NCBI RefSeq assembly: GCF_900102615.1
Contig: NZ_FMYV01000004.1
Location: 161,643-225,642 of the forward strand
Direction: 5' to 3'
DNA: 64,000 nucleotides
Source of the DNA: Geotoga petraea
GTDB lineage: Bacteria > Thermotogota > Thermotogae > Petrotogales > Petrotogaceae
Part shown: in pieces, positions 1 through 64,000 of the stretch
How the letters are laid out: the number at the start of each line of letters is the position of its first letter
Position numbering within the stretch: position 1 is the stretch's first letter
The notes under the pieces: generated by a model
What the model was told of the DNA's origin: nothing
Seen by the model: the letters and a program-made list of their open reading frames with translations, nothing else
The model's database searches: none
Position numbers and translations under genes: made by a program

Positions 1-2
1 AA

Positions 3-1226
3 GCAGACCTATTGGTGTATGGTATGGCTGAAAAAACTATTTTTGAAATTGGTGAAATATTTAAAAATAAAGGAACAATAGATGATTGCAAATCCCTCAG
101 AGGAGTCGTTTATCAATTAAAGAAAAATGATGTTTTGAAAGAAGAAAAATATGTAGAAATACCTTCTTATGAAGAGGTATCCAAAAACAAAGAAAAATAC
201 ATTGAAGCTTTCAACGCATTTTACAACAATGTCGATCCTTATCAATCTAAAATACTTCTCCAAAAACATCAAAATAGATATGTAGTTCAAAATTTACCTC
301 AACTTCCTCTGTCTCAAAGTGAGATGGATGAAGTTTATTCTTTAAACTACACAAAAGAAGTAGCACCAGAAGAGCTTAAAAAAGGATACGTCAAATCAAT
401 TGATACTGTTAGAACATCAATAACAACACACAGAGGATGTTATGGAGAATGTTCTTTTTGTGCCATCGCCCTTCATCAAGGAAGATATATACAAAGCAGG
501 TCAAAAGAATCAATTATAAAAGAAGTTAAAGAACTAACAAACAGAAAAGATTTTAAAGGCTACATTTCTGACCTTGGTGGTCCCACTGCAAATATGTATG
601 GAGATGATTGTAAGAAAAAAATTAAATCAGGTGCTTGTTTGAATAAGTCATGCATTGGGATAGAATATTGTAAAAGTTTAAATCACAGTCATAAAAATTA
701 TTTAGATTTATTAGAAAATGTAAAAAAAATTGATGGGGTTAAAAAGGTCTTCATTTCTTCAGGAATAAGATACGACCTTATAGAGAAAGACGAGAAATAT
801 GGAGATGAATTTTTGTATAAATTACTGAAGTTTCATAATCCTGGTAGATTTAAAATAGCTCCTGAACATTCAGACAATAATGTTCTAAAGCTAATGAATA
901 AACCAGATTTTATTCATACAGAAAATTTTATAAACAAGCTAAACAAAATAAAAAAAGAAAAAAACTTGAACACTAAATTTTCTGCTTATTTGATATCAGC
1001 ACATCCTGGAGCGACGAAAAAAGCCGATAAAAAACTGGCTTCGGATATCAACAAATTTTTCCCATTTCAACCTGAAGATATCCAAATATTTACTCCAACT
1101 CCTTCAACCAAATCTACAACTATGTACTATACAGAAAAAAATCCTGACAACGGAAAAAGTATTTTTGTAGAAAAAAACGAAAAGGAGAGAAAAGAACACA
1201 AAAATATACTTTTTAATAATAAATAA
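3..1226 (+). CDS. YgiQ family radical SAM protein (5' end missing)
   Basis: The reading frame is open from the window edge, so the gene starts upstream; about 407 C-terminal residues are present against roughly 600 in the family. The radical SAM cluster motif CxxxCxxC is visible as RGCYGECSFCAI, followed by a conserved Ser-Asp-Leu-Gly-Gly-Pro segment and a second cysteine group (C-x4-C-x6-C region) typical of YgiQ/UPF0313. Family members bind a [4Fe-4S] cluster and SAM; the substrate is not established. The N-terminal fragment reads ADLLVYGMAE, which is family-typical and shows that no start codon lies in the window. It is followed by a separate promoter for the histidine kinase. Confidence 0.9.
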   Translation, partial: ADLLVYGMAEKTIFEIGEIFKNKGTIDDCKSLRGVVYQLKKNDVLKEEKYVEIPSYEEVSKNKEKYIEAFNAFYNNVDPYQSKILLQKHQNRYVVQNLPQLPLSQSEMDEVYSLNYTKEVAPEELKKGYVKSIDTVRTSITTHRGCYGECSFCAIALHQGRYIQSRSKESIIKEVKELTNRKDFKGYISDLGGPTANMYGDDCKKKIKSGACLNKSCIGIEYCKSLNHSHKNYLDLLENVKKIDGVKKVFISSGIRYDLIEKDEKYGDEFLYKLLKFHNPGRFKIAPEHSDNNVLKLMNKPDFIHTENFINKLNKIKKEKNLNTKFSAYLISAHPGATKKADKKLASDINKFFPFQPEDIQIFTPTPSTKSTTMYYTEKNPDNGKSIFVEKNEKERKEHKNILFNNK

Positions 1227-1240
1227 TATTCTTAATAGAC

Positions 1241-1270
1241 TTGTAATTTATTATTAAAAAATGCTATAAT
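1241..1270 (+). promoter_or_regulatory. Promoter of the histidine kinase gene
   Basis: TTGTAA at 1241-1246 and TATAAT at 1265-1270 are separated by 18 bp. They lie 35 bp upstream of the kinase start codon at 1305, after the end of the radical SAM gene. Confidence 0.65.
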
Positions 1271-1304
1271 ATTTATATATTTAAATAAATATAGGGGGTT
1301 ATCC

Positions 1305-2531
1305 ATGTCTACAGAAATTGATATCAAAACTTATATTGAGAGTTTTGAAGAAATGTCACAGCTTTTTCAAACTCTTTCCGGGGAAGAAAATGAAAAAACA
1401 TTTATGGAAAAACTATTGAATATTGCCATAAAAAGTATTCAAGAAGCAGAATGTGGTTCAATTTGGAAGATAGAGGGGACTCTTTACAAACCAGTAGCTG
1501 GGTATGGTTATGATGATGAAGTATTAAACAAAATGGAAATACCATTCGACGATTCTTACATATATCAACATCTTGATGAAGAAATTCATGAAACATTTGA
1601 CATTGCCAACTTCAACAAAAATGCATCTGAATTTTATAAAGCTAGTCAAATGCTTCATAATAAAAACGAAAAATTGGTCACCCTTATTGTTCCGCTAAGA
1701 ATTAAAAATAAATTAGAAGGGCATATTTATATAGATAACTTTAAAGTAAAAAAATTTAGCGAAACATCCAAAAGAATTCTGAAAACTTTCAGTAATTTTG
1801 CAAGTACTTTCATGACTCTCATGAATTTAAGAGAAAAGGAAAAAGAAGCAAACGAAATGAACTCTGTTTACCTATCTTTTATCACTCATGAGCTTAGAAC
1901 TCCTTTAACTTCTATAATAGGTTTTTCAGAAACTGTGTTGTCTGATCCGGATATGACTGCAGAAGAAATGAGAAAGATGATGAGAAAGATTTACGCTTCA
2001 GCAAGACATTTGAACTCTTTGATTGAAGATATATCAACATTTAAAAAACTAAACAAAGATCAGAAAATAAATGTGGATAAAATCAATTTTAAGAAATTGC
2101 TTTTTGATTCAATTTCAATAGTAGAGCCAATAACGTCGCCAGATGTTGAGTTAAACATTAAATATGAAACTGAAATTCCTGAAAATATAGAAACAGATTC
2201 CACAAAACTTAGACAGATATTTGTGAATATAATTGGTAATTCTGTAAAATACACTGATTATGGGTATGTAGACATAATAGTTTCGTATAATAAAAAAAAG
2301 AAAATGTTCACAATCAAAGTTGAAGACTCTGGGCCTGGAATCCCAGAAGAAAAGCTTAAGGACATATTTAAACCTTTTGTCAGATTATCAAAGGATAAAC
2401 CTGGTTCAGGTCTTGGCTTAGCTATAGTTAAAAAAAATATTAAAAAATTGAAAGGTACGATACACATGGAATCAAAAGAAGGATATGGGACAACAACTGT
2501 TATAAACATTCCATTGTCTGTGAAAAAATAA
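1305..2531 (+). CDS. Orphan sensor histidine kinase with N-terminal GAF-like domain
   Basis: 408 residues with no obvious membrane segment, so a cytoplasmic sensor is likely. Residues about 15-175 look like a GAF domain. A HisKA H-box follows (SFITHELRTPL, phospho-accepting His195), then an ATPase domain with N-box (NIIGNSVKYT), G1 (DSGPGIPEE), F (FKPFVRL) and G2 (GSGLGLAIV). It should autophosphorylate on His195 and pass phosphate to a response regulator, but none is encoded next to it. The start is an ATG preceded by AGGGGG. That ribosome binding site is perfectly complementary to part of a candidate small RNA near 52,982. The ligand is unknown. Confidence 0.93.
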   Translation: MSTEIDIKTYIESFEEMSQLFQTLSGEENEKTFMEKLLNIAIKSIQEAECGSIWKIEGTLYKPVAGYGYDDEVLNKMEIPFDDSYIYQHLDEEIHETFDIANFNKNASEFYKASQMLHNKNEKLVTLIVPLRIKNKLEGHIYIDNFKVKKFSETSKRILKTFSNFASTFMTLMNLREKEKEANEMNSVYLSFITHELRTPLTSIIGFSETVLSDPDMTAEEMRKMMRKIYASARHLNSLIEDISTFKKLNKDQKINVDKINFKKLLFDSISIVEPITSPDVELNIKYETEIPENIETDSTKLRQIFVNIIGNSVKYTDYGYVDIIVSYNKKKKMFTIKVEDSGPGIPEEKLKDIFKPFVRLSKDKPGSGLGLAIVKKNIKKLKGTIHMESKEGYGTTTVINIPLSVKK

Positions 2532-2562
2532 TCCCTAAATTTTAGGGATTATTTTTTTTATG
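2527..2562. terminator. Intrinsic terminator shared by convergent genes
   Basis: An AATCCCTAAA / TTTAGGGATT hairpin is followed by a T run on the plus strand and preceded by an A run. It can stop both the kinase transcript and the converging holA transcript. Confidence 0.8.
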
Positions 2563-3534
2563 AAACATGGAATTCTTTATAAATTTTATAAAAGGTACTT
2601 TCTGATTTTCAACCGATTTAAATTCTCTTTCCAATTTTTCTATATTAAAGATTATCTTAGCAACATTTTTTCTTGTTAAAAGTCTTGCGATATTTACCTT
2701 TGTTATTTCATCGTTGCTAAAAGTAACACCACAAAAAGATCTAACTCGTTGCTTACTAACTTTAATCTCCTTCGATATTCGCTCTACATTTGGCCATGTG
2801 TATTTTTTTGTTCCAGTTATTACATACATAGTTTTGTAAAGATCATAAAAATAGCTGCTCAAAAACCCTATAAACTTTACTGCTATAAATTGTGGATCTT
2901 CCATCAATTCATTCATCATTTCAACTGCTTTTCCTTCTTTTTGTAAACAAATAGTATAACCAATGTCTTCAAATTCAGGAATTGAAAAATGTGTTGTTAT
3001 TTCTTGTATGTCTTTGGAGGTGATAAACTCTTCATCAGTGTATATTGATAACTTTTGTATCTCTTCATATATGAAGAGGTCGTTTTGGCCAAGAATTTCC
3101 AAAAGGTAGTCTATTGATTCATTTTCCATCTTTTTGTTGAATTTATTTAAGACTTCCCTTACAAACTTTCTCCAATTATCTTTTTCCCATGGTGCAGGAA
3201 GTTTAGCTGTTATATTTTTATCAAATTTTTTCTTAAGGCTTTTCAGTTCTTTTTCATCTTCAGTTGTAATAATCAGTTCTTCAACGGGAGAGTTTTTATT
3301 CATTATATTTTCAGCGATTATCTCCCTATCTTTGTCCTTGAATTTACTGAAGTTCTTAATTACAACCATCTTTTGATTAGAAAACATACTCCCCATCTGA
3401 AATATTTGTAAAAAAGAATTTTCTGAATAGTTTTCTGGAGTTATTGTATGTAGTTCGTATTCATTTTTAATTCTACTTTCAATTTCCATTCTCTTTTTTA
3501 TTTCAGAGTTTCCAACTATCAAAACCCTACCCAT
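2542..3534 (-). CDS. holA: DNA polymerase III delta subunit
   Basis: 330 residues, the usual length of HolA, the clamp-loader subunit that opens the beta clamp. Overall pattern matches the family: an N-terminal fold with FSNQKMVVIKNFSKF near residues 53-67, an acidic linker, a central ELLEILGQNDLFIYEEIQKL-like block and an all-helical C-terminus. Like other delta subunits it lacks a Walker A motif. It is the last gene of the rsmH-ftsL-ftsI-holA run, starting 4 bp after the ftsI stop, so it is probably cotranscribed with cell-division genes. Recognition rests on family pattern, not on a catalytic signature. Confidence 0.82.
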   Translation of the reverse strand: MGRVLIVGNSEIKKRMEIESRIKNEYELHTITPENYSENSFLQIFQMGSMFSNQKMVVIKNFSKFKDKDREIIAENIMNKNSPVEELIITTEDEKELKSLKKKFDKNITAKLPAPWEKDNWRKFVREVLNKFNKKMENESIDYLLEILGQNDLFIYEEIQKLSIYTDEEFITSKDIQEITTHFSIPEFEDIGYTICLQKEGKAVEMMNELMEDPQFIAVKFIGFLSSYFYDLYKTMYVITGTKKYTWPNVERISKEIKVSKQRVRSFCGVTFSNDEITKVNIARLLTRKNVAKIIFNIEKLEREFKSVENQKVPFIKFIKNSMFHKKNNP

Positions 3535-3538
3535 TTTA

Positions 3539-5254
3539 TCACTCCATTTTTGCTGTCTTTATTTGAAAATATCTGTTTTTATCTATTAAAACTCCAGGTT
3601 TTGGATACTGTTCTTCAACGTAATCCCCGTTTCCAGTAATTATTATATCATTTTTACTAACACCAGCACTTATTAAAAAGTTAACAGCTTCATGTATATA
3701 CATACCCTCAATATTTGGCATTACATTTTTGAAAATTATCTTTTTGGTTTCTAAGTTTGAAAAATCTTTTTCATATTTGTAGAATGCTTCTGTGACAACC
3801 GGAGCAGCAACTTCTCCTCCATAAAATTCTCCTTGAGGATTATCTACAATCACTAAAAATGTGTACCTCGGATTAGTTGCTGGGTAATATCCTTCAAAAA
3901 GAGAATAATACGCTTCTTCGTTGTAGCCTTCTCCAGCAATAGCTTTTTGGGCGGTACCTGTTTTTCCGCCTATTAGCATACCTTCTCTATAAGCAAGTTT
4001 TGCTGTACCAGATATAGTAACGTAATTCATCCATTCAACTAATTTTTCTGAAATCTCTTCCGAAAAAACTCTTCTGGCTTCACTTTCTTTATTCTCTAAA
4101 AAGGTAGGTTCTTTGTAAATGCCATTATTTACAAGTGAATTAAAAGTACTAATCAACTGAATAGGTGTAACGCCTATACCCTGGCCCAAAGCAATTTGAT
4201 AAGGGGTTATACTATACCAATTATCCGGATATTTCAAAACACCATCTATTTCTCCTTTAAACTCTGCATCAGTTTTAGTACCAAATCCCATACTAATCAA
4301 ACGTTCATATATCCATTCATTAGAAAATTCTTCTTTAATTTTTTTCATGACTTTTGCTATTGATATATTTGATGAGAGTATAAGTGCGTCTCTTATATTC
4401 AGCTCACCTAATCCATATCCTTCAGATTCTGTCACAATAAAATTAAGATCTTCTTCAGGTTTATAATTGTATGTAGATTCAAATTTTTCGTTTTCTGTTA
4501 TTATTTTTTCATCTAAAGCTAAGGCATAAATCATTGGTTTTAAAGTTGAACCTGGCTCTATATAACCCATATAGCCCAAATTCCAAGGGTAAATAGAAAC
4601 ACTTGCCCTTATTTTCCCTGTTTTAGTATCCATGACTATTGCCACTGCCCCATTAGCCTTTTTTTCTTCAACTGTTTTTTTTAGTTCGTAATAAAGATAA
4701 TTTTGTAACTCATTGTCCAAACTAAGTCTTATAGTACTCTTTTCTTTTAATAATCCATTTTCATGTAAATACTTTTCTATTCCATATTGAGTCGTCTTAT
4801 AATTACCAATAAGAGAATCGTAAGAAAACAAATTGTTGTAAACTCTTTCTTGATTGACATAAATATTTGCAAATCTTCTCATATCCCCTAAACTTTCTTT
4901 TGCTTCTTCTTCAGTGTCATAAACTCCCCAGAATAAAAACTTTTTATTTCCCAGCTCATCATCAGAATATTTGCTGTTTAAGGTTGATTTATTGTTCCAA
5001 TACTCGTTTCTTTTTTTCATAAATTCTAAATCAATCCATACCTCATATTTATTTTTATTGTAAACAAGAAAATGACCCTTGTTATCCACAAGGGTCGCTA
5101 AATTATAATCTTTTTGATTGTTAACTGTTGTCTTTACATTACTCTCACTTGGTGAATTAAAAATTACACCAAATAATATCAAACCCAAATAACCTAAAAT
5201 AAATATCATTTGAGTTAAAGAATATTTAAATTTCATATTTTCATCAGTTCCCAC
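3539..5254 (-). CDS. ftsI: FtsI/PBP2-type septal transpeptidase with a C-terminal PASTA domain
   Basis: 571 residues. One membrane segment near residues 12-34 is followed by a dimerisation region and a penicillin-binding transpeptidase domain. The three active-site motifs are present: STLK (Ser236), SSN (294-296) and KTG (431-433). Residues about 510-571 look like a single PASTA domain, which in other bacteria senses or binds peptidoglycan. It cross-links septal peptidoglycan in the periplasm. The GTG start at 5254 overlaps ftsL by 11 bp; an in-frame ATG at 5236 (Met7) is an alternative, and neither has a strong binding site. Its place after rsmH and an FtsL-like gene is the standard dcw order. 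Confidence 0.92.
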   Translation of the reverse strand: MGTDENMKFKYSLTQMIFILGYLGLILFGVIFNSPSESNVKTTVNNQKDYNLATLVDNKGHFLVYNKNKYEVWIDLEFMKKRNEYWNNKSTLNSKYSDDELGNKKFLFWGVYDTEEEAKESLGDMRRFANIYVNQERVYNNLFSYDSLIGNYKTTQYGIEKYLHENGLLKEKSTIRLSLDNELQNYLYYELKKTVEEKKANGAVAIVMDTKTGKIRASVSIYPWNLGYMGYIEPGSTLKPMIYALALDEKIITENEKFESTYNYKPEEDLNFIVTESEGYGLGELNIRDALILSSNISIAKVMKKIKEEFSNEWIYERLISMGFGTKTDAEFKGEIDGVLKYPDNWYSITPYQIALGQGIGVTPIQLISTFNSLVNNGIYKEPTFLENKESEARRVFSEEISEKLVEWMNYVTISGTAKLAYREGMLIGGKTGTAQKAIAGEGYNEEAYYSLFEGYYPATNPRYTFLVIVDNPQGEFYGGEVAAPVVTEAFYKYEKDFSNLETKKIIFKNVMPNIEGMYIHEAVNFLISAGVSKNDIIITGNGDYVEEQYPKPGVLIDKNRYFQIKTAKME

Positions 5255-5519
5255 CAGATTCCAGATCTTTTAAAATTTCAGCATACTTTTCGATTCTTTC
5301 ATCAACATTTTCAATTTTTTGCTCTAAACTTTCCAATTTAATGGTAGCTACTTCTATGTTCTTTTTATTCATTTCAATGTCCTTCCCAAAATAAATTGCA
5401 AAAGAAAGCCAAATAGTTCCCAGAACCACCATAAGAAAAATAAGAGCTACTAATACCAACGAAAAAGTACCAGAACCTACTTTCTCTATACTTTTTTGAT
5501 TTTCATAAGGCCGTGGCAT
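5244..5519 (-). CDS. FtsL-like divisome membrane protein
   Basis: 91 residues: a short cytoplasmic tail, one hydrophobic segment near residues 19-44, then a charged region (residues about 48-91) with heptad spacing suggesting a periplasmic coiled coil. FtsL proteins are too divergent to call by sequence, so the assignment rests on size, topology and position between rsmH and ftsI. It would bridge FtsI to the divisome. It starts 31 bp after the rsmH stop behind a G-rich binding site (GGGGGGCGG) and overlaps ftsI by 11 bp. Confidence 0.7.
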   Translation of the reverse strand: MPRPYENQKSIEKVGSGTFSLVLVALIFLMVVLGTIWLSFAIYFGKDIEMNKKNIEVATIKLESLEQKIENVDERIEKYAEILKDLESGGN

Positions 5520-5550
5520 ACTACCGCCCCCCGTTAATGAAAAACCACTA

Positions 5551-6441
5551 TTAACCTAAGTATTCTGCAACTCGTAATTTAACACTTCTTGATCTTGGAT
5601 TTTCTTCAACTTCTTCTTCTGAAGGATACAAAGGTTTTTTTGTGACTAATTTATAATTTCCTTGATTTTTATAATAATGTTTTACAATTTTATCTTCCAA
5701 TGAATGAAAAGTCAATATTGCAACTCTTCCCCCAGGATTCAAGAATTCGGTAAACTTATCCAACGCAGTTCTTATGTTATCAAACTCTTTGTTAACCTCT
5801 ATTCTCAACGCTTGAAAAGTTTTTGTAGCAAGATGCTTTTTTCTTCTTCTAATTTCATTATATGGTAAAGCCTTTTTTATTGCTTCTATAAGTTCAAAAG
5901 TTGTATTTATTGGTCTCCTATCTACAATACTTTTAGCAATTCTTCTTGAAAACTTGAACTCCTCACCATATTCAAAAATTATACGAGCTAACTCTTTTTC
6001 ATCGTATTCATTGACTACTTTAGCAGCGTTTAAAGCTGATTCAGTATCCATCCTCATATCTAAAGGTTCATCATTCATAAAAGTGAAACCCCTGCCCTCA
6101 CCTTTTAATTGAAAAGTAGATACTCCTAAATCCATCAAAAAGCCATCAACTTTATCTATACCAAGCCCTTTCAATACCAAATCAATGTCCTGATAAGGAG
6201 CTTTAAAAAATTCTATTTTTTCAGCTAAATCTTCCAATCTTCTTTCGGCAATCTCAAGAACTTCGTAATCAATATCAACTGCTATAATCTTAGATTTACC
6301 TTCGGTATATTTATAAATAGCTTTTGAATGACCGCCTTCACCTACTGTGCAGTCAACGTATATTCCATCTTTTTTAGTAATAAGGTTATCATTTATCTCA
6401 TTGACCATAATACTCCTGTGATAATCTTTATACTGTCTCAA
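5551..6441 (-). CDS. rsmH: 16S rRNA (cytosine(1402)-N4)-methyltransferase
   Basis: 296 residues, usual for RsmH/MraW. The SAM-binding motif is DCTVGEGGHS; downstream are MDLGVSTFQLK, GFTFMNDEPLDMRMD and LTFHSLEDKIVK, all family hallmarks. It methylates C1402 in the ribosomal P site. The start is a TTG behind AAGGTGGTG. The N-terminal RxYxxxHxxxMVxE matches family members, favouring this start over the in-frame ATG at 6408, although that ATG has a good AGGAG site of its own. A TTGACA-18-TATAAT promoter overlaps the TTG start region, so two protein forms are conceivable. Confidence 0.95.
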   Translation of the reverse strand: MRQYKDYHRSIMVNEINDNLITKKDGIYVDCTVGEGGHSKAIYKYTEGKSKIIAVDIDYEVLEIAERRLEDLAEKIEFFKAPYQDIDLVLKGLGIDKVDGFLMDLGVSTFQLKGEGRGFTFMNDEPLDMRMDTESALNAAKVVNEYDEKELARIIFEYGEEFKFSRRIAKSIVDRRPINTTFELIEAIKKALPYNEIRRRKKHLATKTFQALRIEVNKEFDNIRTALDKFTEFLNPGGRVAILTFHSLEDKIVKHYYKNQGNYKLVTKKPLYPSEEEVEENPRSRSVKLRVAEYLG

Positions 6442-6443
6442 TA

Positions 6444-6473
6444 ATTATACACCACCTTAACAAACATGTCAAA
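6444..6473 (-). promoter_or_regulatory. Consensus promoter overlapping the rsmH start region
   Basis: Read on the minus strand, TTGACA (6473-6468) and TATAAT (6449-6444) are separated by 18 bp. Transcription would begin near 6437, inside the first codons of the TTG-initiated rsmH and upstream of the ATG at 6408. A second AT-rich -10-like element lies near 6490 and could provide the longer transcript. Confidence 0.55.
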
Positions 6474-6549
6474 CTGACCAGCATTTATATTATATATTTT
6501 TTCTTATAACATATAAATTTTCCGGAAAAAACATATTTGTAAAAAAATA

Positions 6550-7653
6550 TTATTTTTGTAATTCAGCAAAATACAATAATTCGGATTCTATAAAACCATC
6601 TATTTCTCCATCTAAAACACCCTGAGAATCTGATGTTTCATAATCTGTACGATGGTCTTTTACCATTTGGTAGGGATACAAAACGTATGACCTAATTTGA
6701 TTGCCCCAAGATATATCTTTAACCTCTCCATGAATAGACATTTTCTCTTCCATCTTTTTTCTCATTTCAAGATCATAAAGTCTCGCTTTCAAAATTTTCA
6801 TTGCAGTAGCTTTGTTTTGATGTTGAGATCTTTCGTTTTGAGCTGTTACAACAATCCCTGTTGGTAAATGAGTAATTCTAACAGCTGAGTCAGTTTTATT
6901 GACGTGCTGACCCCCCGCTCCACCAGACCTATAAGTGTCAATTCTTATTTCATCATCTTTTATTTCTATTTCTATATCATCATCTACTTCTGGAGTTACG
7001 TTTATTGAAGTAAATGAAGTATGTCTTCTACCGTTTGAATCAAAAGGAGATATTCTAACCAATCTATGTACCCCTGTCTCATATTTCAATTTTCCATATG
7101 CAAAATCTCCAGAAATTTTTATAGTAGCACTTTTTATGCCAGCTTCTTCTCCATCTTGAAAATCTATTGTTTCGTACTTCATATTATTATTTTCACACCA
7201 TCTTGTGTACATTCTTAAGAGCATGGAGCCCCAATCTTGTGATTCAGTTCCTCCTGCTCCAGGATGAATTGTTAAGAAAGCATTGGAATCATCATATTTA
7301 CCATTTAACAACATTCTAAGTTCAAAACTTTTAGTCATCTTCTCTGCCTCAATCAATAGGGTCTGAACTTGATCTTCCATTGAAGGGTCTTCATCAGAAA
7401 ATTCTATTGCAACATCTATATCATCAAAAATAGATTGTAATTTTTTGAATTCTGCAATTTGGTCTTTTAAATGCTGGCTTTCTTTTGATACTTTTTGTGC
7501 TTTATTCTGATCATTCCAAAAATCAGATTTAACCATTTTTTCTTCTAATTCCTTAACTCTTTTTTTTGATTTTTCTATATCAAAAAGATTTTTAAGGTCC
7601 TCAAATTTCTTTTTAATTTCTTCTAATCTCAGTTTGTCTTCATAAGAAATCAT
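6550..7653 (-). CDS. prfB: Peptide chain release factor 2
   Basis: 367 residues. The GGQ motif (247-249) that triggers peptidyl-tRNA hydrolysis is present, and the stop-codon reading tripeptide is SPF (202-204), which marks RF2 (UGA/UAA) rather than RF1. The gene is a single uninterrupted frame from an ATG behind GGGAGG. At the place where many bacteria carry the autoregulatory CTT-TGA frameshift, this gene reads CTT-TTT-GAT, so no programmed frameshift is needed. It follows secA by 13 bp and ends the long minus-strand operon that begins at pgm. Confidence 0.97.
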   Translation of the reverse strand: MISYEDKLRLEEIKKKFEDLKNLFDIEKSKKRVKELEEKMVKSDFWNDQNKAQKVSKESQHLKDQIAEFKKLQSIFDDIDVAIEFSDEDPSMEDQVQTLLIEAEKMTKSFELRMLLNGKYDDSNAFLTIHPGAGGTESQDWGSMLLRMYTRWCENNNMKYETIDFQDGEEAGIKSATIKISGDFAYGKLKYETGVHRLVRISPFDSNGRRHTSFTSINVTPEVDDDIEIEIKDDEIRIDTYRSGGAGGQHVNKTDSAVRITHLPTGIVVTAQNERSQHQNKATAMKILKARLYDLEMRKKMEEKMSIHGEVKDISWGNQIRSYVLYPYQMVKDHRTDYETSDSQGVLDGEIDGFIESELLYFAELQK

Positions 7654-7666
7654 AAATTTCCTCCCA

Positions 7667-10141
7667 TTATTTCTTCACTTTAAACCTTGTATTTCTTTTA
7701 AATCCTTTTTTTTCAGCATAGCTTTTTTTAGATTTTTGACCTTTTTTTTGAGAATCAATAACTGAGGTATCTCCATGAACAAAATTCAAATTAACAGTTT
7801 GCTTTTTAGCTTGTGATTCTTCTTTGTTGGGATCAACTCTTGTTATTCTCATCAAGTAGTCAACTATTGTATCGTAAATATCGTCGACCAGTTGTGAAAA
7901 CATGTAATAAGATTCTTTTTTGAATTCCATATTTGGATCTTTTTGGCCGTAAGCTCTCAATCCTACTGCTTCTTTCAAATGTTCTATTGCATCTAGATGT
8001 GATCTCCATTTGTCATCAATTATTCTCAACATGATGAACTTAGACATCTTGTTGAAATGATCTCCAAATTCTTCCTTCTTACCTCGAAATTTATCCCATA
8101 ATAAAGTCATTAATTCTTCTTTTAATTCACTTACACTTTCAGATTTTATGTCAGCTATAATTAAAAAACTTTCAAGTTTACCTTTAACGTAATCTTTATT
8201 AATTACACCAGCTTTATCATCCCACGCTGATTCAGATATCCTATCCGCTACATCTTCAAAAATTTCTTTCAAATGTTCAGTATAATCTTCTTGTTTTAAA
8301 ATCCAGTTTCTGTGATTATATATTGAATTCCTTTGATTATCCATAACAGAATCCATTTCATATAACCTTTTTCTCATAGAAAAATGAATGCCTTCAACTT
8401 TTTTCTGGGCATCTCTGATTACATTTGATAATAGTTTGTGTTCGATTGGCTGACCCTCTTCTATTCTCAAAGTTGCCATAATTCTTTTCATTCTTTCTCC
8501 ACCAAAAAGTCTTAAAACATCGTCTTCAAAAGATAAAAAGAATCTTGACTCTCCTGGGTCACCTTGACGACCTGATCTACCAATTAATTGATTATCTACC
8601 CTTCTACTTTCGTGTCTTTCTGTACCAATTACATATAAACCACCTAATTCTTTTACTTCATTATTTATTTTTATATCAGTTCCTCTACCAGCCATGTTCG
8701 TAGCAATTGTAACGGCACCTTTTTGACCAGCATTTGCAATGATTTCTGCTTCTCTTTCGTGTTGTTTAGCATTCAATACTTCGTGAGGAATACCTTTTCT
8801 TTTTAATAAGTTTGATAATAATTCACTTTTATCAATGGAAGTTGTACCAACAAGCATTGGTTGACCTGTTTTATGTCTTTCTTCAATTTCAGCAACTATG
8901 GCATTGTATTTGCCCTTTAAAGCTTGGTAAATACTATCATTTTTATCTTTTCTTATAACAGGTTTGTTAGTCGGTATGACAACAACTTCACAGTTATAAA
9001 TTTGTTGAAATTCACTTTCTTCTGTTTTAGCAGTACCTGTCATTCCAGATAACTTATCATACATTCTGAAATAGTTTTGGAATGTTATTGTAGCATAAGT
9101 CAAACTTTCTTGTTTGATCTGAACTCCTTCTTTAGCTTCTATTGCTTGGTGAAGACCTTCAGAATATCTTCTACCTTGTAAAAGCCTTCCCGTGAATTCA
9201 TCAACTATGATTACCTCGCCTTCTTTGATAATATAGTCTTTATCTTTTTTGAAGAATATTCTTGCTTTTAAAGCGTTTAACAAATGAAATAAATATTTTA
9301 TGTTTTCAGGATCGTATAAGTTGTCTATTTGCAGGAGTTTTTCAGCCTTATCTATACCTTCTTCTGTTAAAGAGATTGTTTTTTGTTTCTCATCAACTGT
9401 ATAATCAGATTCATTTTCGAAATTTTTGGATAAATGGGAAAATCTTCTGTACAGTTCACTTGGTGTATCTGATGGCCCAGATATTATCAAAGGTGTTCTG
9501 GCTTCATCAATAAGTATGGAGTCAGCTTCATCTACTATCGCAAAATAATGTCCCCTTTGAGATTTATCATCCATATCATAAACAAGGTTATCTCTCAAAT
9601 AATCGAATCCAAACTCATTAGCCGTTCCATAAGTTATATCAGCTTCATAAGCAGCTTTTCTATCTTCTTTACTCATTCCAGCTTGTATAAAACCTACCTT
9701 TAACCCCAAAAATTCATATATAGGTCCCATCCATTCAGCATCTCTTTTTGCAAGATAATCATTGTGAGTCGCTAATTGACAGTTTTTGCCGGTCAAAGCA
9801 TTCAAATAAAGCGGTAATGTGGCAACCAAGGTTTTACCTTCACCCGTTTTCATTTCAGCTATTATGCCTTCGTGCATAGATATTCCACCCATAAGCTGAA
9901 CATCAAAATGTCTCATGTCTACTACTCTTTTTGCGGCTTCTCTTACAACTGCAAAAGCTTCAAATAATATATCGTCAAGAGTTTCCCCATTTTCTAATCT
10001 TTTTTTGAATTCGGGCGTTTTGTTTTTCAATTCATCGTCCGATAATTTTTCTATTTCTGGTTCAAAAGCATTTATCTTCTCAACCATTTTTCTGTATTTT
10101 TTTAAAAGCCTTTCATTTTTATCAAAAAGTCCAAATAACAT
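7667..10141 (-). CDS. secA: Preprotein translocase ATPase
   Basis: 824 residues. Walker A GEGKT is at 100-104, Walker B-type VDEADSILIDEART lies near 205, and helicase motifs TNMAGRGTDI and GRSGRQGDPG are clear; the helical scaffold near MRIIDDKWRSHLDAIEHL is intact. SecA drives export of unfolded proteins through SecYEG. The usual C-terminal Cys-rich zinc-binding tail is absent and replaced by a Lys/Arg-rich end. Start ATG follows GGAGAG. Upstream is an exported protein of unknown function (21 bp gap), downstream prfB (13 bp), so it is expressed within a mixed translation/export operon. Confidence 0.98.
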   Translation of the reverse strand: MLFGLFDKNERLLKKYRKMVEKINAFEPEIEKLSDDELKNKTPEFKKRLENGETLDDILFEAFAVVREAAKRVVDMRHFDVQLMGGISMHEGIIAEMKTGEGKTLVATLPLYLNALTGKNCQLATHNDYLAKRDAEWMGPIYEFLGLKVGFIQAGMSKEDRKAAYEADITYGTANEFGFDYLRDNLVYDMDDKSQRGHYFAIVDEADSILIDEARTPLIISGPSDTPSELYRRFSHLSKNFENESDYTVDEKQKTISLTEEGIDKAEKLLQIDNLYDPENIKYLFHLLNALKARIFFKKDKDYIIKEGEVIIVDEFTGRLLQGRRYSEGLHQAIEAKEGVQIKQESLTYATITFQNYFRMYDKLSGMTGTAKTEESEFQQIYNCEVVVIPTNKPVIRKDKNDSIYQALKGKYNAIVAEIEERHKTGQPMLVGTTSIDKSELLSNLLKRKGIPHEVLNAKQHEREAEIIANAGQKGAVTIATNMAGRGTDIKINNEVKELGGLYVIGTERHESRRVDNQLIGRSGRQGDPGESRFFLSFEDDVLRLFGGERMKRIMATLRIEEGQPIEHKLLSNVIRDAQKKVEGIHFSMRKRLYEMDSVMDNQRNSIYNHRNWILKQEDYTEHLKEIFEDVADRISESAWDDKAGVINKDYVKGKLESFLIIADIKSESVSELKEELMTLLWDKFRGKKEEFGDHFNKMSKFIMLRIIDDKWRSHLDAIEHLKEAVGLRAYGQKDPNMEFKKESYYMFSQLVDDIYDTIVDYLMRITRVDPNKEESQAKKQTVNLNFVHGDTSVIDSQKKGQKSKKSYAEKKGFKRNTRFKVKK

Positions 10142-10162
10142 TTATTTTCTCTCCTTCAAGTC

Positions 10163-11407
10163 TTATTTTATATGAATATTTACAAATTCTTTGTTTTCTT
10201 CAGTAAAGTACTCAAGAGTTATAAAAGAACTACTTGTAGAATAAAACTTATTACTAAAGTATCTTTCTAAGTCTATAATATTTATCCTTTCAAGGTTTTC
10301 TCTCTTTTCAATACTGTCATATGTCCTCAAGTATTTAAATCTGTTAACTTCTCCTAAATATATTCTCATATCTTCTGGGAACAAAGTGGAAAAAATAGTT
10401 TCGTTGTTATCATAATAAACATAAACAGGATATCCCACTTTATCATGACTTATTTTGAAATAATTAAATGTACCTAATTGCCCTTTAATTAGATTTTTTC
10501 TGTTTAGAAATTCTTCAATTTCGTCTAAATTAATTGGTGAAAAAACAAGAAATGAATACTCATTGTTATCGATTATATTTCTTGAGTCTACCATCAAGAA
10601 TTCTTCATCATCAAGAGCATTTAAGATCATCAAAAAATTGTTTTTTGAAAATTCATCATGTGGTATCAAAAATTCTTGTATATAACTAATAAATTTATCT
10701 TTTTTAATTTTGTGTATATCGAGAATATCTCCAAATATTTTTTCCTCTTCTAAGTCACTAATATTGAATTTTGAAGAATTATCAGAAAATCTTTCTGTTT
10801 CAAAATAGCCATTCAAAGTTTTCTGATTTACGTCAAAATAAAAAGACCATTCTTTTCCTTTTTTAAAAAAGTTATGAATTTTTCCATACAAAAGATAAGT
10901 AGATTCTTCAGTCGTAACTATAGAAATATCCTTTTTAAAACTGAACCCATTTTCTTGTTTGTAAAAAGGTATTTTTTCTTCCTCTAATATAAATTCATTA
11001 CCATTTCTTTCATAATAAAAAACATTTTCCAATATGTCGCTCAACGCAGTGGCATCCTTTGTTGTTACTGAAAAATAATTAGAGTCATCTATCAAGTTTT
11101 TTAATATTTGAATATAATTTGGGTTCAAAAATTCATCATATGTATAGCCTTTATCACTATATATAGAGAGAGAGTTATCTAAAAGTGCGTTTATTTTAGT
11201 AGAATCAGAAGTTAACTGACTATTTAAAAATTCTAAAAAGTAGCTATACCCAATTCCCTCTTTCGAGTTTATAAATCTCAAAAGAGGGACCTCGTTTATC
11301 GCTTTATTATAAAAATCCTTTATATTTTTAATCTTTATTTCAGTCGTAGAAGAATATCCAACTACAACAGATACCAATATCAAAATCACAGATAACCTAA
11401 ATTTCAT
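10163..11407 (-). CDS. Exported protein of unknown function
   Basis: 414 residues from the ATG at 11407, chosen because GAGGTG sits just upstream; a longer TTG-initiated frame to 11419 would place that binding site inside the gene. The N-terminus (MKFRLSVILILVSVVVG) is a signal peptide. The mature part is rich in Asp, Glu, Phe and Tyr with no motif I recognise; it may be a repeated alpha/beta periplasmic fold similar to DUF3352-type proteins, but that is a guess. It lies between tlyA (8 bp) and secA (21 bp). Its job is probably in the envelope. Confidence 0.75.
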   Translation of the reverse strand: MKFRLSVILILVSVVVGYSSTTEIKIKNIKDFYNKAINEVPLLRFINSKEGIGYSYFLEFLNSQLTSDSTKINALLDNSLSIYSDKGYTYDEFLNPNYIQILKNLIDDSNYFSVTTKDATALSDILENVFYYERNGNEFILEEEKIPFYKQENGFSFKKDISIVTTEESTYLLYGKIHNFFKKGKEWSFYFDVNQKTLNGYFETERFSDNSSKFNISDLEEEKIFGDILDIHKIKKDKFISYIQEFLIPHDEFSKNNFLMILNALDDEEFLMVDSRNIIDNNEYSFLVFSPINLDEIEEFLNRKNLIKGQLGTFNYFKISHDKVGYPVYVYYDNNETIFSTLFPEDMRIYLGEVNRFKYLRTYDSIEKRENLERINIIDLERYFSNKFYSTSSSFITLEYFTEENKEFVNIHIK

Positions 11408-11415
11408 AAGACACC

Positions 11416-12147
11416 TCAAATATTACCCTTTTTTATGTAAAAAAGAAATTCTGTATTACCTTTACCACCCTTTATTGGAGATTCTATTCTGTTCATCACT
11501 TTAAAGTTGTTATTTTCAAAAGACCTTTCTAATTTCTGGAGAGTTTGCTGTAATAATTTTTTATCTTTAACTATCCCATTTACAACATTGCCCTCACCAA
11601 CTTCGAACTGTGGTTTTATCAATACAACCATTTCTCCATTCTTTTTCAGATTCTTTTGGAAAGTATCCATCATTTTAGTAACTGATATGAATGAAACATC
11701 ACAACAAATAAAATCTACCTTTTCTTCGTTTATATAATCTCTTGCATTTGTATTTTCTTTTAATATTATCTTATCGTTATTTCGAAGTTTCTTGTGCATT
11801 TGATTAGTTCCAACGTCTATTGCATAAATTTTTTCAACGTCTTTTTCTAAAAGGACTTGGCTAAATCCACCTGTAGAGCTTCCTATATCCAAACAGACTT
11901 TATCTTTTAAATTTAATTTAAAAGATTCAATCGCCTTTTTAAGTTTGAAAGCTCCTCTACCGACGTATTCATACTTTCCCAGTAAATCTATTTTGTTGTT
12001 TTCATCTACTTTTAAAGAAGGTTTTAGAATTTTATTGTTATCTACCAAAACTTTACCTTCTTTTATTAATCTTCTTGCTTTTTCTCTGGATTCAACCATT
12101 CCTCTTGTTGCAAGATATTTGTCGATTCGTATGTTGAACACTCCCAT
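11416..12147 (-). CDS. tlyA: TlyA family rRNA 2'-O-methyltransferase
   Basis: 243 residues. Residues about 5-65 form an S4 RNA-binding domain (RIDKYLATRGMVESREKARR), followed by an FtsJ-type methyltransferase with SAM motif LDIGSSTGGFSQ and a DVSFISVTKM block. Family members methylate ribosomal RNA cytidine 2'-OH groups. The start is uncertain: the ATG at 12147 lacks a binding site and lies inside a TATAAT-like sequence, while GGGAG just downstream is well placed for an ATA codon giving MRIDKYL, the usual family N-terminus. Same operon as truA and secA. Confidence 0.9.
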   Translation of the reverse strand: MGVFNIRIDKYLATRGMVESREKARRLIKEGKVLVDNNKILKPSLKVDENNKIDLLGKYEYVGRGAFKLKKAIESFKLNLKDKVCLDIGSSTGGFSQVLLEKDVEKIYAIDVGTNQMHKKLRNNDKIILKENTNARDYINEEKVDFICCDVSFISVTKMMDTFQKNLKKNGEMVVLIKPQFEVGEGNVVNGIVKDKKLLQQTLQKLERSFENNNFKVMNRIESPIKGGKGNTEFLFYIKKGNI

Positions 12148-12181
12148 TATAAATTAAAAAGTTTAAAGTTATATAAATAAG

Positions 12182-13336
12182 TTATTTTATATAAATATTT
12201 ACAATATTTTCTTTTATTTCCAAAATATATTTATCAGAACTGTATTGTTTTTTTGGTTCATATTTGGGCATATCGTAAAATATAGAATACACATTTCCAT
12301 TTTTATAAATCCCGCCTTGAAAGTTGATTGTATATTTTTCCATCTTAAAGGTGTTTAGCTCAAGATATGTATCCCCAACTGTTATATTCATAGGAGATCT
12401 CCCAAAGTCTTTATAAAGTTCTTTCGTCCCCATTGAAACAAGCTCACCAGCAGAACTTATTATATACACAGTATTATCATATTCGTAAACGTAAGCCACA
12501 ACACCCTTAAAAGAATATCTTTCGTTTAAGTTTTCTATATTTCCATAATTAGAGTAAAATCTCGATTTTACAATTACTGGGTCTCCCTCATTTGGGAACC
12601 AAATAGAGGTAGGATCGCCATATAAAAAAACTCCACTTTTTATGCTATAAGCTTTGATTATTTTAGTTTCTGTTTTTTCATAGAGGTTTTGCTTTAAAAG
12701 GTTTATAGAATACGTACGGCTAGAATAATCAGTCAGGTCGTAAGTAAAAGTTTCTATTCCGTCGTATATTTCAAAAATATTAGGGGGCATTACAACTTTT
12801 TTGGGAATATTAATTTCGCTTCCATTCAAAAAAATGGTATCTTGATCGCCAATAATTTCAACTTCTATAAAATTATTTGGTATATGAAATATTCTTTTCC
12901 CAAAAGGAGGATTGAAAACATACTCATAATTAATCCCATCTTTTTGAAGGTTAACTTTTACTTCATTATCCCATCTAAAAAAGGCTGAAGTCTTTGTTGA
13001 ATCTTCAGTGGAAATATAAAAATTGTCAGCTATTATAAACACACTTCTGGCATTTGAATTCAATAATTCTTTTATATTCAAGTCTATATTTTCCAAATCA
13101 GTTTTAATCGTTTTATTCTTATATTTTAGATCATATAAACCTTTGTTGTAATTAATTTCCAGCGTTTCATAATCTCCAGACGGAGGAATAGTAATATCCG
13201 CATACTTATAAACTTTGTTGAAAATGTAATCGAAATCTTCATTTGGACCATTGTAAACAAGTCCAATTTTTTCTACAGAAAAAGAACTTATTATTATAAT
13301 TATGAATACCGTAATAAAAAATAATCTTTTTAACAT
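12182..13336 (-). CDS. Exported beta-rich protein of unknown function
   Basis: 384 residues beginning with a signal peptide (MLKRLFFITVFIIIIISSFS). The mature sequence alternates short hydrophobic and polar stretches with many Tyr, Asn, Ile and Gly residues, suggesting beta structure, and ends in VNIYIK. I recognise no family. Start ATG follows AGAGGG. It sits 34 bp upstream of tlyA and 17 bp after truA in the same operon. The upstream position of a second exported unknown before secA suggests a shared envelope role, which is inference only. Confidence 0.72.
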   Translation of the reverse strand: MLKRLFFITVFIIIIISSFSVEKIGLVYNGPNEDFDYIFNKVYKYADITIPPSGDYETLEINYNKGLYDLKYKNKTIKTDLENIDLNIKELLNSNARSVFIIADNFYISTEDSTKTSAFFRWDNEVKVNLQKDGINYEYVFNPPFGKRIFHIPNNFIEVEIIGDQDTIFLNGSEINIPKKVVMPPNIFEIYDGIETFTYDLTDYSSRTYSINLLKQNLYEKTETKIIKAYSIKSGVFLYGDPTSIWFPNEGDPVIVKSRFYSNYGNIENLNERYSFKGVVAYVYEYDNTVYIISSAGELVSMGTKELYKDFGRSPMNITVGDTYLELNTFKMEKYTINFQGGIYKNGNVYSIFYDMPKYEPKKQYSSDKYILEIKENIVNIYIK

Positions 13337-13353
13337 ATGAAACCCTCTTTTAA

Positions 13354-14091
13354 TTAAAATAATATTTTATAAAAATATAATCCTTCTGGAGGCGCTGAAG
13401 CTGGAGCTTTTGATCTATCCTTTGCTTCAATGATTTCTCTAACAATTTCTGGTGTCCAGGTACCTGTCCCGACTTTAGTCAAGGTACCAACAATGTTTCT
13501 TACCATTCTTCTCAAAAAAGACACCCCTTCAACTCTAATTAAAATAATATTTTTACTCATCCTAATTATTCTAACTCTATCTATTTGCCTAACAGGATTT
13601 CTTTCATCATTGCCAGACTTAAAAGAACTAAAGTCTTTTTCCCCTTCAAAATGTCTTGCGGCTTTCCTCATTTTGTCTATATCCAAGTCATATGGAAACC
13701 ACCAAACCCTGTTTCTTAAAAATATATCTGGGTCTTTCTTTGTATATAGATAATAATGGTATATTCTCTTTTTCGCCATAAATCTTGGGTTAAAATTTTT
13801 TTCGACTTGTTCTAAATTGCGAATATAAATATCCGAGGGTAAAACAGAATTCAAAGCATCTTTTATGTTTTGAATTGTCATATTGTCGTTTGGGACTTTA
13901 AAAGCTATAGTTTGGCCATAACTATGAACTCCTGTATCCGTTCTTCCTGCACCGTGGGATAGAACTTTTTCTTTAAATATTTTCTGAAGTGCTTTTTCGA
14001 ACTCTCCTTGTACCGTTCTAACATTTCTTTGCCCTTGATACCCATAAAAATTTGTTCCATCATATGCAACAGTTGCAGCAACCATTCTCAT
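13354..14091 (-). CDS. truA: tRNA pseudouridine(38-40) synthase
   Basis: 245 residues, the normal length for TruA. The catalytic aspartate is Asp52 in GRTDTGVH; conserved [12 protein letters not shown] near the N-terminus and [10 protein letters not shown] near the C-terminus are family signatures. It isomerises uridines 38-40 in the anticodon arm. The ATG start lies 6 nt after GGAGGAA. Part of the pgm-to-prfB operon, 28 bp after the unknown 193-residue gene. Confidence 0.97.
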
Positions 14092-14119
14092 GTTTATTCC
14101 TCCAAAACATAATCTATTG

Positions 14120-14701
14120 TTATAACGTTTTTTGCATAATAGATTTTTCCAAAATTTTATATGTTATTGCTGATTCATGTTCTATTAAAAGATCTATATT
14201 TTTTCCATAAAGCCTTTCATAAATTCTTATCAAATATAAGTTCACAAATTTGGTGATTCTTGAAGAAATGGCGTCTCTATTCTTTCCAGGTAGAGTTTTT
14301 GAAATGTTATCTATCCAATAATCATAATTTGCCAAAACATCTTTTGTTTTTATCAAATTGTTGAAAGAACTAATGGTATTTCTAAGCCCAATATGTTTAG
14401 ATATTATTTCTATGTGATCGCCATACAAATCTCTAACTTCATCTGAAATAAAATCCACATATAGAGTTTTTAAAAATTTTTTCTTTCTAAAATCAGCCTT
14501 TAAAAACCTTCGTATATAAGAAATGCTTCCATCATCCTCTCCAACCATAAAATACCCTATAAATCCAGAATTTGAGGATATTTCATCCTCTTGTTCTGGA
14601 AATACATCTTTAAATATAATTGTATCATTGTTTATAAAATCATACTTTTCTGTTGTATAATAATTGCCTTTTTCTGTGAACAACAGGCAGTTAAATTGCA
14701 T
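14120..14701 (-). CDS. Unknown cytoplasmic protein between pgm and truA
   Basis: 193 residues, no signal peptide or membrane segment. The N-terminal third is beta-rich and acidic ([10 protein letters not shown]); the rest looks helical with several Arg/Lys-rich turns. No motif is recognisable. It starts at an ATG after AGAGGGTGG and lies 12 bp after pgm and 28 bp before truA, so it is certainly cotranscribed and probably real. No function can be inferred beyond the company of tRNA modification and sugar-phosphate genes. Confidence 0.75.
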
Positions 14702-14713
14702 TTTCCACCCTCT

Positions 14714-16399
14714 TTAATGCTGGTTAATAAGGTTTGAAATTGCTATTTCGGCTTTATCTATAAGACCATAAGCCTCTTTTTCATTCGAAGCCCTAACCAA
14801 AACATAAAATTTTATTTTTGGTTCCGTTCCTGATGGCCTTCCTATTAATTTAATGTTATCATATCGAAGCTCTATAACATTAGATTTAGGCAAATTGTTA
14901 ACTTCTTTATTATAATCAATAGTTTCTTTTAAAATATGCCCAGATATGTTTATTGGTGGTTCTTTTCTCATTGTATTCATTATGTTAAGTATTTTTTGAG
15001 AACCAGAATATCCTTCAAACTTAAATGAAAACAGTTTTTCTTTAAAATATCCATATTTTTCATTTAGTTCTTTCATATAATCTTTTAAAGTCTTATTCGA
15101 AGACTTTAATTCTGTGGCTAAAGTCACGATTAACGCACAAGCAATAACAGCATCTTTATCTCTTGCATGTGTATTGGCCAAATATCCGTAACTTTCTTCA
15201 AATCCAAAAATGAATTTCTTCTCTTTTGTCCTTTCATATTTTTCTATTTGTTCACCTATAAATTTAAAGCCAGTTAAAGTCTCTACAATTTCGATTCCAT
15301 ATTCTTTAGCGATTTCTTTAATCATGTCTGTCGAAACAATCGTTTTTATAATTACCGAATTATTTGGTAAAGATGCGTGTTGTTTTAACTTAGAAAGTAT
15401 GAAGTGACTTAGCATAACTCCCATTTCATTTCCATTAAAAGTAATATAATCATCTCCATCTTTTTCAAAAACTCCTATCCTATCTGAATCGGGATCCGTT
15501 GCCAATACAATTTCTGCTCCTTTTTCTTTTGCCAGTTCCAAAGCCATTTTAAAGGCGCTCTTTTCTTCTGGATTGGGAGATTCAACTGTTGGAAAAGCCC
15601 CGTCTGCCAAAGCCTGCTCTTCTACAATATAGGTTTCTATATCCAGTCTATCTAATATTTCTTTAACGGGTTTAAGCCCTGTTCCATGTAAAGGAGTATA
15701 AACTACTTTTATGTTAGAATCAAAAGATGGATCCAAAGACCTTACATATCCCTCTATTTCATCCATATAATCATTGAAAACATTGTCATTTAAAATTTCT
15801 ATTTTATCTGTTTCTACTGCATGATCAAAATCAACTCTTTTGACATCTTCAAAATAATTTAAAATGTTGATCTCTTCTATTATTTGTTTTGCATATTTTG
15901 GTACAGCTTGAGTTCCATCACTTGTATAAACCTTGTAACCGTTGTATTCGGCTGGATTGTGACTCGCTGTAATAACTATTCCGGCGTCACATTCAAGCCT
16001 TCTAACTGCATAAGACAGAATTGGTGTAGCTGTGAGTTCGTTAAAAAGATACACATTTACATTATTAGCCGCCAAAACTTCTGCAACAATTCTTGAAAAT
16101 TCATCAGATTTGTTTCTATTGTCATAAGCTATAACAACAGATGGAAAGTCCTTGTTTTTCTTTAAGTAGTTTGCTAAACCTTGAGTCGCCCTTGCAACCG
16201 TATGTTTGTTCATTCTGTTAGGACCTACACCTATTTTGCCCCTCATTCCTCCAGTTCCAAATTCAAGTTCTTTATAAAATCTATCGATTATTTCTTCTTC
16301 ATCATTTTCAATTTTCAATATTTCTTTTTTCAAATCTAAATCAGCTTTTTCTTCCCAGATTTTTTTATTTTCATAAGCTTTTTGTTTTATATCTTCCAT
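14714..16399 (-). CDS. Phosphoglucomutase/phosphomannomutase
   Basis: 561 residues of the alpha-D-phosphohexomutase superfamily. The phosphoserine loop is TASHNP with catalytic Ser146, the metal-binding loop is DPDSDR beginning at Asp302, the sugar-binding loop GFEESYGY follows, and the phosphate-binding loop RPSGTEPKIKFY is near the C-terminus. Length and motif order match PgcA-like enzymes. It interconverts hexose 1- and 6-phosphates, linking glycogen/maltodextrin breakdown to glycolysis. It opens the long operon; a TATAAT-like -10 lies at 16440-16445 (minus strand) in the divergent region. Start ATG follows GGGAGGGAG. Confidence 0.95.
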   Translation of the reverse strand: MEDIKQKAYENKKIWEEKADLDLKKEILKIENDEEEIIDRFYKELEFGTGGMRGKIGVGPNRMNKHTVARATQGLANYLKKNKDFPSVVIAYDNRNKSDEFSRIVAEVLAANNVNVYLFNELTATPILSYAVRRLECDAGIVITASHNPAEYNGYKVYTSDGTQAVPKYAKQIIEEINILNYFEDVKRVDFDHAVETDKIEILNDNVFNDYMDEIEGYVRSLDPSFDSNIKVVYTPLHGTGLKPVKEILDRLDIETYIVEEQALADGAFPTVESPNPEEKSAFKMALELAKEKGAEIVLATDPDSDRIGVFEKDGDDYITFNGNEMGVMLSHFILSKLKQHASLPNNSVIIKTIVSTDMIKEIAKEYGIEIVETLTGFKFIGEQIEKYERTKEKKFIFGFEESYGYLANTHARDKDAVIACALIVTLATELKSSNKTLKDYMKELNEKYGYFKEKLFSFKFEGYSGSQKILNIMNTMRKEPPINISGHILKETIDYNKEVNNLPKSNVIELRYDNIKLIGRPSGTEPKIKFYVLVRASNEKEAYGLIDKAEIAISNLINQH

Positions 16400-16562
16400 A
16401 TTACTCCCTCCCTGAAAAAGAAATATTTATACATATAAAATTATACCATTAATGTAATTTATATAAAAGAAAAATATTTTTCTAATTAAGGGTATTTTAT
16501 CCCTTGTAAAGAAATATTTAATGTATAATAGAATGAGATGAAAAACTTGGGAGGATAATTTA

Positions 16563-17624
16563 ATGAAAAAAATACTTTTTTTACTTTTAATATTCATCAT
16601 TAGTGCAGGGATTTTTTCGGAAAAAATCTATTTAAATAACTTTGAAAACGAAGACCTTATTATACACTTATACATAGAAAAACCATCATCACCTTTTGAC
16701 AAGGGGAGCTCTTTAAATTTCCCGGTGATAGAAAATTTTAATTTTTACACAAACTGGTTTGGAGCAACTCCAGAAGTTTACAACTATTTTATCGAAATAA
16801 TTAACAAAAGAAATGAAATAGTAGACATTTATTGGGATGATTCAAAAATCGAAGATGAATTTGGAAATTTGGTAAGACCTATTCTCTTTAGGAACGTTAT
16901 TTATTCTCCTTTTGAAGAACAAAATAACGCAGTTCTATTCAAAGGGGCTATGGTTAAAGAGGCATTTGTTCCAATAACGAATGTTGAAGTAAACAACAAT
17001 TACTTTGTGAGGGGAGAATCTTTTGTAAGCAAAGAAGAAAATTCCTATTCTATTTCACCTTTGAATTTCAAAAACAAAGAATACAAACTTATTTTGAGCT
17101 ATTCTTATCCAGGAAACTCAAAAAATGCTGTTGTTACTTTCGACATGAATAAAAAATTGCTTTTCAAAACTTCCAGAAATAATTATCCATTCACACTCTT
17201 TATTGGATACGGTATGGCAAATTTCAATTCAACATCGTATGATATATATCAATTCCAAAGTGCTTCTGGTGTTGAAGGTTCTTTTAATGTAGACAACCTA
17301 TTTAATTCTTTTGTTGGGGTTGGAACATCTTTTAACTATTATAGATATTCTTTTATTGACCCAGATTCAACAGACCAAACTACACAATATAATAACGACA
17401 CTAACATTGCGCTCTATTTAATAGCTGACGCTGGATTCATGAACTTCGAATTGGGAGCAGGAACAAATCTTTTGGCACTAAATTCGGGATTCCAACCACA
17501 AGATATTGGAATTCACCTTGGAACAAGCTTGAAAGTTTTCAGAAACTTGTATTTAGGTATTAGAGGAGAAGGGTTTATAAACAATATAAATTTAATATCA
17601 ATTTCATTGGGGTATAATTTCTAA
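16563..17624 (+). CDS. Putative outer-membrane beta-barrel protein
   Basis: 353 residues with a clear signal peptide (MKKILFLLLIFIISAGIFS). The second half consists of alternating strands rich in aromatic and Gly residues (for example YLGIRGEGFINN) and the chain ends in LGYNF; a C-terminal phenylalanine after a strand is the usual outer-membrane assembly signal. That suggests a small barrel in the toga, preceded by an exported domain of about 180 residues. No family is recognised. Monocistronic: good binding site (GGGAGG) upstream and a strong terminator immediately after. Confidence 0.7.
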   Translation: MKKILFLLLIFIISAGIFSEKIYLNNFENEDLIIHLYIEKPSSPFDKGSSLNFPVIENFNFYTNWFGATPEVYNYFIEIINKRNEIVDIYWDDSKIEDEFGNLVRPILFRNVIYSPFEEQNNAVLFKGAMVKEAFVPITNVEVNNNYFVRGESFVSKEENSYSISPLNFKNKEYKLILSYSYPGNSKNAVVTFDMNKKLLFKTSRNNYPFTLFIGYGMANFNSTSYDIYQFQSASGVEGSFNVDNLFNSFVGVGTSFNYYRYSFIDPDSTDQTTQYNNDTNIALYLIADAGFMNFELGAGTNLLALNSGFQPQDIGIHLGTSLKVFRNLYLGIRGEGFINNINLISISLGYNF

Positions 17625-17629
17625 AAATC

Positions 17630-17661
17630 AAAGGTCTTAAACAATGTTTAAGACCTTTTTA
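17630..17661. terminator. Bidirectional intrinsic terminator
   Basis: AAAGGTCTTAAA / TTTAAGACCTTT hairpin followed by a T run; ends the barrel gene and overlaps the end of the convergent small membrane gene. Confidence 0.8.
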
Positions 17662-17835
17662 TTCCACTTTTTCCCTGTTAACCAAGAAAATACCTATCAA
17701 AACTATTATTAGCCCAACACCTTGCATAATTGTGTTAAAAGAATTAGTCAAAATCTCATATTGAGGAAAGATTGAAAAAATCACGGTAATTACAATACCG
17801 ATTATAACTACAAACATATATTTCTTGTTAATCAT
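17659..17835 (-). CDS. Small two-helix membrane protein (58 residues)
   Basis: An ATG at 17835 is preceded by AGGAGGTAATTA, a near-perfect binding site, and opens a 58-codon frame ending in TAA. The product is MINKKYMFVVIIGIVITVIF... with one hydrophobic segment near residues 7-23 and a second near 40-52, then a short charged end (NREKVE). Two-helix inner membrane hairpin is likely. Function unknown. It stands alone between two terminators. The strong binding site and hydrophobic pattern make chance unlikely, but the length makes annotation pipelines prone to miss it. Confidence 0.65.
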   Translation of the reverse strand: MINKKYMFVVIIGIVITVIFSIFPQYEILTNSFNTIMQGVGLIIVLIGIFLVNREKVE

Positions 17836-17880
17836 TTAATTACCTCCTGTAGACTGCATACTCAATAATTATTATACTAT

Positions 17881-17919
17881 AAAAAAAATCTGATTTTCAA
17901 TAAAGAGAATCAGATTTTG
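17881..17919 (-). terminator. Terminator of the DUF2975/HTH operon
   Basis: On the minus strand AAATCTGATTCTC / GAAAATCAGATTT forms a hairpin followed by a run of eight T, 28 bp after the HTH stop codon. Confidence 0.8.
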
Positions 17920-17946
17920 TTTTTTCTTTATTCTTTTATTATAAGT

Positions 17947-18168
17947 TTAACTGTCAGAGTTTGAATCTTTTTTATATTCCAATATATCTCCTGGTTGACA
18001 TTCTAAAACTCTACAAATTGAGTCTAAAGTCGATAATTTTATAGCTTTTACTTTCCCATTTTTTAATATTGAAATATTGGACATGGTGATTCCAACTTTT
18101 TCAGACAGCTCAGTCACACTCATTTTTCTTTTTGCTAACATAACATCTATATTTATGATTATCGCCAT
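17947..18168 (-). CDS. Cro/C1-type HTH regulator (YozG-like)
   Basis: 73 residues from the ATG at 18168, which follows GAGGTG; a GTG three codons further up lies inside that binding site. Almost the whole protein is one helix-turn-helix domain (MSVTELSEKVGITMSNISILKNG). This class is usually encoded immediately after a DUF2975 membrane protein, exactly as here, and is thought to regulate its own operon. Its stop is followed by a terminator. A 21-bp tandem repeat at the operon promoter is the likely binding site (inference). Confidence 0.9.
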   Translation of the reverse strand: MAIIINIDVMLAKRKMSVTELSEKVGITMSNISILKNGKVKAIKLSTLDSICRVLECQPGDILEYKKDSNSDS

Positions 18169-18178
18169 TATAAACACC

Positions 18179-18661
18179 TCATATTGTCAGCTCATTATCT
18201 TTTTTTATATCAATAGCTTGTTGTAAAAGTTTTTCCAAAACTGATGCAAAAAAGGCAATAACAAGTGGTGCAAAGAAAAACATAAATCCCATTAATATTG
18301 CACCTGGTGCATCATCAAGTTCTCCAAGCAAATAAAAAAAAGGCATAGCACCAACGTATAAACCACTTATTGTAAAAGCGCAAATTTTTATATTTTTTAA
18401 ATTTTTAACGGCTAATTCTGAAAAAGCTTTGTTTTGATCTATTAAATTAAGAAGTTTTATCGCCTGATATAAAGCTATAAAAAATGGTATAACTGTTATA
18501 TACATAATAGATATAATGCCATAAAAATACTTATTAAGTGGATTGGGATTTTCAGACAAATCTTTTAAAAGAGAGGGGAATCCTAAAACACACATGGCTA
18601 ATACAAAAATACCTACCAAAACAATAGCAACCTTTAAAAAAAGAGTGGTACTTTTTTTCAT
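18179..18661 (-). CDS. DUF2975 family membrane protein
   Basis: 160 residues with four hydrophobic segments (near 8-30, 45-68, 92-112 and 122-145). Topology and the paired HTH gene downstream fit DUF2975. The molecular function of this family is not known; it is often found as a membrane partner of a small HTH protein. Start ATG follows GGAGG. Consensus promoter upstream. The pair is common in Firmicutes, so transfer into this lineage is possible. Confidence 0.85.
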   Translation of the reverse strand: MKKSTTLFLKVAIVLVGIFVLAMCVLGFPSLLKDLSENPNPLNKYFYGIISIMYITVIPFFIALYQAIKLLNLIDQNKAFSELAVKNLKNIKICAFTISGLYVGAMPFFYLLGELDDAPGAILMGFMFFFAPLVIAFFASVLEKLLQQAIDIKKDNELTI

Positions 18662-18679
18662 AATAACGCCTCCATTAAT

Positions 18680-18721
18680 TTGTTGTTTTACAATAAATTA
18701 TTGTTGTTTTACAATATATTA
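18680..18721. repeat. 21-bp tandem repeat, probable operator
   Basis: Two copies of TTGTTGTTTTACAATAAATTA (18680-18700 and 18701-18721) differ at one position. The first 15 bp are identical, and each copy contains an inverted TTGT-N-ACAA core. They begin at or just after the predicted transcription start, where a bound repressor would block initiation or early elongation. Confidence 0.7.
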
Positions 18722-18723
18722 TT

Positions 18724-18753
18724 ATTATAATATAATATAATATCATTTGTCAA
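18724..18753 (-). promoter_or_regulatory. Promoter of the DUF2975/HTH operon
   Basis: On the minus strand TTGACA (18753-18748) and TATAAT (18729-18724) are separated by 18 bp, both perfect consensus. Confidence 0.8.
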
Positions 18754-18756
18754 ATT

Positions 18757-18800
18757 AAAATATGCCACATCCATATAAAAGGATGGGGCATATTTTAAAA
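18757..18800. terminator. Terminator after the cupin gene
   Basis: AAAATATGCC...GGCATATTTT hairpin with an inner CATCC/GGATG stem, A run on one side and T run on the other, lying 3 bp past the cupin stop. Confidence 0.75.
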
Positions 18801-18802
18801 GT

Positions 18803-19168
18803 TTATTTTAATTGTTCATCAAGAGATTTTGTAATATCTGAAACAATGTCACCTGTATGTTTGGTCTCTTTTTTCTCTATCATCATCACCCAAGATTCAT
18901 CTTTAGACTCTGGCTTGTGTTTTATTCCTTTTTTAACCACATAAAAATCTCCCTGGTTAAGAGTTATGATTACGTTCTTCAAATGAATATCAAAACTACC
19001 CTTTATTACGTAAAACATTTCATCGCTATTTTTATGCTCATGCCAAACCATCTCACCCTTAAATTTTGCTATTTTGATGTACTCATTATTTACTTCAGCA
19101 ATAATTTTTGGAGACCAATATTCTTCTACTAAATTGAATAAATCACTTACATTTCCTGTATTTTTCAT
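18803..19168 (-). CDS. Cupin domain protein
   Basis: 121 residues forming a single cupin barrel. Metal-binding motif 1 reads WHEHKNSDEMFYVIKG (His, His, Glu) and motif 2 is GDFYVVKKGIKHKPES with a further His. Small stand-alone cupins bind divalent metals and act in sugar or small-molecule chemistry; the substrate is unknown here. Start ATG follows GAGAGG. Monocistronic, with its own terminator downstream. Confidence 0.88.
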   Translation of the reverse strand: MKNTGNVSDLFNLVEEYWSPKIIAEVNNEYIKIAKFKGEMVWHEHKNSDEMFYVIKGSFDIHLKNVIITLNQGDFYVVKKGIKHKPESKDESWVMMIEKKETKHTGDIVSDITKSLDEQLK

Positions 19169-19261
19169 TTAATTACCTCTCTATTAATTTATTTTTACTT
19201 GTATAGCTCCTATATATTTAATGATGCTTTAATATAAGTTTTTAAAACCCATCACTACTTT

Positions 19262-19966
19262 TTATTTATATTCCCCACGATACTCGGGATCTAAAAGTTC
19301 CGCAATTTTTCTCATAGAATAATCTGTCGCTATTTCTTTCCAATTTTGTCTGTTTTCTTTTGTTTTCATTGGAAGTTCAAAAGGTTCTCCAAAGTTTACT
19401 TTTATTTTAGAATAGTTGAAACTTTCCTTACTCATATCATCATCATTAATTGGCAACAATTTTTCAGTCCCTTGAATACCTACTGGAACAATTTCAGCTT
19501 TCGACATTTTTGCCAATAGTAAAAACCCTTTTTTAGCTTTTATCATAGAACCTGTTCTGCTTCGAGTACCCTCTGGAAAAATAAAAATAGATCCTCCATT
19601 ATTTAAATAATTTAACGCTTCGCTAATAGCCTTTTTATCTGGAGAATTCGGAGAAATATTTATCTTTTTGGCAATTTCGAGAATTATTTTTGTCATGGTG
19701 TTTTCACTCAACTTTTTTCCTGCTATAAAGGCAACATCGTTATCTTTTAATAAATTGTTCAAAATCACTCCATCTATATTGCTCAGGTGATTCCCTATAT
19801 ACACTGTTGGGATGCCTTTTCTTTTTTCTATCATATCTTTATTTATAACTTTAATTTCAGCATATTTATCCAGAAATCTATTCATCAAATTATTAGTTAT
19901 TTTAACCCTCATACTTTTAGGCAATATTCTGGATAGGTTAGCATACATATTAAGAACTAAACTCAT
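19262..19966 (-). CDS. 1-acyl-glycerol-3-phosphate acyltransferase-like protein
   Basis: 234 residues of the PlsC superfamily. Catalytic motif I is NHLSNIDG (His-x4-Asp), the substrate-binding motif is FPEGTRSRTG, and VPVGIQGTEKLLP is motif IV. It should acylate lysophosphatidic acid or a related lysophospholipid at the inner membrane; there is only a weak hydrophobic segment. Start ATG behind AGGA. Its neighbours are unrelated, so cellular role beyond phospholipid synthesis is not indicated. Confidence 0.9.
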   Translation of the reverse strand: MSLVLNMYANLSRILPKSMRVKITNNLMNRFLDKYAEIKVINKDMIEKRKGIPTVYIGNHLSNIDGVILNNLLKDNDVAFIAGKKLSENTMTKIILEIAKKINISPNSPDKKAISEALNYLNNGGSIFIFPEGTRSRTGSMIKAKKGFLLLAKMSKAEIVPVGIQGTEKLLPINDDDMSKESFNYSKIKVNFGEPFELPMKTKENRQNWKEIATDYSMRKIAELLDPEYRGEYK

Positions 19967-20004
19967 AATTCGTCCTGGTTAAACCAGTTCCCCCTCTCTA
20001 AGCA

Positions 20005-20208
20005 TCATCCAATAATTTTTTTAACTCTTCCAACAGTTCCATCTTCAAGCATAACTTTTATGCCGTGGTGATGGCTCTTTGATTTTGTAAGAATTCTTTG
20101 GACTATGCCTTCTGTCAATTTTCCAGTTCTTTGGTCTTGTTTTTGGACTACTTTCACTTTTTTTCCTATCTTTATATTTTCTCTCTCTGTTCCATTCAAA
20201 TTTATCAC
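20005..20208 (-). CDS. YwbE family protein
   Basis: 67 residues closely matching the YwbE/DUF2196 pattern: VVQKQDQRTGKLTEGIV, ILTKSKSHHHGIKV and LEDGTVGRVK are diagnostic. Function is unknown; the family is a small beta-rich, basic domain reminiscent of RNA-binding folds. The start is either GTG at 20208 or, as homologues begin MNG, TTG at 20199. It ends 38 bp upstream of the acyltransferase and may be cotranscribed with it. Confidence 0.88.
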   Translation of the reverse strand: MINLNGTERENIKIGKKVKVVQKQDQRTGKLTEGIVQRILTKSKSHHHGIKVMLEDGTVGRVKKIIG

Positions 20209-20431
20209 GCTTTCTAAAAAAATTTTTGTCTTAAATATTCTATCAAATAAAGCTTAAATTTTTAAATACATCATTTTAATATTAAAAACTCTATCAAAAC
20301 ATTTTTTATATTTGATATATAATGGTAAAAATGATAAAATATATATGGTTGTTATTTTTTTTACAAAGTAATTTTTTGTAAATACTGGCTAATAATTATA
20401 AAAATTTCAATGTTTTAATAGGAGGAATAAA

Positions 20432-21184
20432 ATGACTAAAGATAATGGTTTTCACACTTTGCTGTATCATGAAATTGTTAATAAAGAAGGATATGACAGA
20501 AATAAATATAAAGGTATAAAAGTCAAACAAGATTACGAAGATATTTTGCCTGAAGAATTATTTGCTTTTAAAGATGAGTTCGAAAAGCAGATGGAATACC
20601 TTTATAAAAATAACTATACTACATTAACTCTTAATCAGGTTATTGATTATTACTATAATAATAAGCCTTTACCTGAAAAATCTGTATTGCTCACATTTGA
20701 CGACCTTTATAAATCATTATTAATTAATGCGTATCCAGTTTTGAAAAAATATAATTTTCATGCAGTAGGATTCCTTGTTAAAGATTGGATTTTCGACGAA
20801 AAAGAACCTAATAAAGATAATTATTCTGTTTGTCTATCAAAAGAAGAACTTGATGAAATGAAAGATGTATTTGAATATGCCAATCATACAAAAAGCATGC
20901 ATACAAGACAGGGAGATAAAACAGCATTGCAAAAAGAAGATAAAGAAAAATTTATCAATGATTATATTTCTTGTGAAAAATGTGTGACAACAGAAAAAGT
21001 TTTTGCATACCCATTTGGAATATACGACCAGAGAAATATAGAATGGTTAAAAGAAATAGGAGTTTTGTTAGCTTTTACTACAGATAATGGAGTAAATAAC
21101 TTAAAGACAAATACTCTTGAACTTAGAAGGGATACTGTTATTCAAAATTATGACTTAGATGATTTCAAAAAAATATTGCAATAA
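20432..21184 (+). CDS. Polysaccharide deacetylase family protein
   Basis: 250 residues. The NodB-homology motifs are present: LLTFDD with the metal/catalytic aspartates, then NHTKSMHT providing the two histidines, and AYPFGIYD. No signal peptide is seen, so a cytoplasmic or unconventional location is implied. The family removes N- or O-acetyl groups from polysaccharides. It starts at ATG after TAGGAGG and has its own terminator; flanking genes are unrelated. Confidence 0.88.
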   Translation: MTKDNGFHTLLYHEIVNKEGYDRNKYKGIKVKQDYEDILPEELFAFKDEFEKQMEYLYKNNYTTLTLNQVIDYYYNNKPLPEKSVLLTFDDLYKSLLINAYPVLKKYNFHAVGFLVKDWIFDEKEPNKDNYSVCLSKEELDEMKDVFEYANHTKSMHTRQGDKTALQKEDKEKFINDYISCEKCVTTEKVFAYPFGIYDQRNIEWLKEIGVLLAFTTDNGVNNLKTNTLELRRDTVIQNYDLDDFKKILQ

Positions 21185-21204
21185 TCAATGTATATACATT
21201 TATT

Positions 21205-21247
21205 TAAAAAGCTGATTCAAAAAATAAATTTGAATCAGCTTAATTTT
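21205..21247. terminator. Bidirectional terminator
   Basis: AAGCTGATTCAAA / TTTGAATCAGCTT hairpin with flanking A and T tracts between convergent genes. Confidence 0.8.
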
Positions 21248-21279
21248 ATGTTTTTTATACAAATATATTTTATATAAAT

Positions 21280-22308
21280 TCAAATCATCTTATCATTAGA
21301 CACTTTTGCCGCACTCCAACCAAGTGATTTAGCCCAAACTCTAAGATCAGCTCTTTGTTCCCTAAGCCAACCCTCATAAATAGCTCCTAAAAAATCAGCA
21401 AATCCTCCTAAACCGCCAACATCATCAAATACAGACAAACCTTCCTTATTAATACACACAGGTTTATGTTTTTTAACCACAATTTCTTTCGATTCTTTTA
21501 GTTCTTCTTCACTAACAATGTTTTTTTCAAGAAAACTTTTACAATCTTTATATTTGGTGATAAGAACAGTCCAATCATCTCCAAAATCATATCTATATAT
21601 AATTTCTTTTGTCACTGGGAAAAGATCATTTGAATCAATGGTTTCATCTGAAGCAGCCAAAATTTTATCAACTACAAGACTCTCCATCAAATTATCTATC
21701 CCTCCCTCTATACCAATAGAAGAATTCATCTCTTCAAGTGTTAAGTCAATTAATGGAGATTTTTTTAAAACCTTTACTTTTTTATCTCCATCTTTTTTAG
21801 ACCTTTTTGAATATTCTTCAAAAGATTCTTGTACTTCCATCATACTAAAATGCTTCAAAAGTTCTTGCACATTCTTTTGGGCAACATTTAATTTCTCCAT
21901 ATTACCTTCGTATACATATGGCCCTGTATACTTTTTCTTGAGCCATTTCTTGAAACTACCACTTTCATAATTATCATCCCAAAACAAATCTTCGCCAATC
22001 TCGGAAGGAGGTTGAAATAATACCCCAACCAATTTCGACCATCCTTTGACAGTACCCCCTGTTAATTCGTCAAATAATTGAGAATGTAAACGGAAATTCC
22101 TTAAATGTGAGTTTTGCCATCCAAATAACTTTTGAATTGCGTAATGAAGATTGTGAAGTGGCATATCTGAAGGGATTAAAACATCTCTTGAAATTGATTC
22201 TCCATCTGGAGATTCACCATATCTTTTTAACATCCTTTTCTGATAATCTGATAAATAATCACTTCTTAATTCTAAATTTATACAAAATGGTTGAATTTTT
22301 TCCACCAT
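21280..22308 (-). CDS. Plasmid pRiA4b ORF-3-like protein
   Basis: 342 residues. The diagnostic segments are the LHYAIQKLFGWQNSHLRNF block near residues 50-68 and YRYDFGDDWTVLI near 240, plus a C-terminal CINKEG...DDVGGLGGFADFL. The family was named from a plasmid and is often found near mobile elements; its biochemical role is unknown. Between the two blocks there is an insertion of about 130 residues with acidic and Lys-rich stretches. Start ATG follows AAGGAG. Possible acquired gene. Confidence 0.85.
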   Translation of the reverse strand: MVEKIQPFCINLELRSDYLSDYQKRMLKRYGESPDGESISRDVLIPSDMPLHNLHYAIQKLFGWQNSHLRNFRLHSQLFDELTGGTVKGWSKLVGVLFQPPSEIGEDLFWDDNYESGSFKKWLKKKYTGPYVYEGNMEKLNVAQKNVQELLKHFSMMEVQESFEEYSKRSKKDGDKKVKVLKKSPLIDLTLEEMNSSIGIEGGIDNLMESLVVDKILAASDETIDSNDLFPVTKEIIYRYDFGDDWTVLITKYKDCKSFLEKNIVSEEELKESKEIVVKKHKPVCINKEGLSVFDDVGGLGGFADFLGAIYEGWLREQRADLRVWAKSLGWSAAKVSNDKMI

Positions 22309-22501
22309 AATATACTCCTTCTATTTCTCATTTGGTTTCGAAATAGTTTTTCTATTTTTATACCTAATAATATTATATGACCGGTTAATCTTAAGTCAAA
22401 TTCAACATAACTATAAATACTCGAATTCTTTAACCCATCAAACCTTGTTCAATAATAAAATCTTTTTGAGAAAATTATTTATTATAAAAATACTTATACA
22501 T

Positions 22502-22539
22502 TAACTAAAGCCCCATTCTAAGAATGGGGCTTTAGTTAG
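22502..22539. terminator. Intrinsic terminator
   Basis: Long perfect stem AACTAAAGCCCCATTCT / AATGGGGCTTTAGTT downstream of the minus-strand tautomerase gene; the T tract is short. Confidence 0.6.
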
Positions 22540-22564
22540 TATTAAATAATATATTCTTATTAGA

Positions 22565-22753
22565 TTATTTATGATTTTCTGATAAAAGTTTTCCTCCTTG
22601 ACCTATGTTATCCATATCATTTTCTCTAATGATAACTGAAAAGGCCTGTGTTGGAATCCCTAAAACTTCTTGTGCTGTTTCAGTTAATTTAGCAACTAAC
22701 TCAGCTTTTTTTTCTTTGGTCATTTTACCACCGTCAAATTGAATAAATGGCAT
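22565..22753 (-). CDS. 4-oxalocrotonate tautomerase family protein
   Basis: 62 residues from the ATG at 22753, chosen because AAAGGAGGTG lies 5 bp upstream and because processing must leave Pro next to the initiator Met: MPFIQFDGGKMTKEKKAELV. Pro2 becomes the catalytic N-terminal proline. Family members are small homohexamers that catalyse keto-enol tautomerisation; the physiological substrate is unknown. Longer readings of this frame (to 22891) add an AT-rich, unconserved leader. Confidence 0.9.
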   Translation of the reverse strand: MPFIQFDGGKMTKEKKAELVAKLTETAQEVLGIPTQAFSVIIRENDMDNIGQGGKLLSENHK

Positions 22754-23077
22754 ATGCACACCTCCTTTAAATTTAGATATGTTTTTAAAATAATTTGCAT
22801 GATATTTTATCCCTATACCCATTAACTCATCTTTTATCCCTATACCATTATAACATAAGGTACTTATATCTAAAAGTGTTTCTCTTCCCAACAGAAGCCT
22901 TACATTAATTATGATACTACTATAATTTTTTCAAATAAACAATTAAAAACTAAATTTTCCCCTAAATAAATTCTTTTTTCTAAGTAGGCTTCGTAGGCTT
23001 CGTCTTCTTTTAATTTTATATAGTGTCCAATTTTTCTGATAGTCTACAGCATAATTATCAAAAAAACCCCGTTGTTA
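22754..23077. other. Gene-free stretch upstream of the tautomerase
   Basis: 324 bp without a supportable gene. It holds the tautomerase leader, an AT-rich segment, and a short direct repeat (TAGGCTTCG twice, near 22985-23001). I see no terminator or RNA gene. Confidence 0.5.
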
Positions 23078-23881
23078 TTAGAAAAACATAGAAATTGCCA
23101 TTAATATAATAAATACTGTAAAAAATGGCCCATAGAATTTATCCAAAGTTTTTTTGTTTATACGTTTACCAATTAATGGCCCGATGATTGCACCAGTTAC
23201 AGAGCCGGATGCAAGCAAAACCACCAGAAGCCAATTCATAGTTCCAAATGCACTATGGGTTATCACTCCTGCGATAGCTATAAAAAATAACACCATGACT
23301 GAAGTGCCTACTACCTCCAGAGAGAAAAGTCCCATGCTGTATAGCCCTGCAAGGATTGGAGGCGTGCCGCTTGTACCGAGCATACCTGACATTAACCCAC
23401 CAAGCAAGCCAAATACCAGGCCTTTTACTATAAGAAGTTTTGAAAAAGGGTTATTTTCTTTAGAATTAGGCTCTTCAAGCTGATTGTTTTCTGATGTTTC
23501 TTCTTTGACTTGGTTTTTCTTTCTTGAGATCATCATTCCAGCCCCCATGACTAAAAGAAAGATCCCAAATATTATTCTAAGTATTCTTAACGGAATAATT
23601 GTTACGAGATAGGAACCCGCAATCACTCCGATAATTCCACCTGCCACAAGTAAAAATCCTATTTTTGGCCTTATATTTCCAGCCCTATAATGACTTATTG
23701 AAGCAGCCAAGGTTGTCGGAATAATTGTTGCAAGAGACACAGACACAGCCTGATCCATTGAAACGGAAAACAATCCTGTCAGCATTCCAACATAAAATAT
23801 TCCTCCACCTCCACCAATTAAAGAAATTAGTACACCTATGCCAACTCCTGCCACAGGTAATAGATAAATCGGCAAATGCAC
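23078..23881 (-). CDS. TauE/SafE family anion exporter
   Basis: 267 residues, largely hydrophobic, with about eight membrane segments arranged as two halves; the repeated glycine-rich signature appears as GIGVLISLIGGGGGIFYVG and GLLGGLMSGMLGTSGTPPILAG. Family members move sulfite, sulfonates or other small anions across the inner membrane. GTG start at 23881 follows AGGAGG. A hydrophilic loop (residues about 120-145) separates the halves. Base composition appears slightly less AT-rich than in the neighbours, hinting at transfer. Confidence 0.9.
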   Translation of the reverse strand: MHLPIYLLPVAGVGIGVLISLIGGGGGIFYVGMLTGLFSVSMDQAVSVSLATIIPTTLAASISHYRAGNIRPKIGFLLVAGGIIGVIAGSYLVTIIPLRILRIIFGIFLLVMGAGMMISRKKNQVKEETSENNQLEEPNSKENNPFSKLLIVKGLVFGLLGGLMSGMLGTSGTPPILAGLYSMGLFSLEVVGTSVMVLFFIAIAGVITHSAFGTMNWLLVVLLASGSVTGAIIGPLIGKRINKKTLDKFYGPFFTVFIILMAISMFF

Positions 23882-24123
23882 TCTTATTACCTCCTGAAAT
23901 TGTCAGCTATTTTTTCAAAGGCTGGCAGCAAATTTTATATAGTTTTAAAATCGATTTTGAAGAAATCAAAAAACCAAATCTATTGACCAGGACTAAAAGA
24001 GAATTATTAAAATTTACTGCAATTAAAAAAAGGTAGGAAAAATCCCGCCTCTGCTATTTCTATTTTAACTGGCTCTAAAGAGTCTAAAAATTTTTGATTA
24101 TCCAATTAAGAAATGTGTTTCTA

Positions 24124-24501
24124 TTATCTTACTCTGAATTCAATTGATAACATGTCCGGGTCATATACATAGAAATATGTGCTGTTTTCATCTGGTTTTC
24201 TGATTTCTGTAGCATTGTATCCCATGTCAAGTGCCTTTTGATGTTTTGCAACTATACCTTCTTCATCTGTGAAGAAGCAGGCCACCAAACCTTTTGATGT
24301 GCACTTGTCACCTTTTGATGCGTTTACAAGTTCCACCTCAATTTCACCGCTTTCATCTTCCATGAAACAGAGTGATGCCCCTCCAAGAGTCTTTTCGCCA
24401 ACTGCAAATTCCCTAAATGGTTTCAACCCAACAAAATCCTGATAAAACTTTTTCGAAGCTTCAATATCTCTACACATAATTGTCATTCTAAATTTTTTCA
24501 T
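24124..24501 (-). CDS. VOC family (glyoxalase/bleomycin resistance fold) protein
   Basis: 125 residues with the paired beta-alpha-beta-beta-beta pattern. N-terminal MTIMCRDIEASKKFYQDFVGL and C-terminal FYVYDPDMLSIEFRVR are typical, with a final Glu as metal ligand. Substrate cannot be inferred. Start ATG follows AAGGAGG. Monocistronic, next to TauE and before RlmD. Confidence 0.88.
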   Translation of the reverse strand: MKKFRMTIMCRDIEASKKFYQDFVGLKPFREFAVGEKTLGGASLCFMEDESGEIEVELVNASKGDKCTSKGLVACFFTDEEGIVAKHQKALDMGYNATEIRKPDENSTYFYVYDPDMLSIEFRVR

Positions 24502-24594
24502 ACTTTCGACCTCCTTCTCACAGAAATGCTGTGATTCAAATAGATATGAAACAATGCCATTAATATTTAATCAAGCAAAAAAACTGTTATAGTT

Positions 24595-25743
24595 TTATCT
24601 TTTTTCTAAAAGTGCTACTGATTCAAGGTGTCTTGTGTGTGGGAACATGTCCATGAATGTTAGTTCTTTTACTTTGTAGACTTTTTTCATGTCTCTTAGG
24701 TTTTCTGCGAGTGTTGTCGGGTTACAGGATACGTATATTATTTTGTCGAATTTTTTGTTGTTTAAATATTTTACTACGTTTTTGTGTAGTCCCACTCTTG
24801 GTGGATCTACCACTACGTAGTCTGGTTCGGGGAGTTTTTCTACTATTTCTTTTACGTCTCCTGCGTGAAATTCTACGTTGTTTATTCCATTTTTTTCTGC
24901 GTTTTCTTTTGCTGCTTGAACTGCTTCTTCAACCAATTCTACTGCGTAGATTTTTTTTGCTTTTTTGGATAACAAAGAAGCTATTGTTCCGGTGCCAGAA
25001 TAAAGGTCGAATACTTTTTCTGCCTTTTCTGCGTATTCAAGTGCTGTGTTGTACAGAACTTCTGCACCTTTTGTGTTTGTTTGAAAGAATGACATTGGGC
25101 CAATTTTGAATTCGAGGTCGTCTATTTTGTCTATGTAGTAATCATTTCCGTATAAAACTCTCATCTCGTCTACTTGTAGCACGTTTGCTTTTCTGTCTGT
25201 TTTTGAATGTATTATAGACACTATTTTCCCGTCTAATTGTAGTTTTTGTAGCCCTTCTGCCCAGGTTTCTACTGCTTTGTCGTTTTCATCAGTTATATCA
25301 GTTGATAGGTGAACCATTAATTGGCCTGTGTTTTTTCCGGATCTTAGAGACAAATGTCTTAAATATCCAATGTGACTTCTGTAGTTTCTGTGAGAGAATC
25401 CAAGTTCTTTGAAATATTCTCTTGTGTATATCAATATATCGTTGAAGTCGTTGTCTGCTATTTTACAATCTTTAGTGTAGTAGACGTTGAATTTCATTTT
25501 TCGTCCTTTCATACCGAGGTTTAAAGGACCACCTTTGTATTCATCACCAAATGTGTATTCCATTTTGTTTCTGTAATGGTATAGTTCTGGAGATGGTTTT
25601 ATTCCTTTGTAGTTTTCTATTTCCACTTCTTTATCTTTGAATATTTGAAGTGAATGTTCTTCTTTTTCTTTTAATTGATCCTCATAGGCTATATCTAATT
25701 TGTTACATCCACCACATTTATCATATACTGAACAAAGTTCCAT
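24595..25743 (-). CDS. 23S rRNA (uracil-5)-methyltransferase, RlmD/TrmA family
   Basis: 382 residues. The N-terminus carries the Fe-S ligands C-x5-C-x2-C (CSVYDKCGGC), then a beta-barrel region and a methyltransferase domain with SAM motif FDLYSGTGTIASLL and VVDPPRVGLH. The catalytic cysteine is in YVSCNPTTLAENL and the C-terminal Glu in RHLESVALL. No N-terminal TRAM domain is present, which is common in short RlmD/RlmFO-type enzymes. It modifies U1939 or U747 of 23S rRNA; which one cannot be told. Its ATG overlaps the stop of the upstream gene by one base. Confidence 0.92.
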   Translation of the reverse strand: MELCSVYDKCGGCNKLDIAYEDQLKEKEEHSLQIFKDKEVEIENYKGIKPSPELYHYRNKMEYTFGDEYKGGPLNLGMKGRKMKFNVYYTKDCKIADNDFNDILIYTREYFKELGFSHRNYRSHIGYLRHLSLRSGKNTGQLMVHLSTDITDENDKAVETWAEGLQKLQLDGKIVSIIHSKTDRKANVLQVDEMRVLYGNDYYIDKIDDLEFKIGPMSFFQTNTKGAEVLYNTALEYAEKAEKVFDLYSGTGTIASLLSKKAKKIYAVELVEEAVQAAKENAEKNGINNVEFHAGDVKEIVEKLPEPDYVVVDPPRVGLHKNVVKYLNNKKFDKIIYVSCNPTTLAENLRDMKKVYKVKELTFMDMFPHTRHLESVALLEKR

Positions 25744-28592
25744 TATTTGTCTCCCTTCAATTCTTTTCTCAATATTAGTATTCTGTTTTTGTCGTCGTCA
25801 AACTCGTTTCCAGCAATGTATATTAGATCTTCGTGGAAATCTATTGCCCTTATTTCAAAATTATCTTTTCTTTCTATTTCGTATATTTTGTTTAAAGAAT
25901 TGTTTTCTATATCCACTTTGTATATTATTCCAGTGGTTTTGTTGTTTTCTCTTTTAAACCCATAAGTATAGAAGTTGTTTTTGTACTCTTCCATTCCAAG
26001 TAGTTTTTCATAACCTTCAGTTTCATTTGAAAACTGTTTTACTATGTTTCCATCACTGTTTAAAATCATCAACCTGTTTTCAAATTTGTTTTCTTTTTCG
26101 GCTTGGTACATTATCAAGAAACGGTTTCCAGATAAACTCTGTATTCCAACAGGAAGATCGTTTTCAGAAGTCCCAAATGTGTTTGACCATATTTCGTTTC
26201 CATAAAAATCTGTTTTTACTATGTATATATCAAAACCACCGTATCCAAATGATCTTGTTGAGCCAAGCGCCAATATATTTTCTTGGTTGTCTATAGAGAA
26301 ATCACTTGCTATTTCTATTGATTTTCCACCAAAGGCCGAAGTCCACAGCCTTGTACCGTTGTTTGAATATTTTGATAAGAACATATCTGTTAGTTTGTTA
26401 TTTTGGTACAAATTACCCATTATTATAAAGTTTTCACCGTCATAATCTTTTATGTTTATTCCAGAGTCTCTCCCCAAATCACCATAGTTCACAAAGTAGT
26501 TTTGGTTTAGTGTTGCATCAAGCGAAACCAAAGATATGTCTCCATTTAAACCTTCACTTGTTGTGTCTCCAACAGAGATTATCACAGTGTTGTCGGAGGC
26601 ATCTTTTGTTATCAAAGATTTTTTGAGGAAATCAGTTTTGTCCCCACCAAAAACTTTTTGTTTTTCCAATTCTAAATTTTCGTCTAATTTATATATTAGA
26701 TTGTTCCATTCACCACTGTTTTCATAACCAGTTATGTAAACGGATGTTTCTGTAGCATTTTTATCTATGTTTATATCGTATAAATATATGTCATTATCAT
26801 TTTCATATATTTTTTCTAATTCAACTGATTCTTGATCGAAAAGATTGCTTATTCCATTAAGAAGGTCGTTATATACTTCATCTATAAAATCTACATATTC
26901 GTAATACATATCAAAATTTAGATTATCTATGTTTTCAAATGTGTAAGTTGATTCTTCTGTTATTTGAGTTGATTCTGATGTTGCTTGTTTTGTGATCGTT
27001 GATTCTGGAATAAGTTCAAAGTTTTCAAGTAAAGTTGAAGGCTTTGTTGTTTCTGTTGTAGCTGTTGATACTTGAGTTTCTTCAACTTCATTTGCCGTTG
27101 CACTTGCAGAAGGTTTTTCTATTTCTGTTTCAGGTGGTGTTATTGTTTCTTTTTCAAAATCTTCTTTTGATGAAGCGGTGTCTTCTGTTAGCTCTATTAT
27201 TTTTGTTGCTTGTTCTGTTATTTCTTCTATTTGAGAAGTTGTCGCTGCTTCAGTTTCTTTTTCAGTCAAATCTGTTTTTATGTTTTCCGCTTCTTGCTTG
27301 ACTAATTCAAAAAATATTTTGTCTGTTACGTAATTTTTGTCTACGTATTCAGAAAAATCGTTATAGAAGAATAGGTGCCTTTTCAGATAATCTGAAACAC
27401 CTATTAAAAAAGAATCACCGTTTATTATAGGCTTTGAAAATATGTCCATTTGGTTTAGGGTTCCATATGTCCAAAAAGTATCTCCATTTATGTTTTGTGA
27501 TTTTATGCTTTCTCCTATTAAGATGAAATTTTCTTTGTCTGCTATTACATAATTAGTTTTAAAATCTAAATTGATTGATTTTATCATTTCAAGATCTTTA
27601 TCGTAGATGGACAAAAGGCTTTGTCCAGAAAGAACAAAAACAAAATCCTTTGAAGTATTCACTTTTCTGTTCATCTTGCTATATTCTATGTTAAAATTTA
27701 TTTCTTTGTTTTTTTGTAAGTCTTCTTTATAGTGAATAATCTTTTTATTTTTCAACAAAAGATATCCTTTTTCAAATTCAAATATATCTAAAACATCTTT
27801 TTCATCAATAGTCCACTCCAAAATTAATTCATTGGAGTATTTTGATATTTTATTCTGATAAAATAGAAATAAATTATTACCTATAGATTTAATCTTTAAA
27901 ATATTTTTATCTTCTAAAAAAGTTTGAAAAGATTGCCCATCAAAGTATAATAATTTTTTATCAGCAAGGGCCATATTGTTTGAGATATCAATAAAATCAT
28001 AGGATGTCGATATTTGTTCAAGACTTTCACCGTTTAACAGGTACAAATTACCCAAATCATCTAAAATAAAGGCGTATTCTTTGAAAAAAGAAATTTTTTT
28101 GAATTTATCTTTCAACTCAAATGATTTTGTTATCTTTTTTTCTTTGTTGAGTATATCTACTTTTTTTGATTTTATGCCCAAAAAAAGATCGTTGTATATT
28201 TTTATTTCATCATAATCTCCATATATTATTTCAAAAATGTCTCCATCTTCAAGGGGCCTGGTTTCAAAATAAAAAATCTCACTTTTAATACTTCTATTAC
28301 CTTCTATAGCCTCAATTTGCCAATAATAATGAGAATTCGGCTTTAAAATATTTCCAGCATAAAAGTTTGAGAAAAGGTTGGATATGACCATGTCATCTTT
28401 TTGGATGTTTTCATCCGTAGAAAGATACAAGTTGAATTTATAATCTCCTTCTTCAGATACTTCCCATCTAAAAATATTTCTAATATCTACATTTCTTGCG
28501 TTATTTAATGGCGATTTTGCATTTATTTCCAGAGAAAATATTAAATTTGTAAGAAGTAATATAAATATTAAATTCACCAAGATTTTTTTCAT
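25743..28592 (-). CDS. Large exported beta-propeller-like protein
   Basis: 949 residues. Signal peptide (residues 1-20), then a fibronectin-III-like domain (about 20-110, ending HYYWQIEAIEG), a region of short repeated strands (about 120-430), a Thr/Glu/Ser-rich linker with repeats of E-T-T-E-type sequence (about 445-565), and a C-terminal propeller (about 600-949) made of blocks like NILALGSTRSFGYGGFDIYI, resembling SBBP-type repeats. It is probably periplasmic or on the cell surface. No enzyme motif is seen. Start ATG after AGAGGTG; upstream TPR gene at 11 bp, downstream methyltransferase overlapping by one base. Confidence 0.8.
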   Translation of the reverse strand: MKKILVNLIFILLLTNLIFSLEINAKSPLNNARNVDIRNIFRWEVSEEGDYKFNLYLSTDENIQKDDMVISNLFSNFYAGNILKPNSHYYWQIEAIEGNRSIKSEIFYFETRPLEDGDIFEIIYGDYDEIKIYNDLFLGIKSKKVDILNKEKKITKSFELKDKFKKISFFKEYAFILDDLGNLYLLNGESLEQISTSYDFIDISNNMALADKKLLYFDGQSFQTFLEDKNILKIKSIGNNLFLFYQNKISKYSNELILEWTIDEKDVLDIFEFEKGYLLLKNKKIIHYKEDLQKNKEINFNIEYSKMNRKVNTSKDFVFVLSGQSLLSIYDKDLEMIKSINLDFKTNYVIADKENFILIGESIKSQNINGDTFWTYGTLNQMDIFSKPIINGDSFLIGVSDYLKRHLFFYNDFSEYVDKNYVTDKIFFELVKQEAENIKTDLTEKETEAATTSQIEEITEQATKIIELTEDTASSKEDFEKETITPPETEIEKPSASATANEVEETQVSTATTETTKPSTLLENFELIPESTITKQATSESTQITEESTYTFENIDNLNFDMYYEYVDFIDEVYNDLLNGISNLFDQESVELEKIYENDNDIYLYDINIDKNATETSVYITGYENSGEWNNLIYKLDENLELEKQKVFGGDKTDFLKKSLITKDASDNTVIISVGDTTSEGLNGDISLVSLDATLNQNYFVNYGDLGRDSGINIKDYDGENFIIMGNLYQNNKLTDMFLSKYSNNGTRLWTSAFGGKSIEIASDFSIDNQENILALGSTRSFGYGGFDIYIVKTDFYGNEIWSNTFGTSENDLPVGIQSLSGNRFLIMYQAEKENKFENRLMILNSDGNIVKQFSNETEGYEKLLGMEEYKNNFYTYGFKRENNKTTGIIYKVDIENNSLNKIYEIERKDNFEIRAIDFHEDLIYIAGNEFDDDKNRILILRKELKGDK

Positions 28593-28603
28593 TTTTACAC
28601 CTC

Positions 28604-30376
28604 TTAAAAATCGTTTAGATTAAGAACAAACTCCAAAACATCTTTAACATTTTTGTCTTTAAACTCATCATTTTCTATATATTTTGTTTTAAAATCAAGT
28701 CTCAATGCAGAGATAAATACTTTTACTGCATCTTCAAAATTGTTCATTTTTGTTTCCATTAAAGTATCATAGTCCATAGTAATAATATCATAATCTACCA
28801 ATACTTTTGACAATTTGTAATTCATGTCTTTTACTTCTTCAAGGTTTTGTTCCAGAAAGATTTCTAATGGAGATTTTTCTCCAAATACCCTGTCTATATA
28901 GAATTTTTGAAGTAGTTTGCTAAAAGCCAACCCTTCACCATCTTTCCACAAAAGGTTGCTAACCATACTGTTTACCCTTTCTGATAAAGCATAGTTGAAG
29001 CCCGATAGAAGAAGTGCATTTGTGAGTATCCCTACTCCTTCGGGTTTTGATTTTGCTTCTTGTAAGTTGTCTTCTTTTAGCCATGCAAGAGCTATTCCAT
29101 TGTATCCTTTTGCTTTCAGCCGTTCAGATAGTTCTTTTCCATCTATTGTCCCAATTTCTGTTATGCTATTCAATATTGAATCAGAGATTCGTTTATTTGT
29201 CATGTTTTCCAATTTATCAATATAAACATCCAAATTGTTTAACTTTTCAATCAGTGATTCGAAATACAAAGTTTCTTTGTTTTGTTCTAATATGTATTTT
29301 GCATCTTTTATGTTGTTTTGTGATAATGTACTGAAAAAATAAAAAAGTATCGCAGAATTTTCCAATTCTTCTTTTTGTAAGAGATCATAGTATTTTTCTA
29401 CTCTCTCAATATCCTCTATTATAGTGGACAATTTTAAAAGAGTTATTAAAATCAAATCTTTGTTATCATCATTAGCTATTTCAAACGCTTGTTCTTCTAC
29501 ATCTATGGCTTCTTGAAAAAAACCCAAGTTTTTTAGAATAAGAGAATATTCATGTAATATAAAATCTTCTTTATTTTTTTCTAAAGCTTTTTCTATAGCT
29601 AATTTTGCTTCTCTATGTCTACCCAACTTTTGAAGGGTAAAAGACAGGTTGTAATATATTTCAAAGTCAACATTTTCTAGTTCTGTTGCTCTATTTAATA
29701 TTAAGAATGCGTCTTTATACCTCTGTAATTGGTTGTATATTACCCCAAGCCTAAGATACGCTGGGGCAAAATTTTTGTCTATTTTAAGTGCCTGGTTTAA
29801 AAAGTCTAGAGCTTCTTCATATCTTCCATTTTCCATGTAAACATCCGCTATTTTCAAATACGAAAGAATAAAATCTTTTTTCACTTCTATAGCTTTCATA
29901 AAGTTATCCAAAGCTTCGTCGTAGACCTTTCTTTCGAACATTAAATTCCCTAATTCATAAAAACCGTATGCAAAAGTTGGGTTTTCCTTTGTGCATTGTT
30001 TTAATTCCATTTCTGCAAGTTCTTCTTGTCCTGATTTTTTTAACAGCAGCCCATAATAAAAATGGAATCTATAGTCTTTTATTACAGAAGCAGCTTTTTG
30101 AAGGTATATTTCTGCACCTTTTAGATCTTCTTCTTCCAACAATTTTTTAAACTTTTCGTATAGATAGAAAACAAGATAAGAAGCATAATACTCATCTGGT
30201 TGAACTTCGTATTGTGCTTCTAACCCCCTCAATATTGTTTCCAAAGGTATTTTGTTTTCCTCAACTGCCTTTTTATAATCTTGAACTAATAAAGGTAATT
30301 TGACCGGTAAATTGTTTATCTTAGCATAATCTGGTTTTAGTTCCAAATAAACCAAAGCATATTTTAATTCTGACAA
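28604..30376 (-). CDS. Tetratricopeptide repeat protein
   Basis: 590 residues with at least six clear TPR units between about 105 and 320 (for example AYGFYELGNLMFERKVYDEA, FAPAYLRLGVIYNQLQRYKDA) and a helical C-terminal half. No signal peptide, so probably a cytoplasmic scaffold. TTG start at 30376 sits 7 bp after GGAGG. It lies between the VanZ-like gene and the 949-residue exported protein, suggesting that the three work together; partners are not identified. Confidence 0.88.
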   Translation of the reverse strand: MSELKYALVYLELKPDYAKINNLPVKLPLLVQDYKKAVEENKIPLETILRGLEAQYEVQPDEYYASYLVFYLYEKFKKLLEEEDLKGAEIYLQKAASVIKDYRFHFYYGLLLKKSGQEELAEMELKQCTKENPTFAYGFYELGNLMFERKVYDEALDNFMKAIEVKKDFILSYLKIADVYMENGRYEEALDFLNQALKIDKNFAPAYLRLGVIYNQLQRYKDAFLILNRATELENVDFEIYYNLSFTLQKLGRHREAKLAIEKALEKNKEDFILHEYSLILKNLGFFQEAIDVEEQAFEIANDDNKDLILITLLKLSTIIEDIERVEKYYDLLQKEELENSAILFYFFSTLSQNNIKDAKYILEQNKETLYFESLIEKLNNLDVYIDKLENMTNKRISDSILNSITEIGTIDGKELSERLKAKGYNGIALAWLKEDNLQEAKSKPEGVGILTNALLLSGFNYALSERVNSMVSNLLWKDGEGLAFSKLLQKFYIDRVFGEKSPLEIFLEQNLEEVKDMNYKLSKVLVDYDIITMDYDTLMETKMNNFEDAVKVFISALRLDFKTKYIENDEFKDKNVKDVLEFVLNLNDF

Positions 30377-30393
30377 TTCTATTCCTCCATTCT

Positions 30394-30753
30394 TTATTGT
30401 TTAAAAGCCTTTCTCTTCACAAAAAAATAAACAAGTCCTATGATAATCCCATAATACCCAAAAAACATATCATCATATGAAAAAACTCTGTATGGCGAAA
30501 ATGTTTGAATATATTCAATTCCCAAGGGTAACATAGAAAAAATTAAAAGAAGAAGAAAATATCTGAGCTTATTTTCTTTTTTGTAAAATGCAAGGCTGAA
30601 CAAGTCTGAAGCTATAAAAAAAGATAATAGATGAATTATTTTATCTTCATAATAGTAACTCGAATAATTAAACGGTGGCTTTATTACCGTGGATATTATT
30701 AAAACTATAATATATGTTAAAAATGTTATCTTCCAAAAAGACCTCTGTGTCAA
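30394..30753 (-). CDS. VanZ-like membrane protein
   Basis: 119 residues with three to four hydrophobic segments and the VanZ-family pattern DKIIHLLSFF, GIEYIQTFSPYR and FSYDDMFFGYYG. Function of VanZ-like proteins outside glycopeptide resistance is not defined. The start is a TTG six bases after GAGGTG; an ATG nearby is in a different, short frame. It follows a hairpin at the end of the tgt operon with almost no space for a promoter of its own. Confidence 0.82.
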   Translation of the reverse strand: MTQRSFWKITFLTYIIVLIISTVIKPPFNYSSYYYEDKIIHLLSFFIASDLFSLAFYKKENKLRYFLLLLIFSMLPLGIEYIQTFSPYRVFSYDDMFFGYYGIIIGLVYFFVKRKAFKQ

Positions 30754-30777
30754 GCATTACACCTCATTTCATATAAA

Positions 30778-30806
30778 ACAGTAATCCGTCTCCGGATTAC
30801 TGTTTT
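30778..30806 (-). terminator. Hairpin between the tgt operon and the VanZ-TPR operon
   Basis: AAAACAGTAATCCG / CGGATTACTGTTTT is a 14-bp perfect inverted repeat with a 1-3 nt loop, overlapping the stop codon of the upstream gene. Only four T follow, so termination may be partial. Confidence 0.6.
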
Positions 30807-31150
30807 CTAAAAGTTTCATTATCTTGATCGCTTTTTTCAATGTGAATATATCTGTCATTATAATCCTTTGCTATTTTTTCTATTATAGGTTTTAAATCAC
30901 TATCTTCTAAATCGTCATTGAGAAAATCTTTTAAATCATCATCTAAATTGAAATAAGGAGGCTCTTTTGGTACGAAATTTATCTTTTCCTCAACCTTGTA
31001 AGGCAATTCTTCTTCACCATAAATCTCACTCAATAGTTCTACAATTTTTCTTTCAAACTGTTTTTTTACTTCACTTAGTTTGAAAGTGTTGTTAATAGAA
31101 GCATGTAATTCTGGTTTTAAATCGTTATAATACTTGTTAAAAGATTTCAC
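30797..31150 (-). CDS. Unknown acidic protein downstream of tgt
   Basis: 117 residues, no signal peptide or membrane segment. The first half is helical with Lys and Glu; the second half is very acidic (FNLDDDLKDFLNDDLEDSD). I recognise no family. GTG start at 31150 lies 7-9 bp after GGAGGG, 16 bp downstream of tgt, so cotranscription is likely. Its last codons form part of a strong hairpin. Confidence 0.68.
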   Translation of the reverse strand: MKSFNKYYNDLKPELHASINNTFKLSEVKKQFERKIVELLSEIYGEEELPYKVEEKINFVPKEPPYFNLDDDLKDFLNDDLEDSDLKPIIEKIAKDYNDRYIHIEKSDQDNETFRKQ

Positions 31151-31166
31151 TGAATATCCCTCCTAT

Positions 31167-32294
31167 TTAATTTTCAAGAGGATAATCTGAATTTTCAAAA
31201 AACTCCTTTTTGAAATCTAAAAAAGCGTCATTTTCAATGGCTTCTCTCATTTTTTTTACAAAAGTAATGTTGAAATGTAAGTTGTGAATACTCAAAAGAG
31301 TTTTCCCGGTATTTTCATTTCTTTTAAATAGATGGTTCAGATACCCTCTTGTATGATTGCGACATGTATAACATTTACAATCTTTTTCTATTGGGTCTTT
31401 ACTGAACTTGTTTTTTGCAGCTTTTATGTTTAATTTTCCTTTCCAAGTTAAAGCAGTTCCATGTCTTCCCATTCTTGTAGGTAGGACACAGTCAAACATA
31501 TCCATTCCATTTTCTACAGATAAAATCATCATAGTCGGAGAACCTATACCCATTATATATCTGGGCTTATTTTCTGGCATTTTGTTTCCAAATTTTTTCA
31601 ATATTTTTTCACTATCTTGATATTTTTCACCAACTGCCAATCCTCCGATTGCATATCCATCGAAAGGAATAGAAGTTATCTGTTCAAGACTTTTTTCTCT
31701 TAAATCGTCAAAAAGTCCCCCTTGAAAAATACCGAATAAAGCCTGTTCTTTCTTATTGTGAGCATCATAGGATCTTTTAGCCCACCTATAGGTTCTTTCA
31801 ACTGATTCTTTAAAGTATTCATATTCAGAATTAGCGTCCACACACTCATCAAAAGCCATAGCTATGTCAGAACCTATGATTTGTTGAATCTCCATTGATT
31901 TTTCTGGTGTCATCATTATTTTTGAACCATCCAAAGGCGAACGAAATTTAACGCCGTCTTCAGTTATTTTTCTATCTTTTAAAGAGAAAACTTGAAACCC
32001 TCCACTATCTGTTAACAAAGGTCTATCCCAATTCATGAAATTGTGGATACCGCCAAACTCTTTCATTATTTCGAGACCTGGCCTCAAAAAAAGATGAAAA
32101 GCGTTACCCAAAATTATCTCTGAACCGAGTTCTCTAATCATTTTGTTAGTCAAAGTTTTTACCGTTGCATTTGTTCCAACTGGCATAAAAACAGGTGTTT
32201 CTATTATTCCTCTTGGAGTATGTATTCTTCCCCTTCTTGCGCCAGAATGTTTATCTTTATGTATTAATTCATATTTTATAGGTGAGCTCGACAT
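31167..32294 (-). CDS. tgt: tRNA-guanine transglycosylase
   Basis: 375 residues. LTDSGGFQVFSL contains the general-base aspartate (Asp96), DCVLPTRMGRHGTA carries the nucleophile aspartate, and the zinc site is the CKCYTCRNHTRGYLNHLF...H segment near the C-terminus. It swaps G34 for the queuine precursor in GUN-anticodon tRNAs (Tyr, His, Asn, Asp). A tRNA-His with GTG anticodon, a likely substrate, is encoded near 47,344. The ATG start follows GGAGGAA at a slightly long spacing. Confidence 0.97.
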   Translation of the reverse strand: MSSSPIKYELIHKDKHSGARRGRIHTPRGIIETPVFMPVGTNATVKTLTNKMIRELGSEIILGNAFHLFLRPGLEIMKEFGGIHNFMNWDRPLLTDSGGFQVFSLKDRKITEDGVKFRSPLDGSKIMMTPEKSMEIQQIIGSDIAMAFDECVDANSEYEYFKESVERTYRWAKRSYDAHNKKEQALFGIFQGGLFDDLREKSLEQITSIPFDGYAIGGLAVGEKYQDSEKILKKFGNKMPENKPRYIMGIGSPTMMILSVENGMDMFDCVLPTRMGRHGTALTWKGKLNIKAAKNKFSKDPIEKDCKCYTCRNHTRGYLNHLFKRNENTGKTLLSIHNLHFNITFVKKMREAIENDAFLDFKKEFFENSDYPLEN

Positions 32295-32495
32295 TTATTT
32301 AGATATTCCTCCTTGTATATTGGCCTGATCTTTTACATCTATTACCTTTAATTATAATAAATATTAATTAAAATGTGCTTATTTTCATCTTAATAAATTA
32401 TAACATATTTATATACCATAAAAAACGAAACGGTTCTCGATTTTGATTCTTCTATTACTATTAAAAAAATATTTACACAGGTGAATTATAGTCCG

Positions 32496-32525
32496 TTGAC
32501 TTAAATATGACTTATATGGTAGAAT
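32496..32525 (+). promoter_or_regulatory. Promoter of the suf operon
   Basis: TTGACT at 32496-32501 and TAGAAT at 32520-32525, 18 bp apart, about 50 bp before sufC. No repressor site is obvious. Confidence 0.65.
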
Positions 32526-32573
32526 TTTAATAAATATACCACAAAATTTATCGCATTTAAAGGAGGAAAAAAG

Positions 32574-33332
32574 ATGGCTCATCTTTTAGAAATCAAAAAT
32601 TTAAAAGCAAAGGTCATTGATGAAAATAAAATGATCCTTAAGGGAGTAAACCTCACAGTCAATGAAGGTGAAATACACGCAATCATGGGGCCAAATGGCT
32701 CTGGTAAGTCAACATTGGCAAATGTTATAATGGGTAACCCTAAATTTGAAATAACCGAAGGTGAAATTTTATTTAAAGGTCAATCAATATTAGATTTAGA
32801 TACAGCTGAAAGAGCAAAATTAGGATTATTCATGTCTTTCCAATCTCCAGAAGAAATCGAAGGGGTAAAAACAAGACAGTTGTTGTTGAACTCGTATAGA
32901 AATATCAAATCGGAAGACGATTCTTCAGCTTTAAAAGTAAACAAAAAAATTATGGATCTATCCGATGTTGTTTCTCTGGATAAAGTTTTTTTAGATAGAT
33001 ACGTTAACACTGGTTTTTCTGGTGGAGAAAAGAAGAAGAGTGAAATTCTACAAATGGGACTACTTTCACCAAAATTAACTATTCTGGATGAAATAGATTC
33101 TGGATTAGATGTTGATGCTTTAAAAATCGTATCTGAATCTATCAACAAGTTTAAAAATGAAAATATGGGTATGTTGATAATAACCCATTATCAGAGAATA
33201 TTAAATTATATTAAACCAGATTTTGTTCATGTTTATAACGATGGAAAGATTATTTCTACAGGAGATGCCGACCTTGCTAAAGAAATAGAGGAAAAAGGAT
33301 ATACAATGATAAAAAAAGAGGAAGAGGCATAA
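32574..33332 (+). CDS. sufC: Fe-S cluster assembly ATPase SufC
   Basis: 252 residues, an ABC ATPase with Walker A GPNGSGKST, the SufC-type signature FSGGEKKKSEILQ, Walker B LTILDEIDSGLDVDA and switch His in IITHYQRIL. SufC powers the SufBCD scaffold that builds Fe-S clusters in the cytoplasm. First gene of sufC-B-D-S-U; start ATG after AAAGGAGG. The D-I-D-S-G-L-D sequence is SufC-specific and separates it from importer ATPases. Confidence 0.97.
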   Translation: MAHLLEIKNLKAKVIDENKMILKGVNLTVNEGEIHAIMGPNGSGKSTLANVIMGNPKFEITEGEILFKGQSILDLDTAERAKLGLFMSFQSPEEIEGVKTRQLLLNSYRNIKSEDDSSALKVNKKIMDLSDVVSLDKVFLDRYVNTGFSGGEKKKSEILQMGLLSPKLTILDEIDSGLDVDALKIVSESINKFKNENMGMLIITHYQRILNYIKPDFVHVYNDGKIISTGDADLAKEIEEKGYTMIKKEEEA

Positions 33333-33354
33333 GATATTTCAAGGAGTGATATAA

Positions 33355-34767
33355 ATGGCTAATAAAGACTTCAATATGGAAGATTTATTAATAGATCAAA
33401 GTAGATTTGATTTTAAGAACCCTGAAAGATATTCTTATAAATCTCTTCCAGGGCTTAATGAAAAGATTATTCAAGAAATTTCAGAACAAAAAAATGAACC
33501 AAAGTGGATGACTCAATTGAGGTTGAAATTTCTTAAAATTTTCCAAACATGTAAAGACCCTCAATTTGGTGTAAATTTGGATGATTTAGATTTATCTAAA
33601 ATTGTTGCATATATAAAACCAAATGCAAAAAGATCAAACAATTGGGAAGAAGTTCCGGATGACATAAAAGACACTTTTGAAAAGCTTGGTATCCCTGAGG
33701 CTGAAAGAAAAGCCCTTGCAGGTGTAGGTGCTCAGTACGACTCAGAAATTGTTTATCAACATGTACAAAAAGATTTGGAAAATCTTGGTGTTATTTTTAT
33801 GGATATGGAAACAGCTGTTAAAAAACACCCTGATTTGGTAAAACAACATTTCATGAAAGCTGTAACTGCAACTAATCATAAATATGCTGCACTACATGGA
33901 GCTATATGGAGTGGTGGAACATTTTTATACGTTCCAAGGGGAGTAAAAGTGCCTTTACCTTTACAAGCTTACTTTAGAATGAACAATCCTGGTATGGGGC
34001 AACTCGAACACACGATCATCATTGCCGATGAAGGCTCTGAAGTTGCATTCATAGAAGGCTGTTCAGCTCCATTTTACAACACAACCAACATTCATGCAGG
34101 AATGGTTGAAATATATGTAAAAGAAAGTGCAAGAGTAAAATATGCAACAATCCAAAACTGGAGTAAAAATACTTACAATTTAAATACAAAGAGAGCTATT
34201 GTGGATAGAGACGGTATGATGGAATGGGTTTCTGGATCGTTGGGGTCTTACAAAACAATGATTTACCCTTCTTCAATATTAAAAGGAAAAGGGGCAAAGA
34301 CAGAAACTAAAGCTATTACATATGCTGGACCAAATCAACACATGGACGCAGGCTCTAAAGTTTTAATGTTTGCACCTTACACTTCTGCAAGTGTAGACGC
34401 AAGGTCTATAAGTGTTGGAGGGGGTTGGGCCTTTTACAGAGGCTGGCTAAAAATAGGAGAGAATGCAAAAGGGGCAAAGGCAAATGTACAATGTCAAGCT
34501 CTTATGCTGGACAATGAATCAAAAAGTGATACAGTTCCTTTAATAGAGGTTCACAACCAAGATTCAGATGTTGGGCACGAGGCAAAAATAGGAAGAATTA
34601 AGCAGGAACAAATTTACTATTTGATGACTAGAGGATTATCTGAAGCTGAAGCAAAAGCAATGGTTGTTAGAGGTTTTGTTGAACCATTTGCAAAAGAATT
34701 ACCTATTGAATATGCTTTAGAATTGAATAGATTGATAAACTTAGAAGTCGAATCATCAATAGGTTAA
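33355..34767 (+). CDS. sufB: Fe-S cluster assembly scaffold SufB
   Basis: 470 residues, normal length. Family blocks include KTETKAITYAGPNQHMDAG, SVGGGWAFYRGWLKIG, DSDVGHEAKIGRI and YYLMTRGLSEAEAKAMVVRGF; EGCSAPFYNTTNIHAGMVEI is the conserved Cys-containing core. SufB is the main scaffold on which clusters form with SufC and SufD. Start ATG 22 bp after sufC, behind AAGGAGTGA. Confidence 0.97.
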   Translation: MANKDFNMEDLLIDQSRFDFKNPERYSYKSLPGLNEKIIQEISEQKNEPKWMTQLRLKFLKIFQTCKDPQFGVNLDDLDLSKIVAYIKPNAKRSNNWEEVPDDIKDTFEKLGIPEAERKALAGVGAQYDSEIVYQHVQKDLENLGVIFMDMETAVKKHPDLVKQHFMKAVTATNHKYAALHGAIWSGGTFLYVPRGVKVPLPLQAYFRMNNPGMGQLEHTIIIADEGSEVAFIEGCSAPFYNTTNIHAGMVEIYVKESARVKYATIQNWSKNTYNLNTKRAIVDRDGMMEWVSGSLGSYKTMIYPSSILKGKGAKTETKAITYAGPNQHMDAGSKVLMFAPYTSASVDARSISVGGGWAFYRGWLKIGENAKGAKANVQCQALMLDNESKSDTVPLIEVHNQDSDVGHEAKIGRIKQEQIYYLMTRGLSEAEAKAMVVRGFVEPFAKELPIEYALELNRLINLEVESSIG

Positions 34768-34779
34768 GGAGTGAATTGA

Positions 34780-35988
34780 ATGGATGCTATTTTTGAAAAA
34801 GCAATTGACTTAAAACACAAAAACTTTAAAATTGTTGAGTGGGTAGTTCCACAAATTGAATCAGATTCTGACTACACAGAAAAAGAGCTTGCTCAATCCA
34901 TAGAATTTTTGAAAAATAAAAATCTGATAGATTATAAAAATATAAGGTTTAAATCTTATAAAGAATGGGGTTTCCCAAAATGGAAAAGGGCTAAACTAAA
35001 CGGATATGATCCAAAAAAATATATTGAAAAAATAAACCCAGATATTATAGGTAAAGCAAAATCAATTGACACTATAGATAAAGAAGGATTGGAAATTCTT
35101 GCTAAATATGACTTTGAAGGTGCTAACAGAAAATTCTTGCTTATGTCAGATACATTTTTCAATCACGGTTATTATTTCAAAGCAGAAGAAAACGAAGATT
35201 TGGGAACAACTATAATAAAGTACGATCAGGAACAAATTTTGGAAAACACTGTTTTCAATTTAAAAAAAGGTTCCAAGCTCACATTAGTTAGAATTATCAA
35301 CTCAGAAAAAGACTTGTTCAGAACGACTTCTTTAAGAGGTGTTGTTGAAGAAAATGCAGAGTTAAATATAATAAACGTTAATTTATTGAATGAAAACGAT
35401 ATAAACATAGACAACGCTCTCTTCGAGCTAAAAGAAAGTTCAAAAGTCAATGTTTATGACTTACACCTTGGGGGAAAGGTTTCTGCTCCTCATTATATTT
35501 TTAGAATGAGTGGAAAATATGCAGAAGGCAACATAAAACCTTATTTCTTAGGAGATAAAGATAATGTAATAGACATGCTATATTTGATTAGATTTTATGC
35601 CCCTGAATCAACTGGAAATATTAAAGGAAAAGGAGCTTTAAAAGATTCTGCAAAGGCTATATTTAGAGGATTTTTAGATTTGAAAAAGGGTGCCAAAGAA
35701 GCTACTGCCGCAGAAGAAGAATCCACATTGCTTCTTTCAGAAAAGGCAAGAGCAGAAGCTTTTCCAAGTTTATTGGTAGACGAAAATGAAGTAAACGCTT
35801 CGCACGCTGCCAGCGTTGGTACTCTTGACGAGCAAAAACTCTATTATTTGATGACAAGAGGTTTTTCCAAGTTAGAAGCTAAAAAATTGATGTCTTTTGG
35901 CATTTTTGAACCATTCTTAGATGAAATAGAGAAGTACCACGCAGAAACAGCAGGAGTGATTAGAAATGCGATTGAGTCAAAAATATAA
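34780..35988 (+). CDS. sufD: Fe-S cluster assembly protein SufD
   Basis: 402 residues of the SufB/SufD beta-helix family. The C-terminal half has GNIKGKGALKDSAKAIFRG, HAASVGTLDEQKLYYLMTRG and LEAKKLMSFGIFEPFLDEI. It lacks the SufB cysteine block, as expected for SufD, which pairs with SufB. Start ATG after AAGGAGTG, 12 bp after sufB; its end overlaps sufS by 23 bp. Confidence 0.95.
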   Translation: MDAIFEKAIDLKHKNFKIVEWVVPQIESDSDYTEKELAQSIEFLKNKNLIDYKNIRFKSYKEWGFPKWKRAKLNGYDPKKYIEKINPDIIGKAKSIDTIDKEGLEILAKYDFEGANRKFLLMSDTFFNHGYYFKAEENEDLGTTIIKYDQEQILENTVFNLKKGSKLTLVRIINSEKDLFRTTSLRGVVEENAELNIINVNLLNENDINIDNALFELKESSKVNVYDLHLGGKVSAPHYIFRMSGKYAEGNIKPYFLGDKDNVIDMLYLIRFYAPESTGNIKGKGALKDSAKAIFRGFLDLKKGAKEATAAEEESTLLLSEKARAEAFPSLLVDENEVNASHAASVGTLDEQKLYYLMTRGFSKLEAKKLMSFGIFEPFLDEIEKYHAETAGVIRNAIESKI

Positions 35989-37195
35989 TATTGCTTTTCC
36001 TGCTTTAGATAGAAAAATTGGTGATAATAATATAATTTATTTTGATTCAGCAGCCACTTCTTTGGTTCCAAAGCGAGTGGCTGACGCTGTTTATAATTTT
36101 GATACTAAAAATAAGGCTAATGTTCATAGATCATCTCATCTTTTAGGAAACGAATCAACAGAGATTATGGAATCAACCAGAGAAACTGTTAAAGATTTTA
36201 TAAACGCAAACAGTACAGATGAAGTTATTTTTACTTCTGGCACCACAATGTCTATAAACACATTAGCCAATTCATTTTTAAACTCAGAACTAATTAACGA
36301 TGAACAAGAGATATTGTTGACTTCTGTAGAACATCACGCAAACTTAGTTCCATGGCAGCAAGTTACGAAAAATAGAAATATCAATTTAAAATTTTACGAA
36401 CCGAAAAATGGTATCATTATAATAGATGAATTGGTAGAACTAATAGATGATAAAACAAAGTTAGTTTCTATAACAGGACAATCGAACGTAACTGGTCAAG
36501 AAATAGACATCACCAATTTAATAAAAAAAATAAAAGAGAAAAATCCAAATACATTTATTCATTTAGATATAGCACAACTTATAACTCACAAAAAAATAAA
36601 TGCAAAAGATTTAGGGGTAGACTTTTTGAGCTTTTCTGCTCACAAAATGTTTGGACCTACAGGAGTTGGAATTTTATGGGGTAGAAAAGACTTGTTAGAA
36701 GCAATGCCACCTTTTATAACAGGTGGAGAGATGATTGACCAAGTTTCTTTGGAAAAAACAACTTTTAACATATTACCTTTCAAGTTTGAAGCGGGTACCC
36801 CAAATATTTCCTCATTTACAGGGTTTAAAGAAGCGATAAATATTATAGAAGAAATAGGACAAGAGAACATATCAAAATACATAAAAGAGTTAACAGATTA
36901 TGCTTTAAAAGAGATGAGAAAGGTAGAGGGTATAGAAATTTATGGCCCAAAAAATGAAAGTCATAACTCTTTGATCAGTTTCAACCTTGGAAAAATTCAC
37001 CCACATGATATAGCTCATATGTTGAATGATCTTGGAGGAATAGGTATAAGAAGTGGCCATCATTGTGCTCAACCACTAATGAAACAGTTAGGTATTAGAT
37101 CATCTTGTAGGATTAGTTTCAGTATTTACAACGATATTGCAGAAATAGATAAATTTATAAAAACATTAAAAAAAATAAAGGGATGGTTATCTTGA
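35966..37195 (+). CDS. sufS: Cysteine desulfurase SufS
   Basis: 409 residues, class V PLP enzyme. The PLP lysine lies in SFSAHKMFGPTGVGIL, with TSVEHHANLVPW and NVTGQE upstream, and the persulfide-carrying cysteine is in RSSCRISFS near the C-terminus (group II, SufS-type short loop). It removes sulfur from cysteine for the Suf scaffold, normally handing it to SufU, which follows. Start ATG after AGGAGTGA inside the end of sufD. Confidence 0.96.
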   Translation: MRLSQKYNIAFPALDRKIGDNNIIYFDSAATSLVPKRVADAVYNFDTKNKANVHRSSHLLGNESTEIMESTRETVKDFINANSTDEVIFTSGTTMSINTLANSFLNSELINDEQEILLTSVEHHANLVPWQQVTKNRNINLKFYEPKNGIIIIDELVELIDDKTKLVSITGQSNVTGQEIDITNLIKKIKEKNPNTFIHLDIAQLITHKKINAKDLGVDFLSFSAHKMFGPTGVGILWGRKDLLEAMPPFITGGEMIDQVSLEKTTFNILPFKFEAGTPNISSFTGFKEAINIIEEIGQENISKYIKELTDYALKEMRKVEGIEIYGPKNESHNSLISFNLGKIHPHDIAHMLNDLGGIGIRSGHHCAQPLMKQLGIRSSCRISFSIYNDIAEIDKFIKTLKKIKGWLS

Positions 37196-37617
37196 GTTTA
37201 GAAGATATTTATTCAGAAATTATTTTGGATTACGCAAAAAATACAAAAAATAAGAGAATAATTGAAGATGCTCATGAGAAAAAAGGTAAAAATTTATCTT
37301 GTGGAGATGAAATAAAAATATTCATAAAACCAGAAAATGGAATAATAAAAGACGTTTCTTTTGAGGGACACGGGTGTATAATTTCTCAGGCTTCTGCTGC
37401 TATAATGTGTGACACTATAAAAGGCAAAACAGTAGAAGAAGCTGAAGATTTTATTGAAGAAGTTTTAAAGATGGCAAGAGGAGAAGATTTTGATAAAGAA
37501 AAATTAGGAGAATTAGATTTATTTGAAAATATTAAAGACTTCCCAATGAGGATCAAATGCTTTACTCTTTCTTGGCATACCGCCAAAGAAGATATTGAAG
37601 AGATCAAGGAGGGATAA
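37192..37617 (+). CDS. sufU: Zinc-dependent sulfur transfer protein SufU
   Basis: 141 residues from a TTG at 37192, chosen because TTGA overlaps the sufS stop by four bases and AAAGGG is at proper spacing; an ATG at 37183 would sit on top of the binding site. The product begins MSLEDIYSEIILDY like other SufU. Zinc ligands are visible as SCGDEI (Cys, Asp), GCIISQASAAIMC and KCFTL. SufU accepts sulfur from SufS. Confidence 0.93.
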   Translation: MSLEDIYSEIILDYAKNTKNKRIIEDAHEKKGKNLSCGDEIKIFIKPENGIIKDVSFEGHGCIISQASAAIMCDTIKGKTVEEAEDFIEEVLKMARGEDFDKEKLGELDLFENIKDFPMRIKCFTLSWHTAKEDIEEIKEG

Positions 37618-37620
37618 TTA

Positions 37621-38001
37621 ATGAGAGATGCAAATGAATATAACAACATTGCTTTGATAGGAGCGACACAAAATAAAGAAAAATATGGAAACAAGATAAT
37701 GAAAAATTTGAAACAAAAGGGTTTTAATCTTTATCCCGTTACTCCTAATTATAACGAAGTAGAAGGTTTTACAGCATATTCCGACATTTCAAAGTTACCA
37801 GAAGACACTGATGTATTGGTCTTTGTAGTCCCACCAAAAATAGGTTTGGAAGTAACTAAAAAAGCTAAAGAACTCGGTTTTAAAGAACTATGGTATCAAC
37901 CTGGAGCAGAATCAAGCGATTTAAAAGAATATTTAGAAGAAAACAATTTAGACTATTCTTTTGAGAAGTGCATCATGGTTGAAACTAATTATAAACAATG
38001 A
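37621..38001 (+). CDS. CoA-binding domain protein
   Basis: 126 residues, single Rossmann-like CoA_binding_2 domain: IALIGATQNKEKYGNKIMKNL, YPVTPNYNEVEG and VLVFVVPPKIGLEV are typical. Stand-alone members bind CoA or related nucleotides; the role is unknown. It starts 3 bp after sufU, behind AAGGAGGG, and ends just before the shared terminator, so it is the last gene of the suf operon. A link to sulfur or cluster assembly is suggested by position only. Confidence 0.88.
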   Translation: MRDANEYNNIALIGATQNKEKYGNKIMKNLKQKGFNLYPVTPNYNEVEGFTAYSDISKLPEDTDVLVFVVPPKIGLEVTKKAKELGFKELWYQPGAESSDLKEYLEENNLDYSFEKCIMVETNYKQ

Positions 38002-38007
38002 TTTTAA

Positions 38008-38046
38008 AAAAACAGGGTTAGCCAACAGGCTAACCCTATTTTTTTA
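38008..38046. terminator. Bidirectional terminator between suf and rpoD
   Basis: GGGTTAGCC-AACA-GGCTAACCC with A tract upstream and T tract downstream; works for the suf operon and, on the other strand, for rpoD. Confidence 0.85.
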
Positions 38047-39282
38047 TCCATCTACAATATCTTTTAATTGTGAACTTCTACTTGGATGTCTCAGCTTTCT
38101 CAATGCTTTAGTTTCTATTTGTCTGATCCTTTCTCTGGTAACGTTGAAAAACTGTCCTACTTCTTCCAGAGTTTTCTGTTTCCCATCAAGAAAACCGTAT
38201 CTCATTTTCAAAACCAGTGCTTCTTTTGGATGTAATGTGTCTAATACTTCCTCTAATTTTTCTTTTAATATCATTTGTTGTGCAACTTCTTCTGGTGTCA
38301 TATCTTCTGAACCAATAAAATCTCCAGTTTCTGATTCATCATCGTCTCCATTTCCAGAAGAAATAGGAGAATTAAGAGAAATTATGTCTTTTGCACTCAT
38401 GAGTATTTCATTTACTTTTTCAACTGGTTTATCCATTTTCTTTGATAACTCTTCAGCTGTTGGATATTCTCCAAACTCTTGTAAATGTTCTCTTATAATT
38501 TTGTTCATTTTGTTAATGGTTTCAACCATGTGAACTGGAATCCTTATTGTTCTTGCCTGATCAGCTATGGCTCTTGTTATAGCTTGTCTAATCCACCATG
38601 TTGCATAAGTCGAAAATTTAAACCCTTTTTTCCAGTCGAATTTTTTTACAGCCTTTATAAGCCCGATGTTTCCTTCTTGTATTAAATCTAAAAAACTTAG
38701 GCCTCTTCCGGTATATCTTTTTGCGATGCTTATAACAAGTCTGAGATTTGCCCTTATAAGTTCGTCTCGAGCCTTTCTATCATTTTTTTGAGCACGCCTT
38801 GCTAACTGTCTTTCCCTTGCGGGAGTCAACAAGTTTACCTTTGAAATTTCTTTTAAATATATCTTAATTGGATCTCCAAGAGATATGTTGTCATACATTT
38901 TAAGTTCAAAATCTCCATAAACTTCCAACATATCTTCTTGATCATCATCGTTGTTTTCTTCGATTTCTTCTTCTTCTTCATCGCTTATGTTTATACCGCT
39001 TTCTTCTAAAGCTGAATAAATTTTTTCAATAAAATCACTGTCAATTTCATCTGATGTTTCAGCTGGTATTGCTTCATCAATATCAGAGTAATCAAGGGTA
39101 TTTCCTTTTTTCATGGCTTTTCTTTTCAGTTGATTGATGATAGTGTCAACATTTTTGAGTTTCTTTTTATTCGTCTTTTTAACCTTTACAACTGCTTCAT
39201 CGCCTTCTTCTTTAACATCTTCGAGGTTTATATTCCCAAGTTGCGAAATAATCTTATCTGTATTTTTCTTCTTATTAGCCAT
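38044..39282 (-). CDS. rpoD: Primary RNA polymerase sigma factor
   Basis: 412 residues. An acidic N-terminal region 1.1-like part (to about 135) precedes region 1.2 ([18 protein letters not shown]), region 2 ([29 protein letters not shown]-type core, [20 protein letters not shown]), region 3 and region 4 with the -35 helix [21 protein letters not shown]. This is the housekeeping sigma, consistent with the TTGACA/TATAAT promoters in the window. The insertion between 1.2 and 2 is absent, as usual for short RpoD. Start ATG follows GGGGG. Confidence 0.97.
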
Positions 39283-39367
39283 AATATTCCCCCTTTTTTT
39301 GACTCATATAATTAGACTCATTTTATCTACAAATGTTCAAATGTAATATTATTTTAATACATATACC

Positions 39368-39396
39368 TTGACTTGGCAAATCAAAAGTGCTATAAT
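39368..39396 (+). promoter_or_regulatory. Promoter of tRNA-Gln(CTG)
   Basis: TTGACT at 39368-39373 and TATAAT at 39391-39396, 17 bp apart, 15 bp upstream of the tRNA. Confidence 0.8.
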
Positions 39397-39411
39397 GTTC
39401 TACGTTGAAAT

Positions 39412-39485
39412 TGGGAGATCGTCTAACGGCAGGACATCGGACTCTGACTCCGAGAATGGAGGTTCGAATCCTCCTCCCCCAGCCA
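39412..39485 (+). tRNA. tRNA-Gln, anticodon CTG
   Basis: 74 nt with encoded CCA. The anticodon stem TCGGA/TCCGA encloses loop CTCTGAC, anticodon CTG; the T arm is GGAGG-TTCGAAT-CCTCC. The acceptor stem TGGGAGA/TCCCCCA has an A-C mismatch at the fifth pair. It decodes CAG; the companion for CAA is on the minus strand near 58,654. Confidence 0.93.
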
Positions 39486-39488
39486 ACT

Positions 39489-39518
39489 AAGAAGCTGATT
39501 TTTTCAGCTTCTTTTTTT
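39489..39518 (+). terminator. Terminator after tRNA-Gln
   Basis: AAGAAGCTGA / TCAGCTTCTT hairpin followed by seven T. Confidence 0.85.
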
Positions 39519-39604
39519 ATTATTAAGGTTAACTTTTAAAATATTTTTTGTTTTTCTCCTTAATTATATTTAAGCTTTATTTAAATAAAAGTAATCTTTA
39601 AAAA

Positions 39605-39618
39605 TTAGGGTTGCCTAA
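39605..39618. promoter_or_regulatory. DtxR-family-like operator on the feo promoter
   Basis: TTAGG-GTTG-CCTAA is a palindrome with 5-bp arms overlapping the -35 hexamer. The arms match the half-sites recognised by iron- or manganese-responsive DtxR/IdeR-type repressors. Binding here would block transcription of the iron-uptake operon when metal is plentiful. Confidence 0.6.
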
Positions 39619-39639
39619 GTTTTTTATATTTGCTAAAAT
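39611..39639 (+). promoter_or_regulatory. Promoter of the feo operon
   Basis: TTGCCT at 39611-39616 and TAAAAT at 39634-39639, 17 bp apart; the -35 lies inside the operator candidate. Confidence 0.6.
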
Positions 39640-39670
39640 ATAAATATAAACAACAAAGGAGATGTCTGCA

Positions 39671-40132
39671 GTGAAACTAAACCTTAATCAACTTAAAGAA
39701 GGAATGAAAGCAAAAATCATATCTATAGATACAAATAATAGAGATAGAGAAAGATTTTATGCTCTTGGGTTAAAACCAGGCAAAGAAATAGAACTCTTTC
39801 ACGTATCGCCATTTAACGATCCAAAAATATTTAAAATGGGAGAAAACAAGATATTGATTAGAAACTCTGAAGCATCCCGAATTATGGTTGAATCAAAAGA
39901 CAATTTGATCGATCTTTTTTCTGCACCAAAAGGATTTTATCAGGTCTATAGACTAAACGGAGGGAACTTTTTTACAAGGAAAATGTCACAAAAAGATATT
40001 AATGAAGGAACTAAAATACATAAAGAAACCCATAATTCATTTTTGTTGATAGAAAAAAATAAAACTATTTTTCTTGGGAAAGGTCAATTAAATAAGATAT
40101 TGGTGTCCCCTATAGAGAAAGAGGAGAAATAA
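39671..40132 (+). CDS. FeoA-type protein with two tandem domains
   Basis: 153 residues from a GTG at 39671, preferred because AAAGGAGA is 8 bp upstream; an ATG at 39662 would touch the binding site. Residues 1-70 are an SH3-like FeoA domain (FYALGLKPGKEIELFHV, NKILIRNSEASRIMV). Residues about 78-150 look like a second, more divergent FeoA domain. FeoA assists FeoB in ferrous iron uptake at the inner membrane. First gene of the operon with FeoC-like and FeoB. Confidence 0.85.
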   Translation: MKLNLNQLKEGMKAKIISIDTNNRDRERFYALGLKPGKEIELFHVSPFNDPKIFKMGENKILIRNSEASRIMVESKDNLIDLFSAPKGFYQVYRLNGGNFFTRKMSQKDINEGTKIHKETHNSFLLIEKNKTIFLGKGQLNKILVSPIEKEEK

Positions 40133-40133
40133 T

Positions 40134-40364
40134 ATGAATTTACAAGAGATAACTAATTATATTAAAAATAAACCATTTTCATCTTTGTTTGAAATAAAAG
40201 AAAAGTTCAACTTATCTGATCAACAGATAAATATTTTGATACCTTTCATTTCAAGTATGGGAATTTCTATAAACAAATTAACTATGGAAGATTGTGATAG
40301 TTGTTCTATTAAAAAATACTGTACGAAAAATTCTTGCGAAATAAAAGGTGATTTGCATGTCTAA
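40134..40364 (+). CDS. FeoC-like winged-helix protein with a cysteine cluster
   Basis: 76 residues: residues 1-48 look like a winged helix (SLFEIKEKFNLSDQQINILI) and the tail holds four cysteines spaced C-x2-C-x5-C-x4-C. FeoC proteins carry such cysteines, which may bind an Fe-S cluster or metal and modulate FeoB. It starts one base after the feoA stop and overlaps feoB by 8 bp, supporting the role. Confidence 0.8.
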   Translation: MNLQEITNYIKNKPFSSLFEIKEKFNLSDQQINILIPFISSMGISINKLTMEDCDSCSIKKYCTKNSCEIKGDLHV

Positions 40365-42306
40365 AGAAGTCGCGTTAATAGGCAATCCTAATGTTGGGAA
40401 AACATCTATTTTTAACCTACTAACAGGGACAAGGCAATATGTTGCAAATTGGCCGGGAGTAACAGTAGAAAGAAAAGTTGGAATATCTAACATAAATGGA
40501 GAAAAATACAGAATAGTTGATTTACCCGGCATTTATACTTTATCTGCTAACTCAGAAGACGAAAAAGTTGCAAGGGACTTTTTTATAAATGAAGCTCCAG
40601 ATACTGTTTTATTAATAGCAGATGCTTTAAATCTTGAAAGAACTTTTTACCTTTTACTTCAACTTATAGAAATGAATTTACCTGTTGTACTTGCTATAAA
40701 TTCAATAGATGAAGCAGAAGAAAAAAACAAGATCGTTAACACAGAAGTCATTTCAAAAACTTTGAATATACCAGTTGTTTTGACTTCTGCTAAAAAGAAC
40801 ATAGGGATAGATGAATTAAAAGAAAAAATCGAAAAATTAAACTTAAATGACAAAGAGATATATTACGATATTGAATATCCAGAAAAAATAAAAGAATTCA
40901 TAAGAAAGGTGGAGGAAATATTTGAAAAAGACGATAATTTAAAAGCTTTTAACAAAAAATGGTTAGCTTTGAATATAATTGAATTTGGATTAGACACAAA
41001 TCTCATAAGCGATGATTTAAAGTCTGAAATTGGTAAAAATTTTGATGTAGAAAAACTACAAGAACTTTATATTAATTGGAAATTTGAATTCATAACTTCT
41101 ATATCGGAAACAGCTTACCTTTCAAAAGGAATAGATTGGTCTCTTAGAGATATGTTAGACCACGTTTTTACACATAAAGTATTGGGAATCTTTATTTATA
41201 TATTAGCTTTATTTATGGTTTTTTCGCTTACTTTCACTGTATCAGCCCCTTTATCAGACTTACTTGATATGGGTTTTGTTGCTTTAGCTGAGATAGTTGG
41301 TAACACAATTGAAATTGACTGGTTGAGTTCTTTGTTGTCTGATGGGATCATATCCGGTGTTGGGGGAGTTTTGGTTTTCATTCCTCAAATCTTCACGTTG
41401 TTCTTTTTCATGGGATTCTTGGAAGAGTCTGGTTATTTACCAAGAGCAGCTTTCCTTGTTGACAAACTTGTCAGAAAGTTTGGACTTAGTGGAAGATCGT
41501 TTATGTCTATTATACTCGGTTTTGGATGTAATGTTCCTGCTATAATGTCAACTAAGGCAGTTTCTAACAAAAAAGAAAGGATAGCATTGATTCTATCTAT
41601 TCCTTTTGCCTCTTGTAGTGCCAGGTTACCAGTTTATATACTTTTGATAAGTGCATTTTTCTCAACAAATGCTGCAACAATTATGTTGTTGGTATATATC
41701 ACCAGTATATTTTTAGTGTTAATTTCTGCAAAAATTATAGAGCTATTCATAAAAGATAAAGAGTCTATTCCTTTCACAATAGAAATGCCAAGGTTCAGAA
41801 TGCCTACATTCAGAAATTTGCTGTTATATACTTGGAACAGAGGTAAACATTTCTTGGAAAAGGCTGGAGGAATTATTTTAGTGGCTTCAATATTAGTTTG
41901 GGCCTTAACTTATTTCCCAAACACGGGGCAAGATATTACAACATCTTTTGCCGCAATGATTGGAAAATTTTTTGAACCTCTTACTGATCATTTAGGCTGG
42001 GATTGGAGAATTAATACTGGATTGTTCTTTGGAGTGGCTGCAAAAGAAATTGTAGTTTCTACTTATTCAACTCTTTTCACAGGAGGCTCTTCTCTTGTGG
42101 TTAGTTTGAGAAATGCTTTGTCACCTCAATCAGCATTGGCATTAATTTTCTTTGTTTTGGCTTACATACCTTGTTTTGCTACTTTAGGAGTTATAAAATC
42201 TGAAACGAGAAGTAATAAATTAATTGTTTTCACACTTTTTTATACAACAATAGTAGCTTATTTATTAGCTAATCTCGTTTACTATGTTAGTGGGTGGATA
42301 TTATGA
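40357..42306 (+). CDS. feoB: Ferrous iron transport protein B
   Basis: 649 residues from ATG 40357, which sits 6 bp after AAAGGTG. The N-terminal G domain has G1 GNPNVGKTS, G3 DLPGIYTLS and G4-like NSID. A helical bundle (about 165-265) leads to a membrane domain with two Gate motifs, including GFGCNVPAIMST and IPFASCSARLPVY with its conserved cysteine. It imports Fe(II) through the inner membrane. Third gene of the feo operon. Confidence 0.97.
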   Translation: MSKEVALIGNPNVGKTSIFNLLTGTRQYVANWPGVTVERKVGISNINGEKYRIVDLPGIYTLSANSEDEKVARDFFINEAPDTVLLIADALNLERTFYLLLQLIEMNLPVVLAINSIDEAEEKNKIVNTEVISKTLNIPVVLTSAKKNIGIDELKEKIEKLNLNDKEIYYDIEYPEKIKEFIRKVEEIFEKDDNLKAFNKKWLALNIIEFGLDTNLISDDLKSEIGKNFDVEKLQELYINWKFEFITSISETAYLSKGIDWSLRDMLDHVFTHKVLGIFIYILALFMVFSLTFTVSAPLSDLLDMGFVALAEIVGNTIEIDWLSSLLSDGIISGVGGVLVFIPQIFTLFFFMGFLEESGYLPRAAFLVDKLVRKFGLSGRSFMSIILGFGCNVPAIMSTKAVSNKKERIALILSIPFASCSARLPVYILLISAFFSTNAATIMLLVYITSIFLVLISAKIIELFIKDKESIPFTIEMPRFRMPTFRNLLLYTWNRGKHFLEKAGGIILVASILVWALTYFPNTGQDITTSFAAMIGKFFEPLTDHLGWDWRINTGLFFGVAAKEIVVSTYSTLFTGGSSLVVSLRNALSPQSALALIFFVLAYIPCFATLGVIKSETRSNKLIVFTLFYTTIVAYLLANLVYYVSGWIL

Positions 42307-42665
42307 ATTCAAAATTAACTATAATGAGTATATTTGGCTTTGCATTGGCGGGAGTTTATGTTTTAAATGATTTATTCTATGCTTTTTCATTCTTAATCAT
42401 AGGATTTGTTTTTATATGGGGTGTATTTAAAAATAAAAATATATGGTATCATAGCTCGGCTCACTTAATAGTAGGTGCAATACTGTCTTTAGTTTTGGCA
42501 GCTTATGAAGTAATTCGTTTTTTGTCAAACATTCTTGTTTTTATTATGGAAGACGGAGAATTTCCTTTATTTAATTATCCTATAATCATTTATGGCGTAA
42601 TTTCTTACACGCTTTTTAAAATGGAAATGAAAGCTCTAAAAGACAAAAAAAATCAAATTAATTAA
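42303..42665 (+). CDS. Membrane protein of unknown function after feoB
   Basis: 120 residues from an ATG whose ATGA overlaps the feoB stop. Four hydrophobic segments (near 5-22, 24-40, 51-72 and 92-110) and a charged Lys-rich tail. No family recognised. Tight coupling to feoB suggests an accessory role in iron uptake, which is inference from position. Confidence 0.78.
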   Translation: MNSKLTIMSIFGFALAGVYVLNDLFYAFSFLIIGFVFIWGVFKNKNIWYHSSAHLIVGAILSLVLAAYEVIRFLSNILVFIMEDGEFPLFNYPIIIYGVISYTLFKMEMKALKDKKNQIN

Positions 42666-42683
42666 ATTGCAACATTAATATTC

Positions 42684-42712
42684 TTGAACATCCCGTATAA
42701 TTATGATATAAT
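42684..42712 (+). promoter_or_regulatory. Promoter of tRNA-Trp
   Basis: TTGAAC at 42684-42689 and TATAAT at 42707-42712, 17 bp apart, 13 bp before the tRNA. Confidence 0.75.
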
Positions 42713-42725
42713 TAACTTCGGAATT

Positions 42726-42801
42726 ACGCCTGTAGCTCAATTGGCAGAGCGGCGGTCTCCAAAACCGCAGGTTGGGGGTTCAATTCCCTCCGGGCGTGCC
42801 A
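42726..42801 (+). tRNA. tRNA-Trp, anticodon CCA
   Basis: 76 nt, CCA encoded. Acceptor ACGCCTG/CGGGCGT pairs throughout with one G-U; anticodon loop reads TCTCCAA with anticodon CCA between GCGG and CCGC. T loop is TTCAATT, slightly unusual. Confidence 0.95.
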
Positions 42802-42804
42802 ATT

Positions 42805-42834
42805 TAAAGTCAGCTTTTTAGCTGACTTTTTTTG
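42805..42834 (+). terminator. Terminator after tRNA-Trp
   Basis: AAAGTCAGCT / AGCTGACTTT hairpin with a run of seven T. Confidence 0.85.
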
Positions 42835-42997
42835 TTTATTTCAAGGTTATTATAGTTTTTTTTGTTTTCTTTGGAATAATCCTGTTTTTTTGTCCAAATT
42901 AATAGTTTTTTTAGCTTTTAAAAAAAGTTTTTTTATTGTAGAATATAGATGTTATTGAAAAATATTTCAAGAAAATTTTTTCAGAGGAGGTTTTTTC

Positions 42998-44146
42998 ATG
43001 GCTAAAATGATTAGAAAAAACTATTTGATGGCACCTGGACCAACACCAGTACCAACAGACATATTGTTAGAGGGAGCAAAAGACACAATTCACCATAGAA
43101 CTCCACAATACTTAGAAATTCAAAAGAAAGCGATTGACGGTTGCCAATATCTTTTCCAAACAAAACAACCTGTTTACATACTTTCATCATCTGGATCGGG
43201 GGCAATGGAAGCTGCAGTTGCAAATTTGATTAACCCAGGCGATAAAGCTATTTCTGTTAATTCAGGTAAATTTGGAGAAAGATGGGGGGATCTTTGTAGA
43301 GCTTTTGAAGCTGACCTTGACGAAATAAAATTAGAATGGGGAAGCATGGTTAAACCAGAACAAATTAAAGAAGCTTTAGAAAAAAATCCTGATACAAAAG
43401 CAGTTTTCACGACCCTTTCTGAAACTTCAACTGGAACAATTCATCCAATCAAAGAAATCGCTGAAATAGTTAAAGATTACGAAGCAATTTTAGTTGTTGA
43501 CGCTATTTCAGGATTATTAGCTCAACCCCTAAAAATGGATGAATGGGGTATAGATGTTGTAGTAACAGGTGTGCAAAAAGGTTTTATGATGCCTCCTGGA
43601 ATAGGTCTTATTTCAGCTTCGGAAAAAGCAATGAAAGTAATTAATGAAAATAAAAATAATAAATACTATTTTGATTTAAAAGCATATGCCAAAAAATACC
43701 CAGATTCACCATGGACTCCTCCAATTAATCTTGTTTATCAACTTGCTAAATCTGTTGAACTATTACAAGAAGAAACAATTGAAGGATTATGGGAAAGACA
43801 CGAATTAATGGCAAAAGCTACAAGAAAAGCTATGGAAGCTATGGGTTTAGAATTGTTTGCTGAAAACCCTGGAAATGTTTTAACTTCAATAAAAGTCCCT
43901 GAAGTGGTAGACGGTAAAAAGATTGTTTCTTTCTTGAGAGACAATTGGGGAGTTACTTTTGCAGGTGGTCAAGAACATCTAAAAGGGAAAATTATCAGAA
44001 TAGCTCACCTTGGTTATATGTCACAATTTGATGTTATAATAGGTATTTCAGCATTAGAAATGGGCTTAAAGAAATTTGGATATGACTTGGAATTGGGCTC
44101 AGGAGTAAAAGCTGCTGAAGAAGTGTTTATTAAGGCAGGTGTGTAA
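42998..44146 (+). CDS. Class V aminotransferase, probable serine-pathway enzyme
   Basis: 382 residues. APGPTPVP at the N-terminus, SSSGSGAMEAAVANL and the PLP-lysine block VTGVQKGFMMPPGIGL place it in the serine-pyruvate/alanine-glyoxylate aminotransferase group. Because serA follows 2 bp after its stop, it most likely makes phosphoserine or serine by transamination, standing in for SerC. Start ATG behind AGAGGAGG. The name aspartate aminotransferase is often given to such proteins and cannot be excluded. Confidence 0.88.
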   Translation: MAKMIRKNYLMAPGPTPVPTDILLEGAKDTIHHRTPQYLEIQKKAIDGCQYLFQTKQPVYILSSSGSGAMEAAVANLINPGDKAISVNSGKFGERWGDLCRAFEADLDEIKLEWGSMVKPEQIKEALEKNPDTKAVFTTLSETSTGTIHPIKEIAEIVKDYEAILVVDAISGLLAQPLKMDEWGIDVVVTGVQKGFMMPPGIGLISASEKAMKVINENKNNKYYFDLKAYAKKYPDSPWTPPINLVYQLAKSVELLQEETIEGLWERHELMAKATRKAMEAMGLELFAENPGNVLTSIKVPEVVDGKKIVSFLRDNWGVTFAGGQEHLKGKIIRIAHLGYMSQFDVIIGISALEMGLKKFGYDLELGSGVKAAEEVFIKAGV

Positions 44147-44147
44147 T

Positions 44148-45089
44148 ATGTGGCTACATATTAACGACGCAATGGCGTCAGATGCAATGGAAAAGTTTGA
44201 GAAAGAATTACCAAATGCTAAAATAACTACAGAACACTATGAAAAAGATGAATTAATTAAAAGAGTAAAAGACTTTGATATTTTAGTTGTAAGATCTGCT
44301 ACTAAAGTCACAAGAGATATAATTGAAGCTGGGAAAAAACTTAAAATAATTGGGAGAGCTGGCATGGGATTAGATAATATAGACCTTGATGCTGCCAAAG
44401 AAAAAGGAATAGAAGTTTTAAACACTCCTGGCCAAAACTCATTATCTGTTGCAGAATTAGTTGTTGGCATGATACTCTCTCTCAACAGGCACATTGTTAG
44501 AGGAACAAAGGGAATTTCCGAAGGTAAATGGGAAAAAAAATTATTAAAAGGTACAGAACTATCGGGAAAAACTCTGGGTATCGTTGGTTTTGGTAACATA
44601 GGTAAGCATTTAGCAAATCTTGTAGGTGGTTTTCAAGTAAAGGTAAAGGTATTTGATGTTTTTGATATCGATGAAGATACAAAGAAGCAATTCAATATAG
44701 AACAAGTATCTTTCGAAGATTTAATAAAAACTTCAGACATTATATCTTTGCATGTTCCACATAATGATAAAACACATCATTTAATTTCAGATAAAGAATT
44801 TGAAAATATGAAAGATACTGCATTGTTAATCAATTGCGCAAGGGGTGGCATTGTTGACGAAAAAGCACTTTTAAAAGCTTTAAAAGAAAAGATGATTGCT
44901 GGTGCAGGCCTTGATGTTTATGAAGAAGAACCTGCTAAAGGTGAGCTTTATAATGAAATTTTTAGTTTTGACAACGTAGTTGGCACTCCACATATCGGGG
45001 CATCAACAAAAGAAGCTCAACAAAGAGTTGGGATTAACATGGTAGATAGAATTGTAAATGCAACTAAAAAAATCAAGTTTGAAAATTAA
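44148..45089 (+). CDS. serA: D-3-phosphoglycerate dehydrogenase, short form
   Basis: 313 residues from ATG 44148 (AGGTG upstream). The NAD-binding motif GFGNIGKHLANL, the substrate-binding RGGIVDE and catalytic Arg/Glu/His (NCARGG, DVYEEEP, PHIGAST) are in place. It oxidises 3-phosphoglycerate to start serine synthesis. The C-terminal ACT domain that gives serine feedback in longer SerA proteins is missing. It forms a two-gene operon with the aminotransferase. Confidence 0.93.
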   Translation: MWLHINDAMASDAMEKFEKELPNAKITTEHYEKDELIKRVKDFDILVVRSATKVTRDIIEAGKKLKIIGRAGMGLDNIDLDAAKEKGIEVLNTPGQNSLSVAELVVGMILSLNRHIVRGTKGISEGKWEKKLLKGTELSGKTLGIVGFGNIGKHLANLVGGFQVKVKVFDVFDIDEDTKKQFNIEQVSFEDLIKTSDIISLHVPHNDKTHHLISDKEFENMKDTALLINCARGGIVDEKALLKALKEKMIAGAGLDVYEEEPAKGELYNEIFSFDNVVGTPHIGASTKEAQQRVGINMVDRIVNATKKIKFEN

Positions 45090-45107
45090 AAATTTATGTT
45101 ATAATAA

Positions 45108-45329
<222 letters not shown>

Positions 45330-45344
45330 TTTTCTAAATAAAAA

Positions 45345-45374
45345 GAAGTCGGGATTAAATCCCGACTTTTTTTA
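45345..45374 (+). terminator. Terminator after ferredoxin
   Basis: AAGTCGGGATT-AA-ATCCCGACTT with a run of seven T. Confidence 0.88.
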
Positions 45375-45461
45375 TTGTTTGTTTTATAGTATAATTACAA
45401 TGTTATTTTAAAATTAAACAAAAATTTAACTAAGGTTTTGAATCTCGTCGGAGGGGTTTTT

Positions 45462-46283
45462 ATGGATAATGCAAAAGTTTTTGTCGTCACCTCAGGTAAA
45501 GGGGGAGTTGGGAAAACTACAATTACCGCTAATTTGGGAGCTGTGTTGGCTGTCAAAGGTTATAATGTTTGTCTCATCGATGCCGATATTGGACTTAAAA
45601 ATCTTGATTTAGTTTTAGGCTTGGAAAACAGAATTGTTTATACTATATTAGATGTGATCAACGGAAACAAAGGAGTCATGGAGGTTTTGGTAAAACACAA
45701 ATTTTTAAAAAATTTGAATTTACTTGCTTCATCTCAAATAGCAAACAAAGATATGATCTCTCCAGAAGATATGGGAAACATAATTTCTGTTTTATCTAAA
45801 CATTTTCATTATATTATTATAGATTCTCCTGCTGGAATAGAGAGGGGATTTAAAAATGCTATTTCAGCTGCACAGCACGCCATAATTGTAACAACCCCTG
45901 ATTTAACTGCTATCAGCGACGCTGATAGAGTTATTGGATTGCTTGAAAATAATGGTTATACTGATAAAAACATGTCACTTATTGTGAACCGGTTAAAACC
46001 AAAGATGGTCAAGAAAAAAGAAATGGTTTCTGCCGATGATATTAAAGAAGCTTTAGCTATTGATATTTTAGGAGTTATTCCAGATTCAGAAGAGATAATA
46101 TTATCCACTAATGAAGGAAAGCCACTTGCTTTAGGAGACAAAAAGAATATTTCAAGAGTTTTTGACAACATTTCGGAAAGAGTTTCTGGAAACATGATAG
46201 ACCTTGAGGAAGATTTAAAAGCTGATAACCGAGACAATCAAGGGTTTGTAGACTTTTTCAAAAATCTTTGGAAAAGGAGTTGA
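45462..46283 (+). CDS. minD: Septum site-determining ATPase MinD
   Basis: 273 residues from ATG 45462 behind CGGAGGGG; an earlier TTG would put that site inside the gene. Deviant Walker A SGKGGVGKTT, LIDADIGLKNLDLVLG and IDSPAGIERGF identify MinD. The C-terminus (FVDFFKNLWKRS) is the amphipathic membrane-targeting helix. It forms membrane gradients that keep the division ring at mid-cell. minE follows at once; no minC is in the neighbourhood. Confidence 0.96.
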   Translation: MDNAKVFVVTSGKGGVGKTTITANLGAVLAVKGYNVCLIDADIGLKNLDLVLGLENRIVYTILDVINGNKGVMEVLVKHKFLKNLNLLASSQIANKDMISPEDMGNIISVLSKHFHYIIIDSPAGIERGFKNAISAAQHAIIVTTPDLTAISDADRVIGLLENNGYTDKNMSLIVNRLKPKMVKKKEMVSADDIKEALAIDILGVIPDSEEIILSTNEGKPLALGDKKNISRVFDNISERVSGNMIDLEEDLKADNRDNQGFVDFFKNLWKRS

Positions 46284-46288
46284 TGTAG

Positions 46289-46555
46289 ATGTGGCCTTTC
46301 TCAAAGAAAAAATCCAGTAGAGACATAGCTGTTAAAAGAATGCAATCTTTTGTTAGAAGTGGTGGAACTCCTCCAAAGGCTTCTTCAGCAGCTTTAAAAT
46401 TTGAAGACGTTCAAGATAACGAGATTGATTCTATAGTTGGATATATTAAAGATTATGCATACAGAAATCTTTCAGTAGATAAAAATAATGTCAAGGTTCA
46501 TATATCAAAAGAAGGTAATTCTGTTACTATCGTGGCAAGCATTGTATATAAGTGA
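46289..46555 (+). CDS. minE: Cell division topological specificity factor MinE
   Basis: 88 residues. The N-terminal membrane-active helix with basic residues (MWPFSKKKSSRDIAVKRMQ) and the C-terminal dimerisation half (EIDSIVGYIKDYAYR, VKVHISKEGNSVTIVASIVY) fit MinE. It stimulates MinD ATPase. Starts 5 bp after minD with AAGGAG upstream. Confidence 0.85.
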   Translation: MWPFSKKKSSRDIAVKRMQSFVRSGGTPPKASSAALKFEDVQDNEIDSIVGYIKDYAYRNLSVDKNNVKVHISKEGNSVTIVASIVYK

Positions 46556-46567
46556 GGTGGTTTTTTT

Positions 46568-46966
46568 ATGGTGTTAAAAAAGTCTATTAAAACTAACTCG
46601 AGAAACGAACTCTTAGATATAACAAGAGAAATTCAAGGTGAAATAAGCAAAGAAAATATTCAATCTGGAACGGTTGTTGTTTTTGTCCCTCACACAACTG
46701 CTGCTGTCACTATTAACGAAAACGCAGACCCAGATGTGAAAAAAGATATATTAAAATTTATGCAAGACAAAGTACCAAACAATTACGGCTTTGACCATAT
46801 AGAAGGTAATTCAGACTCTCATATAAAATCTTCTGTATTCGGCCCAAGTATTACTTTGATAATAGAAAATGGGAAACTATTATTGGGAACATGGCAAAGT
46901 GTTTATTTTTGCGAGTTTGATGGCCCTCGCAATAGAAAATACTTTGTAAAAATAACCCAAGACTGA
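46568..46966 (+). CDS. YjbQ family protein
   Basis: 132 residues with the UPF0047/YjbQ pattern: VFVPHTTAAVTINENADPDV with the conserved histidine, GNSDSHIKSS and WQSVYFCEFDGPRNRKYFV. Some members have thiamine-phosphate-synthase-like activity; the true role is unsettled. Starts 12 bp after minE behind GAGGTGG, so it is the third gene of the min operon. Confidence 0.9.
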   Translation: MVLKKSIKTNSRNELLDITREIQGEISKENIQSGTVVVFVPHTTAAVTINENADPDVKKDILKFMQDKVPNNYGFDHIEGNSDSHIKSSVFGPSITLIIENGKLLLGTWQSVYFCEFDGPRNRKYFVKITQD

Positions 46967-47015
46967 GTAATATTCAAAATTAACATTTTTTAAAAGTATT
47001 TGAAAAAAATAATAA

Positions 47016-47044
47016 TTGACAAAAATTAATATCTGTGATATTAT
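47016..47044 (+). promoter_or_regulatory. Promoter of the tRNA cluster
   Basis: TTGACA at 47016-47021 and TATTAT at 47039-47044, 17 bp apart, 23 bp upstream of the first tRNA. Confidence 0.8.
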
Positions 47045-47067
47045 ATATCTCGGACATCGGATAAATA

Positions 47068-47143
47068 CGGAGCGTAGCGCAGTCGGTAGCGCGCCGGTCT
47101 TGGGAACCGGAGGTCGCTGGTTCGATCCCAGTCGCTCCGACCA
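47068..47143 (+). tRNA. tRNA-Pro, anticodon TGG
   Basis: 76 nt, CCA encoded. CGGAGCG/CGCTCCG acceptor; anticodon arm CCGGT-CTTGGGA-ACCGG with TGG. First of four tRNAs in one transcript. Confidence 0.96.
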
Positions 47144-47157
47144 AAAAATTATAACAC

Positions 47158-47233
47158 GCGGTTGTAGCTCAATTGGTAGAGTATCGGCCTTCCAAGCCGA
47201 GGGTTGCGGGTTCGACTCCCGTCGGCCGCTCCA
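47158..47233 (+). tRNA. tRNA-Gly, anticodon TCC
   Basis: 76 nt, CCA encoded. Acceptor GCGGTTG/CGGCCGC with two G-U pairs; anticodon arm TCGGC-CTTCCAA-GCCGA. Followed directly, with no spacer, by tRNA-Arg. Confidence 0.96.
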
Positions 47234-47310
47234 GCGCCCATAGCTCAACAGGATAGAGCATTGGATTTCTAATCCAAAGGTTGGGAGTTCGAGCCTCTCT
47301 GGGCGCGCCA
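47234..47310 (+). tRNA. tRNA-Arg, anticodon TCT
   Basis: 77 nt, CCA encoded. Acceptor GCGCCCA/TGGGCGC; anticodon arm TTGGA-TTTCTAA-TCCAA. Reads AGA/AGG, the main Arg codons in this AT-rich genome. Confidence 0.96.
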
Positions 47311-47343
47311 CTTTTTTATTAATGTGGCGTTTTATTTATATTT

Positions 47344-47420
47344 GGTGGCTATAGTTCAGTTGGCAGAACGCCGGACTGTGACTCCGGACGTCGTGGGTTC
47401 AAGTCCCACTAGCCACCCCA
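47344..47420 (+). tRNA. tRNA-His, anticodon GTG
   Basis: 77 nt including the extra G at position -1 opposite C73; acceptor GTGGCTA/TAGCCAC; anticodon arm CCGGA-CTGTGAC-TCCGG. G34 makes it a Tgt substrate. Confidence 0.96.
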
Positions 47421-47458
47421 AAAAAAGAAGGATTCTTTTCAGAATCCTTCTTTTTTAT
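47421..47458. terminator. Bidirectional terminator after the tRNA cluster
   Basis: AAAGAAGGATTCT / AGAATCCTTCTTT hairpin with A tract before and T tract after; also serves the converging radical SAM gene. Confidence 0.85.
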
Positions 47459-47459
47459 A

Positions 47460-48455
47460 CTATAATAATATTTTCTTTAACTTTTCTAAGTCCAAGCCTT
47501 TTCTTCTACCATACTCTATGTCTACTCGATCTTCAAAAATTATACTTTTATCCTTAATAATTTCTTCGTTCCTTTTCTTATATCCCAAAAATTGTGGTTT
47601 TAATTTTATAGGCACTTTAACTTCTTCTTCCAAATTATCTATTAATTTATAAATTATATCTGTTTTCACCAAATCACCAAAACTTTGGTGATAGGGACCA
47701 GCAACTACATTTCTTATCTGGTCGCCATAGAGGCAAAGTCCATATCTGATAACTTTCTTACCAGATTTCTCAATCATAATAGCAAATTCTGATACTTTTT
47801 TTACAGCTTCATCGAGTGTTTCAGGAATAAATTCTCTCTTTTGATATAATTTCTCTAAAATGGTGTTTTTTAAAACTACTGAAGGGTGAATTCTGACGGT
47901 TTTTGCCTTTGTTTTTAATGTTTCTTTAACAGAATACGCTTCAATCTCATAGTTTGAACCAGGTAATCCAGTCATCAGATGCAATCCAAAATATATTTCA
48001 TTTTCTTCCAGAAGTTTAATTGCCTTATATACGTTTTCAAGATCATGAGGTCTATTGGATTTTTCAAGCACTTCACTGTTGAAAGACTGAACTCCTAATT
48101 CTACTAAGTCGATATCGTAGTTCTTAAGGATGTCTATTATCTCTTCATTTATCTCTTCTGGTGAAGTTGAGAATCTAATACCTTTTGCATAACCTTCATT
48201 TATCTTATTTTGAGAATAATCGAGATAGTATTTAATTTTTTCTTTTTCCATGCCTGTAAAAGTCGAACCATAATAAGCCATGTAAACGTTATTTTTTTCT
48301 GAAAAATAACTTAAATACCTTTCAAATATTTTATCTAAATCCCTATATTTTGGAAATTCTCCAAAACCTGTTGCAGAGTATTCGTTACAAAACACGCACC
48401 TTTTTTTACATCCACCATGGGGTAAAAATATTGGAATTATATACTCCTTACTCAT
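47460..48455 (-). CDS. Radical SAM protein, Elp3/oxygen-independent coproporphyrinogen-oxidase type
   Basis: 331 residues from ATG 48455, preceded by GGAGAAAG; the longer frame to 48470 has no binding site. The cluster motif is GGCKKRCVFCNE (C-x3-C-x2-C) and the barrel has DLVELGVQSF and LHLMTGLPGS, typical of the Elp3-like radical SAM core, without an acetyltransferase domain. Substrate unknown; Firmicutes homologues are annotated as tRNA- or porphyrin-related without proof. Last gene of the ompH operon, overlapping the preceding one by 8 bp. Confidence 0.88.
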   Translation of the reverse strand: MSKEYIIPIFLPHGGCKKRCVFCNEYSATGFGEFPKYRDLDKIFERYLSYFSEKNNVYMAYYGSTFTGMEKEKIKYYLDYSQNKINEGYAKGIRFSTSPEEINEEIIDILKNYDIDLVELGVQSFNSEVLEKSNRPHDLENVYKAIKLLEENEIYFGLHLMTGLPGSNYEIEAYSVKETLKTKAKTVRIHPSVVLKNTILEKLYQKREFIPETLDEAVKKVSEFAIMIEKSGKKVIRYGLCLYGDQIRNVVAGPYHQSFGDLVKTDIIYKLIDNLEEEVKVPIKLKPQFLGYKKRNEEIIKDKSIIFEDRVDIEYGRRKGLDLEKLKKILL

Positions 48456-49665
48456 TTTTACTTTCTCCATTTTTCAACATGGCTTTTTCTTGTTTGTCTC
48501 TAAAAACATATACTTCTGTACCAAGAGAGGTTATGAAATCCAGCTCTTCAACATTGAAATTGAACATTCTAATACAACCGTGAGATATCATCTTTCCAAT
48601 TTCCCATGGTTTTGTAGTTCCATGTATACCGTATTGTGGTTGAGACAATTGAAGCCATCTTGATCCTATACCATTTATTATAGAACCTGAATAAATTATT
48701 TCATCCCCCCAATAAAGAGGCGGTTCTTTTTCTTTATAGTATATTCTGTAATAACCTGGAGGTGTTGAATCACTTCTTCCAACGGCTACAAGATATTTTT
48801 TTATCAACAAATCGTCATAATACAAATATAAAAAATTGTTAGATAGATCTATTTCTAATCTTAAAACGCTCTGACCATAATCAACTTTTCCAATTTTTAA
48901 TACCTGGCCAACATATATTTTTGATGGTTCTTTCAAGTCATTGATGTTTAATATGTCCCCTGGAGTCACACCATATTCTTTTGCGATTTTATATATACTA
49001 TCGCCTTTTTTTACCACATAATATTTAATTTCCTGAATTTTTTCTTGCGGTTTTATTGAATTGTTAGACATGACAAAATCATCTATTTTCAAAATTTCAA
49101 CTGATCTTGAAAATTTTGAATTTGTGTTATCTTCAAATTGAAAATCTAAGTTATAAGAACCATTCTCCAATGATTTTATATACTCTCTCAAGTCGGATAT
49201 GGTGCTTAAATACTTATTGTTTACCTCTATCTGTTTTAAACTGACATTTTCTGAATAGTTTACATCTATCAAAAAATCCAAACCTTCTTCAGATTTTAGG
49301 GGAATTATCTTTATCTCAGTTTCAGTTTTATAACTTTTTGAATCCACAAAATTTGGATAAAATTTAGAAAATTCTTTATCATCATAATATACTTTTACAA
49401 GTAAATTGTTATTACCAACCAGATTATTCAATGAAATGCGGAAAGAATAATTCCCTTTGAAGTTTTCTTTTACTTCCAACTCTTCTCTTAAAGCGTTATT
49501 CATCAAATAAACTTTGACTTCATCAATTCCTTCGATCGATGAAGTTAATATATACTCTTTTATTTTTTTATTTGGAAAATATCTGTTTTCTTCTATGCCA
49601 ATATCAAAAGAAAATATGTTAATCATTAACAGAAGTATAGATAATAACAATAACTTCTTTTTCAT
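48448..49665 (-). CDS. LysM and L,D-transpeptidase protein
   Basis: 405 residues: signal peptide (1-19), beta-rich region, one LysM domain near 215-260 (YYVVKKGDSIYKIAKEYGVTPGDILNIND) and a YkuD catalytic domain with HGTTKPWEIG and ISHGCIRM carrying the catalytic cysteine. It would form 3-3 peptidoglycan cross-links or attach proteins to peptidoglycan in the periplasm, with LysM anchoring it to glycan. Start ATG after AAGGAGC. Follows gltX by 5 bp. Confidence 0.93.
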   Translation of the reverse strand: MKKKLLLLSILLLMINIFSFDIGIEENRYFPNKKIKEYILTSSIEGIDEVKVYLMNNALREELEVKENFKGNYSFRISLNNLVGNNNLLVKVYYDDKEFSKFYPNFVDSKSYKTETEIKIIPLKSEEGLDFLIDVNYSENVSLKQIEVNNKYLSTISDLREYIKSLENGSYNLDFQFEDNTNSKFSRSVEILKIDDFVMSNNSIKPQEKIQEIKYYVVKKGDSIYKIAKEYGVTPGDILNINDLKEPSKIYVGQVLKIGKVDYGQSVLRLEIDLSNNFLYLYYDDLLIKKYLVAVGRSDSTPPGYYRIYYKEKEPPLYWGDEIIYSGSIINGIGSRWLQLSQPQYGIHGTTKPWEIGKMISHGCIRMFNFNVEELDFITSLGTEVYVFRDKQEKAMLKNGESKNE

Positions 49666-49670
49666 TGTGC

Positions 49671-51044
49671 TTATGCTCCTTTTACTACCCTACGCAATCT
49701 TTTAACAACTTCTTTTTTACCCATAACACTAATAGTTTCATATAACCCAGGGGTTACAAGTTTTCCTAATAGAGCTCCCCGTATTGATTGATATGTATTC
49801 TTTTTGCCTGTAATCTTTTTTTCAGCAAGGCTTTTCATAAATTCTTCTGCTTGGGTTAAAGATATTTTTTCATCATAATCTTCCAATAAAATTATAGCAA
49901 TATTTATTAATTCCTCAAACCATTCTTTTTTTACAAATTTTTCTTTATACTTCTCTTCATATTCAAAGTCATCATAAAAATAATTTTTGGAAAATTCCCA
50001 AAGACCTTTTAAATCTTGAACTTTTTCTTTTGATATAGAGATTACATCTTTTATATAATTTTCTTCTACATTAATTTTTATTCCCACAAATTTTAGCCAT
50101 TCTAAAAACTTTTTCGAAACTTTTTCTTCGTCCATTGATCTTAAAGTTTTTTCGTTAACCCATTTTAACTTTTCATAATCAAAAACAGAGGATCTTTTCG
50201 AAACATCCCTTATGTTAAAATTTTTGTATTTTTCCCTAACATCATATATTTCTTCTTCGTTGTTCCATCCTAAAAGGCTCAAATAGTTTAGTAGTGCTTC
50301 TGGTAAAATTCCTTCTTCCCTAAAATAACTTACCGATACACCACCATGTCTTTTGGATAAAGGCGTTTTGTCTTCACCTAAAATAAGCGGCAAATGTCCA
50401 AATTTTGGTTTTGAAAAACCTAAAGCTTCATAAATTATAATTTGCTTAGGAGTATTTGAAATATGATCTTCTCCTCTAATTACATCTGTTATTCCCATAA
50501 GATGATCATCTACAACCACTGTGAAGTTGTAAACTGGAACTCCATTTGATCTCAAAATTATGAAATCCTCAAAGTCCGAGCTGTTGAAAGATATTTCGCC
50601 TTTTAACAAATCATTCCATTTTATCTCTTTGTTTTTCTCGACTTTTATTTTCACTGTATAATTTTTATTGGCATAATTTTCTGGAATTTTTGCAAAATTA
50701 CCTATTTCTTCTCCTGATTTGTCGTAAAAAACATAATAAGCTTTTTCTTCTTCTATTAAATTATTTATATATCTTTTGTATATATCATATCTATAACTTT
50801 GCTTGTAGGGTCCATAATCTCCTCCCTTTTTAGGACTTTCATCGAAGTCCATGCCCAACCAATCAAAATCTTCGTATATCAAATTTTCAAATTCCTCAGT
50901 CGATCTTTTTGTGTCCGTATCTTCAATCCTCAAAATTATTTTACCATTATTAGATTTTGCATGGTACCAATTAAACAAAGCAGTTCTCACCCCACCAACA
51001 TGTAAATATCCTGTTGGAGATGGAGCAAATCTTGTTCTTATCAT
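49671..51044 (-). CDS. gltX: Glutamyl-tRNA synthetase
   Basis: 457 residues from ATG 51044, seven bases after GGAGTG; the GTG at 51053 is part of that site. Class I signatures: PSPTGYLHVGG (HIGH) and TPLSKRHG (KMSKS). Charges tRNA-Glu. Thermotogota commonly carry two GltX paralogues, one of which charges tRNA-Gln for the amidotransferase route; which this is cannot be decided here. Downstream of the LOG-like gene by 5 bp. Confidence 0.97.
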   Translation of the reverse strand: MIRTRFAPSPTGYLHVGGVRTALFNWYHAKSNNGKIILRIEDTDTKRSTEEFENLIYEDFDWLGMDFDESPKKGGDYGPYKQSYRYDIYKRYINNLIEEEKAYYVFYDKSGEEIGNFAKIPENYANKNYTVKIKVEKNKEIKWNDLLKGEISFNSSDFEDFIILRSNGVPVYNFTVVVDDHLMGITDVIRGEDHISNTPKQIIIYEALGFSKPKFGHLPLILGEDKTPLSKRHGGVSVSYFREEGILPEALLNYLSLLGWNNEEEIYDVREKYKNFNIRDVSKRSSVFDYEKLKWVNEKTLRSMDEEKVSKKFLEWLKFVGIKINVEENYIKDVISISKEKVQDLKGLWEFSKNYFYDDFEYEEKYKEKFVKKEWFEELINIAIILLEDYDEKISLTQAEEFMKSLAEKKITGKKNTYQSIRGALLGKLVTPGLYETISVMGKKEVVKRLRRVVKGA

Positions 51045-51049
51045 ATTTT

Positions 51050-51568
51050 TCACTCCATTTTTTCTAATATATTTTCTATCTCTTCTACACTATTAGCTAT
51101 GTGTGCTTCCACAAGTTTTCTGTTGTCTATATATTTATCTTCTATAAGATTATTTATAATTCTGTCTGTCCATCCTCCAGAACCTTTTAACAGTATTAAT
51201 GGTTTTGAATATGCATAAGCCCCCAATATTTCTATCCCTGTACCGACCTCTCCACCTAAACTTATAACTACATCTACACTTTTCAATAAAATGAAAGATC
51301 TCATTGAAAAATCTAGACCTGTTTTGATTTCAAAATCAAGATATTCATTACCCTCTTGATCCCAAGGCAAAACCCCGGTGACTTTCCCGTTGAATTCTTT
51401 AGCTCCTTTGGAAACCAACTCCATCACTCCATCTCTACCACCATTTAATATATGATGCTCCTTTTGAGCTAACATTCTTCCCAATTCTATCGTTGTATTT
51501 TCAATTCTTTTTATCTTAGGAATATTTATATCCCCAGAATAACCAATTACACCAACTTTCAAATACAT
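51050..51568 (-). CDS. TIGR00725/LOG-like nucleotide-binding protein
   Basis: 172 residues from ATG 51568, which shares its first base with the lptB stop (TGATG). The Rossmann pattern GVIGYSG..., LNGGRDGVMELVSKGA, LGGEVGTGIEI matches the lysine-decarboxylase-like (LOG, TIGR00725) family. LOG proteins can release cytokinin-like bases from nucleotides, but bacterial TIGR00725 members are uncharacterised. Lies in the ompH-lptB-gltX operon. Confidence 0.88.
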   Translation of the reverse strand: MYLKVGVIGYSGDINIPKIKRIENTTIELGRMLAQKEHHILNGGRDGVMELVSKGAKEFNGKVTGVLPWDQEGNEYLDFEIKTGLDFSMRSFILLKSVDVVISLGGEVGTGIEILGAYAYSKPLILLKGSGGWTDRIINNLIEDKYIDNRKLVEAHIANSVEEIENILEKME

Positions 51569-52281
51569 CACCATCCTAAGTAATTATCTTTTACAACATC
51601 CATTTCCAAAACTTCTTCAGCTTTACCCGTTGCTATGACATCACCTTTATGCATTATATAAAGATCATCAACAACTTGGGCTATTTCATCTACGTTATGA
51701 TCTGTAACTATAACAGATATACCATCTGCTGAAAGTTTTTTTATTATTTTCTGTATATCTTTTACCGTTATTGGGTCTATTCCTACAAAAGGTTCATCCA
51801 AAAGAATAACTTTTGGATCTATCATCAAAGTTCTCGCAAATTCTAACCTTCTTTTTTCTCCTCCTGAAAGCGAATCTGCATATTGATGCATAAGGTTTTC
51901 TATGCCAAAATCCTTTGAAATCTTTTCTATTTTTTTATCTTTATTTTCAATTTTCAAAAGATCCGCAATCATGTATAAGTTATCTGACACTCTAGCATTC
52001 CGAAAAACAGAAGGCTCTTGGGGAAGATATGCCATCCCCTTTAGAGCCCTCTTATAAATTGGCAGATGAGTTATATTATTTTTTTCGAGGAAAACTTCAC
52101 CTCTGTTTGGTACAACTAATCCCAATATTATTTTGAATAAAGTTGTTTTTCCTGCACCATTTGGTCCTAAAATACCGGTAATCTTTCCTCTTTTTGCAAC
52201 AAAGTCTACATCTTTAACGACTTCTTTTCTTCCATACTTTTTAAATATTTTTTTGCCATAAATTATATAACTTTCATCCAT
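51568..52281 (-). CDS. LptB-type ABC transporter ATPase
   Basis: 237 residues. Walker A GPNGAGKTT, signature LSGGEKRRLEFART, Walker B VILLDEPFVGIDP and switch VTDHNVDEIAQVVD. The LSGGE-KRR and DPITVKDIQ pattern is that of LptB, which powers lipopolysaccharide export. Thermotogota have an outer toga but no classic LPS, so another lipid or polysaccharide cargo is possible. No membrane partner is next to it; ompH is 4 bp upstream. Confidence 0.9.
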   Translation of the reverse strand: MDESYIIYGKKIFKKYGRKEVVKDVDFVAKRGKITGILGPNGAGKTTLFKIILGLVVPNRGEVFLEKNNITHLPIYKRALKGMAYLPQEPSVFRNARVSDNLYMIADLLKIENKDKKIEKISKDFGIENLMHQYADSLSGGEKRRLEFARTLMIDPKVILLDEPFVGIDPITVKDIQKIIKKLSADGISVIVTDHNVDEIAQVVDDLYIMHKGDVIATGKAEEVLEMDVVKDNYLGW

Positions 52282-52285
52282 ATTA

Positions 52286-52792
52286 TTATTCTTTTGTACT
52301 TTCTTTAGGTTCGATATTAGCTATATACTCTTTAACTCTTTCAGTTATATCAATTTTTTCACTTACAAAGATAACTGATTGTTCAAAAAGAACTATATCA
52401 AAAGAGTTTTCTTTTGCAAATTCTCCAATAAGTTCTCTTACTTCTTGAATTATTGCATCTGATTTTTTAGTATAGTCTTCTTGAAGTGCCTGTTGATATT
52501 GTTGAGTTCTGTACTGTAATTCTTGATATTTTTGTTGTAGCTGTTGTTCTGTTGCTCCACTTTCTTGCATGCCTTGAAATTCAGTTTGCATCTCTGAAAT
52601 TTTATTTTGATAAAATTTCACATCTTCTTGATAGTTAACTTGCATATCTCCCCATTTATAATATTCTTCAGTAACAGATCTTAAGTTAACATAACCAATT
52701 TTTAACCCGTCTGCTGTGTTTGCTGCTGAAAAAGACAATAAACTAAAAGATAAAACTAATGTCATCAATAATAAAACTCTAATTTTTTTCAT
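52286..52792 (-). CDS. OmpH/Skp family periplasmic chaperone
   Basis: 168 residues from ATG 52792 (GGAGGTG upstream). Signal peptide ending near residue 24 (...LLSFSAA), then KIGYVNLRSV, a long Gln/Glu-rich coiled coil (about 60-120) and a C-terminal strand pair (FDIVLFEQSVIFVSEKIDIT) as in Skp. It chaperones outer-membrane barrels. First gene of the six-gene minus operon. Confidence 0.9.
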   Translation of the reverse strand: MKKIRVLLLMTLVLSFSLLSFSAANTADGLKIGYVNLRSVTEEYYKWGDMQVNYQEDVKFYQNKISEMQTEFQGMQESGATEQQLQQKYQELQYRTQQYQQALQEDYTKKSDAIIQEVRELIGEFAKENSFDIVLFEQSVIFVSEKIDITERVKEYIANIEPKESTKE

Positions 52793-52821
52793 TACCACAC
52801 CTCCATATGATTTCTATAAAT

Positions 52822-52850
52822 ATTATACGTGAAATGTCTTTCTTTTTCAA
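52822..52850 (-). promoter_or_regulatory. Promoter of the ompH operon
   Basis: On the minus strand TTGAAA (52850-52845) and TATAAT (52827-52822) are 17 bp apart. An (AAT)6 run (52849-52866) touches the -35. Confidence 0.7.
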
Positions 52851-52956
52851 TAATAATAATAATAATTTCTTAATAGTTGCTTAGAACAAATCATTGCTTA
52901 AAAAACGTTTGTTTTTATAATATTCATTTGTCAGAAAAAATATCTTTACTATACAA

Positions 52957-52965
52957 TGTTATAAT
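52957..52965 (+). promoter_or_regulatory. Extended -10 promoter for a short transcript
   Basis: TGTTATAAT is an extended -10 (TG-N-TATAAT). No good -35 hexamer is present at 17 bp, which extended -10 promoters can do without. Confidence 0.5.
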
Positions 52966-52971
52966 GATTAT

Positions 52972-53045
52972 TAATTGTAAGTAACCCCCTATACAAATAG
53001 ATCCCCCATCCTTTAATAGGAGCTGATACAGCTCCTATTTTTTTT
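52972..53045 (+). ncRNA. Candidate small RNA with C-rich segments
   Basis: From the predicted start near 52972 to the terminator is about 74 nt. There is no open frame of note. Two C-rich stretches (TAACCCCCTATA and GATCCCCCATCC) precede the terminator hairpin and should be single stranded. C-rich unpaired motifs of this type bind Shine-Dalgarno sequences in known regulators such as RsaE/RoxS. The first is complementary over 12 nt to the binding site of the histidine kinase gene at 1290-1301. Alternatively this is a terminated leader of the por operon. Inferred, not proven. Confidence 0.45.
53015..53045 (+). terminator. Strong plus-strand terminator with no gene before it
   Basis: AATAGGAGCTG-ATAC-AGCTCCTATT (one-base offset) followed by eight T. 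On the minus strand the hairpin has no T tract. The nearest plus-strand gene upstream is the tRNA cluster, more than 5 kb away with its own terminator. Confidence 0.85.
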
Positions 53046-53458
53046 GTGGTAAAATATTCTCGAGAAAAGAAAGTTTATATAAAACAAATGTAAAATAAAT
53101 CTAAAAAGTTTATATAGTTTTTAAGAACTACAAACATATTATAGAGATAAATTAATCGATTTGTAAGCCCTTTTTCCCGATAAAATAAGTCGTAATATAT
53201 TGAAAGGCTTTAAGGAATTTCAAGAAAAAGGAAACATTCAAATGATAATATGTAATAGTAGGAATAATTGTTTACTTTTTTTAAAAGTACGAAATAAAAT
53301 AAGAATTTTTAAATTAATTGTAAAATAAAAATTATTCACAAATATTAAGAGAATTTTTTCATTTAGTATCATCAAATTTTTATTTTTTAATATATAATAG
53401 AAATAGTAAAGATTTTATTTCTTCATACCAGAACTCATTTTGAAAGGAGGGCATTCTA
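53046..53458. other. Gene-free por leader region
   Basis: About 410 bp, very AT-rich, without a supportable gene. A TATAAT at 53393-53398 is the best -10 for porG, with no clear -35. Several short runs of T and A suggest a curved upstream region. I see no riboswitch that I recognise. Confidence 0.5.
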
Positions 53459-54034
53459 GTGCCAGAAAAATATTTTGAAGTAAGATGGCATGCAAGAGCA
53501 GGACAAGGAGCAAAAAGTGCTTCCCAATTCTTAGCTGAAGCTGCTCTTGATGCTGGCAAATATTCAACTTCATTTCCTGAATACGGAGCTGAAAGATCAG
53601 GTGCACCAATGAAGGCTTTCAACAGAATTTCTGATATTCCTGTAAGAGTTAGGAGTAATGTTGAAAAACCTGATATTGTATTAGTCATTGATGATACTTT
53701 ACTTGGCAATCCTGAATTAACAGCTGGGTTAGATGAAGACAAACCGTTAGTTGTAAACACCCTTATGGAACCATCCAAGGTTAGAGAATTAACGGGATTT
53801 AAAGGTAAAATTGCTGTTGTACCAGCAACAGATATTGCACTAGAAGAAATAAAAAGAGGTATCCCAAACACGGTAATGATTGGTGCTTTGGTTAAATTAA
53901 CAGAAATTGTACCTCTTGATTCAGTTAAAGAAAAAGTTACTGCAGCCTTTTCTCATAAATTCTCTGACGAGGTTGTTGAAGCTAACATGAGAGCTCTTGA
54001 AAGAGGTTACCAGGAGGTGAAAATCGATGGCTGA
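53459..54034 (+). CDS. porG: Pyruvate:ferredoxin oxidoreductase gamma subunit
   Basis: 191 residues from a GTG eight bases after AAAGGAGGG. RWHARAGQGAKSASQFLAEAAL and SFPEYGAERSGAPMKAFNRIS are hallmarks of the gamma domain. Together with PorD, A and B it oxidises pyruvate to acetyl-CoA and reduces ferredoxin, the central anaerobic reaction. First gene of porGDAB, overlapping porD by 8 bp. Confidence 0.96.
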   Translation: MPEKYFEVRWHARAGQGAKSASQFLAEAALDAGKYSTSFPEYGAERSGAPMKAFNRISDIPVRVRSNVEKPDIVLVIDDTLLGNPELTAGLDEDKPLVVNTLMEPSKVRELTGFKGKIAVVPATDIALEEIKRGIPNTVMIGALVKLTEIVPLDSVKEKVTAAFSHKFSDEVVEANMRALERGYQEVKIDG

Positions 54035-54338
54035 TGCAAAAGGTTGGAAAGAAGTACCTATTGGCGGTGTCGTTGATAGACCAGGAACAGCCAGAGAATA
54101 CAAAACTGGAACATGGAGAGTAATGAGACCTATAGTCGATCAAGATAAATGTATTGATTGTATGCAATGCTGGTTATATTGCCCTGACATGGCAATAGAA
54201 GGTAAAATGAAAGAAGATAAAAGAAGACCTAAAATGATTGGCATCAACTATGACTATTGCAAAGGTTGTGGAACTTGTGCAAAAGTATGTCCTGTTAATG
54301 CCATTGATATGAAATCTGAAAACGAATTTTTGAAGTAA
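54027..54338 (+). CDS. porD: Pyruvate:ferredoxin oxidoreductase delta subunit
   Basis: 103 residues with two [4Fe-4S] motifs, CIDCMQCWLYC-P and CKGCGTCAKVCPV, each C-x2-C-x2(3)-C-x3-C-P like. It passes electrons from the catalytic subunits to ferredoxin. Start ATG after CAGGAGG within the end of porG. The first motif has one extra residue between the second and third cysteines (C-x2-C-x3-C), as often seen in PorD. Confidence 0.96.
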   Translation: MADAKGWKEVPIGGVVDRPGTAREYKTGTWRVMRPIVDQDKCIDCMQCWLYCPDMAIEGKMKEDKRRPKMIGINYDYCKGCGTCAKVCPVNAIDMKSENEFLK

Positions 54339-54353
54339 AGGAGGTAATATTTA

Positions 54354-55523
54354 ATGCCTAATAAATTAGCTGTTACTGGAGCAAATGCAGTTGCTCATGC
54401 TATGAGACAAATAAATCCGGATGTAGTTGCTGCTTATCCAATAACTCCACAAACACCAATTGTTCAATATTATGCAGATTTTGTTGCAAACGGAATTGTA
54501 GATACAGTAATGGTACCAGTTGAATCAGAACACTCAGCTATGAGTGCTGTTGTAGGCTCTGCTGCTGCTGGTGCAAGAACTATGACTGCCACTGCAGCAA
54601 ATGGTTTAGCACTTATGACAGAAATCGTTTATATTGCAGCATCATATAGATTACCAATCGTTATGCCTATTGTAAACAGAGCTTTATCTGGTCCTATTAA
54701 CATTCACTGTGACCACAGTGATGCCATGCTTGTTAGAGATTCAGGTTGGTTACAATTTTTTTCTGAAGATCATCAAGAAGCTTATGATTTAACTATAATT
54801 GCTACAAAAATCGCAGAAAATGATGATGTTTTATTGCCAGCTATGGTTAACTTAGATGGATTTATCACATCTCATGGTGTTGATATATTTGAAATGTTGG
54901 ATGACGAAGTTGTTAGAGACTTTGTTGGACAATGGGAACCAAAATATCCATTGTTAAATACTGAAAAACCAGTAACTCTTGGTTCATTGGATCTTTTTGA
55001 TTACTACTATGAACATCACAGACAACAAGAAATTGGTATGGAAAAAGCTTATGAACTTTTACCAGGGGTCTTTGAAGAGTTTGAAAAAATTTCAGGAAGA
55101 AAATATGATTTCCTCGATAAATATAAAACCGATGATGCTGATTATGTAATGGTTGTTCTCAATTCAACAGCTTCAACTGCAAAATATGTTGTAGACGAAT
55201 TAAGAGAAGCGGGACATAAAGTTGGATTACTCAAACCTTGGGTTTTCACACCATTCCCTAAAAAAGAAATTTTAGCAGCATTAGAAGGTAAAAAAGCAGT
55301 AGTAGTATTAGATAGAGCTATGTCTTTTGGTAAAGAAGCTCCATTATACTCATTAGTTAAATCTGCTTTATATAAAGCAGAAGACAAACCAAAAATGGGT
55401 TCTTTTATTTACGGACTTGGCGGAAGAGATACAACACCAACAATGCTTCACGAAGCATTCGAAGCAGCTATGAATGACGAGCTTGATGAAGATACTCAGA
55501 AATACCTCGGTCTTAGAGAATAA
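54354..55523 (+). CDS. porA: Pyruvate:ferredoxin oxidoreductase alpha subunit
   Basis: 389 residues. YPITPQTPIVQYYADFV, VPVESEHSAMSAVVGSAAAGARTMTATAANGLALM and RALSGPINIHCDHSDAM are the pyrimidine-binding and substrate-binding blocks of PorA. The pyruvate-specific Arg/Thr environment is present. Start ATG after GGAGG, 15 bp after porD. Confidence 0.97.
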   Translation: MPNKLAVTGANAVAHAMRQINPDVVAAYPITPQTPIVQYYADFVANGIVDTVMVPVESEHSAMSAVVGSAAAGARTMTATAANGLALMTEIVYIAASYRLPIVMPIVNRALSGPINIHCDHSDAMLVRDSGWLQFFSEDHQEAYDLTIIATKIAENDDVLLPAMVNLDGFITSHGVDIFEMLDDEVVRDFVGQWEPKYPLLNTEKPVTLGSLDLFDYYYEHHRQQEIGMEKAYELLPGVFEEFEKISGRKYDFLDKYKTDDADYVMVVLNSTASTAKYVVDELREAGHKVGLLKPWVFTPFPKKEILAALEGKKAVVVLDRAMSFGKEAPLYSLVKSALYKAEDKPKMGSFIYGLGGRDTTPTMLHEAFEAAMNDELDEDTQKYLGLRE

Positions 55524-55541
55524 TTTGGAGGTGAAGGTTAA

Positions 55542-56522
55542 ATGCCACTTAATTTACCACAATTAGTAGAATTTATTGAAAAGAACGATTGGCCTTTCAC
55601 ACAGGGTCATAGATTATGTCCAGGTTGTAATGCACCAATGGTAGCTAAATGGTCTACAATGACAGCAAAAGCTTTAGGTTATGAGCCTGTAGTTGGAGCT
55701 GCTACTGGATGTTTAGAAGTTTCATCAACAATATATCCATTTTCAGCATGGAATGTTCCATATATTCATAATGCTTTTGAAAATGTAGCTGCTACCATAT
55801 CAGGAGCTGAAGCAGCCTATAGATCATTGTTGAATAGAGGAAAGTTAGATAATAAGAAGATTAAATTTATTGCTTTTGGTGGAGATGGAGGAACTTATGA
55901 TATAGGTCTTCAATCTTTATCTGGAGCTATTGAAAGAGGACATGATTTTGTTTATGTACTTTATGACAATGAAGGCTATATGAATACAGGTAACCAAAGA
56001 TCTGGTTCTACTCCAACTGGAGCAGATTCTACAACAGAACCAGTAGGTTCAAAAATACCTGGTAAACTTCAGTTCAAAAAATCTATTGTTGATATAGTAG
56101 CTGGCCATGAAGGTGTTTATGCTGCAACTGCATCAACATCAGAACCTATGGATTTCATCAAAAAAATGGAAAAAGCTTTAGAATTTGAAGGTCCAGCATT
56201 TATTGCTGTATTGGCTCCTTGTGTTAGATTCTGGAGGATCCCTGAAGATTCAGGACCAGAAATGACCAAATTGGCAGTAGAAACTAAATATTGGCCACTT
56301 TGGGAATACGATATGGGAGTATACAAAATAACAAGAAAGCCAAGAAACTTCAAACCATTAAAAGAATACATAACAAAACTGGGAAGATTCAACAAATTAA
56401 TCAAGCAGCATAATTCTGATGTAATTATCGAAGAAATGCAAGAATATGTAAATGCTAAATGGGATAGGTTGTTAGCATTGGAAGAAATTTCAAAAGATAA
56501 ACCTTTAAGAAAAAAAATATAA
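55542..56522 (+). CDS. porB: Pyruvate:ferredoxin oxidoreductase beta subunit
   Basis: 326 residues. Thiamine-diphosphate motif GDGGTYDIGLQSLSGAIERG...NEGYMNTGNQ, and cluster cysteines in LCPGCNAP, GCLEVS and APCVRFW. Forms the catalytic site with PorA. Start ATG behind GGAGGTG, 18 bp after porA. A terminator follows. Confidence 0.97.
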   Translation: MPLNLPQLVEFIEKNDWPFTQGHRLCPGCNAPMVAKWSTMTAKALGYEPVVGAATGCLEVSSTIYPFSAWNVPYIHNAFENVAATISGAEAAYRSLLNRGKLDNKKIKFIAFGGDGGTYDIGLQSLSGAIERGHDFVYVLYDNEGYMNTGNQRSGSTPTGADSTTEPVGSKIPGKLQFKKSIVDIVAGHEGVYAATASTSEPMDFIKKMEKALEFEGPAFIAVLAPCVRFWRIPEDSGPEMTKLAVETKYWPLWEYDMGVYKITRKPRNFKPLKEYITKLGRFNKLIKQHNSDVIIEEMQEYVNAKWDRLLALEEISKDKPLRKKI

Positions 56523-56534
56523 TGATCGTAAACT

Positions 56535-56564
56535 AAGCGGGGATTATAAATCCCCGCTTTTTTA
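56535..56564 (+). terminator. Terminator of porGDAB
   Basis: AAGCGGGGATT-ATA-AATCCCCGCTT with a run of six T. Confidence 0.88.
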
Positions 56565-56634
56565 ACATAAATCTAAGCGATTTATGATAAAATATATAAT
56601 AGATCAATCAATATTTTTTTAGGAGGAAAAACAT

Positions 56635-58602
56635 ATGAATAACTGGTTCGTAAAACATGAGAAGCTAATCTCTATATTAATAGTTTCTCTTTTTGTAATT
56701 GGTATTATTTGGTGGTCAATAGGATCATATGTTTCCATGAATAATGGAGGAAATGCAGCTGGACAAAATCAAGAAATAACAAAAGAAAGTTCAGTTTTAG
56801 TTTTGACAAAAGATGGTGAAGAGTTGGATTATCCATATTGGATATTGGAAAGTGAACTAAACAACCATTACGAAAGTCAACTACAACAATATGAACAAGC
56901 TTATCAAAGGTCAATTGATCCGGTATTTGATTCTTTAAACCTTAAAACTTCTTTAGTTAATCAATTATATGACTTAAAAATCATTATGTACTATTCTAAT
57001 GAAAATGACTTAAATCCAACAGATGAAGAAGTGGAAAATAGGATCAACGAAGAAATTGAAAGTTATATTTCTCAATTAAAATCAAATGAGTCAAACTGGA
57101 ATCAACTAATGGAAAGATACGGTTCTGAAAAAGAAGTTAGAGATATTTTAAGGCAATCTATGAACGGAATGGAAACACAGGTTATGGTAGAAAAGGTTAG
57201 AGACAATGTAACAAATGTTTCAAGAGGGGATATCTTAACAGAAGTGGAAAATACTTTTGAAGATATTAAAAATGAAAAAGAAGAAGTCAACGCACAACAT
57301 ATACTGATTTCAGGTGAAGCCACTGCTAATAGCGTAAAAGATCAATTGGTTTCTGGAGAATTAAATTTTGCACAAGCAGCAGAAATGTACTCAGAAGATA
57401 CTTCTAATGCGTCTGATGCAGGAAATCTTGGCTGGTTCAGCCATGGAGATATGGTCCCAGAATTTGAAAAAGCAGCTTTTGAAGCTTCTATTGGTGAAAT
57501 TGTTGGACCAATTCAGACAAATTACGGTTACCATTTAATTAAAGTAAATGACAAAAAAACTTTTGAAACACCTGAAGATGTAATGAATGAAGAAACTGTT
57601 GTTCAAGAAATTAAAAATAAACTAACAGACGAAGCATTCGATAATTGGTTAGTTGAATACAAAGAAACAGAAAATTTTGGAAGAGCTTATTACAACGATG
57701 TTTTAGAATACGCATATAATTTCAACAACAACACAGAAAATGTAGAAGTCTTGGAAAATATTAGGTCTAACCTACAAAATGAAGTTTTTTATGATGATGG
57801 AACTGTATCAATTGATTCTGATACAGACTATATGGCTCTTTATATAAACACTTCAAAGGCATTGCTAAACATATATGAAGAAAGATTGACTAAAGTTACA
57901 CAGTATATATCTTTAAAAGATCGAGTAGAAGCTCCATATTTAAATATGGAAATAGAAGCAATTGATGCAAGAATAAAAGAAATAGATGCAGAATTGAAAG
58001 CAGAAAACATAGAGAATGAAGATGCTCTATTAGACGAAAAAATTTCTCTAACAGATGCTAAAACTTATAATAACACACTTTCTGTAATCAATGAGTTGAA
58101 CTTAGATTCCTTAGAAGAAGCTAAGGAGAAAAAAGCAGAATTGGAAGATAAAGTAGATACTATTTCAGAAAATAGAACAGCAGTTTTAGAAGAAATGTTC
58201 TATAGATACCCTTCTTCAAACTCTGTAGTTCAAGCTTATTATCAAGCTAACCCATCAGATCATAATGTTAAAGTTGCTTATTCTAAGCTTCAAATAGAGC
58301 AATTAAAACAATATGCCGGATATTTAGGAGCTCAAAATTTAGCTTCTTACTTCGGTAATCAAATAAGAGACGTAGTTATAAACATTTCTTCAGTTTTATC
58401 AAGCAAGGCTTCAACTAATACAAAATTAGATGCCGTAGAAGTTGGATTAGATTTGTCTGATCTTTTAGAAGATGATTCTTTGAGATTAGATTACTTAAAA
58501 CAGTTAAGAAATATTGATCCTAATTACTTTACAGATTTAGAAGAAAGAATCCAAGAATTAGAAAATACACTTAATTCAACAAACACATCCACTGAAGAAT
58601 AA
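56635..58602 (+). CDS. SurA/PpiC-type peptidyl-prolyl isomerase foldase
   Basis: 655 residues. One N-terminal membrane helix (about 12-32), a SurA-N-like chaperone region, then a parvulin domain near 222-320 (AQHILISGEAT, NASDAGNLGWFSHGDMVPEFEKAAF, TNYGYHLIKVNDK). The remaining about 330 residues are helical with coiled-coil character and no recognised domain, which makes it longer than SurA or PrsA. It should fold envelope proteins in the periplasm. Start ATG after AGGAGG; own terminator. Confidence 0.92.
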   Translation: MNNWFVKHEKLISILIVSLFVIGIIWWSIGSYVSMNNGGNAAGQNQEITKESSVLVLTKDGEELDYPYWILESELNNHYESQLQQYEQAYQRSIDPVFDSLNLKTSLVNQLYDLKIIMYYSNENDLNPTDEEVENRINEEIESYISQLKSNESNWNQLMERYGSEKEVRDILRQSMNGMETQVMVEKVRDNVTNVSRGDILTEVENTFEDIKNEKEEVNAQHILISGEATANSVKDQLVSGELNFAQAAEMYSEDTSNASDAGNLGWFSHGDMVPEFEKAAFEASIGEIVGPIQTNYGYHLIKVNDKKTFETPEDVMNEETVVQEIKNKLTDEAFDNWLVEYKETENFGRAYYNDVLEYAYNFNNNTENVEVLENIRSNLQNEVFYDDGTVSIDSDTDYMALYINTSKALLNIYEERLTKVTQYISLKDRVEAPYLNMEIEAIDARIKEIDAELKAENIENEDALLDEKISLTDAKTYNNTLSVINELNLDSLEEAKEKKAELEDKVDTISENRTAVLEEMFYRYPSSNSVVQAYYQANPSDHNVKVAYSKLQIEQLKQYAGYLGAQNLASYFGNQIRDVVINISSVLSSKASTNTKLDAVEVGLDLSDLLEDDSLRLDYLKQLRNIDPNYFTDLEERIQELENTLNSTNTSTEE

Positions 58603-58612
58603 ATATATAAAT

Positions 58613-58641
58613 AAAAAACCGGGCCAAAAGCCCGGTTTTTA
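58613..58641. terminator. Terminator after the foldase gene
   Basis: AAAAACCGGGC-CAAAA-GCCCGGTTTTT; bidirectional, also placed after the minus-strand tRNA. Confidence 0.88.
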
Positions 58642-58653
58642 TAACCTTAATTT

Positions 58654-58728
58654 TGGCTGGGTCGGTAGGATTCGAACCTACGAATAACGGAGTCAAAGTC
58701 CGTCGCCTTACCGCTTGGCCACGACCCA
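58654..58728 (-). tRNA. tRNA-Gln, anticodon TTG
   Basis: 75 nt on the minus strand, CCA encoded. Acceptor TGGGTCG/CGACCCA; anticodon arm ACGGA-CTTTGAC-TCCGT with TTG. Decodes CAA (and CAG by wobble). Confidence 0.95.
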
Positions 58729-58746
58729 GCAACTAAGTCCGAAATT

Positions 58747-58775
58747 ATTATAACATAGAAACCAATACTTGTCAA
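58747..58775 (-). promoter_or_regulatory. Promoter of tRNA-Gln(TTG)
   Basis: Minus strand TTGACA (58775-58770) and TATAAT (58752-58747), 17 bp apart, perfect consensus, 18 bp before the tRNA. Confidence 0.85.
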
Positions 58776-58795
58776 TAAAAAGGGGAGATTTTTAT

Positions 58796-60457
58796 ATGAA
58801 ATTTAAATTAAAAGATATTAAAAATAATAAAATATATCAAGTCGAAAAAGGCGATAATTTTATTGGCCCGGCAAGAGAATATCAAAAGAAAACAGGGAGA
58901 ACAGTATATGCTGTTAAATTAAACAATAATATTAGAGAAGTTTTTAAAGAAGTACATACTGATGGTGAAATTGAATTTATCGATATAAAGTCTCCAGATG
59001 GAGTCAAGATAAATAGAAGAGGTATCTTTTTTATATTATATGCTGCAATAAAAGACATTGACAAAGATGATGACCTATTGGTGAATAATTCGCTTGGAAA
59101 TGGAGTTTATTGTGAGCTTAAATCAAAAATCCCAACTGAAGATGATTTAAAAATCATAAAAGAAAATATGAAAAAATACATTGAGAGAGATCTTGAATTT
59201 GAAAAATTTAACATAGATAAGTTTGAAGCTATGAAAATGTTTGATGCTCACAACCAAAATGATAAATCCCTTTTGTTTAAATATCGAAAAAAAACCACCG
59301 TCAACTTTTACAAGATGAACGGTTATATCAATTATTTTTATGGTTATATGCCTCTAAAAACAAGTGATTTGACAGATTTTGACCTTATTAAAGTAGAAAA
59401 AGGATTTGTATTAGTAACCCCAAATGAAAAATCCCCATATAAAGTCCCAAATTACAATCATCTAAACAAATTGTCTGCTACTTTCAACGAATACAACGAA
59501 TGGCTAAAAATATTAGAAATAAGAACAGTTGGTGAACTTAACGATTATATAAGTAAAGGAAGACATTCTGCAATAGAACTTATAAGAATTTCAGAAGCAT
59601 TACATGAAAAGAAATATGCACAAATAGCTGATGATATTATTAAAAGAAAAAATGTTAGACTTATAACTTTAGCTGGCCCTTCTTCATCTGGAAAAACTAC
59701 ATCATCAAAAAGAATTTCTTTACAGCTTAGGGTTAACGGACTTAGACCTGTAGAAATATCTTTAGACGATTTTTTTGTAGAAAGAAACAAAACTCCTTTA
59801 GACGAATATGGTAATTACGATTTTGAATCATTATATGCATTAGATTTAGACTTATTCAACAATATTTTGAGCGATTTAATAAGCGGAAGGCAAGTACAAT
59901 TACCCAAATTTAATTTCGTAACAGGCAAGAGAGAATGGAGAAAAAACAAAATACAAATAGAAGAAGATCAGCCAATAATAGTGGAAGGAATTCATGGTCT
60001 TAATGAAAAACTCACTCAAAGCATAGAAAGGGATAAAAAATACAAAGTTTATGTAAGTGCTTTAACTCAGCTCAACATAGACAAAGTGAACAGAATTCCA
60101 ACAACTGATTCAAGAATTATAAGAAGAATTGTTAGGGACTTTAATTTCAGAGGACATGACGCACTGGCAACTATAAAAATGTGGCCTAATGTAAGAAAGG
60201 GTGAAGAACATAATATTTTCCCATATCAAGAAGAAGCAGACGTGATGTTCAATTCAAATCTCATTTACGAGCTATCAATATTGAAGATATTTGCTGAACC
60301 CTTACTACTAAAAATAGATAATAGTGTTCCAGAATATTCAGAAGCAAAAAGATTATTAAAATTTTTGGATTACTTTTTGCCCATAACAGAATTAGAAGAA
60401 ATACCAAGAAAATCCGTAATAAGAGAATTTATAGGAAGATCCACTTTTGAATATTAA
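58796..60457 (+). CDS. Uridine-kinase-like protein with N-terminal TGS-like region
   Basis: 553 residues from ATG 58796 (AAGGGGAG upstream). Residues about 1-60 resemble a TGS domain and the next part a threonyl-tRNA-synthetase-like second domain. The C-terminal half is a P-loop kinase: GPSSSGKTTSSKRIS, SLDDFFVERNKTP and VEGIHGLNEKL. Such fusions are annotated as nucleoside kinases and occur in Thermotogota; the real substrate is not established. Monocistronic. Confidence 0.9.
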   Translation: MKFKLKDIKNNKIYQVEKGDNFIGPAREYQKKTGRTVYAVKLNNNIREVFKEVHTDGEIEFIDIKSPDGVKINRRGIFFILYAAIKDIDKDDDLLVNNSLGNGVYCELKSKIPTEDDLKIIKENMKKYIERDLEFEKFNIDKFEAMKMFDAHNQNDKSLLFKYRKKTTVNFYKMNGYINYFYGYMPLKTSDLTDFDLIKVEKGFVLVTPNEKSPYKVPNYNHLNKLSATFNEYNEWLKILEIRTVGELNDYISKGRHSAIELIRISEALHEKKYAQIADDIIKRKNVRLITLAGPSSSGKTTSSKRISLQLRVNGLRPVEISLDDFFVERNKTPLDEYGNYDFESLYALDLDLFNNILSDLISGRQVQLPKFNFVTGKREWRKNKIQIEEDQPIIVEGIHGLNEKLTQSIERDKKYKVYVSALTQLNIDKVNRIPTTDSRIIRRIVRDFNFRGHDALATIKMWPNVRKGEEHNIFPYQEEADVMFNSNLIYELSILKIFAEPLLLKIDNSVPEYSEAKRLLKFLDYFLPITELEEIPRKSVIREFIGRSTFEY

Positions 60458-60458
60458 A

Positions 60459-60493
60459 AAATGGCAACCTTAAAAAGGTTGCCATTCATTTTA
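60459..60493. terminator. Bidirectional terminator
   Basis: AATGGCAACCTT-AAAA-AAGGTTGCCATT between the kinase and the converging malG. Confidence 0.85.
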
Positions 60494-60497
60494 TATA

Positions 60498-63104
60498 TTA
60501 TCCTTTTACTGATCCTTGTGTTAATCCACCTATAATCCATTTTTGCATAGTTAAGAAGAGTATAACCATCGGTATAGCACCAATTAAAGATGCAGCGGTG
60601 AATAATCCCCATTGAGTTTCAAATGGCCCTTGCGAGAAGGTTTGCAACCCAACAGCATATGTATAGTTGACTTCACTTTGTAATACTATTTTTGCTATAA
60701 CAAACTCGTTGAATGTATTCATAAATGTCAATATTGTGATAACTGATATAATTGGTAATGATAAAGGTAAAACAATTAACCAGAATGTCTGGAACCTTGT
60801 AGCACCGTCTATCATGGCAGATTCTTCCAAGGAATCTGGTATAGTATCGTAATAACCTTTAAACAACCACATATTATAAGCTACATTACCAAGATATGCA
60901 AATATCAAACCACCGAGAGTATCTAACCCAATGAATGGAAGGTAATCTCCCAAGAAGTTCAAAATACCATAAATAGCAACCATAAACATTACTATAGGAA
61001 ACATTTGAACAATCATCAAGAAATAAAGCCCAGATGACCTTCCTACAAATTTCATTCTTGAAAATGGGTAAGCAGCTAATGAGGTAATAATAACTGTTAT
61101 TATAGCTGTCATACCTGCAACTAAGATTGAGTTAAACAACCATCTCAAGAAAGGCTTCCTTATTCTTTCTTCCCAAGAATGTTGAATTTCATATAAATCT
61201 TTATCAATTTCCTTCATGCTATCAGCCAAATAACTATCGCTTATATAAGATAAATCAGAAATAACCCTTGACGATCTTGCTATGTTTGCATTTACAGGGC
61301 CAAAATCTGATATGTATACGTCTCTCATGTCGGTTAATGCCGGAATACTTGATAAATTACCCCCATAGTTTATCCTTAGGTAATCATCTATATTATTTTC
61401 AAATACTTCTATGTTAGATCTTATTTTTGATATAACGTCATCCATATCATTTCTACCCATAGTAAATTTCTCATATGATTCATCTAAACTTGATTTCCAC
61501 AATAATAGACTATATCTATTTCTTTCAGGTGTAAACCCTTTGAAAAAATCAGACTCCATAAATTTGGCGTAATATTCAGATTCGTAAAAATTTTCAATCT
61601 CTGATTCAGAGAAATATTTGGATACCAAAATGTTTGGATATGATAAACTTTGGTTCATAAAATTCAAAGTTTTTCTGTTCTTAGTTTCAAATGTTTTATA
61701 TTCTTCATTTATAGAAACCTGTTCACTTCTCAAATTATTTAACTCTTCGCTTATTTTGTTTAATTCTGACATGGTTTTGTTGTATCTTTCAGATAAAATA
61801 ACCAATTCATCTAATGAGATAGCCATTTTTGCCGTTAAATTTTTCAAAGCTTCAAAAGAAGGCAAAATCTGTTTTTCCTCTCTTGCAGCAAATATCTTAT
61901 CAAAATTGTTATCTAAATATCGGTAGACTTCAGAAAAATTTCTCATAACTGACAATATAGTTCCATCTCGATATTTTTCCATTGTTTCCATATTTTCTAC
62001 AAATTGTGGTAATTTTCTTGCATATTCAGAAACTAAGTCTTTAAATTCTGCATTGTCTCCAAACATAGGTGCTTGAGGCTCTATATTTGATAAATCAATA
62101 TTTTTAATAATATCGTAAGAAGCAATTATCTTATTACTTTCTGGAATATAGATGTCGCCAACTGCTTGTATTTGATTATCCAGTCCGTCTATTGTTTTAT
62201 TTAAAGCATTCTTTTCTCCATTGAGATTAGAAATCTGTTTTTCAAGACTTTCAAGTTGGTTTGAAAATTCATTTTCTCTTACTAAAAGTCCGCTGAAATT
62301 TTCTTCTAATTTACCTTCTATTTTTGTTTTTGTGTTCTCTACCTCTGACTCGAGATTAGAATACATGTTTTTTAACTCATTCAATTTTTCTCCAAACTGT
62401 TGAACTAATTCGTTGTCGGGATTTTTTCTTCCAACACGAATATTCCATAATGTAGTTCTAACCGGAATATCATAAATTGCTTTAATTGTTTCTTGTTTTT
62501 GAATTTCATCTTCTATGTTTAACTCAAGATAATCTGAATACAATTGATCTCTGTATTCTAAAAATTCTTTAGTTATCTGTTCTAAATCGTTAGCTGGAAA
62601 ATTAAAGCCATAATTTTCAGCTTCTGATTTGATTTCTGAAATCATTTCATTGAACATACCTAAATCATTTTCTTCAACATATTGGTTTACTTCTTTTAGT
62701 AGTTCGCTATCATATCCATTGTTAAATTCATAGTAGATAAAATCAAACTTTTCTCCTATAGCTTTCATATTATTTTCAGTTGTTTGTAAATAGCTCTTCA
62801 AAGAGGTTAGTTTTTCTTTAGATTCCTTAACCGCTTCATCATATGTAAAATCAGAATACTCACCAATATAAGTACTCACTTTATTCAAATCTTGCATAAT
62901 TTCAGGCACTGTAGGTGTTTGAAATATTAAATCAGTATAATTGTTTATTGTAACTCTGTCTGAAAATAATCTTGGTGAGAATGCTGCAGCATCTCTTCTT
63001 ATTGATGTTGAAACAACCCAAATCATTGGGAAAAGTATTATTATAATCAAAAATATAATCAATATGTGTGTAAATAAGTAGTTTTTCTTCTCAATTTTAG
63101 CCAT
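60498..63104 (-). CDS. malG: Maltose/maltodextrin ABC permease MalG with a giant insertion
   Basis: 868 residues, against about 280-300 for ordinary MalG. TM1 is at about 12-32; the remaining five helices and the ATPase-contact EAA loop (EESAMIDGATRFQTFWLIVLP, from about 760) lie in residues 647-868, which align with normal MalG. In between, residues about 60-640 are mostly helical, Glu/Asn/Ser-rich and coiled-coil-like, with no enzyme motif; by topology this part is periplasmic. The C-terminus (GGLTQGSVKG) is MalG-typical. Its start overlaps the malF stop by one base. I recall long MalG proteins in Thermotoga but cannot confirm it here. Confidence 0.93.
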   Translation of the reverse strand: MAKIEKKNYLFTHILIIFLIIIILFPMIWVVSTSIRRDAAAFSPRLFSDRVTINNYTDLIFQTPTVPEIMQDLNKVSTYIGEYSDFTYDEAVKESKEKLTSLKSYLQTTENNMKAIGEKFDFIYYEFNNGYDSELLKEVNQYVEENDLGMFNEMISEIKSEAENYGFNFPANDLEQITKEFLEYRDQLYSDYLELNIEDEIQKQETIKAIYDIPVRTTLWNIRVGRKNPDNELVQQFGEKLNELKNMYSNLESEVENTKTKIEGKLEENFSGLLVRENEFSNQLESLEKQISNLNGEKNALNKTIDGLDNQIQAVGDIYIPESNKIIASYDIIKNIDLSNIEPQAPMFGDNAEFKDLVSEYARKLPQFVENMETMEKYRDGTILSVMRNFSEVYRYLDNNFDKIFAAREEKQILPSFEALKNLTAKMAISLDELVILSERYNKTMSELNKISEELNNLRSEQVSINEEYKTFETKNRKTLNFMNQSLSYPNILVSKYFSESEIENFYESEYYAKFMESDFFKGFTPERNRYSLLLWKSSLDESYEKFTMGRNDMDDVISKIRSNIEVFENNIDDYLRINYGGNLSSIPALTDMRDVYISDFGPVNANIARSSRVISDLSYISDSYLADSMKEIDKDLYEIQHSWEERIRKPFLRWLFNSILVAGMTAIITVIITSLAAYPFSRMKFVGRSSGLYFLMIVQMFPIVMFMVAIYGILNFLGDYLPFIGLDTLGGLIFAYLGNVAYNMWLFKGYYDTIPDSLEESAMIDGATRFQTFWLIVLPLSLPIISVITILTFMNTFNEFVIAKIVLQSEVNYTYAVGLQTFSQGPFETQWGLFTAASLIGAIPMVILFLTMQKWIIGGLTQGSVKG

Positions 63105-64000
63105 TATCTATTCACCTCTTCAAACGAGCCCGAGAATTTGAAGTTTACATAGCTCAATACAGCTATTATTGCAAAGATTAATACTGAAATGGCTGCGGCA
63201 AATCCAAAATCTTGACCTCTTGAACCTTCAAAAGCTAACTTATATGTATAAGAAATCAAAATATCCGTAGCTCCAGCAGGTGTGTTTGTACCTGGAATTG
63301 CAGGTCTACCTTGAGTTAAAAGATATATATTGGTAAAGTTATTGAAGTTAAAAGCAAAAGACATAACCAATAAAGGTGCAACTGATGTCATCAATAATGG
63401 CAAAGTAATACTTCTAAATTGTTTAAACCGCGAAGCTCCATCTATGGATGATGCTTCATATAATTCGTTTGGTATACTTTGAAGGGCTCCTAATGAAACT
63501 GTCATCATATATGGGAATCCTAACCAAGTATTAACTATAAGTACAGCTACCTTAGCCCAAAATGGATCTTGTAGCCATTTTATTGGTTCAGCGTTGAACA
63601 AACCTTCTAAGAGGAACCTATTCAGTACCCCATAAGTCTCGTTGAAAAAACCGTTTCTCCACACAAGAACTGATATGAATGCAGGTATTGCCCAAGGAAT
63701 GATCAACAAAGTCCTGTAAATGATCTTTCCTTTTAAGTTTGAATCATTTAAAGTAACTGCAAAGAATAAACCTATTGCAAAACTAAAGATAACTGTGAGA
63801 CCTGCATATGTAATAGTCCAACCAAATATTTGGAAAAAAGGCCTTGAAATTCTTGGGTCATTTATAATTTTCAAGAAATTATTTGCTCCAACCCCAGTTT
63901 TATAGCCTATTAGTCTTTCTCTATTACCATTCTGATTTATATCGTAAAATGTTCCATTATCTTCAATAAGCTCTCTATTTGTTCTTGTATTGTAAACAAC
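63104..64000 (-). CDS. malF: Maltose/maltodextrin ABC permease MalF (5' end missing)
   Basis: 299 codons to the window edge, still open. NTWLGFPYMMTVSLGALQ, the EAA loop YEASSIDGASRFKQFRSITLPLL and the TPAGATDILISYTYKLAFEG block match MalF closely. The upstream part (NGTFYDINQNG) belongs to the periplasmic P2-like domain, so the start is outside the window. It pairs with MalG for maltose/maltodextrin import; the binding protein gene probably lies further right. Confidence 0.95.
   Translation of the reverse strand, partial: VVYNTRTNRELIEDNGTFYDINQNGNRERLIGYKTGVGANNFLKIINDPRISRPFFQIFGWTITYAGLTVIFSFAIGLFFAVTLNDSNLKGKIIYRTLLIIPWAIPAFISVLVWRNGFFNETYGVLNRFLLEGLFNAEPIKWLQDPFWAKVAVLIVNTWLGFPYMMTVSLGALQSIPNELYEASSIDGASRFKQFRSITLPLLMTSVAPLLVMSFAFNFNNFTNIYLLTQGRPAIPGTNTPAGATDILISYTYKLAFEGSRGQDFGFAAAISVLIFAIIAVLSYVNFKFSGSFEEVNR

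Follow-up and report, generated by a model that had tools for sequence, protein, structure and literature searches.

A predicted C-rich small RNA beside ompH in Geotoga petraea and its probable relatives across Thermotogota

The interval between ompH and porG

The DNA analysed here (the window) is a stretch of 64,000 nt from Geotoga petraea (GCF_900102615.1, contig NZ_FMYV01000004.1, positions 161,643-225,642, forward strand; genome G000 in our set). Between a minus-strand gene called ompH and plus-strand porG it contains a predicted C-rich small RNA (sRNA), divergent from ompH. The features of the locus are collected in Table 1, together with two copies of a related RNA found elsewhere.

Table 1 Features of the ompH-porG interval and two canonical copies of the related RNA
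Feature	Position	Strand	Basis or remark
ompH, divergent neighbour, 170 aa	52286..52798	-	adjoins the sRNA in four genera
Extended -10 promoter element TGTTATAAT	52957..52965	+	TG 52957-52958, TATAAT 52960-52965; read from sequence
Predicted C-rich sRNA, about 74 nt, ompH-linked copy	52972..53045	+	blastn and model R2
C-run 1 AACCCCCUAU, CCCCC	52985..52989	+	CCCC or CCCCC in all ompH-linked copies
Possible small hairpin CUAU-ACAA-AUAG, between the C-runs	52989..53000	+	sequence and folds
C-run 2 GAUCCCCCA, CCCCC	53003..53007	+	kept in g1, g5 and g8 ompH-linked copies
Intrinsic terminator, 11-bp stem, 3-nt loop, T6	53015..53045	+	terminator scan, folds
Decayed remnant of a glucan-branching-enzyme-like gene (SRNILKGFKEFQEKGNIQMIICN)	53179..53256	+	blastn; translation aligned by eye
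porG, present-day downstream gene, outside the sRNA unit	53459..54034	+	each further genus examined has another downstream gene
Canonical copy, G. petraea	G000:C1:123556-123632 (L110)		a radical SAM gene (Pfam) begins about 15 nt past its end
Canonical copy, T. maritima	L165, G090 C1:934662-934730; about complement 934662-934737 of AE000512 if G090 is MSB8	-	carries GACCCCCC

The terminator, with arms AATAGGAGCTG (53015-53025) and CAGCTCCTATT (53029-53039), an ATA loop and T6 up to 53045, ranked top of the four sites that a terminator scan found in 5 kb, where 1.8 were expected. It ends 413 bp before the porG start codon, and the preceding plus-strand gene is a tRNA ending at 47417; both agree with the original prediction, made from the sequence alone, of a strong terminator about 410 bp upstream of porG and more than 5 kb without an upstream plus-strand gene. 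The extended -10 and the transcript of about 74 nt that it had proposed were likewise recovered, the length assuming a predicted start about 7 nt past the -10. No good -35 element was found at 17 nt from the extended -10; a listed 10/12 promoter (TTGTCA-18-TACAAT) sits 8 nt upstream of the extended -10 and overlaps it. No plus-strand open reading frame of at least 40 aa overlaps 52966-53046.

The predicted fold of the RNA has an energy of -16.4 kcal/mol compared with -6.1 for shuffled sequences (z -4.9), a value equalled by 0 of 200 shuffles. As had been claimed, two CCCCC segments precede the terminator hairpin and are mostly unpaired in the predicted folds. The hairpin between them has 7 bp in the corresponding copy of G004, a genome of another genus in the same family, and in the window copy a rival weak fold competes with it. 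With its own promoter and terminator and without an open reading frame, the element, as read from the sequence, is probably an independent gene whose product is a small regulatory RNA of about 74 nt.

The locus also carries a trace of its history. The remnant downstream of the sRNA is 82-84% identical over 74-78 nt (blastn, E about 1e-15) to G004 and to a second relative, G001, in both of which a glucan-branching-enzyme-like gene comes after a DUF4912 gene. No DUF4912 gene was found in the G. petraea genome. From the remnant and this absence we infer that the ancestral order was most likely ompH - sRNA - DUF4912 - branching enzyme, the last two genes having been deleted and the sRNA retained, a loss that would account for the empty 413 bp before porG. 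The sRNA is older than its present porG neighbour.

Copies beside ompH in other genera

A blastn comparison of a 131-nt region with 41 relatives gave one clear match outside the G. petraea genome, at 74% identity in G004 (E 2.2e-9), where the sRNA is likewise divergent from ompH. The G004 copy retains GUAAGUAACCCCCUAU...AUAGAUCCCCCA; its C-runs enclose a longer hairpin, and its terminator stem is different yet intact. When ompH loci were taken from all 38 genomes of the order, ompH with a divergent sRNA was also found in two g8 and seven Marinitoga (g6) genomes, so that the same anatomy is kept in four genera (g1, g5, g8 and Marinitoga). The sequence varies by genus, g8 copies reading ACCCCUAUCCCCCUUGAGUAUAAAUCCCCCACCC and Marinitoga copies ACCCCUAUCCUCCUUAA. 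The extended -10 is kept in G. petraea, G004 (TGATATAAT) and g8 (TGTTACAAT in G007 and G011). The sRNA is followed by porG in the window, by DUF4912 in G004 and g8, and by other genes or opposite-strand genes in Marinitoga. In g3, g4 and g7 a SpoU-like gene occupies the ompH locus instead, with no sRNA there.

Within the ten ompH-linked copies, covariation in the terminator was not above that of shuffles (153/500). A scan for related loci with the ompH protein as query returned no match, and outside G. petraea and G004 the pattern ACCCCC(5-34)ATCCCCC matched only here and there, no more often than the reversed control did.

A related RNA across Thermotogota

A covariance model (R1) of the ten ompH-linked copies revealed a second type of locus in all Marinitoga genomes and in many others. 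Two extra R1 matches in G. petraea, at C1:448497 and C5:214002, were rejected as terminators only. A second model (R2, alignment A3) was built from 17 copies at the second type of locus, here called canonical, and includes no ompH-linked copy. R2 matched 91 of 103 Thermotogota genomes at E <= 0.01, including 76 of the 82 good genomes, and reached E 1.4e-14 in T. maritima (G090, probably MSB8). Seven ompH-linked relatives were tested, and R2 recovered every one with an E-value of 1e-4 or better within 88 kb. Its sole match in the window was 52983-53045 (E 0.0019, 15 bits), and it matched exactly two places in the G. petraea genome, the canonical copy (1.4e-16) and the window copy (0.048). Since R2 was built without ompH-linked copies yet matches the window, the tie to the family is independent of the chain of BLAST matches. 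The conservation of the hairpin and C-rich motifs in relatives, which the original prediction had set beforehand as its check, was thus found at the ompH locus of four genera and in a phylum-wide family. We are highly confident that a conserved sRNA gene family exists in Thermotogota, and equally so that the window copy belongs to it.

The canonical RNA consists of ACCCCCCUAUCCCCCUUGAGAUA, a C-rich linker and a terminator. Petrotogaceae copies read AGAUAGAUCCCCCUAUCCCCCCUGARAUA...terminator, those of other families ACCCCCCUAUCCCCCUUGAGAUACACCCCCCACGG...terminator, and in most families three C-runs precede the terminator (ACCCCCC-UAUC-CCCCUUGA-GAUA-CACCCCCCAC). The most constant part in 75 copies comprises the C-runs and the intervening UAU. 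UAUC and GAUA can form a hairpin around a C-rich loop, for which we claim no formal covariation. Most families have only a weak version of it (-0.5 kcal/mol); Mesotoga, Marinitoga and the second Kosmotoga-type copy (CUAUCC/GGAUAG) have a strong one of 5-6 bp, these genus names being partly inferred. The terminator stems are replaced wholesale across families, with pairing always kept: CCGGAUCC/GGAUCCGG, GCGGGC/GCCCGC, CGGAGC/GCUCCG and GGGACC/GGUCCC. Kosmotoga-type genomes (L175, L178, L200) have two copies, the second with a possible GAGUGC/GCACUC clamp on the C-rich part.

Of 74 distinct upstream regions, 57 carry a TTAACA/GTAACA-type element about 10 nt before the -10, compared with 13 in shuffles. 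In Petrotogaceae canonical copies GTAAC occurs once more, about 20 nt upstream of this element (the element is seen, for example, in L114, L118 and L165).

The neighbours of the canonical gene differ between families, which argues for action in trans. A radical SAM gene lies downstream in G. petraea and G001. By sequence reading, the T. maritima copy lies between a divergent gene for a Pit-type phosphate transporter and one for a serine-dehydrogenase-like/ClpP-like protein, and the canonical copy is convergent with mnmE in Fervidobacterium and Thermosipho and with a MiaB-like gene in Pseudothermotoga.

When 84,980 species were scanned for the exact core pattern CCCCCTATCCCCC(0-2)TGARATA, it occurred at 14 places, all in Thermotogota (Thermosipho, Fervidobacterium, Pseudothermotoga, Marinitoga, Thermotoga and further Thermotogota). 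One contig, JAMOAB010000007.1 (L135), is filed as a Bacillota metagenome-assembled genome; it is 99.4% identical over 2.5 kb to a Petrotogaceae locus (G003) and is therefore misbinned. At the stringency of this pattern, the family looks confined to Thermotogota.

The window copy has an R2 match, lies divergent from ompH, as do clear members in g8 and Marinitoga, and places its terminator directly after the C-rich part. It keeps two of the three canonical C-runs. The uninterrupted core CCCCCUAUCCCCC is absent from it, the window copy reading CCCCCUAUACAAAUAGAUCCCCC, and on that ground it was filed as a diverged paralogue and not as a canonical member; the ompH-linked copies of g8 keep CCCCUAUCCCCC. 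The conserved TTAACA promoter element is also missing from the window copy, and TTAAC is present in the Marinitoga and G004 ompH-linked copies. On this evidence the ompH-linked RNA, which occurs in one group of Petrotogaceae genera, is likely a paralogue of a near-universal Thermotogota C-rich sRNA.

In a survey of sRNAs, one annotated sRNA is given for Thermotogae (PMC9029176, Table 1). The T. maritima transcriptome report describes only a few (12-13) putative non-coding RNAs whose structures were not definable (PMC3636130); the canonical copy may be recorded there as a transcript without having been recognised as part of a family. A literature search found no paper describing such a Thermotogota C-rich RNA. 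Rfam searches of the window and 15 loci gave no relevant family at the gathering threshold and, at E up to 1, sub-threshold matches to MicF, NmsRb and others only; the family is absent from the Rfam catalogue.

Proposed mode of action, alternatives and candidate targets

The RNA is most likely a trans-acting sRNA whose C-runs pair with G-run Shine-Dalgarno sequences. Transcribed from an ompH-linked or a canonical gene, it would expose unpaired C-runs, which would anneal to the G-run Shine-Dalgarno sequences of numerous mRNAs and keep ribosomes off them. We somewhat favour such pairing as its main mode of action; transcription, start site, base-pairing and targets are predictions, and the sequence, its conservation, the family membership and the genomic context are observations. 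The broader proposal, of a C-rich sRNA ancestral to Thermotogota as a whole, its hyperthermophiles too, with a conserved promoter element, acting as a global translational regulator that captures G-run Shine-Dalgarno sequences and duplicated beside ompH in some Petrotogaceae, seems to us evenly balanced. Present in nearly all Thermotogota and located in T. maritima and in cultivable Marinitoga, the family would be the first clear trans-acting sRNA candidate for the phylum, and would make translation control by short C-G pairing near 80 °C open to testing.

The original prediction had likened the C-rich motifs to those of RsaE/RoxS of Staphylococcus and Bacillus. The functional likeness stands: these RNAs too are short, terminator-ended and conserved across genera, and have C-rich motifs that are left unpaired and could engage Shine-Dalgarno sequences. 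Shine-Dalgarno targeting by the window RNA is plausible, with indirect support from the G-run enrichment and the DUF4912 sites described below. No homology was found: the Thermotogota RNA has another core sequence, belongs to another phylum and gave no match to the RsaE/RoxS covariance model in Rfam, at the gathering threshold or with the cutoff relaxed to E 1. IsrR of S. aureus (PMC9410917) and FsrA-type iron-sparing sRNAs are also C-rich RNAs acting near ribosome-binding sites; the window sRNA differs from the IsrR/FsrA/RyhB type in that its promoter has no conserved Fur box. A Fur-box-like site with a 12/14 match (52959-52973) overlaps the sRNA -10. Fur control was rejected, since this match occurs in the window only and relatives score 7-10/14, so that the box is not kept. 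NmsRa/NmsRb (RcoF) of Neisseria resemble the present RNAs in being two sibling sRNAs of much the same size. Among sub-threshold Rfam matches, NmsRb scored highest for the T. maritima copy; at 22.4 bits against a gathering score of 52, that copy is not an NmsRb member.

Three near-identical, regularly spaced C-runs in the strongly conserved context UAUC...UUGAGAUA exceed the needs of anti-Shine-Dalgarno pairing. The RNA might instead act without pairing to mRNA, much as CsrB does on CsrA, by sequestering a C-run-binding protein; this could be of Rho-like, cold-shock or KH type, or be the DUF4912 protein with its Rho_N domain. The DUF4912 protein encoded beside the g8 ompH-linked copy does carry a Rho_N domain; Rho_N is not, however, the part of Rho that contacts C-rich RNA, and G-run Shine-Dalgarno sites are common and present in candidate targets. 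We consider sequestration unlikely. Alternatively, the ompH-linked copy might have begun as a terminated leader, or attenuator, controlling DUF4912 in cis: in G004, G007 and G011 this gene follows it immediately, in the same orientation, and has a ribosome-binding site with G6 or G7. Such an origin is very unlikely given that the Marinitoga locus has other or opposite-strand genes in that place, that G. petraea dropped DUF4912 yet retained the sRNA, and that the canonical copies do not adjoin DUF4912 in the loci examined.

Decay of the window copy, a real family member no longer functional in G. petraea, would explain why it has the lowest R2 score among the copies tested, an interrupted core, no TTAACA element and deleted neighbouring genes. 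Its extended -10, both C-runs and perfect 11-bp terminator are nevertheless intact, and it keeps 74% identity to the G004 copy although the remaining flanks fail to align, which makes decay rather improbable. That the feature is nothing more than a terminator with chance C-runs, for example an attenuator in the leader of porG, with which it shares a strand, is extremely improbable: a model without ompH-linked copies still matches it, and a porG leader was rejected because the sRNA is conserved without porG in all other genomes.

For the preferred reading, pairing with G-run Shine-Dalgarno sequences, targets were sought by sequence-pattern searches. GGGGG(3-12)ATG occurs 355 times in the G. petraea genome compared with 120 for the reversed pattern, about three times chance, and G5 ribosome-binding sites are thus common in this AT-rich genome (window GC 31%). 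The pattern GGGGGATAG(0-13)ATG, which extends the complement of the core, occurs 290 times compared with 135 reversed in 103 genomes (113 and 37 in family f9); most of this excess is expected to come from Shine-Dalgarno sequences as such, in which G-runs are common anyway, a caveat to the pairing reading. ATA is the commonest triplet among GGGGGNNNG sites, mildly above expectation (P 0.02 and 0.13 in two genomes), and the signal of selection on an AUA extension of G-run sites is weak.

Sites of the GGGGGATAG type recur in more than one genome before genes for a 199-aa protein (G077, G080, G081) and a calcineurin-like phosphoesterase (G077, G080). DUF4912 genes bear such a site in G080, G007 and G011, the G011 site GGGGGAUAGGG being an 11-nt perfect complement of the sRNA core. 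DUF4912 ribosome-binding sites contain G5+ in 13 of 28 genomes and G6+ in 8 of 28, up to G7. A sample of 321 genes gave baselines of 11.5% (nominal P 4e-6) and 3.1% (nominal P 2e-6), in a test that treats related genomes as independent and takes its baseline genomes from among those with G-run sites. As a sign of targeting, this enrichment is suggestive. Unusually long G-run ribosome-binding sites are seen in the DUF4912 genes of L279 and L264-L270, one of the encoded proteins having a Rho_N domain.
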